Assembly (NCBI RefSeq): GCF_014696615.1 | Contig: NZ_JACJQJ010000071.1 | Coordinates: forward strand, 1-43,487 | Length of the DNA stretch: 43,487 nucleotides | Direction: 5' to 3' | From: Nostoc linckia FACHB-104 | GTDB taxonomy: Bacteria; Cyanobacteriota; Cyanobacteriia; Cyanobacteriales; Nostocaceae | Shown here: piece by piece, positions 1 to 43,487 of the stretch | Layout: each line of letters begins with the position of its first letter | Numbering within the stretch: position 1 is the first letter of the stretch | The notes under the pieces: generated by a model | What the model was told of the DNA's origin: nothing | The model's input: the letters and a program-made list of their open reading frames with translations, nothing else | Databases searched by the model: none | Translations under genes and position numbers: made by a program

Positions 1-410
1 ATTTTGCTCTGATGTCAAGTACATTTTTTATCTAGTTATTTATGCTTGTATTGTTTCTTTTGTCAAGTTCATGCTATACCAAATTAGATGAGCTTACCCT
101 GCTAAATCCCCCTTAAAAAGGGGGAATTTGATTCTAGTTCCCCCCTTGAAAAAGGGGGATAGAATTTTATGCAGCCTCATAAAAAATTGGTATTAAACCT
201 GATTTCAAACAGCAAGGTTTGCTTTGAAGAATAAAAGGTTTAAGTATTTTTTAAATATTTGAGTTTGTTTTGTATATCAGATTCCCAAAGAATACTGTGA
301 AGGGCAGGGAATTATTTCCTCGACTGCTGGCTGACTATTGTTGAAGCCAGAGACAGTGATACTAATAACTTTACCCCCAATTGTTAAGCCAAAAAATATT
401 TTGAGCTTAG
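1..410. other. Intergenic region with MITE-like repeat
   Basis: No gene is visible. Positions 75-193 form a small MITE-like element: it begins with TATACCAAATT and ends with AATTGGTAT, so its ends are inverted copies. Inside are two runs in which C5-6 is followed a few bases later by G5, giving short hairpins (about 107-125 and 140-160). Elements with the same ends recur at about 5335, 13863 and 15557. The rest is AT-rich spacer downstream of the minus-strand desaturase gene. Confidence 0.5.
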
Positions 411-1304
411 CTAGAGAGTTTTAGAACTTTGATGTGTGATAATTAAAGACAAATGTTCATGGATTTTTTGGGGAGGAAGTCTTAAATCCCAAACTATTCC
501 CAGCCATGAAAGTAGTTTCAGAATATAATGGGTGACATCTATTTCCCACCAGTAGAAACCTTGCCGTTCTGAAGCAGGATAATAATGATGATTATTATGC
601 CAACCTTCACCGAGAGTTATGAGAGCTAAAAACCAATTATTGCAACTACTATCTGTTGTATTAAAACGGCGATAACCAAAGATATGGGCAAGCGAATTAA
701 TTGTAAAAGTCGTGTGATAAAGTAGCAAAGTACTTAAACAAAATCCCCACACAAGCATTTGTAACGCAGTCGTTTTTAGCTGAGGAATACACAATTGAAG
801 CGCTATACCAATGGCAGTTACAGTGATTGCTAGCGCAATAGGAACAATCATATGGAAACGGTTTAACCACCGCAACTCTGGGTATTTGGCAAAATCTCGG
901 ACTTGCTTTTCATCTGTTTTGGAATATTTAGGACACATCACCCAGCCAACGTGCGACCACCAGAAACCATGAACAACCGGAGAGTGAATATCCTGTTCTG
1001 TATCTGCATACCGATGGTGATGACGATGGCGTGCTGCCCACCATAGTGGGCCTAACTGAGCTGAGGAATTGCCTAAAACAGCAAGAATAAATTGAAACCA
1101 ACGCGTTGTTTTATAAGTGCGATGTGAAAAATAACGGTGATATCCTGCTGTGATTCCAAACATTCTGATAAACCAAAGAATGAAGCAGGTAATAAAAGCA
1201 GCCCAACTAAAACCCACCCAAAAAATTAATAGGCTACTGATATGAATTGATATAAAAGGAATATTACCTAAAATATCTATTTTATTTTCTTGTCTGGATA
1301 ACAT
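411..1304 (-). CDS. Acyl-CoA/acyl-lipid delta-9-type fatty acid desaturase
   Basis: Membrane di-iron desaturase of 297 residues, expected to introduce a double bond (most likely delta-9) into fatty acyl chains using ferredoxin as electron donor. The three histidine boxes that bind the two irons are present: HRYFSH at residues 56-61, HRHHH at 93-97 and HNNHH at 236-240. Hydrophobic stretches at about 15-50, 68-85 and 155-205 match the membrane segments of the family. The length is typical of cyanobacterial DesC-like proteins. It is a single transcription unit with no co-directional neighbour. The exact position specificity and whether the substrate is a lipid or a CoA ester cannot be read from sequence. 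The family is secure; the DesC subclass is not. Confidence 0.9.
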   Translation of the reverse strand: MLSRQENKIDILGNIPFISIHISSLLIFWVGFSWAAFITCFILWFIRMFGITAGYHRYFSHRTYKTTRWFQFILAVLGNSSAQLGPLWWAARHRHHHRYADTEQDIHSPVVHGFWWSHVGWVMCPKYSKTDEKQVRDFAKYPELRWLNRFHMIVPIALAITVTAIGIALQLCIPQLKTTALQMLVWGFCLSTLLLYHTTFTINSLAHIFGYRRFNTTDSSCNNWFLALITLGEGWHNNHHYYPASERQGFYWWEIDVTHYILKLLSWLGIVWDLRLPPQKIHEHLSLIITHQSSKTL

Positions 1305-1714
1305 AAATTGCCAGCTTTTGAATCAGGTTCACAAATAGCAATGATTACTAGTAAAAAACTTCGTTTTAAATATCTGTAATATTGCGACTTCTGGTTATAT
1401 TAATTGGCTTTCTATCTGCTGTCATTGCTCTAAAGAGCTAACTAGTGTTTATAGAGAAGCGCTACCTCTTGACTTTTCCAACATGACAAATCGGTGTTTG
1501 AGATGAGGGTGCGGCAACGGTTAGAGATGTATAAGATGAGTAAATAGTATCTGAATTTGTTACAAAAGTTTAAATATTTGGATTAAATTACCGTCGGATT
1601 CTGACTTTTGTATGATTTAACTAGAGCAAAAGATATATAGCATAAGAAAAAGTATAAAATCCTTGGTATTCATAAAAATTTAAGTTCTGAATTTTAATAT
1701 GAGTTTTTTGTCTT
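1305..1714. other. Divergent intergenic region, promoters presumed
   Basis: AT-rich spacer between the minus-strand desaturase and the plus-strand NACHT gene, so it should hold both promoters. No convincing operator, RNA gene or conserved ORF was found; the only open stretch (near 1503-1550) encodes about 14 residues and is not called. Confidence 0.4.
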
Positions 1715-4027
1715 ATGGTCAGGCGATCGCTCCAAGCATCACAGATTGGAATTCAACAGGCTAAAAGAGCGTTTGCCCGCAAGGGTTGGACTCAGGAAAA
1801 TTTGGCGTTAGAAGTCGGCTTAAAAACTCGACAACCTATTTGGCGGTTTTTCTCTGGCCGTCCGGTTGAGCGTCATATATTTCTAGAAATTTGTTCCATA
1901 TTGGAATTGAATTGGCGAGAGATTGCTGCTGATCCGCCGGACGAATTCTCTGATCCCACAGAAGTTGCCCAGGCTCCTGTCTTAGATATTGATGTCTTAG
2001 TGCAACAAGTGCGATCGCAACGTCAGGAAAAAATTCAAGACCAATGCGGGATATTGCAGTTATTAGATATGGGTCATCCCGTTGCGATCGATGATATATA
2101 TATTGATGTCAATATTTTAGAAAACATCCCCAGCCAACAGTGGTTAGATATCTCTAACCTGCAAAACCTTAAACCAACTGAATTTGACCGTTTTGGCTTA
2201 GGGGAGGTTGAACAGAAACAAATACCGGGTATGCGGGCAGTCGAAACTTACTCCAAGCTTAGGGTGCTGGGTAAACCGGGAGTAGGTAAAACCACCTTTT
2301 TGCAACATCTTGCTATTCAGTGTAACCGAGGGGCATTTGCAGCAAATCAAGTTCCTGTTTTCATTGTATTGAGGAATTTTGCTGAAGAATCTAGGGTAAG
2401 TGGCGAGTTCAGCCTCTTACACTACATCCGCCAGGAATTTGTTACGTCTGGAATTACAGAAGAATCTGTGATTGAAACCTTGCTTGAGAAAGGCAGAGTA
2501 CTGCTATTGTTCGATGGGATGGATGAAGTTCTTAACCAAGAAAGTAATGCTGTCTTAAGAGAAATTCGCAGATTTTCTGACAAATATCACAAAAATCGGT
2601 TTGTAGCAGCCTGTAGAACGGCGGCTAAAAAGCTCACACTCCGAGGCTTTACCGATGTTGAGATTGCCCCATTTACTTCTGAACAAATCCGCGCCTTCGC
2701 TCGAAAATGGTTTGTGGCATTCACTAAGACAAATACTCAACATGGGCAGGCACAGTCCCTTCAGTTTATTCATAAGCTAGACTTACCCGAAAATTGGCAA
2801 TTTCGCCAACTCGTGATCACACCTCTATTTCTGCATCTGGCCTGTTGGGTGTTCCACGGTCAGGAAAAATTTCCCACTAAGCGGACTGATTTTTATAAGC
2901 AAGGGCTAGATCTTCTCTTGGGCAAATGGGATGAAGCTAGAGGCGTTGAACGGGATGAGGTTTACCGAGGATTTTTATTACCACAAAAGCTCAAGTTATT
3001 AAGTCAGATTGCAGCCGCAACCTTTGAAGGGGGTCAGTACTTCTTTGAGCAACGGGTGATTGAGCAATACATCAGTGACTATATTCGGAATCTCCCTGAG
3101 ATTTCAATGGAGCCAGAGGAACTGCAATTAGAAAGTGAAGCGGTACTAAAGGCCATCGAAGCCCAACATGGGCTACTGACAGAACGGGCGCGGGGAATTT
3201 TCTCCTTCTCTTATCTAGTGTTTCAAGAATACTTCACGGCGAGAAAAATCGTTGCCAGCCATAACCTACAGGCATTAGAACAAGCTCTGGCAGGATTAGT
3301 CAGTCACATCACTGACCCTCACTGGCGCGAAATCTTCTTGTTGACAGCTGCTATGCTTCGGAGTGCAGACGGGCTGGTGCAGTTGATGAAGCAACACATT
3401 GATGCATTAGTTGCCCAAGACCCTTACCTCCAAGAATTTTTGACATGGGCAAGCCAAAAATCTCTGACTACCCCGTCGCCACCAAAAGTTGCGAGTACCC
3501 GGGCTTTTTACCTGGCCCTCGCCCGGAATCCTCACATAGCTTCTCACTTTACCCTAGCCTGCACCCTCGACCAGGGAATGCTTCTGGATGCAGTGTTAGA
3601 TAACTTACTGCTGGAATGTGCGATCGACCGTAGCCAAGATTTTGCCTATGCTCATGCCTGTGGAGATGCTCTGTCGAACATTCTGAGCATTGTTTTGGAT
3701 GCTGGACTTTATAAATCCTTGCAACAACTTCAGGAGCAATTGCCGAACTCTAATCAAAACCAAGAAATATTTCAGATATGGTGGCAGGCACACTCTTCCG
3801 CTTGGATGGAACAATTAAAAATGACGGTGATGAATTATCGTAACATTAATCACCATTGGCAATTTAGTCAACAGCAACAGCAAGTGTTGCAACGCTATTA
3901 TGATGCTAATCAGCTACTTCTCGATTGCTTGAATAGCAATTGTGAGGTGACATCTGCAATTAGGCAAGAAATTGAAGCAACTTTATTGCTGCCTCAAAAG
4001 GAACTTGAAGATAGGGAATGGCAATAG
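1715..4027 (+). CDS. HTH-NACHT domain NTPase, putative conflict/antiphage STAND protein
   Basis: A 770-residue STAND NTPase. Residues 1-75 form a small helical DNA-binding-like domain (GWTQENLALEVG then RQPIWRFFSGRPVER), a pattern common at the N-terminus of cyanobacterial NACHT proteins. The NACHT core follows: Walker A GKPGVGKT at 186-193 and Walker B LLLFDGMDE at 263-271, with the acidic D-G-x-D-E form typical of NACHT. A winged-helix/helical region follows at about 370-520 (FSYLVFQEYFTARKI is the usual 'FQEYF' motif). The C-terminal helical region ends in CLNSNCEVTSAIRQEIE, resembling the conserved tail of bacterial NACHT conflict proteins. Some bacterial NACHT proteins are antiphage; that role here is inference. 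It stands alone, with no obvious effector gene beside it. The ATG at 1715 lacks a strong ribosome binding site. Confidence 0.85.
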   Translation: MVRRSLQASQIGIQQAKRAFARKGWTQENLALEVGLKTRQPIWRFFSGRPVERHIFLEICSILELNWREIAADPPDEFSDPTEVAQAPVLDIDVLVQQVRSQRQEKIQDQCGILQLLDMGHPVAIDDIYIDVNILENIPSQQWLDISNLQNLKPTEFDRFGLGEVEQKQIPGMRAVETYSKLRVLGKPGVGKTTFLQHLAIQCNRGAFAANQVPVFIVLRNFAEESRVSGEFSLLHYIRQEFVTSGITEESVIETLLEKGRVLLLFDGMDEVLNQESNAVLREIRRFSDKYHKNRFVAACRTAAKKLTLRGFTDVEIAPFTSEQIRAFARKWFVAFTKTNTQHGQAQSLQFIHKLDLPENWQFRQLVITPLFLHLACWVFHGQEKFPTKRTDFYKQGLDLLLGKWDEARGVERDEVYRGFLLPQKLKLLSQIAAATFEGGQYFFEQRVIEQYISDYIRNLPEISMEPEELQLESEAVLKAIEAQHGLLTERARGIFSFSYLVFQEYFTARKIVASHNLQALEQALAGLVSHITDPHWREIFLLTAAMLRSADGLVQLMKQHIDALVAQDPYLQEFLTWASQKSLTTPSPPKVASTRAFYLALARNPHIASHFTLACTLDQGMLLDAVLDNLLLECAIDRSQDFAYAHACGDALSNILSIVLDAGLYKSLQQLQEQLPNSNQNQEIFQIWWQAHSSAWMEQLKMTVMNYRNINHHWQFSQQQQQVLQRYYDANQLLLDCLNSNCEVTSAIRQEIEATLLLPQKELEDREWQ

Positions 4028-4042
4028 GCATTCGACCTGTGC

Positions 4043-4080
4043 AAAAAAGTGGTAGAAAGCAAAATTGGAACTCTACCACT
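4043..4080 (-). terminator. Possible Rho-independent terminator (minus strand)
   Basis: A 9-bp perfect stem, AGTGGTAGA at 4048-4056 against TCTACCACT at 4072-4080, with a 15-nt loop. Read on the minus strand it is followed directly by six T residues (the A run 4043-4048), the classic intrinsic terminator layout. It would stop minus-strand transcription coming from the small gene at 4507-4734. It also lies just after the plus-strand NACHT stop, where it may stabilise that transcript's 3' end. Confidence 0.45.
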
Positions 4081-4192
4081 CTGATTTAAAATGTGTATTG
4101 CCTTCGATTCTATCCAAAAATACCCATCGATAACAGAACAGATTTTGGGGAGCGACCTATTTAGAGCTAAATATTTAGAAAATTTTCTTAAT

Positions 4193-4279
4193 ATAGCCGT
4201 AGCCCTTTTCGTTAGGACGTTAAAATTAGGCAGATGTAATGAGAACTTTTATAGTCTACGTCCTAATCTGGATGGCTAT
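4193..4279. repeat. Nested palindromic element (MITE-like)
   Basis: The outer arms ATAGCC (4193-4198) and GGCTAT (4274-4279) enclose the inner arms GTTAGGACGT (4211-4220) and ACGTCCTAA (4258-4266), so the whole 87-bp stretch can fold into one long interrupted hairpin. It has no coding content. It looks like a non-autonomous mobile element or a transposon-end remnant. Confidence 0.5.
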
Positions 4280-4506
4280 AGCTATAGTAATTTATTTAAG
4301 ATAACAATAAGTTGAATTTATTAACTACAACAAATAGCGTTTAATTATCAAAATATTTGTGGTCTTACAGCTTTATGTAAAACTTGCTGCAAGACCACTG
4401 TAAGTAAAATCTCAAAGAGATTAGCTAGTAATGGAGATGACCCTAAATTTAACATGCTCACCAATTCACAAGAATACCCAGAAAATCAATTTTGGATTAT
4501 TTTTTC

Positions 4507-4734
4507 CTATCTTCCTGGTTCTTCATCATCAATAAATTTGATGAGTTGGATGATCTCCAGTAAACTTTTCCAAAAACCTAATTTTGGCTGTTCTTGATCC
4601 GGATCGTCATTGAGTGTAGGTAGTTCAGGGTTTTCGAGTGTTTGATTATGAAAAATGAGATTACTATTACTCAGTTCTTCATTAGCATAATTATCCCTGA
4701 GATGTGTTTTCAAGCCTTTATCTTGAATATTCAC
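4507..4734 (-). CDS. Small acidic protein of unknown function
   Basis: A 75-residue open frame that I do not recognise. It starts with GTG; AGAGGT sits about 9 nt upstream and makes a credible ribosome binding site, the main reason for calling it. The product is hydrophilic and acidic in the middle (LPTLNDDPDQEQP) and ends with an amphipathic stretch FWKSLLEIIQLIKFIDDEE that could be a helix. No cysteine, signal peptide or membrane segment is seen. It is isolated between the NACHT gene and the sensor kinase, transcribed opposite to both. A possible terminator lies about 430 nt downstream on the same strand. It could be a small regulatory protein or a spurious frame. Confidence 0.45.
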   Translation of the reverse strand: MNIQDKGLKTHLRDNYANEELSNSNLIFHNQTLENPELPTLNDDPDQEQPKLGFWKSLLEIIQLIKFIDDEEPGR

Positions 4735-5063
4735 GAGATTTTACCTCTTCTCTTCTATACTTTTAGTCTAACGTTTTATGACATTAAAATTTATTTTTTT
4801 TAATTATATTTTCTATGTAAGTGATAGACATCTCCCCTTAGTGGGAGCGTAAAGCTATATAGCGATCGCAATGAGTTGTGAAATGACTTGTTAAGGTGGG
4901 GAGCAGGAAGGAAGCAGGTACAAATGTACTTGATAAGAACTTTCAACTAACAAAATAATCAGTCGCTTTGACAAGCAGGGGATGCAAGGGAAGAAGAGAT
5001 TTGAGAGTTGTATTCAACGCAGGAATTGACTAATTTTTTCCTTGAAAGTTCCCATTACCCCTA

Positions 5064-5170
5064 AGGGACTTCCAGAAAACAAATTATCCCATTTTCATAG
5101 TGCCAGATTCTTTCTCCTCTGCCATCTCTGCATACACAGAGATGGAATATTTTTTTAGTTGCAAGTCCCT
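5064..5170. repeat. MITE-like element with AGGGACTTCC ends
   Basis: A 107-bp element. The left end AGGGACTTCCAGAAAACAAA and the inverted right end (AGGGACTTGCAACTAAAAAA on the minus strand) match imperfectly over about 27 bp. It has no open frame. A second two-ended copy lies at 31267-31440, and single ends occur near 24452, 32780 and 43322. Confidence 0.55.
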
Positions 5171-5334
5171 AATCCCCACTCACTGCGGTTGTGGAGATCC
5201 AATTTCCCCAATCTCTGTGTATTCAGCGTTGTGAATTAGCTACTATCTCTAATTCCAGTTTTTCAAATCTTGTCTCTTATGTGGGAATACTAGCTATGTA
5301 ATTATCAAGACTGACACTTGGTTGTGAATTATAC

Positions 5335-5411
5335 CAATTTCTAAAATTTGGCAACAGATTCAAACTCACAAACCCTTGTAGTGTTTGAGGTTCCTAATTT
5401 TGAATTGGTAT
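5335..5411. repeat. MITE-like element with ATACCAATT ends
   Basis: A short element bounded by ATACCAATT on the left and AATTGGTAT on the right. The inverted ends extend inward as tctAAAATT / AATTTTg. It is noncoding. The same ends appear around the elements near 75, 13863 and 15557. Confidence 0.5.
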
Positions 5412-5451
5412 TACCTGTACTTGGGAAGGCAAATACTTACGCAGGATAAAA

Positions 5452-7662
5452 ATGGACAAAGATATCAAAAAGCAGAATGCAAGCAAAGTTAAGGCTTTCC
5501 CATTACAGATGGTTCTGATTGTTCCATTTGTACTGCAAATTTTTGCAGCAGTTAGTTTGGTAGGCTATCTATCATTTAAAAATGGACAGAAAGCAGTACA
5601 AGAGTTGGCAGATCAATTAATGGATCGAACCAATAGCATAGTTGAGCAGCACCTCAATTCTTATCTAGCTATTCCCCACAAGGTTAACCAAATTAATGCT
5701 GATGCCATTGCTATGGGGTTATTGGATGTGCGCGATCGCCAAACCATGAGCAAGTATTTTTGGAAACTTATGCAAGCTTACGATCTGAGCTACATCGGTA
5801 TCGGATTAACAACAGGAGAAGGAGCAGGAGCCGCCCGTTACGATGGCAAAACAATCACAATTGATGATTGGGGAGGTAAGTTACCAAATAACGGCAAAAA
5901 CTATAGTACTGACAACCTAGGTAATCGTATTACTATTAATAGCAACTTTGATTACGATAATTTTAAGGAAAGTTGGTACAAAGAACCAATCAAAGCAGGT
6001 AAACCCATTTGGTCACGCATCTATAGTTGGAATGGTAGTAATGATTTATATATTACTGCTGCTACAGGTCGCCCTATCTACGATGCTCAAAACCGATTGC
6101 TAGGAATGGTTGGTGCAGATATTCACCTATCGAAACTAAGTAAATTTTTGCAGAATTTGGATATCAGCCATTCGGGACAGGTTTTTATTATGGAACGGAA
6201 TGGAATGTTGATTGCCAACTCCAGTACTGAGCAACCGTTCGCCTTAGTCAATAATCAAATTAAACGCTTGCAGGCTACAGATAGCCCAGATCCCGCAATC
6301 AAAGAAATTGCCAAACAAATTCAGCGACAAAGACATCGGTTTGAGTCGATTAATGAACCTCAAAAATTGCAACTGGAATGGCAAGGAGAACGTAATTTTA
6401 TTTATGTTAACCCCTGGCGTGATCAATATGGACTAGATTGGCTGGTGGTGGTGAGCATACCAGAAAAAGCTTTTATGGCTAACATCAATGCCAATAACCA
6501 AACTACCATCGCGCTTTGTTTGGGAGCATTAGCTATAGCAATTATCATTGGTTATTTCACCTCAGTCTGGATTACCCAGCCGATTTTGCGGATGAAATTG
6601 TCCAGCCAGGCGATCGCATCTGGAAACTTAGACCAAAAATTTGACACCAGTAATATTCAGGAACTTAATATTCTGGCCCAATCCTTTAATTACATGGCCG
6701 AACAATTAAGTGAATCTTTTACCGCTTTAGCAGCTAGTAAGGCAGAACTAGAAGACCGAGTAGAAGAACGTACAGCTGAACTGAAAACAGCTTTAACACA
6801 GTTGCAACGCACCCAAGCCCAAGTCATTCAAGGGGAAAAAATGTCTAGTTTGGGTCAGTTAGTAGCAGGTGTAGCCCATGAAATTAATAATCCAGTGAAC
6901 TTTATTCATGGCAATATTACTCACCTGAATGAATACACTCAAGATTTATTGAGGATGATTCACCTCTACCAAGAACGCCATCCGGAAGACGATCCAGAAA
7001 TCCAAGCCCTTGCTGAAGAAATCGATTTAGAGTTTTTGACCGAAGATATGCAGAAAATGCTATCTTCCATGAAAATGGGAACCGATCGCATTCGCAGCAT
7101 TGTGCTATCACTACGAAACTTTTCTCGCATAGATGAAGCAGAATTTAAAGCCGTGAATATTCATGAGGGAATCGAAAGTACATTGTTAATTCTGCAACAT
7201 CGTCTTAAAGAGAAGCCAGAACATCCAGCAATTGAAGTTATCCGCGACTATGGCGACCTACCGCCCATAGAATGCTATCCTGGTAAACTCAATCAAGTTT
7301 TTATGAATATTTTGGTGAACGCCATTGATGCCTTAGATGAGGTCAACAGCAAACGCACCTATGAGGAGAATCAGCAAAATCCTAGCCAAATTACTATCCG
7401 CACTTATGTTAGCAATGATCAATGGGTAGAAATTGCGATCGCTGATAATGGCTCAGGAATACCAGAACAGGTAAAAAACCGCATCTTTGACCCTTTCTTT
7501 ACCACCAAAGCTGTAGGTAAAGGCACAGGTATGGGCATGGCCATCAGCTACCAAATTATTACAGAAAAGCACAATGGCAAATTAGAGTGCTTCTCAATCT
7601 TTGGTCAAGGAACTGAGATGAAAATCCAAATACCGATTCAACAAAACATTGTCGATCATTAA
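5452..7662 (+). CDS. Membrane sensor histidine kinase (dCache-HAMP-HisKA-HATPase)
   Basis: A 736-residue sensor kinase. There is a transmembrane helix at about 20-42 and an extracytoplasmic double-Cache-type region at 45-345, with a second transmembrane helix at 351-373. A HAMP linker (about 374-425) and a coiled coil (425-465) follow. The dimerisation/phosphoacceptor domain has H476 in the H-box [15 protein letters not shown]. The ATPase domain has an N-box [15 protein letters not shown] (614-628), G1 DNGSGIP (665-671), F-box FDPFFTTK and G2 GKGTGMGM (689-696). The Cache region should bind a small ligand outside the membrane; which one is unknown. No response regulator is adjacent, so it is an orphan kinase. 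ATG 5452 is supported by AGGA about 7 nt upstream. Confidence 0.93.
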
Positions 7663-7803
7663 AGGCTTAAGGAAATACTAGTACCGCAAGGCGGAATTCA
7701 AAATTCAAAATTCAAAATTCAAAATTAAGACAGAGTAAGCTTTTTGTTGATTTTTTTTAACTAATAGGCTTACCAATGAAATGCTTATAAATATTCTTAG
7801 GCA

Positions 7804-7881
7804 TTAATTAGTCAGGTATATATTTTTCAATCTATCTTCTGCTGCACCTCCCAAATTATTTAAACCACTAAATATAGCCAT
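7804..7881 (-). other. Short open frame, possible gene remnant
   Basis: A 25-codon frame starting at ATG 7881 and ending in TAA. It reads MAIFSGLNNLGGAAEDRLKN and a few more residues, unusually protein-like composition for a cyanobacterial spacer. The frame stays open about 16 codons further upstream, to a TAA. No ribosome binding site was identified. It may be the surviving C-terminus of a lost gene or a small peptide gene. I do not recognise it. Confidence 0.2.
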
Positions 7882-8239
7882 CTTAAGTGGTACTTTCGCA
7901 TCAGCATTTTTACGGTTAATGGGTGAAATTTAACCAGTTGTAAATTTTATTTGCAGAAATAATTTGAATTCTCGGTTGTAAGTTATCGACTACGATAACG
8001 ATTTATTAAGTCTTTGAGAAAAGCGATCGCCTTTTCTAGGTATTGCAAGCATAATTTTTTGTGGTTTTTCGTTAAATGTCTTTTATCGGCGATAACAGCG
8101 ACCCTAATCATGCTTAAATTCCAATACTTTTCGGTTAAGGGAAAAAAGGGGAATAGTAAAAGGGAAAGAAATAACCTTTAACCCTTAACCTTTTTCCCAA
8201 AAGCTTATCCTTTTTTGCTACTACTATCAAACAAAATAA

Positions 8240-8267
8240 CCCTATCAATCACCAAGGACTAATAGGG
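8240..8267 (-). terminator. Probable terminator of petJ
   Basis: The inverted repeat CCCTAT (8240-8245) / ATAGGG (8262-8267) is followed on the minus strand by a T-rich tract (TTATTTTGTTTG). It lies about 65 nt beyond the cytochrome c6 stop codon. Confidence 0.45.
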
Positions 8268-8331
8268 CTTAATATTGTTCTAGCCATACTACATACCATT
8301 ATTTCGGATTGGTACTAATCAATAGTAACTT

Positions 8332-8670
8332 TTACCTTTTCCAATCCTTTTCTGCTTGAGCTAGTATGTAAGCGGCTACATCTTCTATTTGATTGGCTTT
8401 TAACCGTTTTCCAAAGGCAGGCATAGCAGCTTTGCCACGTGTTACTTGTGCAATAATAGCTTCAGAGGAGTACATATTGTATTTTTCTAAATCATTGTTA
8501 CTCAGGGTTTTAGTACGGTTAACTATATTTTTTCCGCCTATATGACACTGAGCGCAATTAGCTTTAAATACGCTAGCACCATTAGCAATATCTGCGGCTA
8601 AAGCTGGCTGGTTGAAAGCAAAGGTAAAGATTGCTATGCCTAACAGCACTATGGTAAAAATTCTTTTCAT
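8332..8670 (-). CDS. petJ: Cytochrome c6 precursor
   Basis: Soluble thylakoid-lumen c-type cytochrome that carries electrons from cytochrome b6f to photosystem I, or to the terminal oxidase, replacing plastocyanin. The 112-residue precursor has a basic start (MKR), a hydrophobic core, and a signal-peptidase site after ALA (residue 25), leaving a mature protein of about 87 residues, normal for cytochrome c6. The haem motif CAQCH is at 39-43 and the probable axial methionine is M83 in [15 protein letters not shown] and [10 protein letters not shown] are family hallmarks. In cyanobacteria the family is often induced by copper limitation; no regulator site was identified here. It is transcribed alone with a probable terminator downstream. 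Confidence 0.93.
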
Positions 8671-8851
8671 ATCGAGCTTGTCTAGATAAACTGACTTAGC
8701 CTAATCGCTTCCGTAATAATTGTCAAATTATACACTATTCTCTCAGTAATTCTTAACTTTTATTGTTAATAAGCTTTTACGAATTTAAGTTGCATAATTA
8801 CTCATCCAGCTTGTCAAAACTCAAAAGTCCAAGTTTAGCCTTGACTCTTGT

Positions 8852-8875
8852 ACAGACGCGATTAATCGCGTCTGT
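8852..8875. repeat. Dispersed 24-bp perfect palindrome, copy 1
   Basis: A perfect palindrome with half-site ACAGACGCGATT followed by its reverse complement. An identical copy lies at 41951-41974, just after guaA. Both copies sit between genes. Confidence 0.7.
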
Positions 8876-8928
8876 GCGATTCTTGACGACCTAAACAATT
8901 TAGATGTACATCCGCTTACCTAAAAACT

Positions 8929-8965
8929 AAAAAAGCCGCTAATCTTCTTCAAAAGACTAGCGGGC
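8929..8965 (-). terminator. Intrinsic terminator of tRNA-Pro
   Basis: On the minus strand, GCCCGCTAGTCTT pairs with AAGATTAGCGGC (a stem of about 11 bp with a G-U pair, short loop), followed by TTTTTTAG. It begins about 16 nt after the tRNA 3' end. Confidence 0.75.
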
Positions 8966-8980
8966 TAGGGATTTTATCAA

Positions 8981-9054
8981 TCGGAGCGGCGGGATTCGAA
9001 CCCACGACCTCCACTACCCCAAAGTGGCGCGCTACCAAGCTGCGCTACGCCCCG
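8981..9054 (-). tRNA. tRNA-Pro (anticodon GGG)
   Basis: A 74-nt cloverleaf on the minus strand. The acceptor stem is CGGGGCG / CGCTCCG (one G-U pair) with discriminator A. The D-arm is GCGC-AGCTTGGTA-GCGC. The anticodon stem CCACT / AGTGG has loop TTGGGGT, giving anticodon GGG. The T-arm is GTGGG-TTCGAAT-CCCGC. The CCA end is not encoded. The missing variable-arm extension and all four stems fit a standard class I tRNA. Confidence 0.95.
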
Positions 9055-9104
9055 GTCAGAATTACTATATTAGCAAGAAGCTTGAGGATAATCAAGGGGG
9101 AAAT

Positions 9105-9470
9105 TCAAAAAACTTTGAGCATCCCAGCAGCTTGCAATAGACCAGGAACAGCCGAATCATCCCAGATGCCTTCTGCACAGCGTCCTGTATTAAGGATGAA
9201 GCGCAGACTGTAAGCGTGGGGATAGCCTTCAACTTCTAACCATAATAAATCGCTTTCGGCCTCACAAGCAATTTTTTCTTCATCCATCAATTCTGCTGCC
9301 ATTTGTTTCATGGTGTCGGCTAGCTGGGCGAAAAGACGGCAGAAGTCGTTTAACTCGGCTTCGGTTAACTCTATCGCCCAATCGTCTGTACCTACTAGGC
9401 CTTTAAATTCAGCTGCATGAGGATTCCAGCCAATACGCCAACCAGATCCACTTTTGATGACTCGTTCCAT
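9105..9470 (-). CDS. DUF1818 family protein
   Basis: A 121-residue soluble protein conserved in cyanobacteria. Recognisable segments are the start ERVIKSGSGWRIGWNP, the central WAIELTEAELNDFCRLF, and the end AEGIWDDSAVPGLLQA. It has no signal peptide or membrane segment. Its function is unknown; it is assigned to DUF1818 by recall of these motifs. It lies just upstream of the tRNA-Pro gene on the same strand (about 50 bp), so the two may share transcription. Immediately upstream of its start there is an AT-rich repeat of GATTTTA units (about 9476-9500). Confidence 0.8.
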   Translation of the reverse strand: MERVIKSGSGWRIGWNPHAAEFKGLVGTDDWAIELTEAELNDFCRLFAQLADTMKQMAAELMDEEKIACEAESDLLWLEVEGYPHAYSLRFILNTGRCAEGIWDDSAVPGLLQAAGMLKVF

Positions 9471-9547
9471 CGGGGGATTTTAGATTTTAGATTTTAGATT
9501 GTAGAGTAAATCCATTCACAATCCAAAATTAGCCCTCACCCTTGGCA

Positions 9548-10039
9548 TCATGGTGTATTTGGTGAATTCTTACTAAAGATGTTTGTCAATACTTGTACTA
9601 GGGCATTGCGCTGGCTACGGGTAAGCTTAGAAATAGCTTTGCGATCGCCTTCTATGGGATTTTCTCGCAACACATCAAAACCGGGATATGTCACATCATA
9701 CATAGTTTCATTGACATTGAGATAATCAGCCAGCGTCAGCTTCCAATCTAAGCGGTAATTGGGGGTACGCTCTTTCACATAAATGTGATAGCGAATTAAG
9801 CGACCTGCTAAAGTATTATTTTCCGCAACTTTCCCAGTTTCTTTACTGAGATATTGATTTTCTTTTGGGAAATCGGGTAACTGCTGATAGACTAGCTGCC
9901 ATACTTCACTAGGGCTGATTCGCTGTGCGATCGCAGGTTGCACACCGATAATATTTGTATATTTTGCATTATCTACCCCTGAACCCAATAAAATTACACC
10001 CACAACTATTAAGGCTATTGGCAGTGTCCAGTACTTCAT
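9548..10039 (-). CDS. Conserved protein with N-terminal membrane anchor, unknown function
   Basis: A 163-residue protein beginning MKYWTLPIALIVVGVILLG, one hydrophobic helix that is either a signal peptide or an anchor. A probable processing region VQPAIAQ comes before the soluble part. The soluble domain (about 40-150) contains SPSEVWQLVYQQLPDFPKEN, RYHIYVKERTPNYRLDWK and LADYLNVNE; I do not know its function. The frame continues 66 codons further upstream, but that extension is encoded by the GGGCATA heptamer array and other low-complexity DNA, so the ATG at 10039 is chosen. It lies downstream of rpoZ on the same strand. Confidence 0.7.
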   Translation of the reverse strand: MKYWTLPIALIVVGVILLGSGVDNAKYTNIIGVQPAIAQRISPSEVWQLVYQQLPDFPKENQYLSKETGKVAENNTLAGRLIRYHIYVKERTPNYRLDWKLTLADYLNVNETMYDVTYPGFDVLRENPIEGDRKAISKLTRSQRNALVQVLTNIFSKNSPNTP

Positions 10040-10079
10040 TTTAAATATTGAATTAAGCTGCAAAACTATATTTTGGAAA

Positions 10080-10146
10080 ATGGGCATAGGGCATAGGGCA
10101 TAGGGCATAGGGCATAGGGCATGGGGCATTGGGCATTGGGCATTGG
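10080..10146. repeat. Heptamer tandem repeat (GGGCATA)n
   Basis: About nine head-to-tail copies of a 7-bp unit: GGGCATA, drifting to GGGCATG and GGGCATT. This is the short tandemly repeated heptamer type long known from heterocystous cyanobacteria. It lies in the 184-bp spacer between rpoZ and the anchored protein gene and creates a false in-frame extension (CPMPHALCPMPYALCPMP) on the minus strand. Confidence 0.85.
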
Positions 10147-10223
10147 TAATGGGTAAAATAATTTCTCCCCTTGTCTCCCTGCCCCCTGCCCCCCTGCCTT
10201 TTCCTAGTCCCCAGTCCCCAATC

Positions 10224-10460
10224 CTAGATTTCCCCAATGATTTCTGGCTGAGTCAGTTCATCGGACATTTCAATAATTGCCCGGAGTACTGGTTTCATCA
10301 TTGCATCTTCTGCACTTTCAAAATCTTCATAACGGCGGCGCTTGGCACGGTTTGCCACCTGAACTGTAATGCGGTACCGATTTGAGGCTGCACTAATCAA
10401 ATCCTCAGCACGGTGCATAATCTGAGACTGGGTTGTCTCGAACTTGGAACGCTTAAGCAT
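10224..10460 (-). CDS. rpoZ: DNA-directed RNA polymerase omega subunit
   Basis: A 78-residue cyanobacterial-type omega subunit, which helps assemble and stabilise RNA polymerase around beta-prime. The segments [30 protein letters not shown] and [22 protein letters not shown] match the family, including the RAxDL-type motif (RAEDL, residues 17-21) near the N-terminus and the basic run ANRAKRRR. Length is normal. It starts at ATG 10460 and is probably transcribed alone or with the downstream anchored protein, from which it is separated by the heptamer array. Confidence 0.93.
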
Positions 10461-10701
10461 AATTAGTGGTTTTTGGGGTGATCTGAAGTCTGAAGGTGGA
10501 AGTATGAAGTATGAAATGCAACTTTTTCATCCTTTACCCTTTATCCTTCATCCTTTGTATGTCATTCCCCAGTTTAGCAGTACTGATTAATCTACTGTAG
10601 GGTATGCAATGGTTGCTAACCTCTCTCTTGATAGAGGTTGAGAGCGCTTGGTCATTTTATAAGTAAGTTATAAAACTAAGTTAATAAAGTAACTAAACCT
10701 C

Positions 10702-11130
10702 ATGGCGGATCTTGTGGAAACTGCGATTAACGCAGGAAATTTCAAAACTTTGGTGAAGGCTGTTCAAGCTGTGGGACTCACAGATGTTCTCAAAAGTCCT
10801 GGTTCTTTAACGATTTTTGCACCAACTGATGATGCCTTTGCGAAACTGCCAGAGGGAACTTTAGACGCGCTACTGCAAGATATCCCTAAGCTGAAGAAAA
10901 TTGTGACTTATCATGTTGCTTCTGGGGATGTTAGGTCTGATGACTTGGTACAAATTGATGAAGCAGAAACCTTTGAGGGTTCAATTTTAGCTATTGAATC
11001 AGATCATGGTGCAATTAAAGTGAATGATGCCCATGTTCTGCAAACTGATATTTTGGCAGACAATGGCGTGATTCATGTGATTGATGCAGTGTTAATCCCT
11101 GCAATGGTGGCTGGCGGAACGAGTTCCTAA
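10702..11130 (+). CDS. Fasciclin (FAS1/beta-Ig-H3) domain protein
   Basis: A 142-residue protein that is essentially one FAS1 domain. Box 1 is SLTIFAPTDDAFAKLPEG (residues 32-49); the central motif is YHVASGDVRSDDL; box 2 is NGVIHVIDAVLIPA near the C-terminus. FAS1 domains mediate adhesion or protein-protein contacts. There is no signal peptide or anchor, which is common for the small cyanobacterial single-domain members and leaves the location uncertain. It is transcribed alone. The start at ATG 10702 follows an AT-rich leader without an obvious Shine-Dalgarno sequence. Confidence 0.9.
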   Translation: MADLVETAINAGNFKTLVKAVQAVGLTDVLKSPGSLTIFAPTDDAFAKLPEGTLDALLQDIPKLKKIVTYHVASGDVRSDDLVQIDEAETFEGSILAIESDHGAIKVNDAHVLQTDILADNGVIHVIDAVLIPAMVAGGTSS

Positions 11131-11140
11131 TTACAACCAA

Positions 11141-11329
11141 AAAAGCGATCGCACTTCTTAGCAACCACATTGTAAGGGCACGGCACCGATAATCTATCAA
11201 TTTCACCGCAAGCCTGTGGATGCCGTGCCCTTACCTTACCGATAATATATTGATGTGATTTCCCCATCAAATCCACAAATGCGCTCGCACTTCTCACCAC
11301 CCGCAACACCCAAAAAGCGATCGCACTTT
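11141..11329. repeat. Intergenic repeat cluster with long hairpin
   Basis: The pair GTAAGGGCACGGCA (11172-11185) and its inverted copy TGCCGTGCCCTTAC (about 11221-11234) can form a strong hairpin. It is flanked by two direct copies of AAAAAGCGATCGCACTT (about 11141 and 11313), each containing a HIP1 octamer. It lies between the convergent fasciclin and metallo-beta-lactamase-fold genes. Noncoding. Confidence 0.55.
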
Positions 11330-11380
11330 TCATAATTTCAAATTGGGATCGTGTTGGAGTAGTTCGGAGTCGTAATGTCC

Positions 11381-12052
11381 TTAATTTCCAGTCCCGAAAT
11401 CCAAAGCTGCAAGACTCTGGTAAGCCTGAGCGATCGCACCTTTGCCCCTTAAGAAACCGATATTTCCACCGGGACAGATATACTGTAGTGTTTCTGGTGT
11501 AAAGCGCTCTAATAAGTTCTCAAGACTTTTAATTTGTCGTGGCCAGTGAAAGGTTTTGGCTGTCCGTAATAATGCTGGCTCACCTTGGAGATTGGGAACT
11601 ATGTGGCGACCCGAAAATAGGACTCCGCCTAATTGATTGTAGTAAAGGCAAGATGAGCCAGGAGAATGGCCTGGTGTCCAAATTACTTGGGCGGTTGGAT
11701 CTAAAGTCAGTTCCCGCCCAAAGCTGGTGACAGTTAATCCTGGTAATAAATAAGCTTCTTGTTCTTGAATGACAACCTCACAGCCTAAAGCTTGCTGGAT
11801 TTCTGCTGTTTTACCAATAGCACCGCGGTGTGTGATGACTAGCCAGCGCACACCGCCATGCGATCGCAAAAAATCTAAATTTGTCGGTTCAAAAGCAGGA
11901 CAATCAATGAGGATATTACTTTCATTTCTTACAATAAAATAAGAGGTTCCCCCTAATGTGTCCCGATTGGGCGGAAATGCAAAAATATTTTGCGCGAGCA
12001 CAGCCCTTGGTGGCTTAACTGTATGATTTGGCTGTTGGGGTAAGGGGCACAT
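11381..12052 (-). CDS. Metallo-beta-lactamase-fold protein lacking the HxHxDH motif
   Basis: A 223-residue protein with the MBL-fold outline: N-terminal strands GGTSYFIVRNESNILIDCPA (the aspartate strand), a central TPGHSPGSSCLYY strand carrying the third-motif histidine, and VLFSGRHIV, where a functional member normally has SGD. The zinc motif that should read THxHxDH is THRGAIG (about residues 75-81), and D is replaced by R in SGR. At least three metal ligands are therefore missing. It is probably a non-hydrolytic or metal-free relative, possibly a binding protein. It is monocistronic, convergent with the fasciclin gene. The fold is well supported; enzymatic activity is doubtful. Confidence 0.8.
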   Translation of the reverse strand: MCPLPQQPNHTVKPPRAVLAQNIFAFPPNRDTLGGTSYFIVRNESNILIDCPAFEPTNLDFLRSHGGVRWLVITHRGAIGKTAEIQQALGCEVVIQEQEAYLLPGLTVTSFGRELTLDPTAQVIWTPGHSPGSSCLYYNQLGGVLFSGRHIVPNLQGEPALLRTAKTFHWPRQIKSLENLLERFTPETLQYICPGGNIGFLRGKGAIAQAYQSLAALDFGTGN

Positions 12053-12246
12053 AAGAAAAACCGAAGTTGAGGAGTTGTCTAATTCGTTTGGTTACAGAGT
12101 TCAATTTCTTTAAGCAAGAAGCTTGAGAATGAATAATTGCTGTTAACCGTTATGAAAAAAATTGGGGTTTTATCGTCTGGCTAGTAGTGAAGGCTGTGGT
12201 GCTAACGCTACAGGTGGGACATTTTTTCAAAATCACTGAAGAACAA

Positions 12247-13725
12247 ATGACATTTTGGTTTCTCCTCCTACTGGGACTAGCTACTTATCTAATGGTGCAG
12301 CGTGTCGTCGCCCATAGCACCCAGACACCCGTCTGGTTGTTATGGCTAGTTTTAATGACACCAGCATTTTTGTTGACCGGATGGACACTGATGTATGGTA
12401 CGAAACAACCGCCACCCTCATCACTGATTCTCTGGTCGTCAATCATCTGCGTTCTGTTATACTGGCTGTTATTTCAATGGGGACGGCGAACACCTATAGA
12501 TAAACAAACGGAACCCCAAGCCATTGAATCACAATCGGTTATTCATCCTACCGCAGAACCAGTAACAGTGCGTCCCATAGAGCCAACGGAAGAAACCCAG
12601 CTGCGAAATTGTTTTCCCTGGTCTACATACTACATTCAAAACATTGAATACCGACCCCAAGCTGTCATCTGTAGGGGTCAGTTGCGAACCACACCAAGCC
12701 AAGCCTACCAGCAAATTAAGTCTAATATCGAAGAACAATTTGGCGATCGCTTTCTGTTGATATTTCAAGAAGGTATCAATAGCAAGCCTTTCTTTGTGTT
12801 GGTTCCCAATACTCAAGCGGCTAAATCTGCAAATTCTGCTAAGGGCGAACAGTTAACGCGCCCAGGATTAGCATTGTTGCTTTTAGTAGCTACCTTGGTT
12901 ACGACTACCTTAATCGGAACGAGAATTGCTGGTGTTGATCCAAAAGCGCTACAAGCTGACCCCAATATGTTTCTTCAGGGATTGCCCTATGCTTTAGCAT
13001 TAATGACGATTTTGGGCATCCATGAACTAGGACACTATTTAACTGCGAGGTATTATAAAATACGCTCAACGCTACCTTATTTTATTCCTGTGCCTTTTTT
13101 CTTAGGAACATTTGGCGCATTTATTCAGATGCGGAGTCCTATCCCTAACCGCAAAGCTTTATTTGATGTAAGTATTGCAGGCCCAATTGCGGGTTTTATT
13201 GCCACATTACCAATAATAATTTGGGGTTTAGCTCATTCTGAGATAGTTCCGCTGACGGAAAAAACTAGTATCTTAAATCCGGATGCGCTCAATCCTAAAT
13301 ACTCCATATTGCTAGCGCTGCTGTCAAAATTAGCATTAGGAAATACCTTAACTGCACAATCAGCGATTGATTTACATCCTGTTGCTGTCGCCGGTTTTTT
13401 GGGATTAATTGTCACCGCCTTAAATTTGATGCCAGTTGGACAACTAGATGGTGGTCATATTGTCCATGCTATTTTTGGACAGAGAACTGCGATCGCAATT
13501 GGTCAAATTGCTCGCTTATTGTTGTTACTGCTGTCTTTGATCCAATCTGAATATTTATTTTGGGCAATTATTTTATGGCTCATTCCCTTAGTTGATGAAC
13601 CTGCACTTAATGATGTTACCGACCTAGATAATGGGCGTGACATATTAGGTTTATTATCAATGGCTTTGTTAGTTATAATTGTCTTGCCACTTCCCCAAGC
13701 AATGGCTAATTTGCTACAGATTTAA
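12247..13725 (+). CDS. Site-2 protease family intramembrane metalloprotease (EGY1-like)
   Basis: A 492-residue multi-pass zinc protease expected to cut membrane proteins inside the bilayer. The HELGH zinc motif is at residues 259-263, within ALMTILGIHELGHYL. The third zinc ligand lies in NLMPVGQLDGGH (393-404), the NxxPxxxLDGG signature. The N-terminal half has two membrane helices and a soluble region (about 90-190) typical of the plant/cyanobacterial EGY-type branch. The frame opens 20 codons earlier at a GTG (12187), but the ATG at 12247 gives the usual MTFWFLLLLG beginning and is preferred. Substrate unknown. A palindromic hairpin lies 52 bp after the stop. Confidence 0.9.
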   Translation: MTFWFLLLLGLATYLMVQRVVAHSTQTPVWLLWLVLMTPAFLLTGWTLMYGTKQPPPSSLILWSSIICVLLYWLLFQWGRRTPIDKQTEPQAIESQSVIHPTAEPVTVRPIEPTEETQLRNCFPWSTYYIQNIEYRPQAVICRGQLRTTPSQAYQQIKSNIEEQFGDRFLLIFQEGINSKPFFVLVPNTQAAKSANSAKGEQLTRPGLALLLLVATLVTTTLIGTRIAGVDPKALQADPNMFLQGLPYALALMTILGIHELGHYLTARYYKIRSTLPYFIPVPFFLGTFGAFIQMRSPIPNRKALFDVSIAGPIAGFIATLPIIIWGLAHSEIVPLTEKTSILNPDALNPKYSILLALLSKLALGNTLTAQSAIDLHPVAVAGFLGLIVTALNLMPVGQLDGGHIVHAIFGQRTAIAIGQIARLLLLLLSLIQSEYLFWAIILWLIPLVDEPALNDVTDLDNGRDILGLLSMALLVIIVLPLPQAMANLLQI

Positions 13726-13777
13726 AAGTGGAATCAGGATTAATTAATCAAACATATTTGCAAAAGTTGCTGTTCAA

Positions 13778-13806
13778 AACCCCGACTTCTTCAAGAAGCC
13801 GGGGTT
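13778..13806. repeat. Perfect hairpin after the site-2 protease gene
   Basis: AACCCCG and CTTCTT-AAGAAG halves give a near-perfect 29-bp palindrome ending CGGGGTT. There is no T run on either side, so it may act as a 3'-end stabiliser rather than an intrinsic terminator. It resembles dispersed cyanobacterial palindromes. Confidence 0.55.
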
Positions 13807-13862
13807 CTAAATATTAATAAATTCAGTAAAGTTTCAACCTAAATTTTTCTACTTTCGTAATT

Positions 13863-14090
13863 ATACCAATTTGAAAAAAGAATGCGACAGATTGCAATAC
13901 TGCTCGGTTAAGGATTTTCAACTCGGAATTTGGTTTTGGGAAAAGGGTAAGGGTTAAAGGTTTTTTCTTGCCCTTTTCCCCTTCCCCTTTTGCCCTTAAC
14001 CGACAAGTATTGCGACAGATTGTAGGGGCAAGGCACTGCCTTATCCTTTAGAATCTATTGATGTGTCGCAAACATTATTTGATTTGGTAT
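13863..14090. repeat. Composite MITE-like element with ATACCAAT ends
   Basis: About 228 bp from ATACCAATTTG to GATTTGGTAT. Nested second-level ends are ATGCGACAG (left) and TGTCGCAAAC (right). It contains a purine-rich block matched by its pyrimidine-rich inverse (GGGAAAAGGG / CCCTTTTCCC-like) and a half copy of the GTAGGGGCAAGGCA hairpin repeat. It looks like one mobile repeat carrying others. Confidence 0.5.
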
Positions 14091-14092
14091 TA

Positions 14093-15442
14093 CTAATTAT
14101 TGTGTTTAAATTCCAAAACTTTGCTTTTACCAGGATTCATCAACCCATAGGGGTCAACCATTTCTTTAAATTTTAACTGTTCGGGGTCAATGACTTTTCT
14201 GCCACCATCTTCAATAATATATGTATGAGGATTGGCAATCATTACACCTTGCGCTTCGTGATAGCGGATAATTTCATTAAGGCGTTCTTCTGTGGTGTAG
14301 CGGACAAGTTGTAAAGCACCAGCAATAACTGCACCCCTAACTCTAAAAAATTCTAAATGCATCATCACTTCATCACCAAAATGATGATATAAATGCTCAA
14401 CTAATTGCAAACTCGCATCTGGCGGAAAGATGCTTTGTAAATAGGTAATTGAGGTATCGACAGTGCGGGCGTGTAATGTTGTGTGGTTCCAGGTAAATTC
14501 GGCTAAATGAGTGCCTTTACCTGCATCTTGTGCGGGTTTTTGATAGGTAATTTCTCCGCCATATTGTTGTACTAATCCTGGTAGAAATTCTAAACTCGGT
14601 TCAGCAACCATTAAAAATACTGGGTGCTTACCTTGGGGAATGTATTCATGCAAAGCATGGAAATACTGGGGAATAGGCGATGCAAATACAGTAATTAATT
14701 TCTTCATCATGCCATCAGCAATACCCAGGGCATAGCCAAACTTTGCTGCTGTCATGAAGTCATCAAAGGTAACAATTACTTCCGCCCAAGGATAAGCAGA
14801 GGCTAAGGGAAGTTCTAATTGGGTGATGATGCCATTAATACCCCAAGCATGGTTGACCTTTTGCACATCATCGCCGCGTAATTCGATGATGTGGGGTTCA
14901 TCTTCTAAAGTTACCACTCGCAGTCCTAAAAGATTACCGCGATCGCCTAATAAGCCATATTGAATTGAGCCAATCCCTCCACTTCCGCCAGCAATAAAGC
15001 CGCCAATGGTGGCTGTGCGGTAGGTTGAGGGAGCCATTCGCATTTCCCAGCCAATTTCTCGCGCTTTTTTATCTAAAGCTGCCAATTTTACGCCAGCTTC
15101 TACTCGCGCTACGGCTGGTTTTACCCAGAGAATTTCGTGCATTTTGGTCATATCGAGAATTACGCCACCATGCATAGGTACACATTGGCCGTAATTCCCT
15201 GTACCTGCACCCCGGACGGTTACAGGGATGCGGTGTTTGGCGCAGATTGCAGCCACCTTAATCACTTCGGCTTCGTTAGCGGGACGAACGACGATATCAC
15301 CGACTTTTCCGGCTAATTTGGGGACGAGAACGGGGCTAAAGGTGTGATAGTCCTGGGATAATTTGGCGACTTGGGCGGGGTCGGTGATGGTTTCGATGTC
15401 TGCGAAAGCAGCAGTTAGGGTATCTAAATTGAGAGTTGTCAT
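14093..15442 (-). CDS. FAD-binding (PCMH-type) oxidoreductase, glycolate/lactate oxidase-like
   Basis: A 449-residue flavoprotein. The N-terminal half is an FAD-binding domain of the PCMH type: IPVTVRGAGTGNYGQ binds the cofactor and GGVILDMTKMHEI follows, with a second element APSTYRTATIGGFIAGGSGGIGS. The C-terminal half has the DPYGLMNPGK ending seen in glycolate oxidase GlcD, D-lactate dehydrogenase and related enzymes. The substrate, probably a 2-hydroxy acid, is not determined. No partner subunit genes (GlcE/GlcF) are adjacent. The frame extends 15 codons upstream to another ATG at 15487; ATG 15442 (MTTLNLDTLTAAF) is preferred by resemblance to family starts, though neither has a clear ribosome binding site. 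Confidence 0.85.
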   Translation of the reverse strand: MTTLNLDTLTAAFADIETITDPAQVAKLSQDYHTFSPVLVPKLAGKVGDIVVRPANEAEVIKVAAICAKHRIPVTVRGAGTGNYGQCVPMHGGVILDMTKMHEILWVKPAVARVEAGVKLAALDKKAREIGWEMRMAPSTYRTATIGGFIAGGSGGIGSIQYGLLGDRGNLLGLRVVTLEDEPHIIELRGDDVQKVNHAWGINGIITQLELPLASAYPWAEVIVTFDDFMTAAKFGYALGIADGMMKKLITVFASPIPQYFHALHEYIPQGKHPVFLMVAEPSLEFLPGLVQQYGGEITYQKPAQDAGKGTHLAEFTWNHTTLHARTVDTSITYLQSIFPPDASLQLVEHLYHHFGDEVMMHLEFFRVRGAVIAGALQLVRYTTEERLNEIIRYHEAQGVMIANPHTYIIEDGGRKVIDPEQLKFKEMVDPYGLMNPGKSKVLEFKHNN

Positions 15443-15746
15443 TAGTATTTTAGTTAAAGTAGTAAATTTCTTATTATTCTCACGCATTTAGAGGTTATTT
15501 ATAAAGTAAAAATCAAATTAATGTAAGATTTATTATTCCAATTTACAAAAATAGTTAAACCAATATGTAGGGGCAAGGCAGTGCCTTGCCCTCTACAATA
15601 ATTTTATATATTGCCAACTTATTTAAATTGGTATTAATCAAAAATTATGAGCTAATTTCCTCATGAAATATAATATTATCCCAGCATATTCAGTTTTTAA
15701 TCAGGCAATGCCTACCTTATATATATTTACCTATTTTCTGCTTTTC
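15443..15746. other. Intergenic region with hairpin element
   Basis: Spacer between the FAD gene start and the stop of the STAND ATPase. It carries a repeat at 15557-15634 and nothing else that I can name. Confidence 0.4.
15557..15634. repeat. MITE-like element with GTAGGGGCAAGGCA hairpin
   Basis: Ends ACCAAT / AATTGGTAT flank a strong palindrome GTAGGGGCAAGGCA - TGCCTTGCCCTCTAC (15567-15596). The same palindrome occurs at 22736-22764, with partial copies near 14020 and a GC-richer variant at 11172-11234. Confidence 0.55.
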
Positions 15747-16838
15747 TCAATTGATATTATCTACCAACCATTTACAGAAACTTGCATGATAAAAGCTGTA
15801 ATATTCTGCGCCTGATATTTGTTGCTGGGTTAAAAACTCAAACCAATTTTCTAACACTTCTTCAATATCAAATTCATCTACATTGAGAATTTCGGCAATT
15901 GCTTCTACAGAGATGGGCTGCTGTTGCTTAACTAAAACTTTCAACACGGCTTGGCTAAATTCCTTATCTTGATTTGCAGCTTTCATTTTTTGCCAATGCT
16001 GTTGATAATATGTTTCTAAACCAGGCGGGATTTGATTGTATTGCCAAGATTCTGGATAGAAACCCTCAGAGATAGCGGCTAAAATTTGGCTGACATACAT
16101 AAAATTATTTTCTGATTTAGCAGCAAGGCTAGTGCAAAATTCTTGCTCGTTGATTTGGTGATGATTTAGCCAAGCTTTTATATCTTCGTGATTTAAATAT
16201 TGTTGAATATATGTTTGGATATCTTGCTGAGTTGATTCTGAGTAGTCTGCTAAATTAAGAATATGGGATGGTGTTTCAATTAATAAACCAGATTTCTCTC
16301 TCAAAAAAGGTCGGCGGGTGAGGAGAAAATAAACTCTATCTGGGAGATAGCGGGGAAGATAAAATAAATTTGTACCAGGAGATTGACTATTGCGGTCAAT
16401 GCGGTCTAAACCATCAATAGTAATGATGAGTTTTTGCTGAGGTTTTAACTCATCGCTGATTTGCTGAATTAATTGATGTAGAGATGTGATGTTGAAAGTC
16501 TCTACAGGTAAGTTATCAATAGCAAAAATCTCTATAAGTTGGGTGCAAATATTGCTAATAAATTCCTCGGCGCGATTTTTACCCTCAAGTTCAACGTTGT
16601 AATAGACAACATGAGGATTATCTGTCGCATATTTGGCGAGAATTGCACTTTTACCGCTACCGGGTGCGCCTGTGATGGTGAAGTAACCCTGGCGATAACG
16701 GTGAATAAATTCATCAATCGCTGTAAATACAAATTCACGACCGATAAAATTATGGCTTTTGGCTTGAATAATTTGCTCAAACTCTGTGGGATGTCCTCTG
16801 GAATTGATTGTAGTGGGTGGTTTGGGAAGTGAATTCAT
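15747..16838 (-). CDS. STAND/NACHT-type ATPase without sensor repeats
   Basis: A 363-residue ATPase, last gene of a three-gene operon. FIGREFVF opens the ATPase module (31-38). Walker A is GAPGSGKS at 57-64; Walker B LIITIDGLDRID at 137-148; sensor-like RVYFLLTRRPF at about 168-178. A helical/winged region follows and the protein stops after YYSFYHASFCKWLVDN. It is a clear paralogue of residues about 105-455 of the ATPase at 20423-21865 but lacks that protein's N-terminal HTH domain, and no WD40 part is attached. It may be a bare switch whose effector and sensor are the two small upstream proteins. No strong ribosome binding site; it starts 29 bp after the preceding gene. Confidence 0.82.
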   Translation of the reverse strand: MNSLPKPPTTINSRGHPTEFEQIIQAKSHNFIGREFVFTAIDEFIHRYRQGYFTITGAPGSGKSAILAKYATDNPHVVYYNVELEGKNRAEEFISNICTQLIEIFAIDNLPVETFNITSLHQLIQQISDELKPQQKLIITIDGLDRIDRNSQSPGTNLFYLPRYLPDRVYFLLTRRPFLREKSGLLIETPSHILNLADYSESTQQDIQTYIQQYLNHEDIKAWLNHHQINEQEFCTSLAAKSENNFMYVSQILAAISEGFYPESWQYNQIPPGLETYYQQHWQKMKAANQDKEFSQAVLKVLVKQQQPISVEAIAEILNVDEFDIEEVLENWFEFLTQQQISGAEYYSFYHASFCKWLVDNIN

Positions 16839-16867
16839 AATTATTCTGTATAGCTGATAAATATAAG

Positions 16868-17293
16868 TTAAACAAATTCTGGTTGTGATTGCTGGTTTAG
16901 TTGCAGATACTCAATAATCAATAAGCGCAGGTAATCTAACATTTGCAAATAGGCTTTAATTTGTCTGTATGCTTGAAGATTCGCAAAATAAAACTGAGCA
17001 ATCACTGAAATATCAAATATTCGCATATTTTGTAGTTTCTCAATAGCCTGTTGTGTATTTTCAATTCGACCTCGCGCTTGAATTTGACTGGCGTAACCTC
17101 TGATATCTACTGTTAATAGTTCGATTTCTTCTAAAAGTGTAAATTCTTCTTCAGAGCTAGCATAAAAAGCAGCAATTTCTTGACGTTCTTGTTTGGTGTT
17201 GCGGTAATCAATACTTAACTGCTCTAGTAATTGAATAATGTAATTCCTTTTCATTTCTGGGCTTTGAGTATTTAAGGCTGCTTCAGTCATCAT
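16868..17293 (-). CDS. Helical protein of unknown function in STAND ATPase operon
   Basis: A 141-residue protein that I do not recognise. It is predicted mostly helical, rich in Glu, Gln, Ile and Leu. Heptad-like stretches (IIQLLEQLSIDYRNTKQERQ, AIEKLQNMRIFDISVIAQF, LQMLDYLRLLIIEYLQ) suggest a coiled-coil or helical bundle. There is no signal peptide and no cysteine. Its start overlaps the end of the upstream gene by 11 nt, with GGAG just before the ATG, so translation is probably coupled. It sits between a small basic protein and a STAND ATPase, a layout that suggests an adaptor, inhibitor or effector. Function is inference only. Confidence 0.65.
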   Translation of the reverse strand: MMTEAALNTQSPEMKRNYIIQLLEQLSIDYRNTKQERQEIAAFYASSEEEFTLLEEIELLTVDIRGYASQIQARGRIENTQQAIEKLQNMRIFDISVIAQFYFANLQAYRQIKAYLQMLDYLRLLIIEYLQLNQQSQPEFV

Positions 17294-17627
17294 TTACTCC
17301 ATAAGTAACTATTTTTTCTATCCCAAATTTATCAGTCCGTACAATTAAATATTCATTACCTTTGCGATAAACTGCTGAACCATCAGGGCGGTATCCAGCT
17401 TTTGGAACTCTTACTGCTCTCTTTTTATTGAAGTTATCAGCTTTTCTTAAGTATTTTAATGGATCGAACTCTTTTCTAGAGGCATGGTCTAGAATACTTT
17501 GGGAAACACTGATATATGTTGAAGCATCCCAGTCATTTAAGTATTGCTTTATTTCAATAACTTCATCTTCAGTATATCCTTGACATAATTGTTCTAAAAA
17601 TGGGTCTTTTGGTAGTTCATACTGCAT
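17283..17627 (-). CDS. Small protein of unknown function, first gene of STAND operon
   Basis: A 114-residue protein. The N-terminal half is acidic and helical (FLEQLCQGYTEDEVIEIKQY). The C-terminal half is basic and strand-rich: KKRAVRVPKAGYRPDGSAVY, then YRKGNEYLIVRTDKFG, ending IEKIVTYGVNDD. That C-terminal pattern (repeated short strands with R, K, T and Y residues) is reminiscent of small nuclease-fold toxin domains of the barnase/RelE kind, but I cannot identify catalytic residues and do not assign that function. It overlaps the next gene by 11 nt and begins the operon leading to the STAND ATPase. It is divergent from the Uma2-family gene, with only about 70 bp between them. Confidence 0.6.
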   Translation of the reverse strand: MQYELPKDPFLEQLCQGYTEDEVIEIKQYLNDWDASTYISVSQSILDHASRKEFDPLKYLRKADNFNKKRAVRVPKAGYRPDGSAVYRKGNEYLIVRTDKFGIEKIVTYGVNDD

Positions 17628-17700
17628 TGTTTTTGACTAAAATTGCTTCATTTAAAAGATTTAATAAGGTAAGACAAACTATGAGAAGACAGTGGAGGTA

Positions 17701-18264
17701 ATGATAACTGTGCAGTTATTAAGACGTAAATTCACAGTTGAGCAATATCACAAAATGCTTGAGTCGGGGATTCTCACAGAAGATGACCGAGTGGAATTGA
17801 TCCGGGGAGAAGTTATTGAGATGTCGCCTATTGGGACAAAACACGCGGCTTGTGTAAATCGCTTGATTAATTTGTTAGTGCAATTGTTAGGAAAGCGCGT
17901 TATAGTTGCGGCGCAAAATCCGATTAGATTAAACGATAACTCACAACCTCAGCCAGATGTAGCATTACTTAAACCCCGTGATGATTTTTACGTCACTGCT
18001 CACCCCCAACCCCAGGATATTTTTTTATTAATTGAAGTAGCTGATTCCACTATTGAGTATGACCAAGAACAGAAAATTCCTTTATATGCAGAAGCAAACA
18101 TAATTGAAGTTTGGTTAGTAGATATTAACGAGCAAATTGTCGAAGTTTATCAACAACCTACCGCCGCAGGATATCAGCATATTCAAAAGTTTGCTAGCGG
18201 TCAAACTTTATCAATTCTAGGCTTAAGCGATGTAAACATTAGCGTCAATGAAATCCTCTGTTAG
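17701..18264 (+). CDS. Uma2 family (DUF820) endonuclease-like protein
   Basis: A 187-residue member of the Uma2 family, a PD-(D/E)XK nuclease-fold group greatly expanded in cyanobacteria. Visible are the N-terminal FTVEQYHKMLESGILTEDDR and VELIRGEVIEMSPIG, then the putative catalytic elements QPDVALLKP (about 84-92), LLIEVADSTIEYDQEQK (about 108-124) and YAEANIIEVWLVDI. Biological role is unknown for most members. A GTG at 17692 could add three residues; GGAGG at 17694-17698 overlaps the region between the two starts. It lies inside the conflict-type island, between the three-gene operon and the WD40 gene, and is convergent with the latter. Confidence 0.85.
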   Translation: MITVQLLRRKFTVEQYHKMLESGILTEDDRVELIRGEVIEMSPIGTKHAACVNRLINLLVQLLGKRVIVAAQNPIRLNDNSQPQPDVALLKPRDDFYVTAHPQPQDIFLLIEVADSTIEYDQEQKIPLYAEANIIEVWLVDINEQIVEVYQQPTAAGYQHIQKFASGQTLSILGLSDVNISVNEILC

Positions 18265-18294
18265 TCATCTTATATATAGTTTCTCCAGTACAAA

Positions 18295-18340
18295 TGACCA
18301 ATGACAAATGACAAATGACAAATGACGAATTACGAATTAC
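18295..18340. repeat. Short tandem repeat between Uma2 and WD40 genes
   Basis: Head-to-tail 7-mers of the form AATGACA, drifting to ACGAATT. Typical cyanobacterial short tandem repeat DNA at a convergent gene junction; it runs a few bases into the 3' end of the WD40 gene. Confidence 0.6.
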
Positions 18341-20291
18341 CTCCCTTGTTCTCAACCTGCAAAAAATGTACCTTACCTGAAGCATCACCCGCTATGATTG
18401 TCATGCCATCAGGTGCAACTGCAAAGCAAGAAATGGAACCTTCGCCTGTGAAAGTGGCAATTACCTCCCTTGTCTCCAGATTCCAGACTTTGAGGGTGTT
18501 GTCAGATGAACCAGAAATCACCCGTTGACCATCGGGAGTAACGACGATCGCTCTTACAAAGGAACTATGACCCTTGAGGGTGAAGAGTTCTGCTCCAGTT
18601 TGCAGATTCCAGACTTTGAGGGTGTTGTCATCGGAAGCAGAAATCACCCGTTGACCATCGGGAGTCACGGCGATCGCTCTTACCCAGTCACTATGACCAT
18701 TGAGGGTGAAGAGTTCTGCTCCAGTTTGCAGATTCCAGACTTTGAGGGTGTTGTCAGATGAAGCAGAAATCACCCGTTGACCATCAGGAGTAACGGCGAT
18801 CGCATTTACCCAGTTACTATGACCCTTGAGGGTGAAGAGTTCTGCTCCAGTTTGCAGATTCCAGACTTTGAGGGTGTTGTCAACAGAACCAGAAATCACC
18901 CGTTGACCATCGGGAGTAACGGCGATCGCATTTACCCAGTTACTATGACCCTTGAGGGTGAAGAGTTCTGCTCCAGTTTGCAGATTCCAGACTTTGAGGG
19001 TGTTGTCGCCGGAAGCAGAAATCACCCGTTGACCATCGGGAGTAACGGCGATCGCACTTACAAAGGAACTATGACCCTTGAGGGTGAAGAGTTCTGCTCC
19101 AGTTTGCAGATTCCAGACTTTGAGGGTTTTGTCATCGGAAGCAGAAATCACCCGTTGACCATCGGGAGTCACGGCGATCGCTATTACCGAGTTACTATGA
19201 CCCTTGAGGAGGGTGAAGAGTTCTGCTTCAGTTTGCAGATTCCAGACTTTGAGGGTGTTGTCAACAGAACCAGAAATCACCCGTTGACCATCGGGAGTAA
19301 CGGCGATCGCTCTTACATAGGAACTATGACCCTTAAGGGTGAATAGTTCTTTTCCAGTTTGCAGATTCCAGACTTTGAGGGTCTTGTCATCTGAACTAGA
19401 AATTACCCGTTGACCATCGGGAGTCAGGGCGATCGCACTTACCGAGTTACTATAACCCTTGAGGGTGAAGAGTTCTGCTCCAGTTTGCAGATTCCAGACT
19501 TTGAGGGTGTTGTCATCGGAAGCAGAAATCACCCGTTGACCATCAGGAGTAAGGGAGATCGCACTTACAAAGGAACTATGACCCTTGAGGGTGAAGAGTT
19601 CTGCTCCAGTTTGCAGATTCCAGACTTTGAGGGTTTTGTCAACAGAACCAGAAATCACCCGTTGACCATCGGGAGTAACGGCGATCGCACTTATCGGCTT
19701 ACGATGACCCTTGAGGGTGAATAGTTCCTCTCCAGTTTGCAGATTCCAGACTTTGAGGCTGTTGTCAGATGAACCAGAAATCACCCTTTGACCATCGGGA
19801 GTGAGGGCGATCGCATTTACAAAGGAACTATGACCTGTGAGGGTGCGGATTAAGCGTCCCCCTGGTGGCGTTAAGCTTGGGGTTACGGGACGCAGCCAAG
19901 GGGTAGTTGTCTGTTGCTGAATTTGTCTTAATAATGCCTGAATATCGTCTGGCATATTCTCATGTAGTAACCTTCCATGCAATTGACTCGCTAATTGCTG
20001 CTTATCTGTTACTAAAACATGGGCGGATAGTCTCAATGCACCTTGAAGTAATTTGAGAGTTTTGAAGTTTTCAGAGGTTTCAGCACTATCAATCAAATCA
20101 TAATCTTCAATTAAAGACTGCACCCCAAACTCAGGATGATTAATTTTGGCATTAATGAAATCAAAATCAGTCAGGGTTTGGTAATACTTCTCTAAATTTA
20201 CGGAGTTGACCAGATTATAAGGATATCTGCCCAGATAAGCTTTGACTTTGTAAGACTTTTTAGATAAATATTTATCAGTTGTTTCGACCAT
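18330..20291 (-). CDS. WD40 repeat protein with APAF1-like helical N-terminus
   Basis: A 653-residue protein. Residues 1-140 are helical and match the linker that in other cyanobacterial STAND proteins joins the ATPase to the WD40 part: KYYQTLTDFDFINAKI, GVQSLIEDYDLI, LLQGALRLSAHVL, then TPWLRPVTPSLTPPGG. Residues 148-600 hold eleven nearly identical 42-residue WD40 repeats (consensus TPDGQRVIS...LKVWNLQTG), and a divergent twelfth repeat closes the protein. Differences between repeats cluster at a few positions after GH and around S-x-S-x-D, which lie on one propeller face. It lacks an ATPase; the matching ATPase is the next gene upstream, 131 bp away. It probably serves as the ligand-sensing half of a split STAND receptor. 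Confidence 0.9.
   Translation of the reverse strand: MVETTDKYLSKKSYKVKAYLGRYPYNLVNSVNLEKYYQTLTDFDFINAKINHPEFGVQSLIEDYDLIDSAETSENFKTLKLLQGALRLSAHVLVTDKQQLASQLHGRLLHENMPDDIQALLRQIQQQTTTPWLRPVTPSLTPPGGRLIRTLTGHSSFVNAIALTPDGQRVISGSSDNSLKVWNLQTGEELFTLKGHRKPISAIAVTPDGQRVISGSVDKTLKVWNLQTGAELFTLKGHSSFVSAISLTPDGQRVISASDDNTLKVWNLQTGAELFTLKGYSNSVSAIALTPDGQRVISSSDDKTLKVWNLQTGKELFTLKGHSSYVRAIAVTPDGQRVISGSVDNTLKVWNLQTEAELFTLLKGHSNSVIAIAVTPDGQRVISASDDKTLKVWNLQTGAELFTLKGHSSFVSAIAVTPDGQRVISASGDNTLKVWNLQTGAELFTLKGHSNWVNAIAVTPDGQRVISGSVDNTLKVWNLQTGAELFTLKGHSNWVNAIAVTPDGQRVISASSDNTLKVWNLQTGAELFTLNGHSDWVRAIAVTPDGQRVISASDDNTLKVWNLQTGAELFTLKGHSSFVRAIVVTPDGQRVISGSSDNTLKVWNLETREVIATFTGEGSISCFAVAPDGMTIIAGDASGKVHFLQVENKGGNS
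18465..19850 (-). repeat. Eleven 126-bp coding tandem repeats (WD40)
   Basis: Eleven consecutive 126-bp units, highly similar at the DNA level, lie within the WD40 gene. Most units carry a HIP1-like GCGATCGC in the codons for A-I-A. One unit has an extra codon (TLLKGH, near 19207-19212). Long overlapping frames on the plus strand here are mirror images of the repeat and are not genes. Confidence 0.9.
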
Positions 20292-20311
20292 TTCATTTTA
20301 TATTTTTCAAT

Positions 20312-20421
20312 ATGTAGGTTGGGTTGAGGAACGAAACCCAACAATCAACAACTTTTTCTATAACACTAATCATCAAAAAAGAATTAAGGTGCGTTAGCCT
20401 GCGGCATAACACACCCTACAT
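20312..20421. repeat. MITE-like palindromic element between STAND ATPase and WD40 genes
   Basis: About 110 bp bounded by ATGTAGG and CCTACAT (inverted ends). It contains two hairpins: TTGGGTTGAGG...ACGAAACCCAA on the left, and GGTGCGTTA...TAACACACC on the right. It is noncoding and occupies almost all of the 131-bp gap between the ATPase stop and the WD40 start. Exact insertion boundaries and any target duplication cannot be fixed by eye. Confidence 0.6.
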
Positions 20422-20422
20422 C

Positions 20423-21865
20423 CTATGAATATTTAATATTCTTTTCCCAGTAATTAACAATGCGTTGATTTACCTCTGTAAATAGCTGTCGCTTGGCTTG
20501 CAATGCTCTTTGCGTTTGGAGAAAATCTAAAAAACTGGCGTGATAGATGCTGTAACAATCATCTCCATCTACATTCTGTTTTTTCAAATACTCTAACCAG
20601 TCATCTAAAACTTTTTGCACCTCAAACTCATCTTTTTCTGCAATATCAGCAATCATTTCACAAGGTATGGGCGTGCCAATTTCTACTAAGATAAACAAAA
20701 TAATTACTTTAATCTCTTCATCTTTGTTATTCATCCCCATCCGCGCCCAGTGGGTTTGATAATATTGCTGAAGACCATCTGGTAATTCTTTTAAACTCAA
20801 GTCATTATAAAAGCCCCGCGCAATCCCTGGTAAAACATAGCGCAGATACATGAAATTATTTTCACTCTTGGCTGCTACCTGCTCAATAAAAGTTTCATCA
20901 GCAATATTTTGTTCTTGCATCCATTTCCTCAAACCATCTTTCCACTCTGTGTCATGGTTAAGAATGAAGCGGATATATGCTTGAATATCATCACGACTTA
21001 ATTCAATATACTGATTTGCTGTTAAATTTAACTCTACTTGCTCGACACCTTCAGTATATAAGCGCTTTTTACTGGGTTCATAGCGTCGCCTCGTCAGCAA
21101 AAAATAAACTTTATCTGGTAGAGTCTTAGGCAAATATAAAATATTTTCTCCGCCTGGTTCTTGTTCTACTTCATCCAATGCATCAACCACAATCACCAAG
21201 TTTTCACCATCAGGAATTTTGCTACTAGCTTTAACTAATAAAGCTGATAAATCATCACTCTCAGCATTTTCTAACTGGTAGCGATTAATTAGCTGCTGAC
21301 GAATGCTTTTAAGAAATAATTCCGGGCGATTGCGTCCATCTTGCAAGACATTAAAATAACAAATCGCCTGATTATCATAAACATACTTGGCTGCTATAGC
21401 ACTTTTCCCCATCCCTGCATCACCAATCACGGTAAAATAACCCTTGGGATATTTTTTGAGGAGATCTGCAAACTCTTTAAATACAAATTCCCGCCCACAA
21501 AACGAGCGAATCTTTTCTTTAATTAGCGGTTCAAACTCTGCTGGGATTGTTGACGATGTCACAGGGTTGGAAATTGCTCTATTTATATCTGGTTGATGAT
21601 AATTTTTCTTCAGGTAAGTTCGCAAAAGCTCAAACTTTCCTGCACCTTCTTGGGTAGCTAATGCAGGACAACTCTCACGAAATTTATCATAAATAATTTT
21701 TAGTCTACTTTTGACGGCAGCTTCAGATATTTTTAATTCATCTGCAAGTTTGACTTGGCTGATTTGGGCATTTTCATGAGGTAGCGCAGCCAATAAAGTC
21801 TCTTCTTGTTCTGGTGACAAGCCATGTTTACCCGCCTCTTGACGAAGAAAATCTTGCCAATCCAT
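20423..21865 (-). CDS. HTH-STAND (NACHT-like) ATPase, sensor part encoded separately
   Basis: A 480-residue protein. Residues 1-90 form an HTH module (SQVKLADELKISEAAVKSRL) like the N-terminal domain of vWA-MoxR-associated and related cyanobacterial conflict proteins. The ATPase begins at FCGREFVF (122-129). Walker A is GDAGMGKS at 148-155; Walker B LVIVVDALDEV at 223-233; KVYFLLTRRRYEP follows. The C-terminal winged/helical part ends CYSIYHASFLDFLQTQ...INYW-like residues and stops where related proteins continue into a helical linker and WD40 repeats. That missing continuation is found in the next gene (18330-20291). Divergent 232 bp upstream lies a small two-helix membrane protein. Probably a regulated NTPase switch in an immunity or cell-death system. 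Confidence 0.87.
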   Translation of the reverse strand: MDWQDFLRQEAGKHGLSPEQEETLLAALPHENAQISQVKLADELKISEAAVKSRLKIIYDKFRESCPALATQEGAGKFELLRTYLKKNYHQPDINRAISNPVTSSTIPAEFEPLIKEKIRSFCGREFVFKEFADLLKKYPKGYFTVIGDAGMGKSAIAAKYVYDNQAICYFNVLQDGRNRPELFLKSIRQQLINRYQLENAESDDLSALLVKASSKIPDGENLVIVVDALDEVEQEPGGENILYLPKTLPDKVYFLLTRRRYEPSKKRLYTEGVEQVELNLTANQYIELSRDDIQAYIRFILNHDTEWKDGLRKWMQEQNIADETFIEQVAAKSENNFMYLRYVLPGIARGFYNDLSLKELPDGLQQYYQTHWARMGMNNKDEEIKVIILFILVEIGTPIPCEMIADIAEKDEFEVQKVLDDWLEYLKKQNVDGDDCYSIYHASFLDFLQTQRALQAKRQLFTEVNQRIVNYWEKNIKYS

Positions 21866-22097
21866 GAATGTGATTCCCCGGTCAATTTAGCAAAGATTAT
21901 AACTTATCTGTTGCTTTTGTTGCATAATTTTGACGATCTATACCTTGAATATACCTTAGTTATACCTCTCTTATATCTACTTTAATTAGACCTATATTTA
22001 TACTTTCATCAAACTTCAGTCTTGCTAAAGGGTGACACGATAAAGATGTGGATAAAAACCACCAGAAAATCCCAACCAAAAATAAAAATAGGTAATT

Positions 22098-22391
22098 ATG
22101 AAAGTTAATTATGGCAACAAAGCACAAACAAATCACAACATTAATGATGTAAAAAAAGAATTTATGCAAGAACTATTAAGACAAGCAAAATTAACCTTCA
22201 ATTTAGCTTTGAGTGTCACCGCCGCTTCTGCCATTATGACTTTAGGCGGTGTAGGTTTGCTGTATTTCAACAAAGTATCAGAAGCCAGTCTCACAGCCGG
22301 AGGTGGCGCACTGGCTACTATCACCAGCATTCAATTCGCCAAGCAAACCAAAGAGGAATTATTAGAGATAATAGAACAAGCAGAGCAGTAA
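22098..22391 (+). CDS. Small two-helix membrane protein, TRADD-N-associated type
   Basis: A 97-residue protein. A polar N-terminus with an amphipathic stretch (NDVKKEFMQELLRQAKLTFN) is followed by two hydrophobic helices: about 37-58 (LALSVTAASAIMTLGGVGLL) and 62-80 (SEASLTAGGGALATITSIQF). A charged tail KQTKEELLEIIEQAEQ ends it. This layout and the wording of the helices resemble the cyanobacterial TRADD-N-associated 2TM domain described with bacterial conflict systems; this is recalled from motif resemblance, not from a search. The ATG at 22098 has AGGT 5 nt upstream. It is divergent from the HTH-STAND ATPase, so it may be that system's membrane effector or anchor. Confidence 0.7.
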   Translation: MKVNYGNKAQTNHNINDVKKEFMQELLRQAKLTFNLALSVTAASAIMTLGGVGLLYFNKVSEASLTAGGGALATITSIQFAKQTKEELLEIIEQAEQ

Positions 22392-22451
22392 ATTTACGGG
22401 TAATTGCTCCATAATCCTGAAAATAACCTGAAAAGTGGAGCAATTATCTCC

Positions 22452-22670
22452 TCATTTCGCCTTCCAAACGAAAACATTCTGGTTCTGAACAGGAAAGTTC
22501 TTGTTTGGAACAAAAACATTCTCGTTTGGAACAGGAATATTCTCGTTTAGAACCTGAACATTCTCATTTGTAACCGGAAAGTTCTCGTTTCAACCTAGAA
22601 CATTCTCATTTGTAACCGGAACATTTTCGTTCAGAACATGAACATTCTTGTTTCCAGGCTGAACCTTCAT
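22452..22670 (-). pseudogene. Possible broken heptad-repeat peptide gene
   Basis: The minus-strand frame starts MKVQPGNKNVHVLNENVPV and continues as seven-residue repeats of NENVxV type to a stop after VWKAK. One internal TGA (codon 27) breaks it. A run of 73 codons with one stop in this AT-rich repeat DNA may reflect former coding use or simply the repeat's 21-bp period. It has no recognised homologue. Confidence 0.25.
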
Positions 22671-22697
22671 GTTCTCAACTCGAAGTTTCAAGTAAAA
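22467..22697. repeat. Degenerate 21-bp tandem array, about 11 units
   Basis: Eleven head-to-tail units of exactly 21 bp, of the form AACxxGAAxATTCTCGTTTxx. Unit length is kept although bases vary (ATTCTCGTTT / ATTCTCATTT / GTTCTTGTTT). Because 21 is a multiple of three, the minus strand reads as a heptad peptide repeat, NENVPVx, from ATG 22670 to TGA 22452-22454, interrupted by a single in-frame TGA at 22590-22592. Confidence 0.8.
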
Positions 22698-22735
22698 AAG
22701 GCGATATCTAAGTTAATCATTATACAAATACGTTG

Positions 22736-22764
22736 GTAAGGGCAAGGCAATGCCTTGCCCCTAC
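22736..22764. repeat. GTAAGGGCAAGGCA hairpin repeat
   Basis: A near-perfect palindrome GTAAGGGCAAGGCA / TGCCTTGCCCCTAC, another copy of the repeat at 15567-15596. It lies just downstream of the ABC transporter operon, where it could act at the transcript 3' end. Confidence 0.6.
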
Positions 22765-22801
22765 AATAAATATTGTGGATCAAGGGTTTCATGGATTAGT
22801 G

Positions 22802-23608
22802 TTAATCTTCTGGTTCAACTGCGCTTTCGTGCCATTTACGTAATATAAAGTCCGATAAAGCACTCAAGCTGACGAAAATTAACACACCCAACCCCGTAGT
22901 CAGAAATAATGCGGCGAACATTCGCGGAATTTGCAGGTTATAGCTGGAAATGAGAATGCGATAGGCGATACCGGATTTTTCCCCGCCAGTTCCCGCGACA
23001 AATTCCGCGACAACTGCGCCAATTAAAGCTAAACCACCGCTAATTTTTAACCCACCTAAGAAGTATGGCATGGCACTGGGTAAGCGCAAATACAGCAGGG
23101 TTTGCCAACGAGAGGCTTTGTAGAGTTGAAATAAGTTGAGTAAGTTGCGGTCTACACTGTTGAGTCCCAAAGTAGTATTAGAGACGATGGGGAAAAAGGC
23201 GACAATCCAGGCGCAAACTACTAAGGCGGCGAAGGTATTGTTTTTGAACCAGAGAATAATTAAAGGTGCGATCGCAACTATGGGAGTTGTCTGTAAAATG
23301 ACTGCATAGGGAAATAAGCTGCGCTCAATCCATTTGCTTTGGGTAAACAATATCGCTATCAATAGCCCAGAAATTGCAGCAGCAACAAAGGCGACAACTG
23401 TTATTTGTAGGGTAATTAATAAGGATGAGAACAACTCATTCCAATCACTAATTAAGGTTTGCAATACTAAGATGGGGCCAGGGAGAATATAGGGCGGTAA
23501 TTGTGTAATCCGCACGAATACATCCCACAATAGCAATGCGAAAATCCCAACTAACACAGGTGCAACAATCTCAGGCGAGAGTAATTTGGGGCGACGTTTA
23601 AATAGCAT
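22802..23608 (-). CDS. ABC transporter permease, ThiX/SsuC-type
   Basis: A 268-residue inner-membrane permease of the BPD_transp_1 family with about six membrane helices. The EAA-type loop that contacts the ATPase is seen as GAVVAEFVAGTGGEKSGIA (about 195-213). It belongs to the taurine/nitrate/NMT1-type importers. It is the last gene of the operon TPR protein - binding protein - zinc-ribbon protein - ATPase - permease, 10 bp after the ATPase gene. With an NMT1/THI5-like binding protein, candidate substrates are pyrimidines (thiamine precursor, uracil or another nucleobase). The neighbouring uracil-degradation cluster favours a pyrimidine. Confidence 0.88.
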   Translation of the reverse strand: MLFKRRPKLLSPEIVAPVLVGIFALLLWDVFVRITQLPPYILPGPILVLQTLISDWNELFSSLLITLQITVVAFVAAAISGLLIAILFTQSKWIERSLFPYAVILQTTPIVAIAPLIILWFKNNTFAALVVCAWIVAFFPIVSNTTLGLNSVDRNLLNLFQLYKASRWQTLLYLRLPSAMPYFLGGLKISGGLALIGAVVAEFVAGTGGEKSGIAYRILISSYNLQIPRMFAALFLTTGLGVLIFVSLSALSDFILRKWHESAVEPED

Positions 23609-23618
23609 CCTCTTTCAT

Positions 23619-24392
23619 TTAAAATGCAACCTTTGGGGGATAATTCATCGCTATTTCTAGAGATTGGGAAACCTGGCGGCAATATTCGTTATACAAAGAT
23701 GAGGTACGAAATTCCTCGCTGCGGGGGTAAGGCGCAGTAATTTCAATATCTGCAATCATGCGTCCGGGGTTTGTCCCCATCACTACTACTCGATTTGATA
23801 AATACACTGCTTCGTAAATATTATGGGTGACAAAAACCACTGTCCAATGGTGTTTATACCATAAATCTAGTAAGTCACTGTTGAGTTTACTACGAGTGAT
23901 TTCATCTAAAGCCCCAAATGGTTCATCCATTAACAGAATATTTGGTTGGGTTACCAAAGCACGCGCAATTGATACCCGCATTTTCATCCCCCCAGATAAC
24001 TCACGGGGGTAACTACGCTCACATTTTTCTAATCCTACTAATGCTAATGTTTGCTGCACTAAACTATTAGTTTCTTTTTCAGAAATTCCCGCTAGTTTTA
24101 ACGGTAGGCGGACATTTTCTTTCACATTTGCCCAAGGCATCAGTGCTGCATCTTGAAACACAAAGGCGAGTTTGCGTGCTTGGGGAGACAAACCCCAGTC
24201 AATAGTACCAGAACTGACGCGCCCTAGTCCGGCAATTAATTTCAGAACTGTACTTTTACCACACCCAGAAGGGCCGACGATGCTGATAAATTGTGATTCT
24301 GGGATAGCTAAATTTAAGTCTTGTAGCGCCACCGTGCCATTTTTGTAGACTTTGCTAATGTGGCTGAGTTGAATAGCGGGAGGGTTATTCAT
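23619..24392 (-). CDS. ABC transporter ATP-binding protein
   Basis: A 257-residue nucleotide-binding subunit that powers import. Walker A is GPSGCGKST (about 41-49); the Q-loop is in FVFQDAALMPW; the signature is LSGGMKMR; Walker B is NILLMDEPFGALDE; the H-loop is VFVTHNIYEA. This set is typical of the SsuB/TauB/ThiZ group. It is coupled with the permease gene 10 bp downstream. ATG 24392 is used; no strong ribosome binding site is apparent. A 343-bp repeat-rich gap separates it from the upstream zinc-ribbon gene, which may break the operon. Confidence 0.9.
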   Translation of the reverse strand: MNNPPAIQLSHISKVYKNGTVALQDLNLAIPESQFISIVGPSGCGKSTVLKLIAGLGRVSSGTIDWGLSPQARKLAFVFQDAALMPWANVKENVRLPLKLAGISEKETNSLVQQTLALVGLEKCERSYPRELSGGMKMRVSIARALVTQPNILLMDEPFGALDEITRSKLNSDLLDLWYKHHWTVVFVTHNIYEAVYLSNRVVVMGTNPGRMIADIEITAPYPRSEEFRTSSLYNEYCRQVSQSLEIAMNYPPKVAF

Positions 24393-24735
24393 TAGAAACA
24401 GGTAGAGAATAGCCTGCGATCGCCTTAATTATGGTAAACCCTATCGCCACCCTAGGGACTTCCAATTAAAAAAATAACGAATCGCTATGCAGGCAGGGGG
24501 GCAGGGGGAGTAAAGAAAAATCTCATTAAATAAATTGGGTAATTTATTCTCTGGAACTCCTCTCAAGCATTTCTCAACCTTTCTGCGTCTCTGCGGTTGA
24601 TTTACAAGCACAAATTTATCCGCGTGTATCTGCGTTGATCCTCTTCTATTCCTGCGGAACGCTACGCGAACGGCGGTTAATTTTTTATTCCTGTACCTCA
24701 CCAATATGGGAATCGCCATAACGCAACCTATTTAA
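24393..24735. other. Repeat-derived spacer inside the ABC operon
   Basis: The DNA here consists of dispersed repeats: an AGGGACTTCCAATT end at 24452, a TTTCTGCGTCTCTGCGGTTG repeat around 24580-24599, and a CTGCGGAACGCTACGCGAACG palindromic repeat around 24653-24673. The 92-codon minus-strand frame through it is made of these repeats and is not a gene. Confidence 0.55.
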
Positions 24736-25047
24736 TTAATCATCGGGAAATTGCCAAGATGAAATACTTTCAACATCTTGGCTATTACATTGAGTACAAG
24801 TAGCATCAAATCTTGAATCCATCCATTCATAGCCACAAGCACGACAGTGACAAAAAATATTGTTGCGGTTGGCATCTTTTAATCCCTGATACCATTGCTG
24901 TAGTTCTTCAGGATTTTCAAAAGGAGAATTATTAGACATTTCATCAGCCTGGGAAACTAAAGCATTTTTTCTAAGAATTGTTTGGCGCGATCGCTCTGCG
25001 GATTCTGGAAAAATTGATTGAGAGTAGAAGTCATCCCCCAGCATCAC
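24736..25047 (-). CDS. Zinc-ribbon-like small protein in ABC transporter operon
   Basis: A 103-residue protein. The C-terminal third has FCHCRACGYEW followed by CTQCNSQDVE (about residues 66-91), two CxxC-type pairs that should hold one zinc in a ribbon. The N-terminal two thirds are polar, with EELQQWYQGLKDANRN. The start is a GTG at 25047; an ATG at 24939 (MSNNSPFENPEEL) would give a 67-residue version that still contains the ribbon, and may be the real start. It sits 40 bp after the binding-protein gene and so is probably co-transcribed. Its role in a transporter operon is unknown; nucleic-acid or protein binding are both possible. Confidence 0.7.
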   Translation of the reverse strand: MMLGDDFYSQSIFPESAERSRQTILRKNALVSQADEMSNNSPFENPEELQQWYQGLKDANRNNIFCHCRACGYEWMDSRFDATCTQCNSQDVESISSWQFPDD

Positions 25048-25087
25048 AAAATCAGCCCGATTTTTGAATTCTTTATCCCCAATCTCC

Positions 25088-26152
25088 TCACGATTTGTAA
25101 TACTCTACACCCTTATTGACAAATCGCAAGGTAAATGCATCTTGATACTTAACATTGGACTGAACAATTTTGGACTGCACCATGTTGTCAAATACTAATT
25201 TCCATCTTGCTTCAGTCATGGCCCCAATGCCGAGTTTTGCTGCGGCATCAGAAATAACGATCCCATATTCTTTCAGTTTGACAAGGCTATAAGCTAACTG
25301 CTCATCTGTCATTTCTGGATTTGCTTTCTTGATTAAATCATTACCAGGTTGAGGATTTTCTAAGTAACTATACCAGCCCTTAATTGAGGCATCAACAAAG
25401 CGTGTCACTAAGTCGGGATTTTTGTCTACTAATTCTTTCTTTGTCTCAATTGTAGTTGCGTATGTGGGATAACCATAATCTGCTAGTAAAAACACTATCG
25501 GTTTAAAACCACCTTGCTTTTCAACCGCGAATGGTTCTGAAGTGATATACCCTTGTTGCGCTGAGGTTTTGTCAGCCAAAAAGGGAGCAGGATTGAAGTT
25601 GTAAGGGCGTTTTTGTGCGTCGGTAAAACCATACTTAGCTTTTAGCAGTGGCCAATAAGTAACGTTTGCAGCAGCGGATACATAAATCGGTTTGCCTTTG
25701 AGGTCGGCAAGAGTTTTAATTGCTGTGTTGGGATGGGTAATGATACATTGAGGGTCTTTTTGAAAAATTGCTGCTACGGTAATTTTGGGAATGCTTTGTG
25801 CTACTGCATTGATAGCATCAATACCAAAACCCATGAAAAAATCTACTGCACCACCCATCAATAACTGGGTACCACTAGGTACTTGCGGGCCACCCATTTT
25901 AATGGTGACATCTAGACCGTGGTTTTTGTAAATTCCAGTTGCGATCGCCTGATAAAATCCGCCGTGTTCTGCTTGCGCTAACCAATTTGTACCAAAGGTT
26001 ACTTTATCTAACCCAGAAGTTGTAATTTTTTCAGAGTTGCTATTAGCACAGGCACTCACGATGCTACTACTTATACATAAGGAAGCATACTGAAGAAATT
26101 GGCGGCGATTCAGGTTATCAAATGTTGCTGATGCTGATGGCGGCTGATTCAT
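25088..26152 (-). CDS. NMT1/THI5-like ABC substrate-binding protein
   Basis: A 354-residue periplasmic solute-binding protein. The N-terminus has a twin-arginine-like motif NRRQFLQYA (about 15-23), a hydrophobic stretch and a lipobox VSAC, so it is probably exported and lipid-anchored. The mature part opens with VTFGTNWLAQAEHGGFYQAI and GIYKNHGLDVTIKMGGPQ, the pattern of NMT1/THI5 and ThiY pyrimidine-binding proteins. FGIDAINAVAQSIPKI, VTRFVDASIKGW and GYITSEPFAV also fit. The ligand cannot be fixed by sequence; location beside uracil-degradation genes supports a pyrimidine. It lies 33 bp after the TPR gene. Confidence 0.87.
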   Translation of the reverse strand: MNQPPSASATFDNLNRRQFLQYASLCISSSIVSACANSNSEKITTSGLDKVTFGTNWLAQAEHGGFYQAIATGIYKNHGLDVTIKMGGPQVPSGTQLLMGGAVDFFMGFGIDAINAVAQSIPKITVAAIFQKDPQCIITHPNTAIKTLADLKGKPIYVSAAANVTYWPLLKAKYGFTDAQKRPYNFNPAPFLADKTSAQQGYITSEPFAVEKQGGFKPIVFLLADYGYPTYATTIETKKELVDKNPDLVTRFVDASIKGWYSYLENPQPGNDLIKKANPEMTDEQLAYSLVKLKEYGIVISDAAAKLGIGAMTEARWKLVFDNMVQSKIVQSNVKYQDAFTLRFVNKGVEYYKS

Positions 26153-26185
26153 GGGATAAAATAAGGCTCTATTGACTGGGGTGTT

Positions 26186-26656
26186 TTAGCTGATTCTGAA
26201 TGTACATTCCAGAATTAACTTTTGGTTCACCAGTGAATAAGGTTGAATGGCTAAAGCACGCTGAAAAGCTTGAATTGCTTCACTATATTTGCCTAAAGCT
26301 GCATAACATAAGCCCATACCGTGGAGTGCGCCAAAATGTACGGGATTGAGATTCACAACCATCTGACAATCTGCTAGGGACTTTTGATAATTACCCATGC
26401 TGTAGTAAAGAAAAGCACGACGATTCCAAGCTTCAGCAAAATCGGGTTGTTCGTTAATTAATCTTGTTAGCACTTCTTCAGCTTCAGTAGTTTCCCCAGC
26501 ATCCAGTAATTTCTGACTGTGGTCAATTTTCTCCAGCCCATAAATGCCTTTTTGTTGAAACCAGATGCGCCAGATTTTCTTAGTCGCTTGTTCCCGGACT
26601 GTAGCATCTGAATTTTTCAAATCTTCAAGTAAAGAGCTGATAGATAAAGAATCCAT
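26186..26656 (-). CDS. TPR repeat protein, first gene of the transporter operon
   Basis: A 156-residue protein. The N-terminus (LLEDLKNSDATVREQATKKI) resembles a HEAT-like helical pair. Residues about 45-150 form tetratricopeptide repeats: ALINEQPDFAEAWNRRAFLY-like, YYSMGNYQKSLADCQMVVNLNP, and CYAALGKYSEAIQAFQRALAIQP. It is soluble, with no signal peptide. TPR proteins serve as scaffolds; partner unknown. It is the first gene of a minus-strand operon leading to the NMT1-type ABC transporter and is divergent from the Urc1-like gene across a 293-bp spacer that carries an NtcA site. Confidence 0.8.
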   Translation of the reverse strand: MDSLSISSLLEDLKNSDATVREQATKKIWRIWFQQKGIYGLEKIDHSQKLLDAGETTEAEEVLTRLINEQPDFAEAWNRRAFLYYSMGNYQKSLADCQMVVNLNPVHFGALHGMGLCYAALGKYSEAIQAFQRALAIQPYSLVNQKLILECTFRIS

Positions 26657-26949
26657 AAATTCGGTCTAGGTAAATGTATGTATATATCAACTGTCGCACA
26701 AAAATCTCTACTTAAACATATTTAAAGTCATCTTTAAATTCTCTTAATTAGAGTTACAAATTTAACGTTTTACGTGTTACATTTTTTATGTATTCAGTAA
26801 TACTATTAGTACTGGTCTTTAGCGTAAAATTTATAGATAATTAGTCGTTAGGACATCATAAATTTAAAAATAGCAGCTGACTTTTGGTAGTTGACAAAAC
26901 ATGTTAACTAACAGTTGATAAAAACATCACAAAAAAAACCAAGTAATCT
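26657..26949. promoter_or_regulatory. Divergent promoter region of transporter and URC operons
   Basis: AT-rich spacer between the TPR/ABC operon (minus) and the Urc1-Urc4-Upp cluster (plus). It carries one NtcA-type operator at 26790-26803. No gene. Confidence 0.6.
26790..26830 (+). promoter_or_regulatory. NtcA-activated promoter (GTA-N8-TAC plus -10 box)
   Basis: GTATTCAGTAATAC at 26790-26803 is a perfect GTA-N8-TAC, the binding consensus of the cyanobacterial nitrogen regulator NtcA. After 21 nt comes TAAAAT (26825-26830), a TA-N3-T -10 box. Canonical NtcA-activated promoters have the site about 20-24 nt before the -10 box. The expected transcript start is near 26837, with a leader of about 110 nt to the Urc1-like gene. 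On the other strand the nearest TA-N3-T lies about 25 nt away, so control of the transporter operon by the same site is possible but less certain. Confidence 0.7.
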
Positions 26950-28209
26950 ATGCCAAAGCCAAATAGTGTTTCCAGGCATATTGTTCTCACATCCCATCCC
27001 AATAGTTTTGGCCCCAAACCAATCCCTATTCATTGGGGAGCAGCCGAGCCGATGGAACGCGGCCCGATTATCGCCACTTTGACCAAGCAAGCACACCGAA
27101 ATGTGATTGGCACCCATTCTGGTAGTTATGCTATCTATCGTGCTTTAGCAGTGGCTAGCGGGGCTTTACAGTCAGATCATCGCGCCGATTTAACTAACAC
27201 CTCGCCAGTTACCCATATTGGCCCCCATCCCAGCTGGGCCGATCCCGATAAAATTGTGTCTCTTGACCCCTTTGGGGCGGTAGCTAGTGAGGTGTTTGCC
27301 TCTTATTACGCCCAAGGTTATGACATCCGCCCGACAATTGCGATTACTCAGGCTCATATTAATATGCCGGAACTGCAAGAAGCGGTAGATAAAGGGCGCT
27401 TGCGGGTGGATGGCAAAATTATGAAACCAGGCGGTGATTTGGTCGTTACTAAGGCGGCGATTGAGCCAGTTTGGTATTTACCAGGAATTGCCAAGCGGTT
27501 TGGCATTAAAGAAACAGATTTACGTCGCGCTTTATTTGAACAAACTGGGGGGATGTTCCCAGAATTGGTGACGCGTTCTGATTTGGAAGTCTTTTTGCCA
27601 CCAATTGGCGGTCTTACAGTTTACATTGTCGGTGATATGGAGGCGATCGCAGATCCGCATAAACCGTTAGCTGTGCGAGTACATGATGAATGTAACGGTT
27701 CTGATGTCTTTGGTTCCGATATCTGTACCTGTCGCCCTTATTTAGTACATGGGATTGAAGTCTGCGTCCAAACTGCACAGGAAGGCGGCGTGGGTGTGAT
27801 TGTCTACTGTCGCAAAGAAGGACGTGCGCTAGGAGAAGTTACCAAATTCCTAGTTTACAACGCCAGGAAGCGACAAGAAGGAGGCGATCGCGCTGATGCT
27901 TACTTTGCCCGTACAGAATGCGTGGCGGGTGTGCAAGATATGCGCTTCCAAGAATTGATGCCCGATGTATTGCATTGGTTAGGTATTACCCGTATCGACC
28001 GCATGGTGTCAATGAGTAATATGAAGTACAACGCCATTACCCAAGCGGGGATTGAGATTGTCGAACGGGTACCCATCCCAGAAGATTTGATTCCCCAAGA
28101 TGCACGGGTAGAAATTGAAGCCAAGAAGGCGGCTGGCTACTATACCACAGGTGATGTGTTAGATGCGGAAAGTTTAGGTGAGGTGAAGGGGCGAGATTTG
28201 GAAGGGTAA
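26950..28209 (+). CDS. GTP cyclohydrolase II-like protein, Urc1 of uracil catabolism
   Basis: A 419-residue protein whose C-terminal half is a GTP cyclohydrolase II domain: RVHDECNGSDVFGSDICTC supplies the three zinc cysteines. YCRKEGRALGEVTKF matches the YxRQEGRGIG nucleotide motif, and ITQAGIEIVERVPIP is the family C-terminal motif. The N-terminal 200 residues (GSYAIYRALAVASGALQSDH, GPHPSWADPDKIVSLDPFG) are not the RibB domain of bifunctional riboflavin enzymes; they match the longer uracil-linked subfamily. Followed directly by Urc4 and Upp genes, it is best called Urc1, acting on a uracil-derived nucleotide rather than in riboflavin synthesis. NtcA-type promoter upstream. It may be annotated elsewhere as RibA. 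Confidence 0.85.
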   Translation: MPKPNSVSRHIVLTSHPNSFGPKPIPIHWGAAEPMERGPIIATLTKQAHRNVIGTHSGSYAIYRALAVASGALQSDHRADLTNTSPVTHIGPHPSWADPDKIVSLDPFGAVASEVFASYYAQGYDIRPTIAITQAHINMPELQEAVDKGRLRVDGKIMKPGGDLVVTKAAIEPVWYLPGIAKRFGIKETDLRRALFEQTGGMFPELVTRSDLEVFLPPIGGLTVYIVGDMEAIADPHKPLAVRVHDECNGSDVFGSDICTCRPYLVHGIEVCVQTAQEGGVGVIVYCRKEGRALGEVTKFLVYNARKRQEGGDRADAYFARTECVAGVQDMRFQELMPDVLHWLGITRIDRMVSMSNMKYNAITQAGIEIVERVPIPEDLIPQDARVEIEAKKAAGYYTTGDVLDAESLGEVKGRDLEG

Positions 28210-28245
28210 AGGGTGAAGGGTGAAGGGTAAAGGGTGAAGTTAAAT
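28206..28245. repeat. Short tandem repeat after urc1
   Basis: Alternating 7-bp units GGGTAAA and GGGTGAA start at the urc1 stop codon. Short tandemly repeated DNA in the 85-bp spacer before urc4. Confidence 0.65.
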
Positions 28246-28294
28246 TTTTTAGCCTTTAGCCTTGATACTTCATCCTTAATTTAGGAGGTGAAGA

Positions 28295-29548
28295 GTGGAT
28301 AGACGAACCGCGAAGGCGCAAAGTACACAAAGAGAAGAGGGGAAAGAAGAGATTATTAGATATCTTCGTTCTCCGGAGGCGATTCGAGAAAGGTGTGGGC
28401 AATTATTTTCTTGGGTGTGTGAGGGGAACTCAGCGAATTTTGCTTGCGATTTGACACAGTTGGGAAGAGTTGCGGATTATGTGATTGAGGTAATCCGTAC
28501 AGAGTACCCAAATTTAGATATTCCCTTTCACAGCCGTTGGCGACATTTTGAAGTAGGAGGTGTAAGGCGAGTAGCAAATTTAGATCCTCAGTTGGTGGGA
28601 TTATCTCCTGCTGATAAGGCGGCGGCTAAGTTTGATTTGGCGATTGTGAGTGTGCTGCTAGATGCCGGTGCTGGTGATCAGTGGCATTATGATGAGATGG
28701 AAACAGGCTTGAGGTTGGGGCGTTCGGAAGGCTTGGCTGTGGCTAGTTTCCGGATGTTTTGTGAAGGTAATTTTGCACTTAATAGCTTACCCCAGGCTGA
28801 TGCTTATCGCTTACAAAGATTAACTGAGGTAGAACTAGCAACTGGTTTTCAAGTCAATGGGGAAAATCCCTTAGTAGGAATTACCGGAAGATTGAATTTA
28901 TTACAAAAATTAGGACAAGTCATAGTTACTTTCCCCCATTTGTTTGGATATCACAATCCTCGTCCGGGGAATTTAGTTAATTATCTGTTGGGTAAGTCAG
29001 AAAATCGACAATTGGCTGCTGCTACTGTGTTAAGTGCAGTCTTAGAAGGGCTGAGTGATATTTGGCCAGGAAGATTAGAGATAGCTGGGGTAAATTTAGG
29101 TGATGTCTGGCAACATCCAGCTATTAATGATGATGGATTAGTGCCTTTTCATAAGTTGTCTCAGTGGTTGACATATTCTTTATTGGAACCATTACAAGAA
29201 CTGGGTATAACAATTACTGGTTTAGATCAACTTACTGGTTTACCAGAATATCGTAATGGGGGTTTATGCCTTGATTTAGGACTTATTACTGTAAAAAACC
29301 CTGAGATTTTCCGCACTTCTCACTCAGTAGCATCAGAAATTATCGTTGAATGGCGCGCTTTGACTGTGATTCTTCTAGATTTGATTGCTACGACAGTGCG
29401 CGACAAGTTGGGTATGAGTAGCGAAGAACTCCCATTAGTCAAAATTCTCCAAGGGGGAACTTGGACAGCCGGACGCAAAATTGCTGCTGAACTCAGAACA
29501 GGTGGGATACCCCCCATACAAATAGAAAGTGATGGCACGGTATTCTAG
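28295..29548 (+). CDS. URC4/Urg3 family protein (DUF1688), uracil catabolism
   Basis: A 417-residue protein of the Urc4 family, one of the signature proteins of the URC uracil-degradation pathway known from yeasts and some bacteria. Recognisable are YLRSPEAIRERCGQLF, LDIPFHSRWRHFEVGG, LLDAGAGDQWHYDE, RLNLLQKLGQVI, RPGNLVNYLL and a final LVKILQGGTWTAGRKIA. The enzyme activity is not firmly established in the family. The GTG start at 28295 is set by a strong AGGAGG at 28283-28288, 6 nt upstream. The first 17 or so codons (RRTAKAQSTQREEGKEE) come from a dispersed repeat, so the N-terminus is probably a local extension. It lies between urc1 and upp, same strand. Confidence 0.88.
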   Translation: MDRRTAKAQSTQREEGKEEIIRYLRSPEAIRERCGQLFSWVCEGNSANFACDLTQLGRVADYVIEVIRTEYPNLDIPFHSRWRHFEVGGVRRVANLDPQLVGLSPADKAAAKFDLAIVSVLLDAGAGDQWHYDEMETGLRLGRSEGLAVASFRMFCEGNFALNSLPQADAYRLQRLTEVELATGFQVNGENPLVGITGRLNLLQKLGQVIVTFPHLFGYHNPRPGNLVNYLLGKSENRQLAAATVLSAVLEGLSDIWPGRLEIAGVNLGDVWQHPAINDDGLVPFHKLSQWLTYSLLEPLQELGITITGLDQLTGLPEYRNGGLCLDLGLITVKNPEIFRTSHSVASEIIVEWRALTVILLDLIATTVRDKLGMSSEELPLVKILQGGTWTAGRKIAAELRTGGIPPIQIESDGTVF

Positions 29549-29642
29549 GGGACTGGGGACTTGGGAAGGCAGGGGAGCAGGGAGCAGGGGGAAATAGTTA
29601 ATTCCAATTACCAATTACCCATTACCAAATGACAAATGCCAA

Positions 29643-30278
29643 ATGACAAATCAAGTCACGTTAATTGAACACCCGTTAATTCAGCACAAACTAACGCTGA
29701 TGCGTCGGGCGGAGACGAGTACAACGAAGTTTCGCAACCTCGTTAAAGAAGTTAGTTTGTTGTTGGCTTATGAGGTAACGCGGGATTTACCTGTGAAATA
29801 TGAAGAGATTCAAACGCCCCTCGCCGCCATGAATGCGCCTGTGCTTGCGCCGGATAAAAAGCTGGTGTTGGTTTCTATTATGCGGGCGGGACAGGGTATT
29901 TTAGATGGGATGTTGGAGTTGATACCCTCAGCCAGGGTGGGACACGTAGGCTTATATCGTGACCCAAAAACTCTGATTCCTGTGGAATATTATTTTAAGG
30001 TTCCCCATGATGTCGAACACCGAGACATGATTGTTGTCGATCCGATGTTAGCAACGGGTAATTCGGCGGTGGCGGCGGTGGAACGCTTGAAATCTACAAA
30101 TCCGTTATCAATTAAGTTTGTTTGCTTACTTGCTGCACCGGAAGGGATTAAGCATTTCTGTGAAGTACATCCAGATGTGCCTTTATATACGGCTGCTATT
30201 GATGATTATTTGGATGAACACGGCTATATTATCCCTGGTTTAGGAGATGCAGGCGATCGCTTATTTGGTACAAGATAA
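29643..30278 (+). CDS. upp: Uracil phosphoribosyltransferase
   Basis: A 211-residue enzyme converting uracil and PRPP to UMP and pyrophosphate. The PRPP-binding loop is [16 protein letters not shown] (about 128-143); [14 protein letters not shown] and the C-terminal [22 protein letters not shown] uracil-binding flap are both conserved. Length is typical. In the URC pathway this step (Urc6) primes uracil for breakdown; it also serves ordinary salvage. It is the third gene of the plus-strand cluster, 94 bp after urc4, with a short tandem repeat in the gap. Its stop lies 4 bp from the stop of a convergent nucleoside permease gene. Confidence 0.95.
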
Positions 30279-30282
30279 TCAA

Positions 30283-31221
30283 TTAGTCAGAGTGACGATT
30301 TTCTCCAAAGTAAGCATTACCTAAAGCTTTAGGCGGTGTCGATTTCCCTGCTAATCCCACCAATGCGAATAAAGCGATCGCATAAGGTAACATGACTAAA
30401 AATTGGTAAGGTATATTTGCCCCTAATGCTTGAATTCGCAGTTGCAAAGCTTCGGTAGCCCCAAATAGCAAACAAGCCAATGCACTACCTAGAGGATGCC
30501 ATCTGCCAAAAATTAAAGCTGCGATCGCAATAAATCCTTTACCTGCACTCATTCCCTCGGCAAAAAATCTCACCTGTACTAAGGTTAAATAAGCACCTCC
30601 CAAACTAGCAAGACAACCGCTAATGACTACAGCTAGATAACGCACACTAGGTACCGAAATTCCAGCTGTATCAGCAGCTTGCGGCGATTCACCCACAGCC
30701 CGCAATGTTAGCCCAAAGCTAGTTTGAAACAATATATATGTTGTGAAAATAACTAATATTAATAGTAAATATACTAAAACATCTTGCTGAAATAACAACG
30801 GCCCAATCACGGGAATATTCGCCAAACCAGGAGTAATTATCGTCCCAATTCCCGGTAATTGCTGTGTACTACTACCACCAAATATCAACCTTCCCAGAAA
30901 TGATGTTAACCCGGCGGCGACAAGATTAATTGCTAGTCCAGATACTAATTGGTCAACACGCAAAGTTACACATAAAAAAGCGTGGAGTAACCCTACCAAT
31001 GCGCCAGCAACCAAAGCTACGATTACGCCCAGCCAAGGATTTCCACTGTAGAAAGTAGCAACAGCGCTAGTAAAAGCCCCAGTTATTAACATACCTTCTA
31101 AAGCGATATTTAACACACCTGAACGTTCCGAATACAATCCCCCTAAAGCAGCAAATCCCAAGGGTACAGCTAGACGTACAGTCGCAACCAAGTAATCAGA
31201 GAAAAAATTGAGGTTATTCAT
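30283..31221 (-). CDS. Nucleoside-type ABC permease (NupQ/YufQ-like)
   Basis: A 312-residue permease of the BPD_transp_2 (LivH/M-like) family with 8-9 hydrophobic helices. FAALGGLYSERSGVLNIALEGMLITGAF near the N-terminus and SGCLASLGGAYLTL in the middle are typical of the guanosine/nucleoside permeases that act with a BMP lipoprotein. The frame runs 55 codons further upstream, but that part lies inside a MITE-like repeat, so ATG 31221 (MNNLNFFSDYLV) is taken. It is the second of two permeases, convergent with upp. Neither ATPase nor BMP-type binding protein is present in this window, so the transporter is incomplete here. Confidence 0.88.
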   Translation of the reverse strand: MNNLNFFSDYLVATVRLAVPLGFAALGGLYSERSGVLNIALEGMLITGAFTSAVATFYSGNPWLGVIVALVAGALVGLLHAFLCVTLRVDQLVSGLAINLVAAGLTSFLGRLIFGGSSTQQLPGIGTIITPGLANIPVIGPLLFQQDVLVYLLLILVIFTTYILFQTSFGLTLRAVGESPQAADTAGISVPSVRYLAVVISGCLASLGGAYLTLVQVRFFAEGMSAGKGFIAIAALIFGRWHPLGSALACLLFGATEALQLRIQALGANIPYQFLVMLPYAIALFALVGLAGKSTPPKALGNAYFGENRHSD

Positions 31222-31266
31222 AGAGCTATTTTTAAACGCCAAGGTTCGCTGAGGAAAGCGCAAATT

Positions 31267-31440
31267 ATAGGACTTCCAGAAATTAAATGATTCAATCAGC
31301 AAGGGGGAAGATATTGAGTAAATTCTTTCTCTCCCTCTGCGCCACGGCAGTTGCTCTACTTGGGGAAACCCCTGGGTACCCGTCACTGCGTCCTCTGCTA
31401 CCCTTAGCCATAGGATATTTTTTTATGTGGAAGTCCCTAT
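31267..31440. repeat. MITE-like element splitting two permease genes
   Basis: ATAGGACTTCC at the left and GGAAGTCCCTAT at the right are inverted ends of an element of about 174 bp. The interior carries other common repeats (CCTCTGCGCC-type). It lies between the two permease genes and produces a false 55-codon extension of the downstream one. Just beyond it, GTTACTCTGCGTTAA repeat DNA encodes the last codons of the upstream permease (VNAE). Confidence 0.6.
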
Positions 31441-31458
31441 TGCAGAGTTTTCTTGGCG

Positions 31459-32508
31459 TTACTCTGCGTTAACCTTGGCGTGACTCTGGGTTTTTACCCT
31501 GATTGCTCTTTCCACCGCTAAACTAATAGCAATAAACAATACTGCTAAACCCTGAATCGCGTATACCACAGTTACTGGCACACCTGCACTCCGCTGCATC
31601 ACATTCGCACCACTACGCAACGCCGCAAAAAATAGCGAAGTTAACACTACACCGACCACACTACCACGACTGAGAAATGCGATCGCAATAGCATCAAATC
31701 CATAACCTGGCGAAACCTGTTCAAATAGCCGATATTTTAACCCCATTACTTCACAACTCCCAGCTAAACCTGCTAAACCTCCGGCTAACGCCATTACCAG
31801 CATAATGGTACGTTCTACCGACATTTGAGCATAACGGGCGGCGATGGGGTTAAATCCCACAGCGGTGATTTGGTATCCTAAAGGCGATCGCCCTAACAAT
31901 ACCCACAATATCCCAGCAGCAAGTAAAGCTAATAAAATCCCAGCATGGGCAAGGCTTTGTGGTAGTATAATCGCTAGGCGGGCGGTCTTGGCAATTAATG
32001 GCGAATATGGGCTAGGTGCGCCTGGTGCCATTAAAGGATTCTGGACGAGGTAGCTAACTAAATTTACGGCGATGTAATTTAGCAATAACGTCGTAATTAC
32101 CTCATTCACTCCCCGTAAGGCTTTGAGATAACCAGGAATCCAACCCCAAACCGCACCAAACACAAATCCGGCAAACAGTGCTAAGGGGATATGAATGACA
32201 GCAGGTAATCCTTGCAGGTATAACCCAACTAAAGTACTTCCCAACGCACCTAAGTAAATTTGTCCTTCACCACCGATATTAAATTGCCCAGCCCGTAATG
32301 CTATCAACACACCCAAGCTGGTGAACAATAGCGGTGTCATTTTGGTGAGGGTATTACCAAAACCAAAGTAGCTGGAAAGGGATTCTTGAAATAAAGCTGT
32401 GTATGCGGTGAGGGGATTTGCCCCAGCTAGGAGGATGAGGATAGCACCAACGAGTAGAGCAGATGTAATAGCTATTAGTGGTGATAGGATTGGTAGCAGA
32501 AATTTCAT
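31459..32508 (-). CDS. Nucleoside-type ABC permease (NupP/YufP-like)
   Basis: A 349-residue BPD_transp_2 permease. Motifs include LTKMTPLLFTSLGVLIALRAGQFNIGGEGQIYLGA (about 52-86) and RGVNEVITTLLLNYIAV, both strong signatures of the nucleoside permease partner. The C-terminal tail VKTQSHAKVNAE is encoded by a dispersed repeat and probably not original. The frame opens 37 codons earlier at 32619, but ATG 32508 (MKFLLPILSPLIA) gives the usual start with a membrane helix. It is the first permease of the pair; upstream genes for an ATPase and a binding protein, usual in such operons, are absent. Confidence 0.88.
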   Translation of the reverse strand: MKFLLPILSPLIAITSALLVGAILILLAGANPLTAYTALFQESLSSYFGFGNTLTKMTPLLFTSLGVLIALRAGQFNIGGEGQIYLGALGSTLVGLYLQGLPAVIHIPLALFAGFVFGAVWGWIPGYLKALRGVNEVITTLLLNYIAVNLVSYLVQNPLMAPGAPSPYSPLIAKTARLAIILPQSLAHAGILLALLAAGILWVLLGRSPLGYQITAVGFNPIAARYAQMSVERTIMLVMALAGGLAGLAGSCEVMGLKYRLFEQVSPGYGFDAIAIAFLSRGSVVGVVLTSLFFAALRSGANVMQRSAGVPVTVVYAIQGLAVLFIAISLAVERAIRVKTQSHAKVNAE

Positions 32509-32971
32509 GCGATTATTTGCGATCGTTATGTAATATTTGCCAACCTTCAACCTCAAAAATGAATATCGAGTAATATCTCGATTAGGAATCGCTACAAAAC
32601 TTTTGCTATAAATACTCAACCGCGAAGTCTTTGCGATGACTGGCGCTATTATTCCTTACAATAATATTGCTCTAAATCTCTACAGAGCATTGTATCCCCA
32701 TTTGTGTTCTCGAGGTTGCCGGATAAATTTTAGGGATTAAAAATCCCTAATCTAGGAGTTAGCTGCAATGCACACAACTTTAAGGACTTCCAACTACAAA
32801 AATATTCCATTTATATGAAGTACCTTACCCAGTGACAATCTGCTGTAATTTTCAAGCAGTATAATAACAAAGCAGGAAATCGAAACTATTTGGGTAATGG
32901 TAAGGATTTTAGGTATAAGGTAAATCTAAAATCCCAAATTATTTGAGGCTAGCTTATCGCCGATTATAGTA
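32509..32971. other. Intergenic region, no gene seen
   Basis: 463 bp between the nucleoside permease and trmB. It contains one AAGGACTTCCAACTAC repeat end near 32780 and otherwise AT-rich DNA. The place where ATPase and BMP genes might be expected holds no coding remnant that I can recognise. Confidence 0.45.
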
Positions 32972-33628
32972 TTAAGAATTGCTTGTTGTTACTTCTCTCT
33001 TAATAAACAAAGCACGATAAACTGGCTCCCCCTTATTTTGAGTAGCTATCTCTCTTTCTGTTGCAACTGGTAGCGGGTTTCCTGTCAGCCATTCTTCTGC
33101 ACTAAGTTTCTGAAATACTGGATTTTCAGCAAATAGATTCCGCATTTCTAATGCTAAAGATTCTATATCTGATTGTAAAAATACAACCCCACCAACAGCT
33201 AAATAATTTGCTAATTCTGCCACTAATTCTGGTTGTACTATTCGCCGTTTAGCATGGCGGGTTTTAAACCAAGGATCGGGAAATTGAATAGTGACGCGTT
33301 GTAATATTCCTGGTGGCAAAGAAGATAAGAGTGGTTGTAAAGATTTATTTACATTGCAAAATAAATAATGGAGGTTTGTTAAACCTAAATCTGCAGACAA
33401 ATGATTTGCCTCTACTACTAAGGGTTCTCGAATTTCTAAGCCGAGAAAATTCCACTCAGTTTCTATTTTTGCCATATTCAACAAAAACCTTCCCCTAGCA
33501 CAGCCAATATCTAAATGTAATGGTTGGTGAGGCTGGGTATATACTTTCTCCCAATCAAGAGTACTGATTGCTTTTTGATACTTTTGGGCAAGTGGATTAA
33601 CATGTTGACGTACTCGCACAGCGGCCAA
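32972..33628 (-). CDS. trmB: tRNA (guanine-N7-)-methyltransferase
   Basis: A 218-residue SAM-dependent methyltransferase that makes m7G46 in tRNA variable loops. The SAM motif is LDIGCARGRFL (about 40-50); NFLGLEIREPLV follows. The family signature TIQFPDPWFKTRHAKRRIVQ (about 119-138) carries the catalytic and tRNA-contact residues. Length is normal. It is monocistronic, flanked by long spacers. Start at ATG 33628 (MAAVRVRQHVNP), a usual beginning for cyanobacterial TrmB. Confidence 0.95.
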   Translation of the reverse strand: MAAVRVRQHVNPLAQKYQKAISTLDWEKVYTQPHQPLHLDIGCARGRFLLNMAKIETEWNFLGLEIREPLVVEANHLSADLGLTNLHYLFCNVNKSLQPLLSSLPPGILQRVTIQFPDPWFKTRHAKRRIVQPELVAELANYLAVGGVVFLQSDIESLALEMRNLFAENPVFQKLSAEEWLTGNPLPVATEREIATQNKGEPVYRALFIKREVTTSNS

Positions 33629-34334
33629 AATAGCTTCTCCTTAACACGATTATCTCAAATAACAGCGATTAACGAATATTTTATCTTAAATAACAATTAG
33701 CGAGAAAAGAGCAAGGTAAATTCATCTCAGAATTTGCTTACTCTTTATCATCTATATCTGAATAACTCTAATATTGTGAATCATATCAGAGAACCTACTT
33801 GTTATTTCTTCGTTACCAGCGCCTAATCCGCTAAAAAATCAATAAAGATTTACCAAAAATATTTGTTTTATTATTAGCACTCATCAAAAAAAATAGTAGC
33901 TTGCATTGGCTGCTTCTATACATAAATTTTTAATATTCATTTTATTAGAGAATTTTTAAATATAGACTTCACAGCTTTACTAACTACTGGCTGTACTATT
34001 TTCACCAGAGACACCTATAAACTCTATTCTCCAAGGCAGATGAAAATTTTGATCCCTTTTGTCTACTCTACACTAATAACTACTGCAATTGACTTAAAGC
34101 CAGGTTTACGGGTTCCACAAAAACCCCTAATCTGCCAAAATGGTTTTAGTGAAATCAGTCTGTTGAACAGCATATGTGCTTGTTTTGTAAGATAAATTTA
34201 ATGTCGTTCTCGGCAACGTATTGATGTGTACAAATGTTAAGCCTTGACGCTTCAAAGCAGGTTTACAAAGCGCGAGTTATACTCTTGGGAAAAGGCTTGT
34301 TTTAAACCCTAATTTAATAAACTATCTGAAATCA
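33629..34334. other. Long divergent intergenic region, nothing recognised
   Basis: 706 bp of AT-rich DNA between trmB (minus) and a metallophosphoesterase (plus). No frame of credible length, no clear hairpin terminator, tRNA or repeat family was found by eye. Both promoters must lie here; a long leader or a small RNA cannot be excluded. Confidence 0.4.
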
Positions 34335-35441
34335 ATGGCTTTAAATTTTCGCTTTGCCATAGTTAGCGATTTACATATCGCACTGACTCATACAATTTGG
34401 GATCATCCCAGCCGCTTTCATCTAGTGGAAGTCAGCATCCCCGCTTTTGAAAGCGTATTAGAACATTTAACACAGCTTGACTTAGATTTTCTCTTAATCC
34501 CAGGAGATTTAACCCAACATGGCGAACCAGAAAACCACGCTTGGTTACAACATCGTTTAGCTAAATTACCTTTTCGTGCCTATGTTGTGCCTGGAAATCA
34601 CGACGTACCTGTGTTGATGGCGGATGAACAATCGATTGCGTTTGCCGATTTTCCCTACTACTACCGCAAGTTTGGTTATGAGAATCCCCAACAACCTTAC
34701 TACACAACTGAGTTGCTACCTGGAGTTAGGCTAATTGGCTTAAATTCTAACTCTTTTAATGAACAAGGTCAGCAAATAGGGCGTTTAGATGATCAACAGT
34801 TTCAGTGGTTAGAAGAAGTACTGGCAAAAGTCAAAGATGAATTAGTGTTGGTGATGGTGCATCACAATGTGGTTGAGCATCTACCCGATCAATTACGGCA
34901 TCCGATGGCAAACCGCTATATGTTGGAAAATGCCAGAGAATTAGTACAATTGCTCAAACGCTACAACGTAAATTTAGTATTTACTGGGCATTTACACGTA
35001 CAGGATGTTGCTTGCTCAGAAGGGGTATATGATATTACCACTGGTTCTTTAGTCAGCTATCCTCACCCCTATCGTGTATTAGAGTACCATCGCGATAACT
35101 ACGGAAGACAGTGGTTACAAATTTTATCCCATCGGGTGGAAGCAGTCCCAGATTTTCCCAACTTACAACAGTTATCCAAAGACTGGATGGGCGATCGCTC
35201 TTTTCCCTTCCTCATCAAGTTACTAACTTTACCACCTTTAAACTTGCCCATTGACCAGGCAAAAGAACTAGCACCTAGTTTACGAGACTTTTGGGCAACT
35301 ATTGCCGATGGCGATGCTTTATTAGACTTTCCCCAGTTTCCCCATAAAGTCCGCCACTACATTCAAAAATACGGCGCGATCGCCAATAGTGGCACTCCCA
35401 CATTGATTGATAACAACAGCACAATTCTGTTGCCGAGGTAA
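34335..35441 (+). CDS. Metallophosphoesterase (class III cyclic nucleotide PDE-like)
   Basis: A 368-residue calcineurin-type phosphoesterase. All dimetal motifs are present: VSDLH (about 10-14), GDLTQHGE (57-64), GNHD (85-88), MVHHN (about 174-178) and FTGHLHVQD (about 216-224). The arrangement matches class III cAMP phosphodiesterases (CpdA-like), though many relatives act on other phosphoesters. The C-terminal 100 residues are a helical extension with no recognised motif. Transcribed alone; convergent with a FIST-domain gene. Confidence 0.88.
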   Translation: MALNFRFAIVSDLHIALTHTIWDHPSRFHLVEVSIPAFESVLEHLTQLDLDFLLIPGDLTQHGEPENHAWLQHRLAKLPFRAYVVPGNHDVPVLMADEQSIAFADFPYYYRKFGYENPQQPYYTTELLPGVRLIGLNSNSFNEQGQQIGRLDDQQFQWLEEVLAKVKDELVLVMVHHNVVEHLPDQLRHPMANRYMLENARELVQLLKRYNVNLVFTGHLHVQDVACSEGVYDITTGSLVSYPHPYRVLEYHRDNYGRQWLQILSHRVEAVPDFPNLQQLSKDWMGDRSFPFLIKLLTLPPLNLPIDQAKELAPSLRDFWATIADGDALLDFPQFPHKVRHYIQKYGAIANSGTPTLIDNNSTILLPR

Positions 35442-35530
35442 GGGATTGGGGACTGGGGATAAGGGATTGGGGATAAGGGAGATGAGGGAGAATAACTTTT
35501 GACTTTTGACTTTTGACTTTTGACTCTTGC
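35442..35530. repeat. Short tandem repeats at a convergent gene junction
   Basis: GGGATTGGGGA-type units (about 35442-35490) followed by four to five copies of the heptamer CTTTTGA (about 35494-35527). Noncoding, typical short tandem repeats. Confidence 0.7.
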
Positions 35531-35544
35531 TCAATGCCCATATT

Positions 35545-36759
35545 CTAAATATCCAACGCCCGACAAATCCCAAATACTGAGGTGTAACCATGTAAAAAGG
35601 TGCTACCGGCAACGGGGCCGATTTCGCCGTTACAGAAAAAACCGCCTACGGGGATATCTTTGATGTAGCGTCGAAATAACTCAGAATCAAAATTGGGTTT
35701 GCCATATAGTCCTTCACCGCGGCCGACGCAAGCAAACATCAAAGCGGCGGTAGCTGAGGCTTCATCTGGATGTTGGCTTTGATACTGTTCTAGGAGAAAT
35801 TCTAAATCGGTGGCAGAAGTTTCGGCATCACGCAGGTGAAATTGTAGCCTTTGCCCAGGACGCACGCGATCGCCAATTGCGATCGCACCTGCTGAAGGAT
35901 CTACTCCCAAAATCCCGCGAATTAAAAAGTCTCCCTGCTGCAAAGAAGGCTTAAACCCATCCATTGCCACACCTACAAACAGAGAATGTTGTGCTAACAT
36001 TCGTTCTGTTTCCGTGAGATTGGCAATCACTTCCCGCAACACTACTAGCGGTACTTGCTCATCTAGTTCCAAAATAATATTGCGTTCGGCTTTCGTTACT
36101 TGCATTGGTTCGCCAATTGGCCGACAACCTTGCGCCACAATGGTTTCCAGCACAATATTGCCACTCAATGCCAATCCTACTGTACCTTCTCGATATAGGC
36201 GATCGTTACAAAATAGCGCGAGGCGGCCACTCATACCCCCAGCACTAGCCTGTCCGCCAATTGTCACCGATCCCGGATAAGCAAAATCTAGCCCTTGTAG
36301 TAAATCGTTGATTCCCGATGAAAATGAACCAGACAGCAAAATAAATTGCGGTGTCGGTGAAGGTGGTACACCAATTAAATCGATCCAAGCATCTGGTGAA
36401 CTATCCAAATCTGGCAATTCTTCCGCCACAATGTGAAAGACTCGCAAATCCACCCCTGGTAAATGTGCCAACGTTAAACTTAAAGCTGCTTCTGCTTCCA
36501 GTTCTTGGGTTTGTCCCATATCTGTAGTGCCAATTACACCACCACCACTGCAACCAATTAGCACAGGTACAGAAAGTTTCTCTGCTAGCAAAGGCAAAAG
36601 TCGAGAATACTCACTGCCAAAAGCTGACGAAATAAATACCAGCCCAAGATCCGGGGGCGCTGTTAACGACGAGACAGCCCTTTCTACCACCTCTGTGATT
36701 GCTGCTTCCAAGGAAGGACGGGTTGATAGGGCGTTTGCCCACTGCATTTGGTCTGCCAT
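35545..36759 (-). CDS. FIST domain (FIST_N/FIST_C) protein
   Basis: A 404-residue protein with the two-part FIST sensory domain. The N-terminal FIST part holds LVFISSAFGSEYSRLLPLL and VLIGCSGGGVIG; the middle SVTIGGQASAGGMSG is characteristic. The C-terminal FIST_C part ends GFFCNGEIGPVAGSTFLHGYTSVFGI, a strongly conserved tail. FIST domains are thought to bind small ligands such as amino acids in signalling; this one has no attached output domain. The frame reaches 24 codons further upstream to a TTG (36831), but the ATG at 36759 (MADQMQWANALSTRPS) is preferred. No operon partner. Confidence 0.9.
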   Translation of the reverse strand: MADQMQWANALSTRPSLEAAITEVVERAVSSLTAPPDLGLVFISSAFGSEYSRLLPLLAEKLSVPVLIGCSGGGVIGTTDMGQTQELEAEAALSLTLAHLPGVDLRVFHIVAEELPDLDSSPDAWIDLIGVPPSPTPQFILLSGSFSSGINDLLQGLDFAYPGSVTIGGQASAGGMSGRLALFCNDRLYREGTVGLALSGNIVLETIVAQGCRPIGEPMQVTKAERNIILELDEQVPLVVLREVIANLTETERMLAQHSLFVGVAMDGFKPSLQQGDFLIRGILGVDPSAGAIAIGDRVRPGQRLQFHLRDAETSATDLEFLLEQYQSQHPDEASATAALMFACVGRGEGLYGKPNFDSELFRRYIKDIPVGGFFCNGEIGPVAGSTFLHGYTSVFGICRALDI

Positions 36760-37140
36760 GAGTTTTAGGCTTTTTTCTCTCGTTGGGCTGGTTTTTTTGA
36801 GTTTTGTTCCTGGATATAATTCATCCGACAAGAGTTGAAGCCAACTAAATTTATTTCACTTCAATGACCTGTCTATTTCAGGAACCTAGGGTTGCTATTC
36901 CCTATTAGATTTATGCAATCTATTGTATGATTATACTTTTGTAGTACTGGCTATACAAAATCTTAAAAGATAAATATAGGTTTAGTATATCTGCCAGCGT
37001 TTATTGTATTAGTTATAGATCACCGAACTAAAACACTAACTTAACAGCTCAGTGGTTAGAATGGTGAAGTTAGCACAAAAAACTGCCATTTTTGACATTT
37101 TTCTATACTGGTATTAACACCACACAACGAGACTAAAGCT
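36760..37140. other. Intergenic region upstream of cp12
   Basis: Divergent spacer between the FIST gene and cp12, presumed to hold both promoters. No operator or RNA gene was identified. A GTA...TAC pair near 36944-36957 has the wrong spacing for an NtcA site. Confidence 0.4.
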
Positions 37141-37362
37141 ATGAGCGACATTCAAGAAAAAATCCAAGAAGAAGTAGAACAAGCCCGTACTGTCTGTGAC
37201 ATCTCAGGTAGCAATTCTGCCGAATGTGCCGCAGCTTGGGATGCAGTCGAAGAATTACAAGCAGAAGCTTCTCACCAACGCCAAAATAAACCGAAAAATT
37301 CTTTAGAACAGTACTGCGACGACAATCCAGAAGCAGCTGAGTGCCGCGTTTATGATGACTAA
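37141..37362 (+). CDS. cp12: Calvin cycle regulatory protein CP12
   Basis: A 73-residue intrinsically flexible protein that, when oxidised in the dark, bridges GAPDH and phosphoribulokinase into an inactive complex. Both redox cysteine pairs are present: C19/C29 (C-x9-C) and C59/C68 (C-x8-C). The core AWDAVEELQAEA (32-43) matches the conserved AWD-VEEL motif. The C-terminal YCDDNPEAAECRVYDD is the GAPDH-binding tail. Length is standard. Transcribed alone. The start ATG follows a clean leader with no clear ribosome binding site. Confidence 0.96.
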   Translation: MSDIQEKIQEEVEQARTVCDISGSNSAECAAAWDAVEELQAEASHQRQNKPKNSLEQYCDDNPEAAECRVYDD

Positions 37363-37796
37363 AATGTGAGTTGCTAAATTTTTTTCCTCTGACAGACAAG
37401 CAACCAAGACCTATTTACGGTTATCTTGTACCTTTACGCCAGCCCCTCTCTAATGTTACTCCACTTTATATTTAATCAACCGATCCTGAAATTAAGGATA
37501 ATTAGCGATTGATAGTGAGGTGTGGTAATGAGGAAGTTTTGTTTCTTAAGCAAAAACTTCTACTAAAAATTAGGGATTTGTGGGGTTGTAGCCGACTTTA
37601 ATCTTTAGGTATGTGCTAAAACTCTGCCTAAGATAGCTACAGGCTGGTGCAAGATAAAAGTTAAAGATCTTTGAGTTGCTTGTTTTTTTATTAGCTATCA
37701 TGTGACAGTTATTAGCCTGTTAATAACTAATTAGATATCCTCAATATGGGTCATGATTCTTAGTAAGGGTATTGGATTTATATTCTGGTAAAAAAT
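37363..37796. other. Intergenic region, no gene seen
   Basis: 434 bp between cp12 and the DUF3177 gene. AT-rich, no coding frame or recognised repeat. Presumably holds the promoter of the DUF3177 gene. Confidence 0.4.
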
Positions 37797-38393
37797 ATGG
37801 GAAATGATGTTTGGTTCCGCTCGTTTGTTTGGCTAGATTTCAGATTAGCGCTGATTTTTATGGTGATTATTCCCTTAGTTCTGTTAATTTGGGCATTTGT
37901 GCAAAAAGCAGAAGGGATACAACGCCTGTTAACCATTTACTGGCGAGTATCAAGTATATTAGCGGTTACCGTTTACTTAATGATTGGGGGTTTTGGAGTC
38001 AGTTTTCTTTCGGGATTGATAGGTCGTATTTTGATCCCCATTTCTTTGTGGTTCTGGGTGGATCTCAATGATGAAGTTGAGTATCAAGCCAGCGGAGCAT
38101 TAAAATTAGTTTTTACCTCCTGGCGTTGGGCGATGACGATTTATGGTATTTTGGGCACGATCGCCTTTATACCTTTTTTAGGTTGTGCTTTTTCTGAGGC
38201 TACCTTCAAAAGTTCATATTGTCGCGTTTGGTTAGAAGCCCCATTACTATTTAAAGAATATTTCCATGCCAATAGCAAACCAGCATTCCTTGGCTTTCTT
38301 GGGATCATGGGTTTAATCTTCTATGTCCTTTACTTAAGCTACTTTGTGTTAGTTAAGCTAGGTAAACAAGGACGTTCCGCTACACAACAGTAA
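37797..38393 (+). CDS. DUF3177 family membrane protein
   Basis: A 198-residue integral membrane protein. Hydrophobic segments at about 14-33, 46-75, 110-130 and 162-188 give four to five membrane helices. WFRSFVWLDFRLALIF at the start and FWVDLNDEVEY after the third hydrophobic stretch are conserved features of this cyanobacterial family. Function is unknown. It is 72 bp upstream of a small conserved gene on the same strand, with a weak AGGATGAA / TTCATCCT inverted pair in between, so the two may or may not be co-transcribed. Confidence 0.85.
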   Translation: MGNDVWFRSFVWLDFRLALIFMVIIPLVLLIWAFVQKAEGIQRLLTIYWRVSSILAVTVYLMIGGFGVSFLSGLIGRILIPISLWFWVDLNDEVEYQASGALKLVFTSWRWAMTIYGILGTIAFIPFLGCAFSEATFKSSYCRVWLEAPLLFKEYFHANSKPAFLGFLGIMGLIFYVLYLSYFVLVKLGKQGRSATQQ

Positions 38394-38465
38394 TTACAGA
38401 AAGCATCAAGGATGAAGGAAAATATACATATATAATCTACTTTCATCCTCGATCCATCACACTAG

Positions 38466-38765
38466 ATGAAAAATTCCATTGGCAAGCGACTGGAACAATA
38501 TACTGTTAAACGACCTCAAGAAGTCTTACTTGTAACTGTGGAAATTGACAACGAGGAAGACCAAATCGCTATATTTAAAGGTTTTTCTAGTTCATTAATG
38601 CGCCCAACCGCTTTTGATCCTGATATACCTGTGCTGCCAGACGAAGCTAGTATTATCAGTATTGATCGAGTGGCTAACCCTTACAATCCAGAATCGCCTC
38701 GTTATATTCAACAAGGCCTATCGTGGGAAGATATGCAAGCTGTATTATTACAAGTAGGAATTTAA
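38466..38765 (+). CDS. Small conserved cyanobacterial protein, unknown function
   Basis: A 99-residue soluble protein: RPQEVLLVTVEIDNEEDQIAIFKG, SSSLMRPTAFDPDIPVLPDEA, then IDRVANPYNPESPRYIQQGL and WEDMQAVLLQVGI. The wording is highly ordered and resembles a family shared by cyanobacteria and plastids, but I have no function for it. No signal peptide, cysteine or membrane segment. ATG 38466 is the first available start. It lies between the DUF3177 gene and cbiD. Confidence 0.7.
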   Translation: MKNSIGKRLEQYTVKRPQEVLLVTVEIDNEEDQIAIFKGFSSSLMRPTAFDPDIPVLPDEASIISIDRVANPYNPESPRYIQQGLSWEDMQAVLLQVGI

Positions 38766-38961
38766 TTTACAATTCGTAATTATTCATTCGCAATTAGGTT
38801 ACGGATGGGGATTTAGTCTTCACCCGTAACTTACTATTTCTATTGGGTTGAGGAATTTAACCTAACCTTTCTAGCAGATGTAGCGCTAACTTGGACTCGC
38901 TATCGTCATGCTATTGATTTAATTACGAATTACAAATTCATAACTATTTTTGACTTTCCCC

Positions 38962-40077
38962 ATGATCCGTTCTGGATATACACTCCCTGTCTTTGCTTGT
39001 GCTTCTGCTGTTGCAGCTTTACATTGGTTACGTAATCATCAACCTGTCAATGTAGTTTCAGTAGATTTGATTGAACCAGCCGAAACTGCTGAAATTCCGA
39101 TTGAACAGGTAGCCGGATTATCAGAAAACATGGCTTTGGCAATTACCCGCAGCGATCCGGGTGATAATCTCGACCTGACTAAAAATACTCCGATTTGGGC
39201 ATTGGTGGAATGGCACCAAGGAGAAGGGGAGACAGTAATAATTCAAGGAGGAGAAGGAATTGGTAAGCAGTTAAATGCTGATGGTAAAGCGGCAATTTAT
39301 GGTTACGCGCATAAACTCTTGCAAGAGAACTTACGCAGACTGTTAGCACCAGAAGAAAAAATTATAGTCACAATAATTTTACCTGCCGGGCGATCGCTTG
39401 CTGTTCGCACTTCTAATTCTGCTTTTGGGGTAGTGGAAGGACTTTCGCTGTTGGGAACTACAGGCATTTCCCAACCTTTAAGTTCGCCAGAACAACTGAC
39501 AGCTTTCTTGGCAGACTTACAACAGAAAGCCAGCCAATTTGACAGTTTGGTATTTTGCATTGGCGAGAATGGCTTAGATTTGGCCAGAAAAATCGGTATA
39601 AATCCCGAACAGTTAGTAAAAACCGCTAACTGGATTGGGCCAATGTTAGTGGAAGCCGATAATTTGGGTGTTAAAGAAATCTTATTGTTTGGGTATCATG
39701 GAAAACTAATGAAATTGGCAGGAGGGATTTTTCATACCCATCATCATCTTGCTGATGGACGCAGAGAAATTCTCAGTACCTACTGTAGTTTAGCTGGATT
39801 GTCGCAGCCAGATATACAAACAATTTTTGCTAGCCCAACTGCGGAAGCTGCACTTACTCACCTGCGTCATTTAGATGCGACAACAGGAAGTGATTGGGTA
39901 AATCAAGTTTACAGCGCGATCGCAGAGGCTATCGACTCCCGTTCCCAAGAATATATCCGCAGTCACAGCAGTAGAGATACATCAGCTACAGCCTGTGGAT
40001 CGGTACTTTTTGACCGCGATCGCAAAATTATCGTAAAGAGCAAAACTGCTTGTATGTTATCCGGAAAATTATGTTAA
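38962..40077 (+). CDS. cbiD: Cobalt-precorrin-5B C(1)-methyltransferase
   Basis: A 371-residue enzyme of the early-cobalt (anaerobic) cobalamin pathway. It methylates C1 of cobalt-precorrin-5B using SAM. Family motifs seen are the N-terminal SGYTLPVFACASAVAAL, then NKTP-like NTPIWA, EGIGKQL, IIVTIILPAGRSLAVRTSNSAFGVVEGLSLLGTTGI and the later LLFGYHGKLMKLAGGIFHTHHHLADGRREI. A TTG at 38950 would add four residues; ATG 38962 is chosen. The last 40 residues (from about RDTSATACGSV) are variable in the family. No cobalamin riboswitch was recognised upstream. No other cob/cbi gene is adjacent. Confidence 0.92.
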   Translation: MIRSGYTLPVFACASAVAALHWLRNHQPVNVVSVDLIEPAETAEIPIEQVAGLSENMALAITRSDPGDNLDLTKNTPIWALVEWHQGEGETVIIQGGEGIGKQLNADGKAAIYGYAHKLLQENLRRLLAPEEKIIVTIILPAGRSLAVRTSNSAFGVVEGLSLLGTTGISQPLSSPEQLTAFLADLQQKASQFDSLVFCIGENGLDLARKIGINPEQLVKTANWIGPMLVEADNLGVKEILLFGYHGKLMKLAGGIFHTHHHLADGRREILSTYCSLAGLSQPDIQTIFASPTAEAALTHLRHLDATTGSDWVNQVYSAIAEAIDSRSQEYIRSHSSRDTSATACGSVLFDRDRKIIVKSKTACMLSGKLC

Positions 40078-40143
40078 CTTAATATGAATAATCATTAATA
40101 ATCCAAATAAATAACTTTTTCGGTATCAACTCTAGGGTATTTT

Positions 40144-40303
40144 TTTCTTTTTAATACCAAGCCAAATTCTTGGCTAAACAGACACGCTATTGAAGCGGGT
40201 CTGTGCGGGATTTATTTACCATTACAAACCTAGAACGGGCAGAAATAATGGTAGTTCTTAGACCACAGCGCGACTTACTCCTAACAGACACACTCTCGCC
40301 ATC
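40144..40303. repeat. Palindromic repeat upstream of guaA
   Basis: Within the 226-bp spacer before guaA, ACCAAGCCAAATTCTTGGC-type arms and CAGACACGC...GCGGGTCTGTG (about 40179-40206) form hairpins. The second resembles a diverged copy of the palindrome found at 8852 and 41951. No guanine-type riboswitch was recognised. Confidence 0.4.
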
Positions 40304-41926
40304 ATGAATACAGCGGTGACTCTACTAACAGAACAAGCACCCCAATCCACTGAAACCTGGGGACAGCTTAATCGCCAAATAATTGTAATTTTAGACTTCG
40401 GCTCGCAATATTCGGAGCTAATTGCTCGTCGCATCCGTGAGACGCAAGTATACTCCGAAGTCCTGTCCTATCGTACTTCAGCTGAACAGTTACGGCAACT
40501 TAATCCGAAAGGAATTATTCTCTCTGGTGGCCCAAGTTCAGTTTATGGTGAGCACGCACCCCACTGTGACCCAGAAATTTGGAATTTAGGTGTTCCTATT
40601 TTGGGAGTCTGCTATGGAATGCAATTGATGGTAAACCAGCTAGGTGGGTTGGTAGAAAAGGCTGATCGCGGTGAGTATGGCAAGGCATCACTATATATAG
40701 ATGATCCCACAGATTTACTAACTAACGTAGAAGAAGGCACCACAATGTGGATGAGTCATGGCGACTCAGTCACAAAAATGCCTCCAGGATTTGAATTGTT
40801 AGCCCATACAGAAAATACTCCTTGTGCGGCGATTGCTGACCACGAAAGAAAACTGTATGGCGTGCAGTTCCATCCAGAAGTAGTGCATTCTTTAGGTGGA
40901 TTGGCATTAATTCGCAACTTTGTTTACCATATCTGCGACTGCGAACCTACCTGGACAACAGCTGCGTTTGTAGAAGAAGCTGTACGTGAAATTCGCGCCA
41001 GAGTTGGTGATAAGCGAGTGCTGTTAGCGCTTTCTGGTGGAGTTGATTCCTCTACCTTGGCTTTCTTATTACATAAAGCAATTGGCGATCAACTCACTTG
41101 TGTATTTATCGATCAAGGCTTTATGCGGAAGTATGAGCCAGAAAGATTAGTGAAGCTATTCCAAGAGCAATTTCATATTCCTGTAGAGTATGTTAACGCA
41201 CGCGATCGCTTCCTCAACATGATGGAGGGTGTCACTGATCCCGAAGAAAAGCGTCGCCGCATCGGTCATGAATTTATTCGCGTATTTGAAGAAACATCTA
41301 AACGCCTAGGTTACTTTGATTATTTAGCTCAAGGTACTCTATATCCCGACGTGATTGAATCGGCTGATACCAACGTCGATCCTCAAACTGGCGAACGAGT
41401 CGCCGTCAAAATTAAGAGTCATCACAATGTGGGCGGATTACCCAAAGATTTGCGCTTCAAACTAGTAGAACCATTGCGGAAACTCTTTAAAGATGAAGTC
41501 CGCAAAGTTGGGCGTTCTATTGGTTTACCTGAAGAAATCGTCCAACGCCAACCTTTCCCCGGCCCTGGTTTGGCAATTCGGATTCTTGGTGAAGTGACAG
41601 CCGAAAGATTAAATATCTTGCGCGATGCTGATTTAATTGTGCGGCAAGAAATTAATCAACGTGGTTTGTACAATCAAGTTTGGCAAGCATTTGCAGTGTT
41701 GCTACCGATTCGTAGCGTCGGCGTAATGGGTGATAAACGTACCTACGCTTACCCCATCGTCTTACGGATTGTCACCAGCGAAGATGGAATGACAGCCGAT
41801 TGGGCGCGCATACCTTACGATGTCTTAGAAGTAATTTCTAACCGCATTGTCAATGAAGTAAAAGGTGTCAACCGAGTGGTGTATGACATCACCTCCAAGC
41901 CACCTGGAACCATCGAGTGGGAATAA
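40304..41926 (+). CDS. guaA: GMP synthase (glutamine-hydrolysing)
   Basis: A 540-residue two-domain enzyme that aminates XMP to GMP with glutamine and ATP. The glutaminase domain starts [20 protein letters not shown], has the nucleophile cysteine in GVCYGMQLM and the catalytic H-x-E in VQFHPEV. The ATP pyrophosphatase domain has the PP-loop [11 protein letters not shown] (about 240-250). The dimerisation domain ends PPGTIEWE, the universal GuaA C-terminus. Full length, no anomalies. The ATG at 40304 adds a 24-residue lead typical of cyanobacterial GuaA. Likely monocistronic; a perfect palindrome lies 24 bp after the stop. Confidence 0.97.
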
Positions 41927-41950
41927 TTCAGTTCTGAGTGCTGAGTTGCA

Positions 41951-41974
41951 ACAGACGCGATTAATCGCGTCTGT
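41951..41974. repeat. Dispersed 24-bp perfect palindrome, copy 2
   Basis: Identical to 8852-8875. Positioned 24 bp after the guaA stop, where it could fold in the transcript, but it lacks a following T run. Confidence 0.7.
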
Positions 41975-42070
41975 ACAAGAGTGATGAGTTTCTAGTTATT
42001 TCAACTACAAACTCATCACTTTGTTTTGGGAAATTCATCGGCGTGTATCAGCGGTGAATTTTCTCTACAT

Positions 42071-42976
42071 TCATCCCTTCATTTCAGATTCAAAAGTAAT
42101 TTGCTCAGACTGGTAAGCTGGGGGTTCGACATGGATGAGAATCCTTACCGGACGGAAACGTTCTTCTAGTCGCCTTTCTACTTCTTCGGTGATGCGGTGG
42201 GCGGTTTCTACATCTGTAGCATCGACAATTAAATGCATTTCCATAAAGACTTGACGGCCGAGAACTCCACGAGAAGCGATGTCATGACAATTAATTACTC
42301 CCGGAACCGAAAGCGCGATCGCATGGATTGCTTCTGGTGCGATCGCCATTTCATCCACTAAAGAAGGTAAATTATCTTTTAAAACTGACCAACCACTCCA
42401 AAAAACTAACAAAGCAACAGGAAAAGCTAAGACTATATCTAACCATTGGTAACCTAGCGATACGCCAATCAAACCGCCAATCACAGTAATGGTTACCCAC
42501 ACATCACTCATGGTATGTGTAGCATCAGCAATTAAAATTGGGCTACCTACTCGTTTTCCTACACCCCGTTCGTAGAAAGTCACAAAAATATTCACACCCA
42601 GCACAATGAGTAATAACCATAATTCTGATGCTGATATGGTTACAGGTTGACCACCTTTGAGAATTCTCTCGATTGCGCCTTGGAGAATTTCAAAACAAGC
42701 AATTCCTAAAAAAGCAGAAATTCCCAAAGCACCTACAGCTTCAAACTTTTGGTGTCCATAGGGATGTTCGCGATCGGGTTTTGGAGAAGAAAACTTACTG
42801 GTAACCAAACCTAAAACATTGTTGGCGCTATCAGTAACACTATGTAAAGCATCAGCTAGCAAGCTTAAAGAACCTGTAGAGTAACCCACCACTGCTTTTA
42901 ATACCATAACAAACAGGTTTAACAGTAGGGTAATAATTAAAACCTTTCGCACCACTGCGCGGTTATCGTACGTCAT
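42071..42976 (-). CDS. Cation diffusion facilitator (CDF) metal transporter
   Basis: A 301-residue CDF-family divalent metal/proton antiporter, probably exporting Zn, Fe, Co or Mn. Six membrane helices span about 10-200. The helix 2 metal motif is LADALHSVTDSANN (H-x3-D), and helix 5 has LIADATHTMSDVWV (D-x3... with H and D). DREHPYGHQKFE lies between helices 2 and 3 and is a CDF hallmark. The C-terminal cytoplasmic domain (about 205-290) has the usual metal-binding histidines (GVINCHDI, FMEMHLIVD, AHRITEEVERRL). Metal specificity is not readable with confidence. Monocistronic. Confidence 0.93.
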   Translation of the reverse strand: MTYDNRAVVRKVLIITLLLNLFVMVLKAVVGYSTGSLSLLADALHSVTDSANNVLGLVTSKFSSPKPDREHPYGHQKFEAVGALGISAFLGIACFEILQGAIERILKGGQPVTISASELWLLLIVLGVNIFVTFYERGVGKRVGSPILIADATHTMSDVWVTITVIGGLIGVSLGYQWLDIVLAFPVALLVFWSGWSVLKDNLPSLVDEMAIAPEAIHAIALSVPGVINCHDIASRGVLGRQVFMEMHLIVDATDVETAHRITEEVERRLEERFRPVRILIHVEPPAYQSEQITFESEMKG

Positions 42977-43487
42977 AAATATTTTTTACATCAGATTCTA
43001 CGTTTTATCATTAAAACTTAAAACACAAGTAATAATTATCAAACTATTACTCAGTAAGAAATACATCTCTCTATAGACTAAATTTTTTTAATTATTTTAT
43101 TGACATTATTTATAGTTAAGGCTTGCTAAAAGCTCTATATTTCTGACTATTTTTTATTTGTTTAATAGCCAATTATTAGCATCTAAAAATTTTTATATTT
43201 TTTTCTGATATGACTTTTAGAAGAGTCAGGCAATTTTAGTTTTTGGATTAGCCCGACTAGCTGCTGAAGGTAGGGTTATTTGATGGCAAAAATGTCAATC
43301 AATTGATAAATTTTGCAGGTTAGGGACTTCCAGAAATGAAATTATTCATTTTTCTGAGCAAAGACGATAATTGTATTCTTCCTCCTCTAGCTTGAAAAAT
43401 AGCTTAGGGCGGAGGTAGGCAGCAAGATATGTTGCTGTGGTTGGAAAAATTCGCTCTTCAGCAAGTAATTAACCTAACTGAGTAGTT
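42977..43487. other. Terminal intergenic region
   Basis: 511 bp to the window edge with no gene visible. An AGGGACTTCCAGAAATG repeat end at about 43322 suggests the left end of another MITE-like element; its partner end is not found before the window stops. Confidence 0.4.

What the first reader, a model, noticed from the sequence alone, without database searches (positions are those of the whole stretch)
15747..22391. A compact STAND-based conflict island with two paralogous ATPases
Seen: two related ATPases (same FxGREFVF entry, Walker motifs and HASF ending), a WD40 receptor, an HTH module, a Uma2 nuclease-like protein, two unknown small proteins and a two-helix membrane protein, all within 6.7 kb. 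Known: cyanobacterial HTH-STAND-WD40 and TRADD-N-linked genes have been proposed as immunity or programmed-death systems. Inference: the 363-residue ATPase with its two small partners and the 480-residue ATPase with the WD40 and 2TM proteins are two units of one defence locus. This is the best candidate in the window for an undescribed system.
Basis: partly seen in the sequence, partly recalled or inferred. Interest (0 to 1): 0.75.

Follow-up and report, generated by a model that had tools for sequence, protein, structure and literature searches.

The report
Split NLR-like switch with swappable head
A filamentous cyanobacterium carries a three-gene immune-receptor-like switch (an ATPase, a fast-changing WD40 sensor and a helper-like ATPase) whose DNA-binding head may control a neighbouring membrane-protein gene, whereas two small genes that looked like partners are an unrelated insert.

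Summary
The recurrent system is: L-ATPase (interchangeable N-terminal head plus NACHT-like core), a separate WD40 receptor, then S-ATPase. All 24 loci found with full-length L and S have a linker/WD40 gene between them. S keeps Walker A but has lost the Walker-B glutamate invariant in L (1 of 32 versus 88 of 88). The 114- and 141-residue genes form a free-standing pair. Its slot is 33 bp in one relative and holds a UPF0175-DUF3368 pair in another. The 2TM gene follows L's head: a near-identical locus in Nostoc carneum lacks it and has an NNH5 head instead. Two classes of HTH-headed L carry class-specific operator-like repeats, mostly between L and a divergent small membrane gene. In the window these are five 7-bp repeats; their phased core occurs once in the 9.4 Mb genome. 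Best reading: a MalT-like, NLR-related switch whose HTH head controls a membrane effector, with S as an ATP-binding, hydrolysis-impaired helper. No function was tested. New variant of a known kind.

The parts
20423..21865 (-). L-ATPase: N-terminal HTH head (about residues 1-105; 'ECF-like' is my label) plus NACHT-like STAND core (about 107-450); ends shortly after the HASF motif
   Evidence: ORF; AAA_16/NPHP3_N/NACHT/TANC1-lid; domain limits; D-A-L-D-E Walker B with Glu in 88 of 88 L
18330..20291 (-). Separate WD40 receptor: linker (about residues 1-150) plus 11 near-identical 42-residue blades with hypervariable positions 4,5,7,21,23,25
   Evidence: separate linker/WD40 gene downstream of 85 of 88 L
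15747..16838 (-). S-ATPase: bare STAND core with no head and no receptor; Walker A intact, Walker-B Glu position is Arg (R146)
   Evidence: follows the WD40 gene in all 24 L+S loci
22098..22391 (+). Divergent small membrane protein, PF20712 (CyanoTRADDas_TM); candidate effector
   Evidence: PF20712 E 4.2e-17; a divergent small membrane gene of one of two families next to 16 of 21 Xre/ECF-HTH L and 0 of 67 others
21939..22005 (-). Operator-like array: five A(A/G)GT(C/A)TA repeats at 21939-21945, 21950-21956, 21961-21967, 21987-21993, 21999-22005, in the 232-bp gap between the L and 2TM start codons
   Evidence: the three 11-bp-phased repeats occur once in the genome, 0 in 100 shuffles of the window
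17692..18264 (+). Uma2 family gene at the WD40/S junction; association probably incidental
   Evidence: PF05685; same slot in L119 and L127; 54 matches in the genome
17283..17627 (-). 114-aa protein, first gene of an inserted pair (toxin-like candidate); not part of the switch
   Evidence: model pLDDT 92; best Foldseek hit RelE but E 0.033, not significant
16868..17293 (-). 141-aa all-helical protein, second gene of the inserted pair
18477..19845 (.). 126-bp tandem repeat array coding most of the WD40 blades (10.8 copies, 89% matches)

Best explanation
The locus is a split, NLR-like conflict switch. Sensing (inferred): the separate WD40 protein, whose variable residues change fast, recognises a trigger, probably an invader protein. 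Switching (inferred from the family): in most relatives the WD40 gene overlaps or abuts the end of L (in the window the gap is 131 bp), and the two act as one split HTH-STAND-WD40 receptor that oligomerises with ATP. S, the bare ATPase downstream, keeps the ATP-binding motif but has lost the Walker-B glutamate, so it is most likely a helper or nucleator that joins the L assembly in a long-lived ATP state. Output (supported by sequence, not by experiment): in HTH-headed versions the clustered HTH heads bind phased repeats between L and the divergent small membrane gene and control that gene, in the manner of the STAND activator MalT (recalled); the 2TM product then damages or depolarises the membrane. 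In other versions the HTH-operator-2TM cassette is replaced by another head such as NNH5, and no 2TM gene is present. The 114/141 pair and probably Uma2 are inserts at the WD40/S junction.
For: Trio: all 24 loci holding full-length L and S have a linker/WD40 gene between them; 20 of the 28 S-clade loci reached from sites are trios, 3 more are cut within 700 bp by a contig end and one (L125) within 1.8 kb. Unit: 85 of 88 L are followed on the same strand by a separate linker/WD40 gene, commonest spacing a 4-bp overlap (starts are the first start codon after a stop, so mechanical); rare fusions join L-WD40 (L241) and WD40-S (L100). S and L distances correlate (Mantel r 0.55, n 23 without L100, p 0.0002). 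S: Walker A 32 of 32, Mg-binding Asp 32 of 32, Glu 1 of 32 against 88 of 88 in L. Head swap: L134 (Nostoc carneum NIES-2107) is 94-96% identical to the window over most of the STAND core, S and flanks, but has an NNH5 head (E 5.5e-51) and no 2TM match; head types interleave on the L tree. Operators in the 600 bp upstream of all 88 L: ECF-HTH repeat 30 seen against 0.9 expected, at least 4 copies in 5 of 6 ECF loci, at least 2 in 0 of 82 others; Xre-HTH site 33 against 0.9, at least 2 in 11 of 15 and 0 of 73 others. Small membrane gene: 16 of 21 against 0 of 67. Sensor: hypervariable positions 229 nonsynonymous to 2 synonymous pairwise codon differences, rest 205 to 138; Calothrix membranacea blades 95 to 2 and 147 to 72.
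Against: No function was tested; defence is inferred from family and evolution. 4 of 28 S-clade loci have no L although more than 6 kb upstream was held (L105, L106, L112, L129; L129 keeps a 68-bp match to L). 64 of 88 L lie in stretches without a full-length S, so S is dispensable to most of the family. No sigma-70-like promoter was found between L and 2TM (shuffles gave 1.9 on average). The window's HTH is only weakly scored, and for the HTH-like partners of other PF20712 genes Pfam names an HTH in at most two of 18 (25 of 30 families shown). Motifs were found by eye on some of the loci later counted, and several loci are close relatives (window/L135; L133/L230; L107/L108/L228; L114/L115/L246), so counts are not independent events. 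One membrane family's model was built from five of the six genes it finds. The 2TM could be an anchor, sensor or brake. Pairwise codon counts between blades are not independent.
Confidence: 0.5

Rival explanations
1. The HTH head is a repressor: resting L binds the divergent repeats and silences both its own operon and the 2TM gene; triggering releases it. 2TM is still the effector.
For: The operator lies between two divergent genes, a layout common for autorepressors; Xre-like proteins are often repressors (both recalled). Xre sites come as half-sites 27-28 bp apart in 8 of the 11 loci with two or more (44-45 bp in the other 3).
Against: The ECF-type array of helically phased direct repeats is more like activator arrays such as MalT boxes (recalled). 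STAND proteins are usually multimers when active (recalled).
Confidence: 0.25
2. The HTH heads are protein adaptors that recruit the 2TM protein directly at the membrane; the repeats only autoregulate the operon.
For: PF20712 genes elsewhere lie divergent from genes of other architectures with HTH-like N-termini (by eye); of 18 such neighbours scanned 10 have TRADD-like_N. EAD-type adaptors are described (PMC8195603, passages and section 9 read).
Against: Class-specific DNA repeats next to the HTH genes call for a DNA-binding role; both HTH classes pair with both membrane families.
Confidence: 0.15
3. S is a brake or decoy rather than a helper: a nucleotide-binding but hydrolysis-poor paralogue that holds L inactive until the trigger appears.
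For: S lost the Walker-B Glu and carries no head or receptor; most L loci lack S.
Against: The WD40-S fusion (L100) and 24 of 24 ordered trios fit a complex subunit equally well; in NOD2 the equivalent Glu is a gain-of-function site (recalled).
Confidence: 0.25
4. One reading: two units, one being the 363-aa ATPase with its two small proteins, the other the 480-aa ATPase with WD40 and 2TM.
For: Gene order in the window; the pair is also present at the same place in L134, L135 and L137.
Against: 71 of 75 pair loci show no match to S in the held flank and one more (L146) only a 27% partial one (flanks up to 6 kb, shorter at contig ends); 28 of 32 S-clade loci lack the pair; near-empty slot in L127 and another pair in L119.
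Confidence: 0.03
5. Not defence but a house-keeping or developmental regulator of filamentous cyanobacteria.
For: The family is nearly confined to one GTDB order: 36 of the 38 matching genomes in a phylum draw of 292 (how many of the 292 lie outside the order was not shown).
Against: Patchy presence (65 of 195 genomes match S or L), broken copies (L120, L128), plasmid carriage, one of them in Pseudanabaena, head swapping and fast WD40 change.
Confidence: 0.15

Closest known systems
Bacterial NACHT / NLR-related (bNACHT) proteins
   Same: NACHT-like STAND core with variable N-terminal head and a repeat sensor; NNH5 (PF22736) heads occur in this family (9 of 83 L scanned)
   Different: The sensor is a separate gene in 85 of 88 cases and one clade adds a second, Glu-less ATPase. 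The founding bNACHT paper (PMC10294775) was not held, so the comparison is partly recalled
Npun_R6612 operon of Nostoc punctiforme: a TIR-STAND gene coupled to a STAND-WRAP gene (as told in PMC9218822, passages read)
   Same: Cyanobacterial operon of two STAND ATPases plus a highly repetitive WD40 propeller; the window WD40's best PDB match is 2ymu (E 7e-208), the WRAP structure (PMC6805158, passages read)
   Different: There WD40 is fused to one ATPase and the head is TIR; here WD40 is free, the head is HTH or NNH5, and S is bare. Homology of the ATPase cores was not tested
nSTAND2 two-gene system (PMC8195603, passages read)
   Same: Two STAND genes in one operon, one of them degenerate
   Different: Described as a different STAND family; there the inactive one carries the effector and its NTP motifs are eroded; here S keeps Walker A and has no effector. 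No nSTAND2 match was listed (whether Pfam holds such a model was not checked)
TRADD-N proteins with divergent PF20712 2TM gene in cyanobacteria
   Same: Divergent PF20712 gene next to a conflict-type protein with an HTH-like N-terminus
   Different: No TRADD-like_N match for the window L; its core is NACHT-like
MalT, STAND transcription activator (recalled)
   Same: ATPase-gated oligomer with HTH acting on phased direct repeats
   Different: In MalT the HTH is C-terminal and the regulon metabolic; here the head is N-terminal and the only strict triple array in the genome is local
Fungal NWD/HET NLRs (PMC4986451, passages read)
   Same: WD40 repeats with high internal identity and a few positions under diversifying selection
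   Different: Fused NACHT-WD40; non-self recognition in fungi

Membership tests
NACHT-like STAND NTPases | NACHT/AAA_16/NPHP3_N match with Walker A and Walker B | tested here: met
   L: NPHP3_N over its cut-off, NACHT 26.1 bits against cut-off 26.7; S: AAA_16 and AAA_22 over cut-off, NACHT 25.8. Strict G-x4-GK(S/T): 32 of 32 S, 43 of 88 L; in L the GxGK core is conserved (87-88 of 88) but the first Gly is often Ala
NACHT-like STAND NTPases | D-x-x-D-E Walker-B signature | tested here: inconclusive
   Glu in 88 of 88 L; in S in 1 of 32
bNACHT antiphage systems | Single-chain head-NACHT-sensor (recalled) | tested here: not met
   Sensor on a separate gene in the window and in 85 of 88 L; one fused
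bNACHT antiphage systems | Antiphage activity | not testable with these tools
   No experiment possible
AVAST/Avs (PADLOC, NCBIfam) | Full-length Avs model match | tested here: not met
   Avs1b matches only the NTPase region of both; NCBIfam, L only, 27.7 bits against cut-off 1500
TRADD-N / PF20712 system | PF20712 2TM gene | tested here: met
   E 4.2e-17, over cut-off
TRADD-N / PF20712 system | TRADD-like_N domain (PF20694) | tested here: not met
   Not among the matches (E up to 0.05) of the locus proteins; for the WD40 protein only 25 of 75 families were shown
nSTAND2 two-gene system | nSTAND2 family STAND domains | tested here: inconclusive
   No such match listed for either ATPase up to E 0.05, but whether the library holds the model was not checked
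MalT-like STAND transcription switch (works like) | Phased operator-like repeats at the promoter region concerned | tested here: met
   Five repeats, three 11-bp phased, unique in the genome as a triple; binding not tested
MalT-like STAND transcription switch (works like) | ATP-dependent oligomer binds and activates | not testable with these tools
   Needs protein work
Type II toxin-antitoxin (114/141 pair) | Conserved two-gene module, independent of neighbours | tested here: met
   141 relative found in 70 of 75 loci with 114; S-clade gene near in 3 of 75
Type II toxin-antitoxin (114/141 pair) | Known toxin fold or family | tested here: inconclusive
   No significant Pfam, PADLOC, NCBIfam, PHROGs or PDB-sequence match; Foldseek best RelE, E 0.033

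The most novel reading that the evidence does not exclude
A bacterial NLR-like immune receptor that works as a local transcription activator: a split receptor (WD40 plus NACHT-like ATPase), assisted by a natural ATP-locked helper ATPase, drives one adjacent membrane-killing gene through its own operator, and the whole head-operator-effector cassette is exchanged by recombination while the sensor-switch core stays.
Probability: 0.35. Interest if true: 0.82.

Novelty: new variant of a known kind. Interest (0 to 1): 0.62.

Why it matters
If right, it links two known uses of STAND ATPases, transcription switches such as MalT and NLR-type death switches (both recalled), in one locus, and offers a sensor-helper ATPase pair in bacteria that parallels paired NLRs of plants (recalled). 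It gives sharp, cheap tests: one operator, one effector gene, one lost catalytic residue, and a natural head swap between near-identical strains. It also corrects the reading of two small genes that would otherwise be studied as partners of the ATPase.

Tried and rejected
Rejected: the small proteins as ATPase partners. Rejected: Uma2 as a core part; 54 matches in the genome, fragments included, although a close Uma2 sits in the same slot in L119 and L127. Considered: 114 aa as a BECR/RelE-type RNase. I thought so by eye (recalled pattern); Foldseek gave RelE/ParE/CDI toxins among the top PDB hits but nothing significant, and no significant hit in the viral library. 141 aa: no significant fold hit. 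Considered: PADLOC Avs; only weak NTPase similarity. A search for perfect 7-bp-arm palindromes in the window's L-2TM gap found none; four loose inverted repeats were listed there and not used. The direct repeats and the Xre sites were noticed by eye on printed sequences of some loci and then counted over all 88 L. Long inverted repeats upstream of L114, L115, L246, L133, L230, L094, L121 and L130 look like dispersed repeats and were not used.

Rows dropped: homologues with stops or partial matches were left out of A1 and A2; A5 (114 aa) holds the window and 41 of the 75 loci; A6 (141 aa) the window and 35. A4 holds 83 of the 88 L. Places that were short fragments or weak were not all fetched, and that call's own table was cut. 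N-class counts use 84 of 88 L (4 have a head under 50 residues or none). The Mantel test leaves out L100. L120, with L and S in pieces, is in no trio count.

Literature: PMC8195603 section 9 and passages; PMC13174449 outline and passages; PMC7159879, PMC10907252, PMC9218822, PMC4986451, PMC6805158 and PMC5587647 passages only; others as search listings. Kibby 2023 not held. Statements that something was not found in print rest only on searches.

Full report
What is in the window. On the minus strand, in order of transcription: a 480-aa ATPase (L, 20423-21865), a 653-aa WD40 protein (18330-20291), then, past a Uma2 gene on the other strand (17692-18264), a 114-aa and a 141-aa gene that overlap by 11 bp, and a 363-aa ATPase (S, 15747-16838). 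Divergent from L lies a 97-aa membrane protein of family PF20712 (22098-22391). Both ATPases match NACHT-type models near their cut-offs (AAA_16, NPHP3_N, NACHT, TANC1 lid); PADLOC gives only weak similarity to the Avs1b NTPase region. The closest named relatives in the scan for the 114-aa gene are Nostoc carneum NIES-2107 (L134) and Calothrix membranacea FACHB-236 (L135), 94-96% identical in DNA over the main aligned blocks.

The two ATPases belong together. A search of 195 genomes of the order gave matches to S, which include L genes, in 65. I fetched stretches around most of the listed places and added three loci from the scan for the 114-aa gene and two from plasmids: 106 loci in all, window included, with 120 full-length ATPase domains. 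A midpoint-rooted tree puts 32 of them, 297-456 aa long apart from one fusion of 1309 aa, on one side (S clade, support 0.84); the other 88 are L type. In all 24 loci that hold a full-length gene of each, the order is L, linker/WD40, S on one strand. Of the 28 S-clade loci reached from sites (window included), 20 are such trios, 3 are cut by a contig end within 700 bp (L095, L116, L124), one within 1.8 kb (L125), and 4 have no L although over 6 kb upstream was held (L105, L106, L112, L129). An annotated example is M5J74_RS31890 to RS31880 on Chroococcidiopsis sp. CCNUC1 plasmid pB. In a draw of 292 genomes from the phylum, 36 of the 38 with a match belong to this order; the other two matches are weak. 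An L-type gene also lies on a Pseudanabaena plasmid, and relatives at 28-31% identity on Rhizobium, Bradyrhizobium and Sphingobium plasmids.

The receptor is a separate gene. 85 of 88 L are followed on the same strand by a linker/WD40 gene, most often overlapping by 4 bp (131 bp apart in the window); one L is fused to WD40 (L241), one lies at a contig end (L230), and in one (L256) no linker was found, though an ORF with WD repeats follows. L100 fuses WD40 to S. These fusions support one functional unit of L, WD40 and S. S and L distances correlate over 23 trios (Mantel r 0.55, p 0.0002); shared species history is not removed by this test.

S is a degenerate ATPase in a precise way. It keeps the Walker A pattern in 32 of 32 and the Mg-binding Asp in 32 of 32, but the Glu of the D-A-L-D-E Walker B, present in 88 of 88 L, is present in 1 of 32 S. 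Inference: S binds ATP and hydrolyses it poorly or not at all. In human NOD2 the equivalent Glu is a gain-of-function site (recalled). That S helps L rather than restrains it is my guess, not shown.

The sensor changes fast. The window WD40 has 11 blades of 42 residues. Variation between blades sits mainly at positions 4, 5, 7, 21, 23 and 25: 229 nonsynonymous against 2 synonymous pairwise codon differences there, 205 against 138 elsewhere. The positions were chosen on these blades, then checked on the 7 blades of L135, which except for the first are different: 95 against 2, and 147 against 72. The pairs are not independent. Such repetitive propellers with variable hot spots are known (PMC5587647, PMC9218822, passages read), as are fungal NLRs of this kind (PMC4986451, passages read).

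The head is exchanged as a cassette. L134 matches the window at 94-96% over the STAND core from about residue 109, over S and over both flanks (window 15700-18539, 19804-21540, 22799-22999), but its head is NNH5 (PF22736, E 5.5e-51) and no 2TM match was found in its 12.3 kb. L135 keeps the HTH head and the 2TM gene (93% identical). On the tree the L genes with S form one group (support 0.98), together with some L without S, in which Xre-HTH, ECF-HTH and NNH5 heads interleave. Head classes over 84 L and the number in loci with S: TM-type 31 (0), Xre-HTH 15 (10), NNH5 9 (9), class 3 7 (0), ECF-HTH 6 (4), other HTH 5 (1), HEPN 3 (0), kinase 2 (0), six others (0). Class names are mine, helped by Pfam (HTH_26 in 10, NNH5 in 9, HEPN_Swt1 in 3, Pkinase in 2 and Sigma70_r4 in 2 of 83 scanned).

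HTH heads come with operator-like repeats and a membrane gene. In the 600 bp upstream of all 88 L, the repeat A(A/G)GT(C/A)TA occurs 30 times in the 6 ECF-HTH loci (0.9 expected from shuffles), with at least 4 copies in 5 of 6, and in none of the other 82 loci twice; the exception, L241, also lacks a small membrane gene of the two families. GGGCAnAT or its complement occurs 33 times in the 15 Xre-HTH loci (0.9 expected), at least twice in 11, in 8 of these with a 27-28 bp step, and in none of the other 73 loci twice. Several of these loci are close relatives, so lineages are fewer than loci. In the window the five repeats lie at 21939-22005 between the two start codons; the three 11-bp-phased ones are the only such triple in the 9.39 Mb genome. 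A divergent small membrane gene of one of two families (PF20712, tested with a model from 20 genes outside these L loci; and a second, single-helix family, whose model was made from five of the six genes found) stands next to 16 of 21 Xre/ECF-HTH L and next to 0 of 67 others. A cruder hydropathy count gave 19 of 26 HTH against 7 of 62 others. PF20712 genes elsewhere are also often divergent from genes whose N-terminus looks HTH-like by eye; of 18 such neighbours scanned, 10 have TRADD-like_N and 9 pentapeptide repeats, while Pfam names an HTH in at most two (25 of 30 families shown). That an HTH head in these conflict proteins implies a transcriptional response was proposed for TRADD-N proteins (PMC8195603, section 9 read); the operators and the cassette swap I did not find described in the searches listed.

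The small genes are an insert. The genome scan found the 114-aa gene in 75 loci, with a 141-aa relative in 70; an S-clade gene is near in 3, L134, L135 and L137, all with the window's arrangement. At the Uma2/S junction L127 (same family) has 33 bp between the start codons, while L119 has a UPF0175 plus DUF3368 pair in this slot. Models of 114 (pLDDT 92, helices then a sheet) and 141 (pLDDT 89, all helical) gave no significant structural match. A toxin-antitoxin role is likely by position and organisation but untested.

Mechanism. Shown by sequence: recurrent trio, split receptor, loss of the S glutamate, head-cassette exchange, class-specific repeats, divergent membrane gene, variable sensor positions. 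Inferred: trigger binding by WD40, ATP-driven assembly of L with S, HTH binding to the repeats, control of the 2TM gene, membrane damage, defence. I put about 0.65 on the HTH head binding these repeats and controlling 2TM in either sense, and 0.5 on the whole model.

Verdict.

Noticed in passing
G000 contigs C173, C97, C57, C171, C125, C46 (L285-L290): Six further PF20712 2TM matches in the same genome; one lies in an open frame of 1203 aa (C125).
   Followed up: partly
window 22473-22653: Tandem array of 21/42-bp units just downstream of the 2TM gene; only patchy matches there in L134.
   Followed up: no
L094 (divergent ORF upstream of 6450), L114:5984-6202, L115:3994-4215, L100:4970-5209, L133:5246-5509, L230:1798-1998: A second family of small single-helix membrane proteins divergent from HTH-headed L genes. 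Of 31 small ORFs scanned with Pfam 10 matched PF20712, 3 weakly a phage holin model and 1 Rv2743c; which members these were was not shown.
   Followed up: partly
L099:9464-11155: L gene with a DUF4062 head (E 5e-5, slightly below cut-off), the domain reported as a TIR-like NADase in the Swarozyc preprint (PMC13174449, passages read).
   Followed up: no
L213:6675-9149: Pseudanabaena plasmid L gene with a MinD/ParA-like head (recognised by eye) next to a beta-propeller gene, with caspase and SAV_2336-related genes upstream.
   Followed up: no
L210, L211, L214: Distant S relatives (28-31% identity) on Rhizobium and Bradyrhizobium plasmids; two of the three stretches hold S8 peptidase genes.
   Followed up: no
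L103 (G000:C134): A second L gene in the same genome, followed by two WD40 genes and no S.
   Followed up: partly
L291 (G000:C180:13831-14226): An NNH5 domain in a 1441-aa open frame elsewhere in the genome, a possible donor kind for head swaps.
   Followed up: no
window 20292-20422: 131-bp gap between L and WD40, where many relatives overlap by 4 bp; it holds what look like dispersed cyanobacterial repeats (by eye).
   Followed up: no
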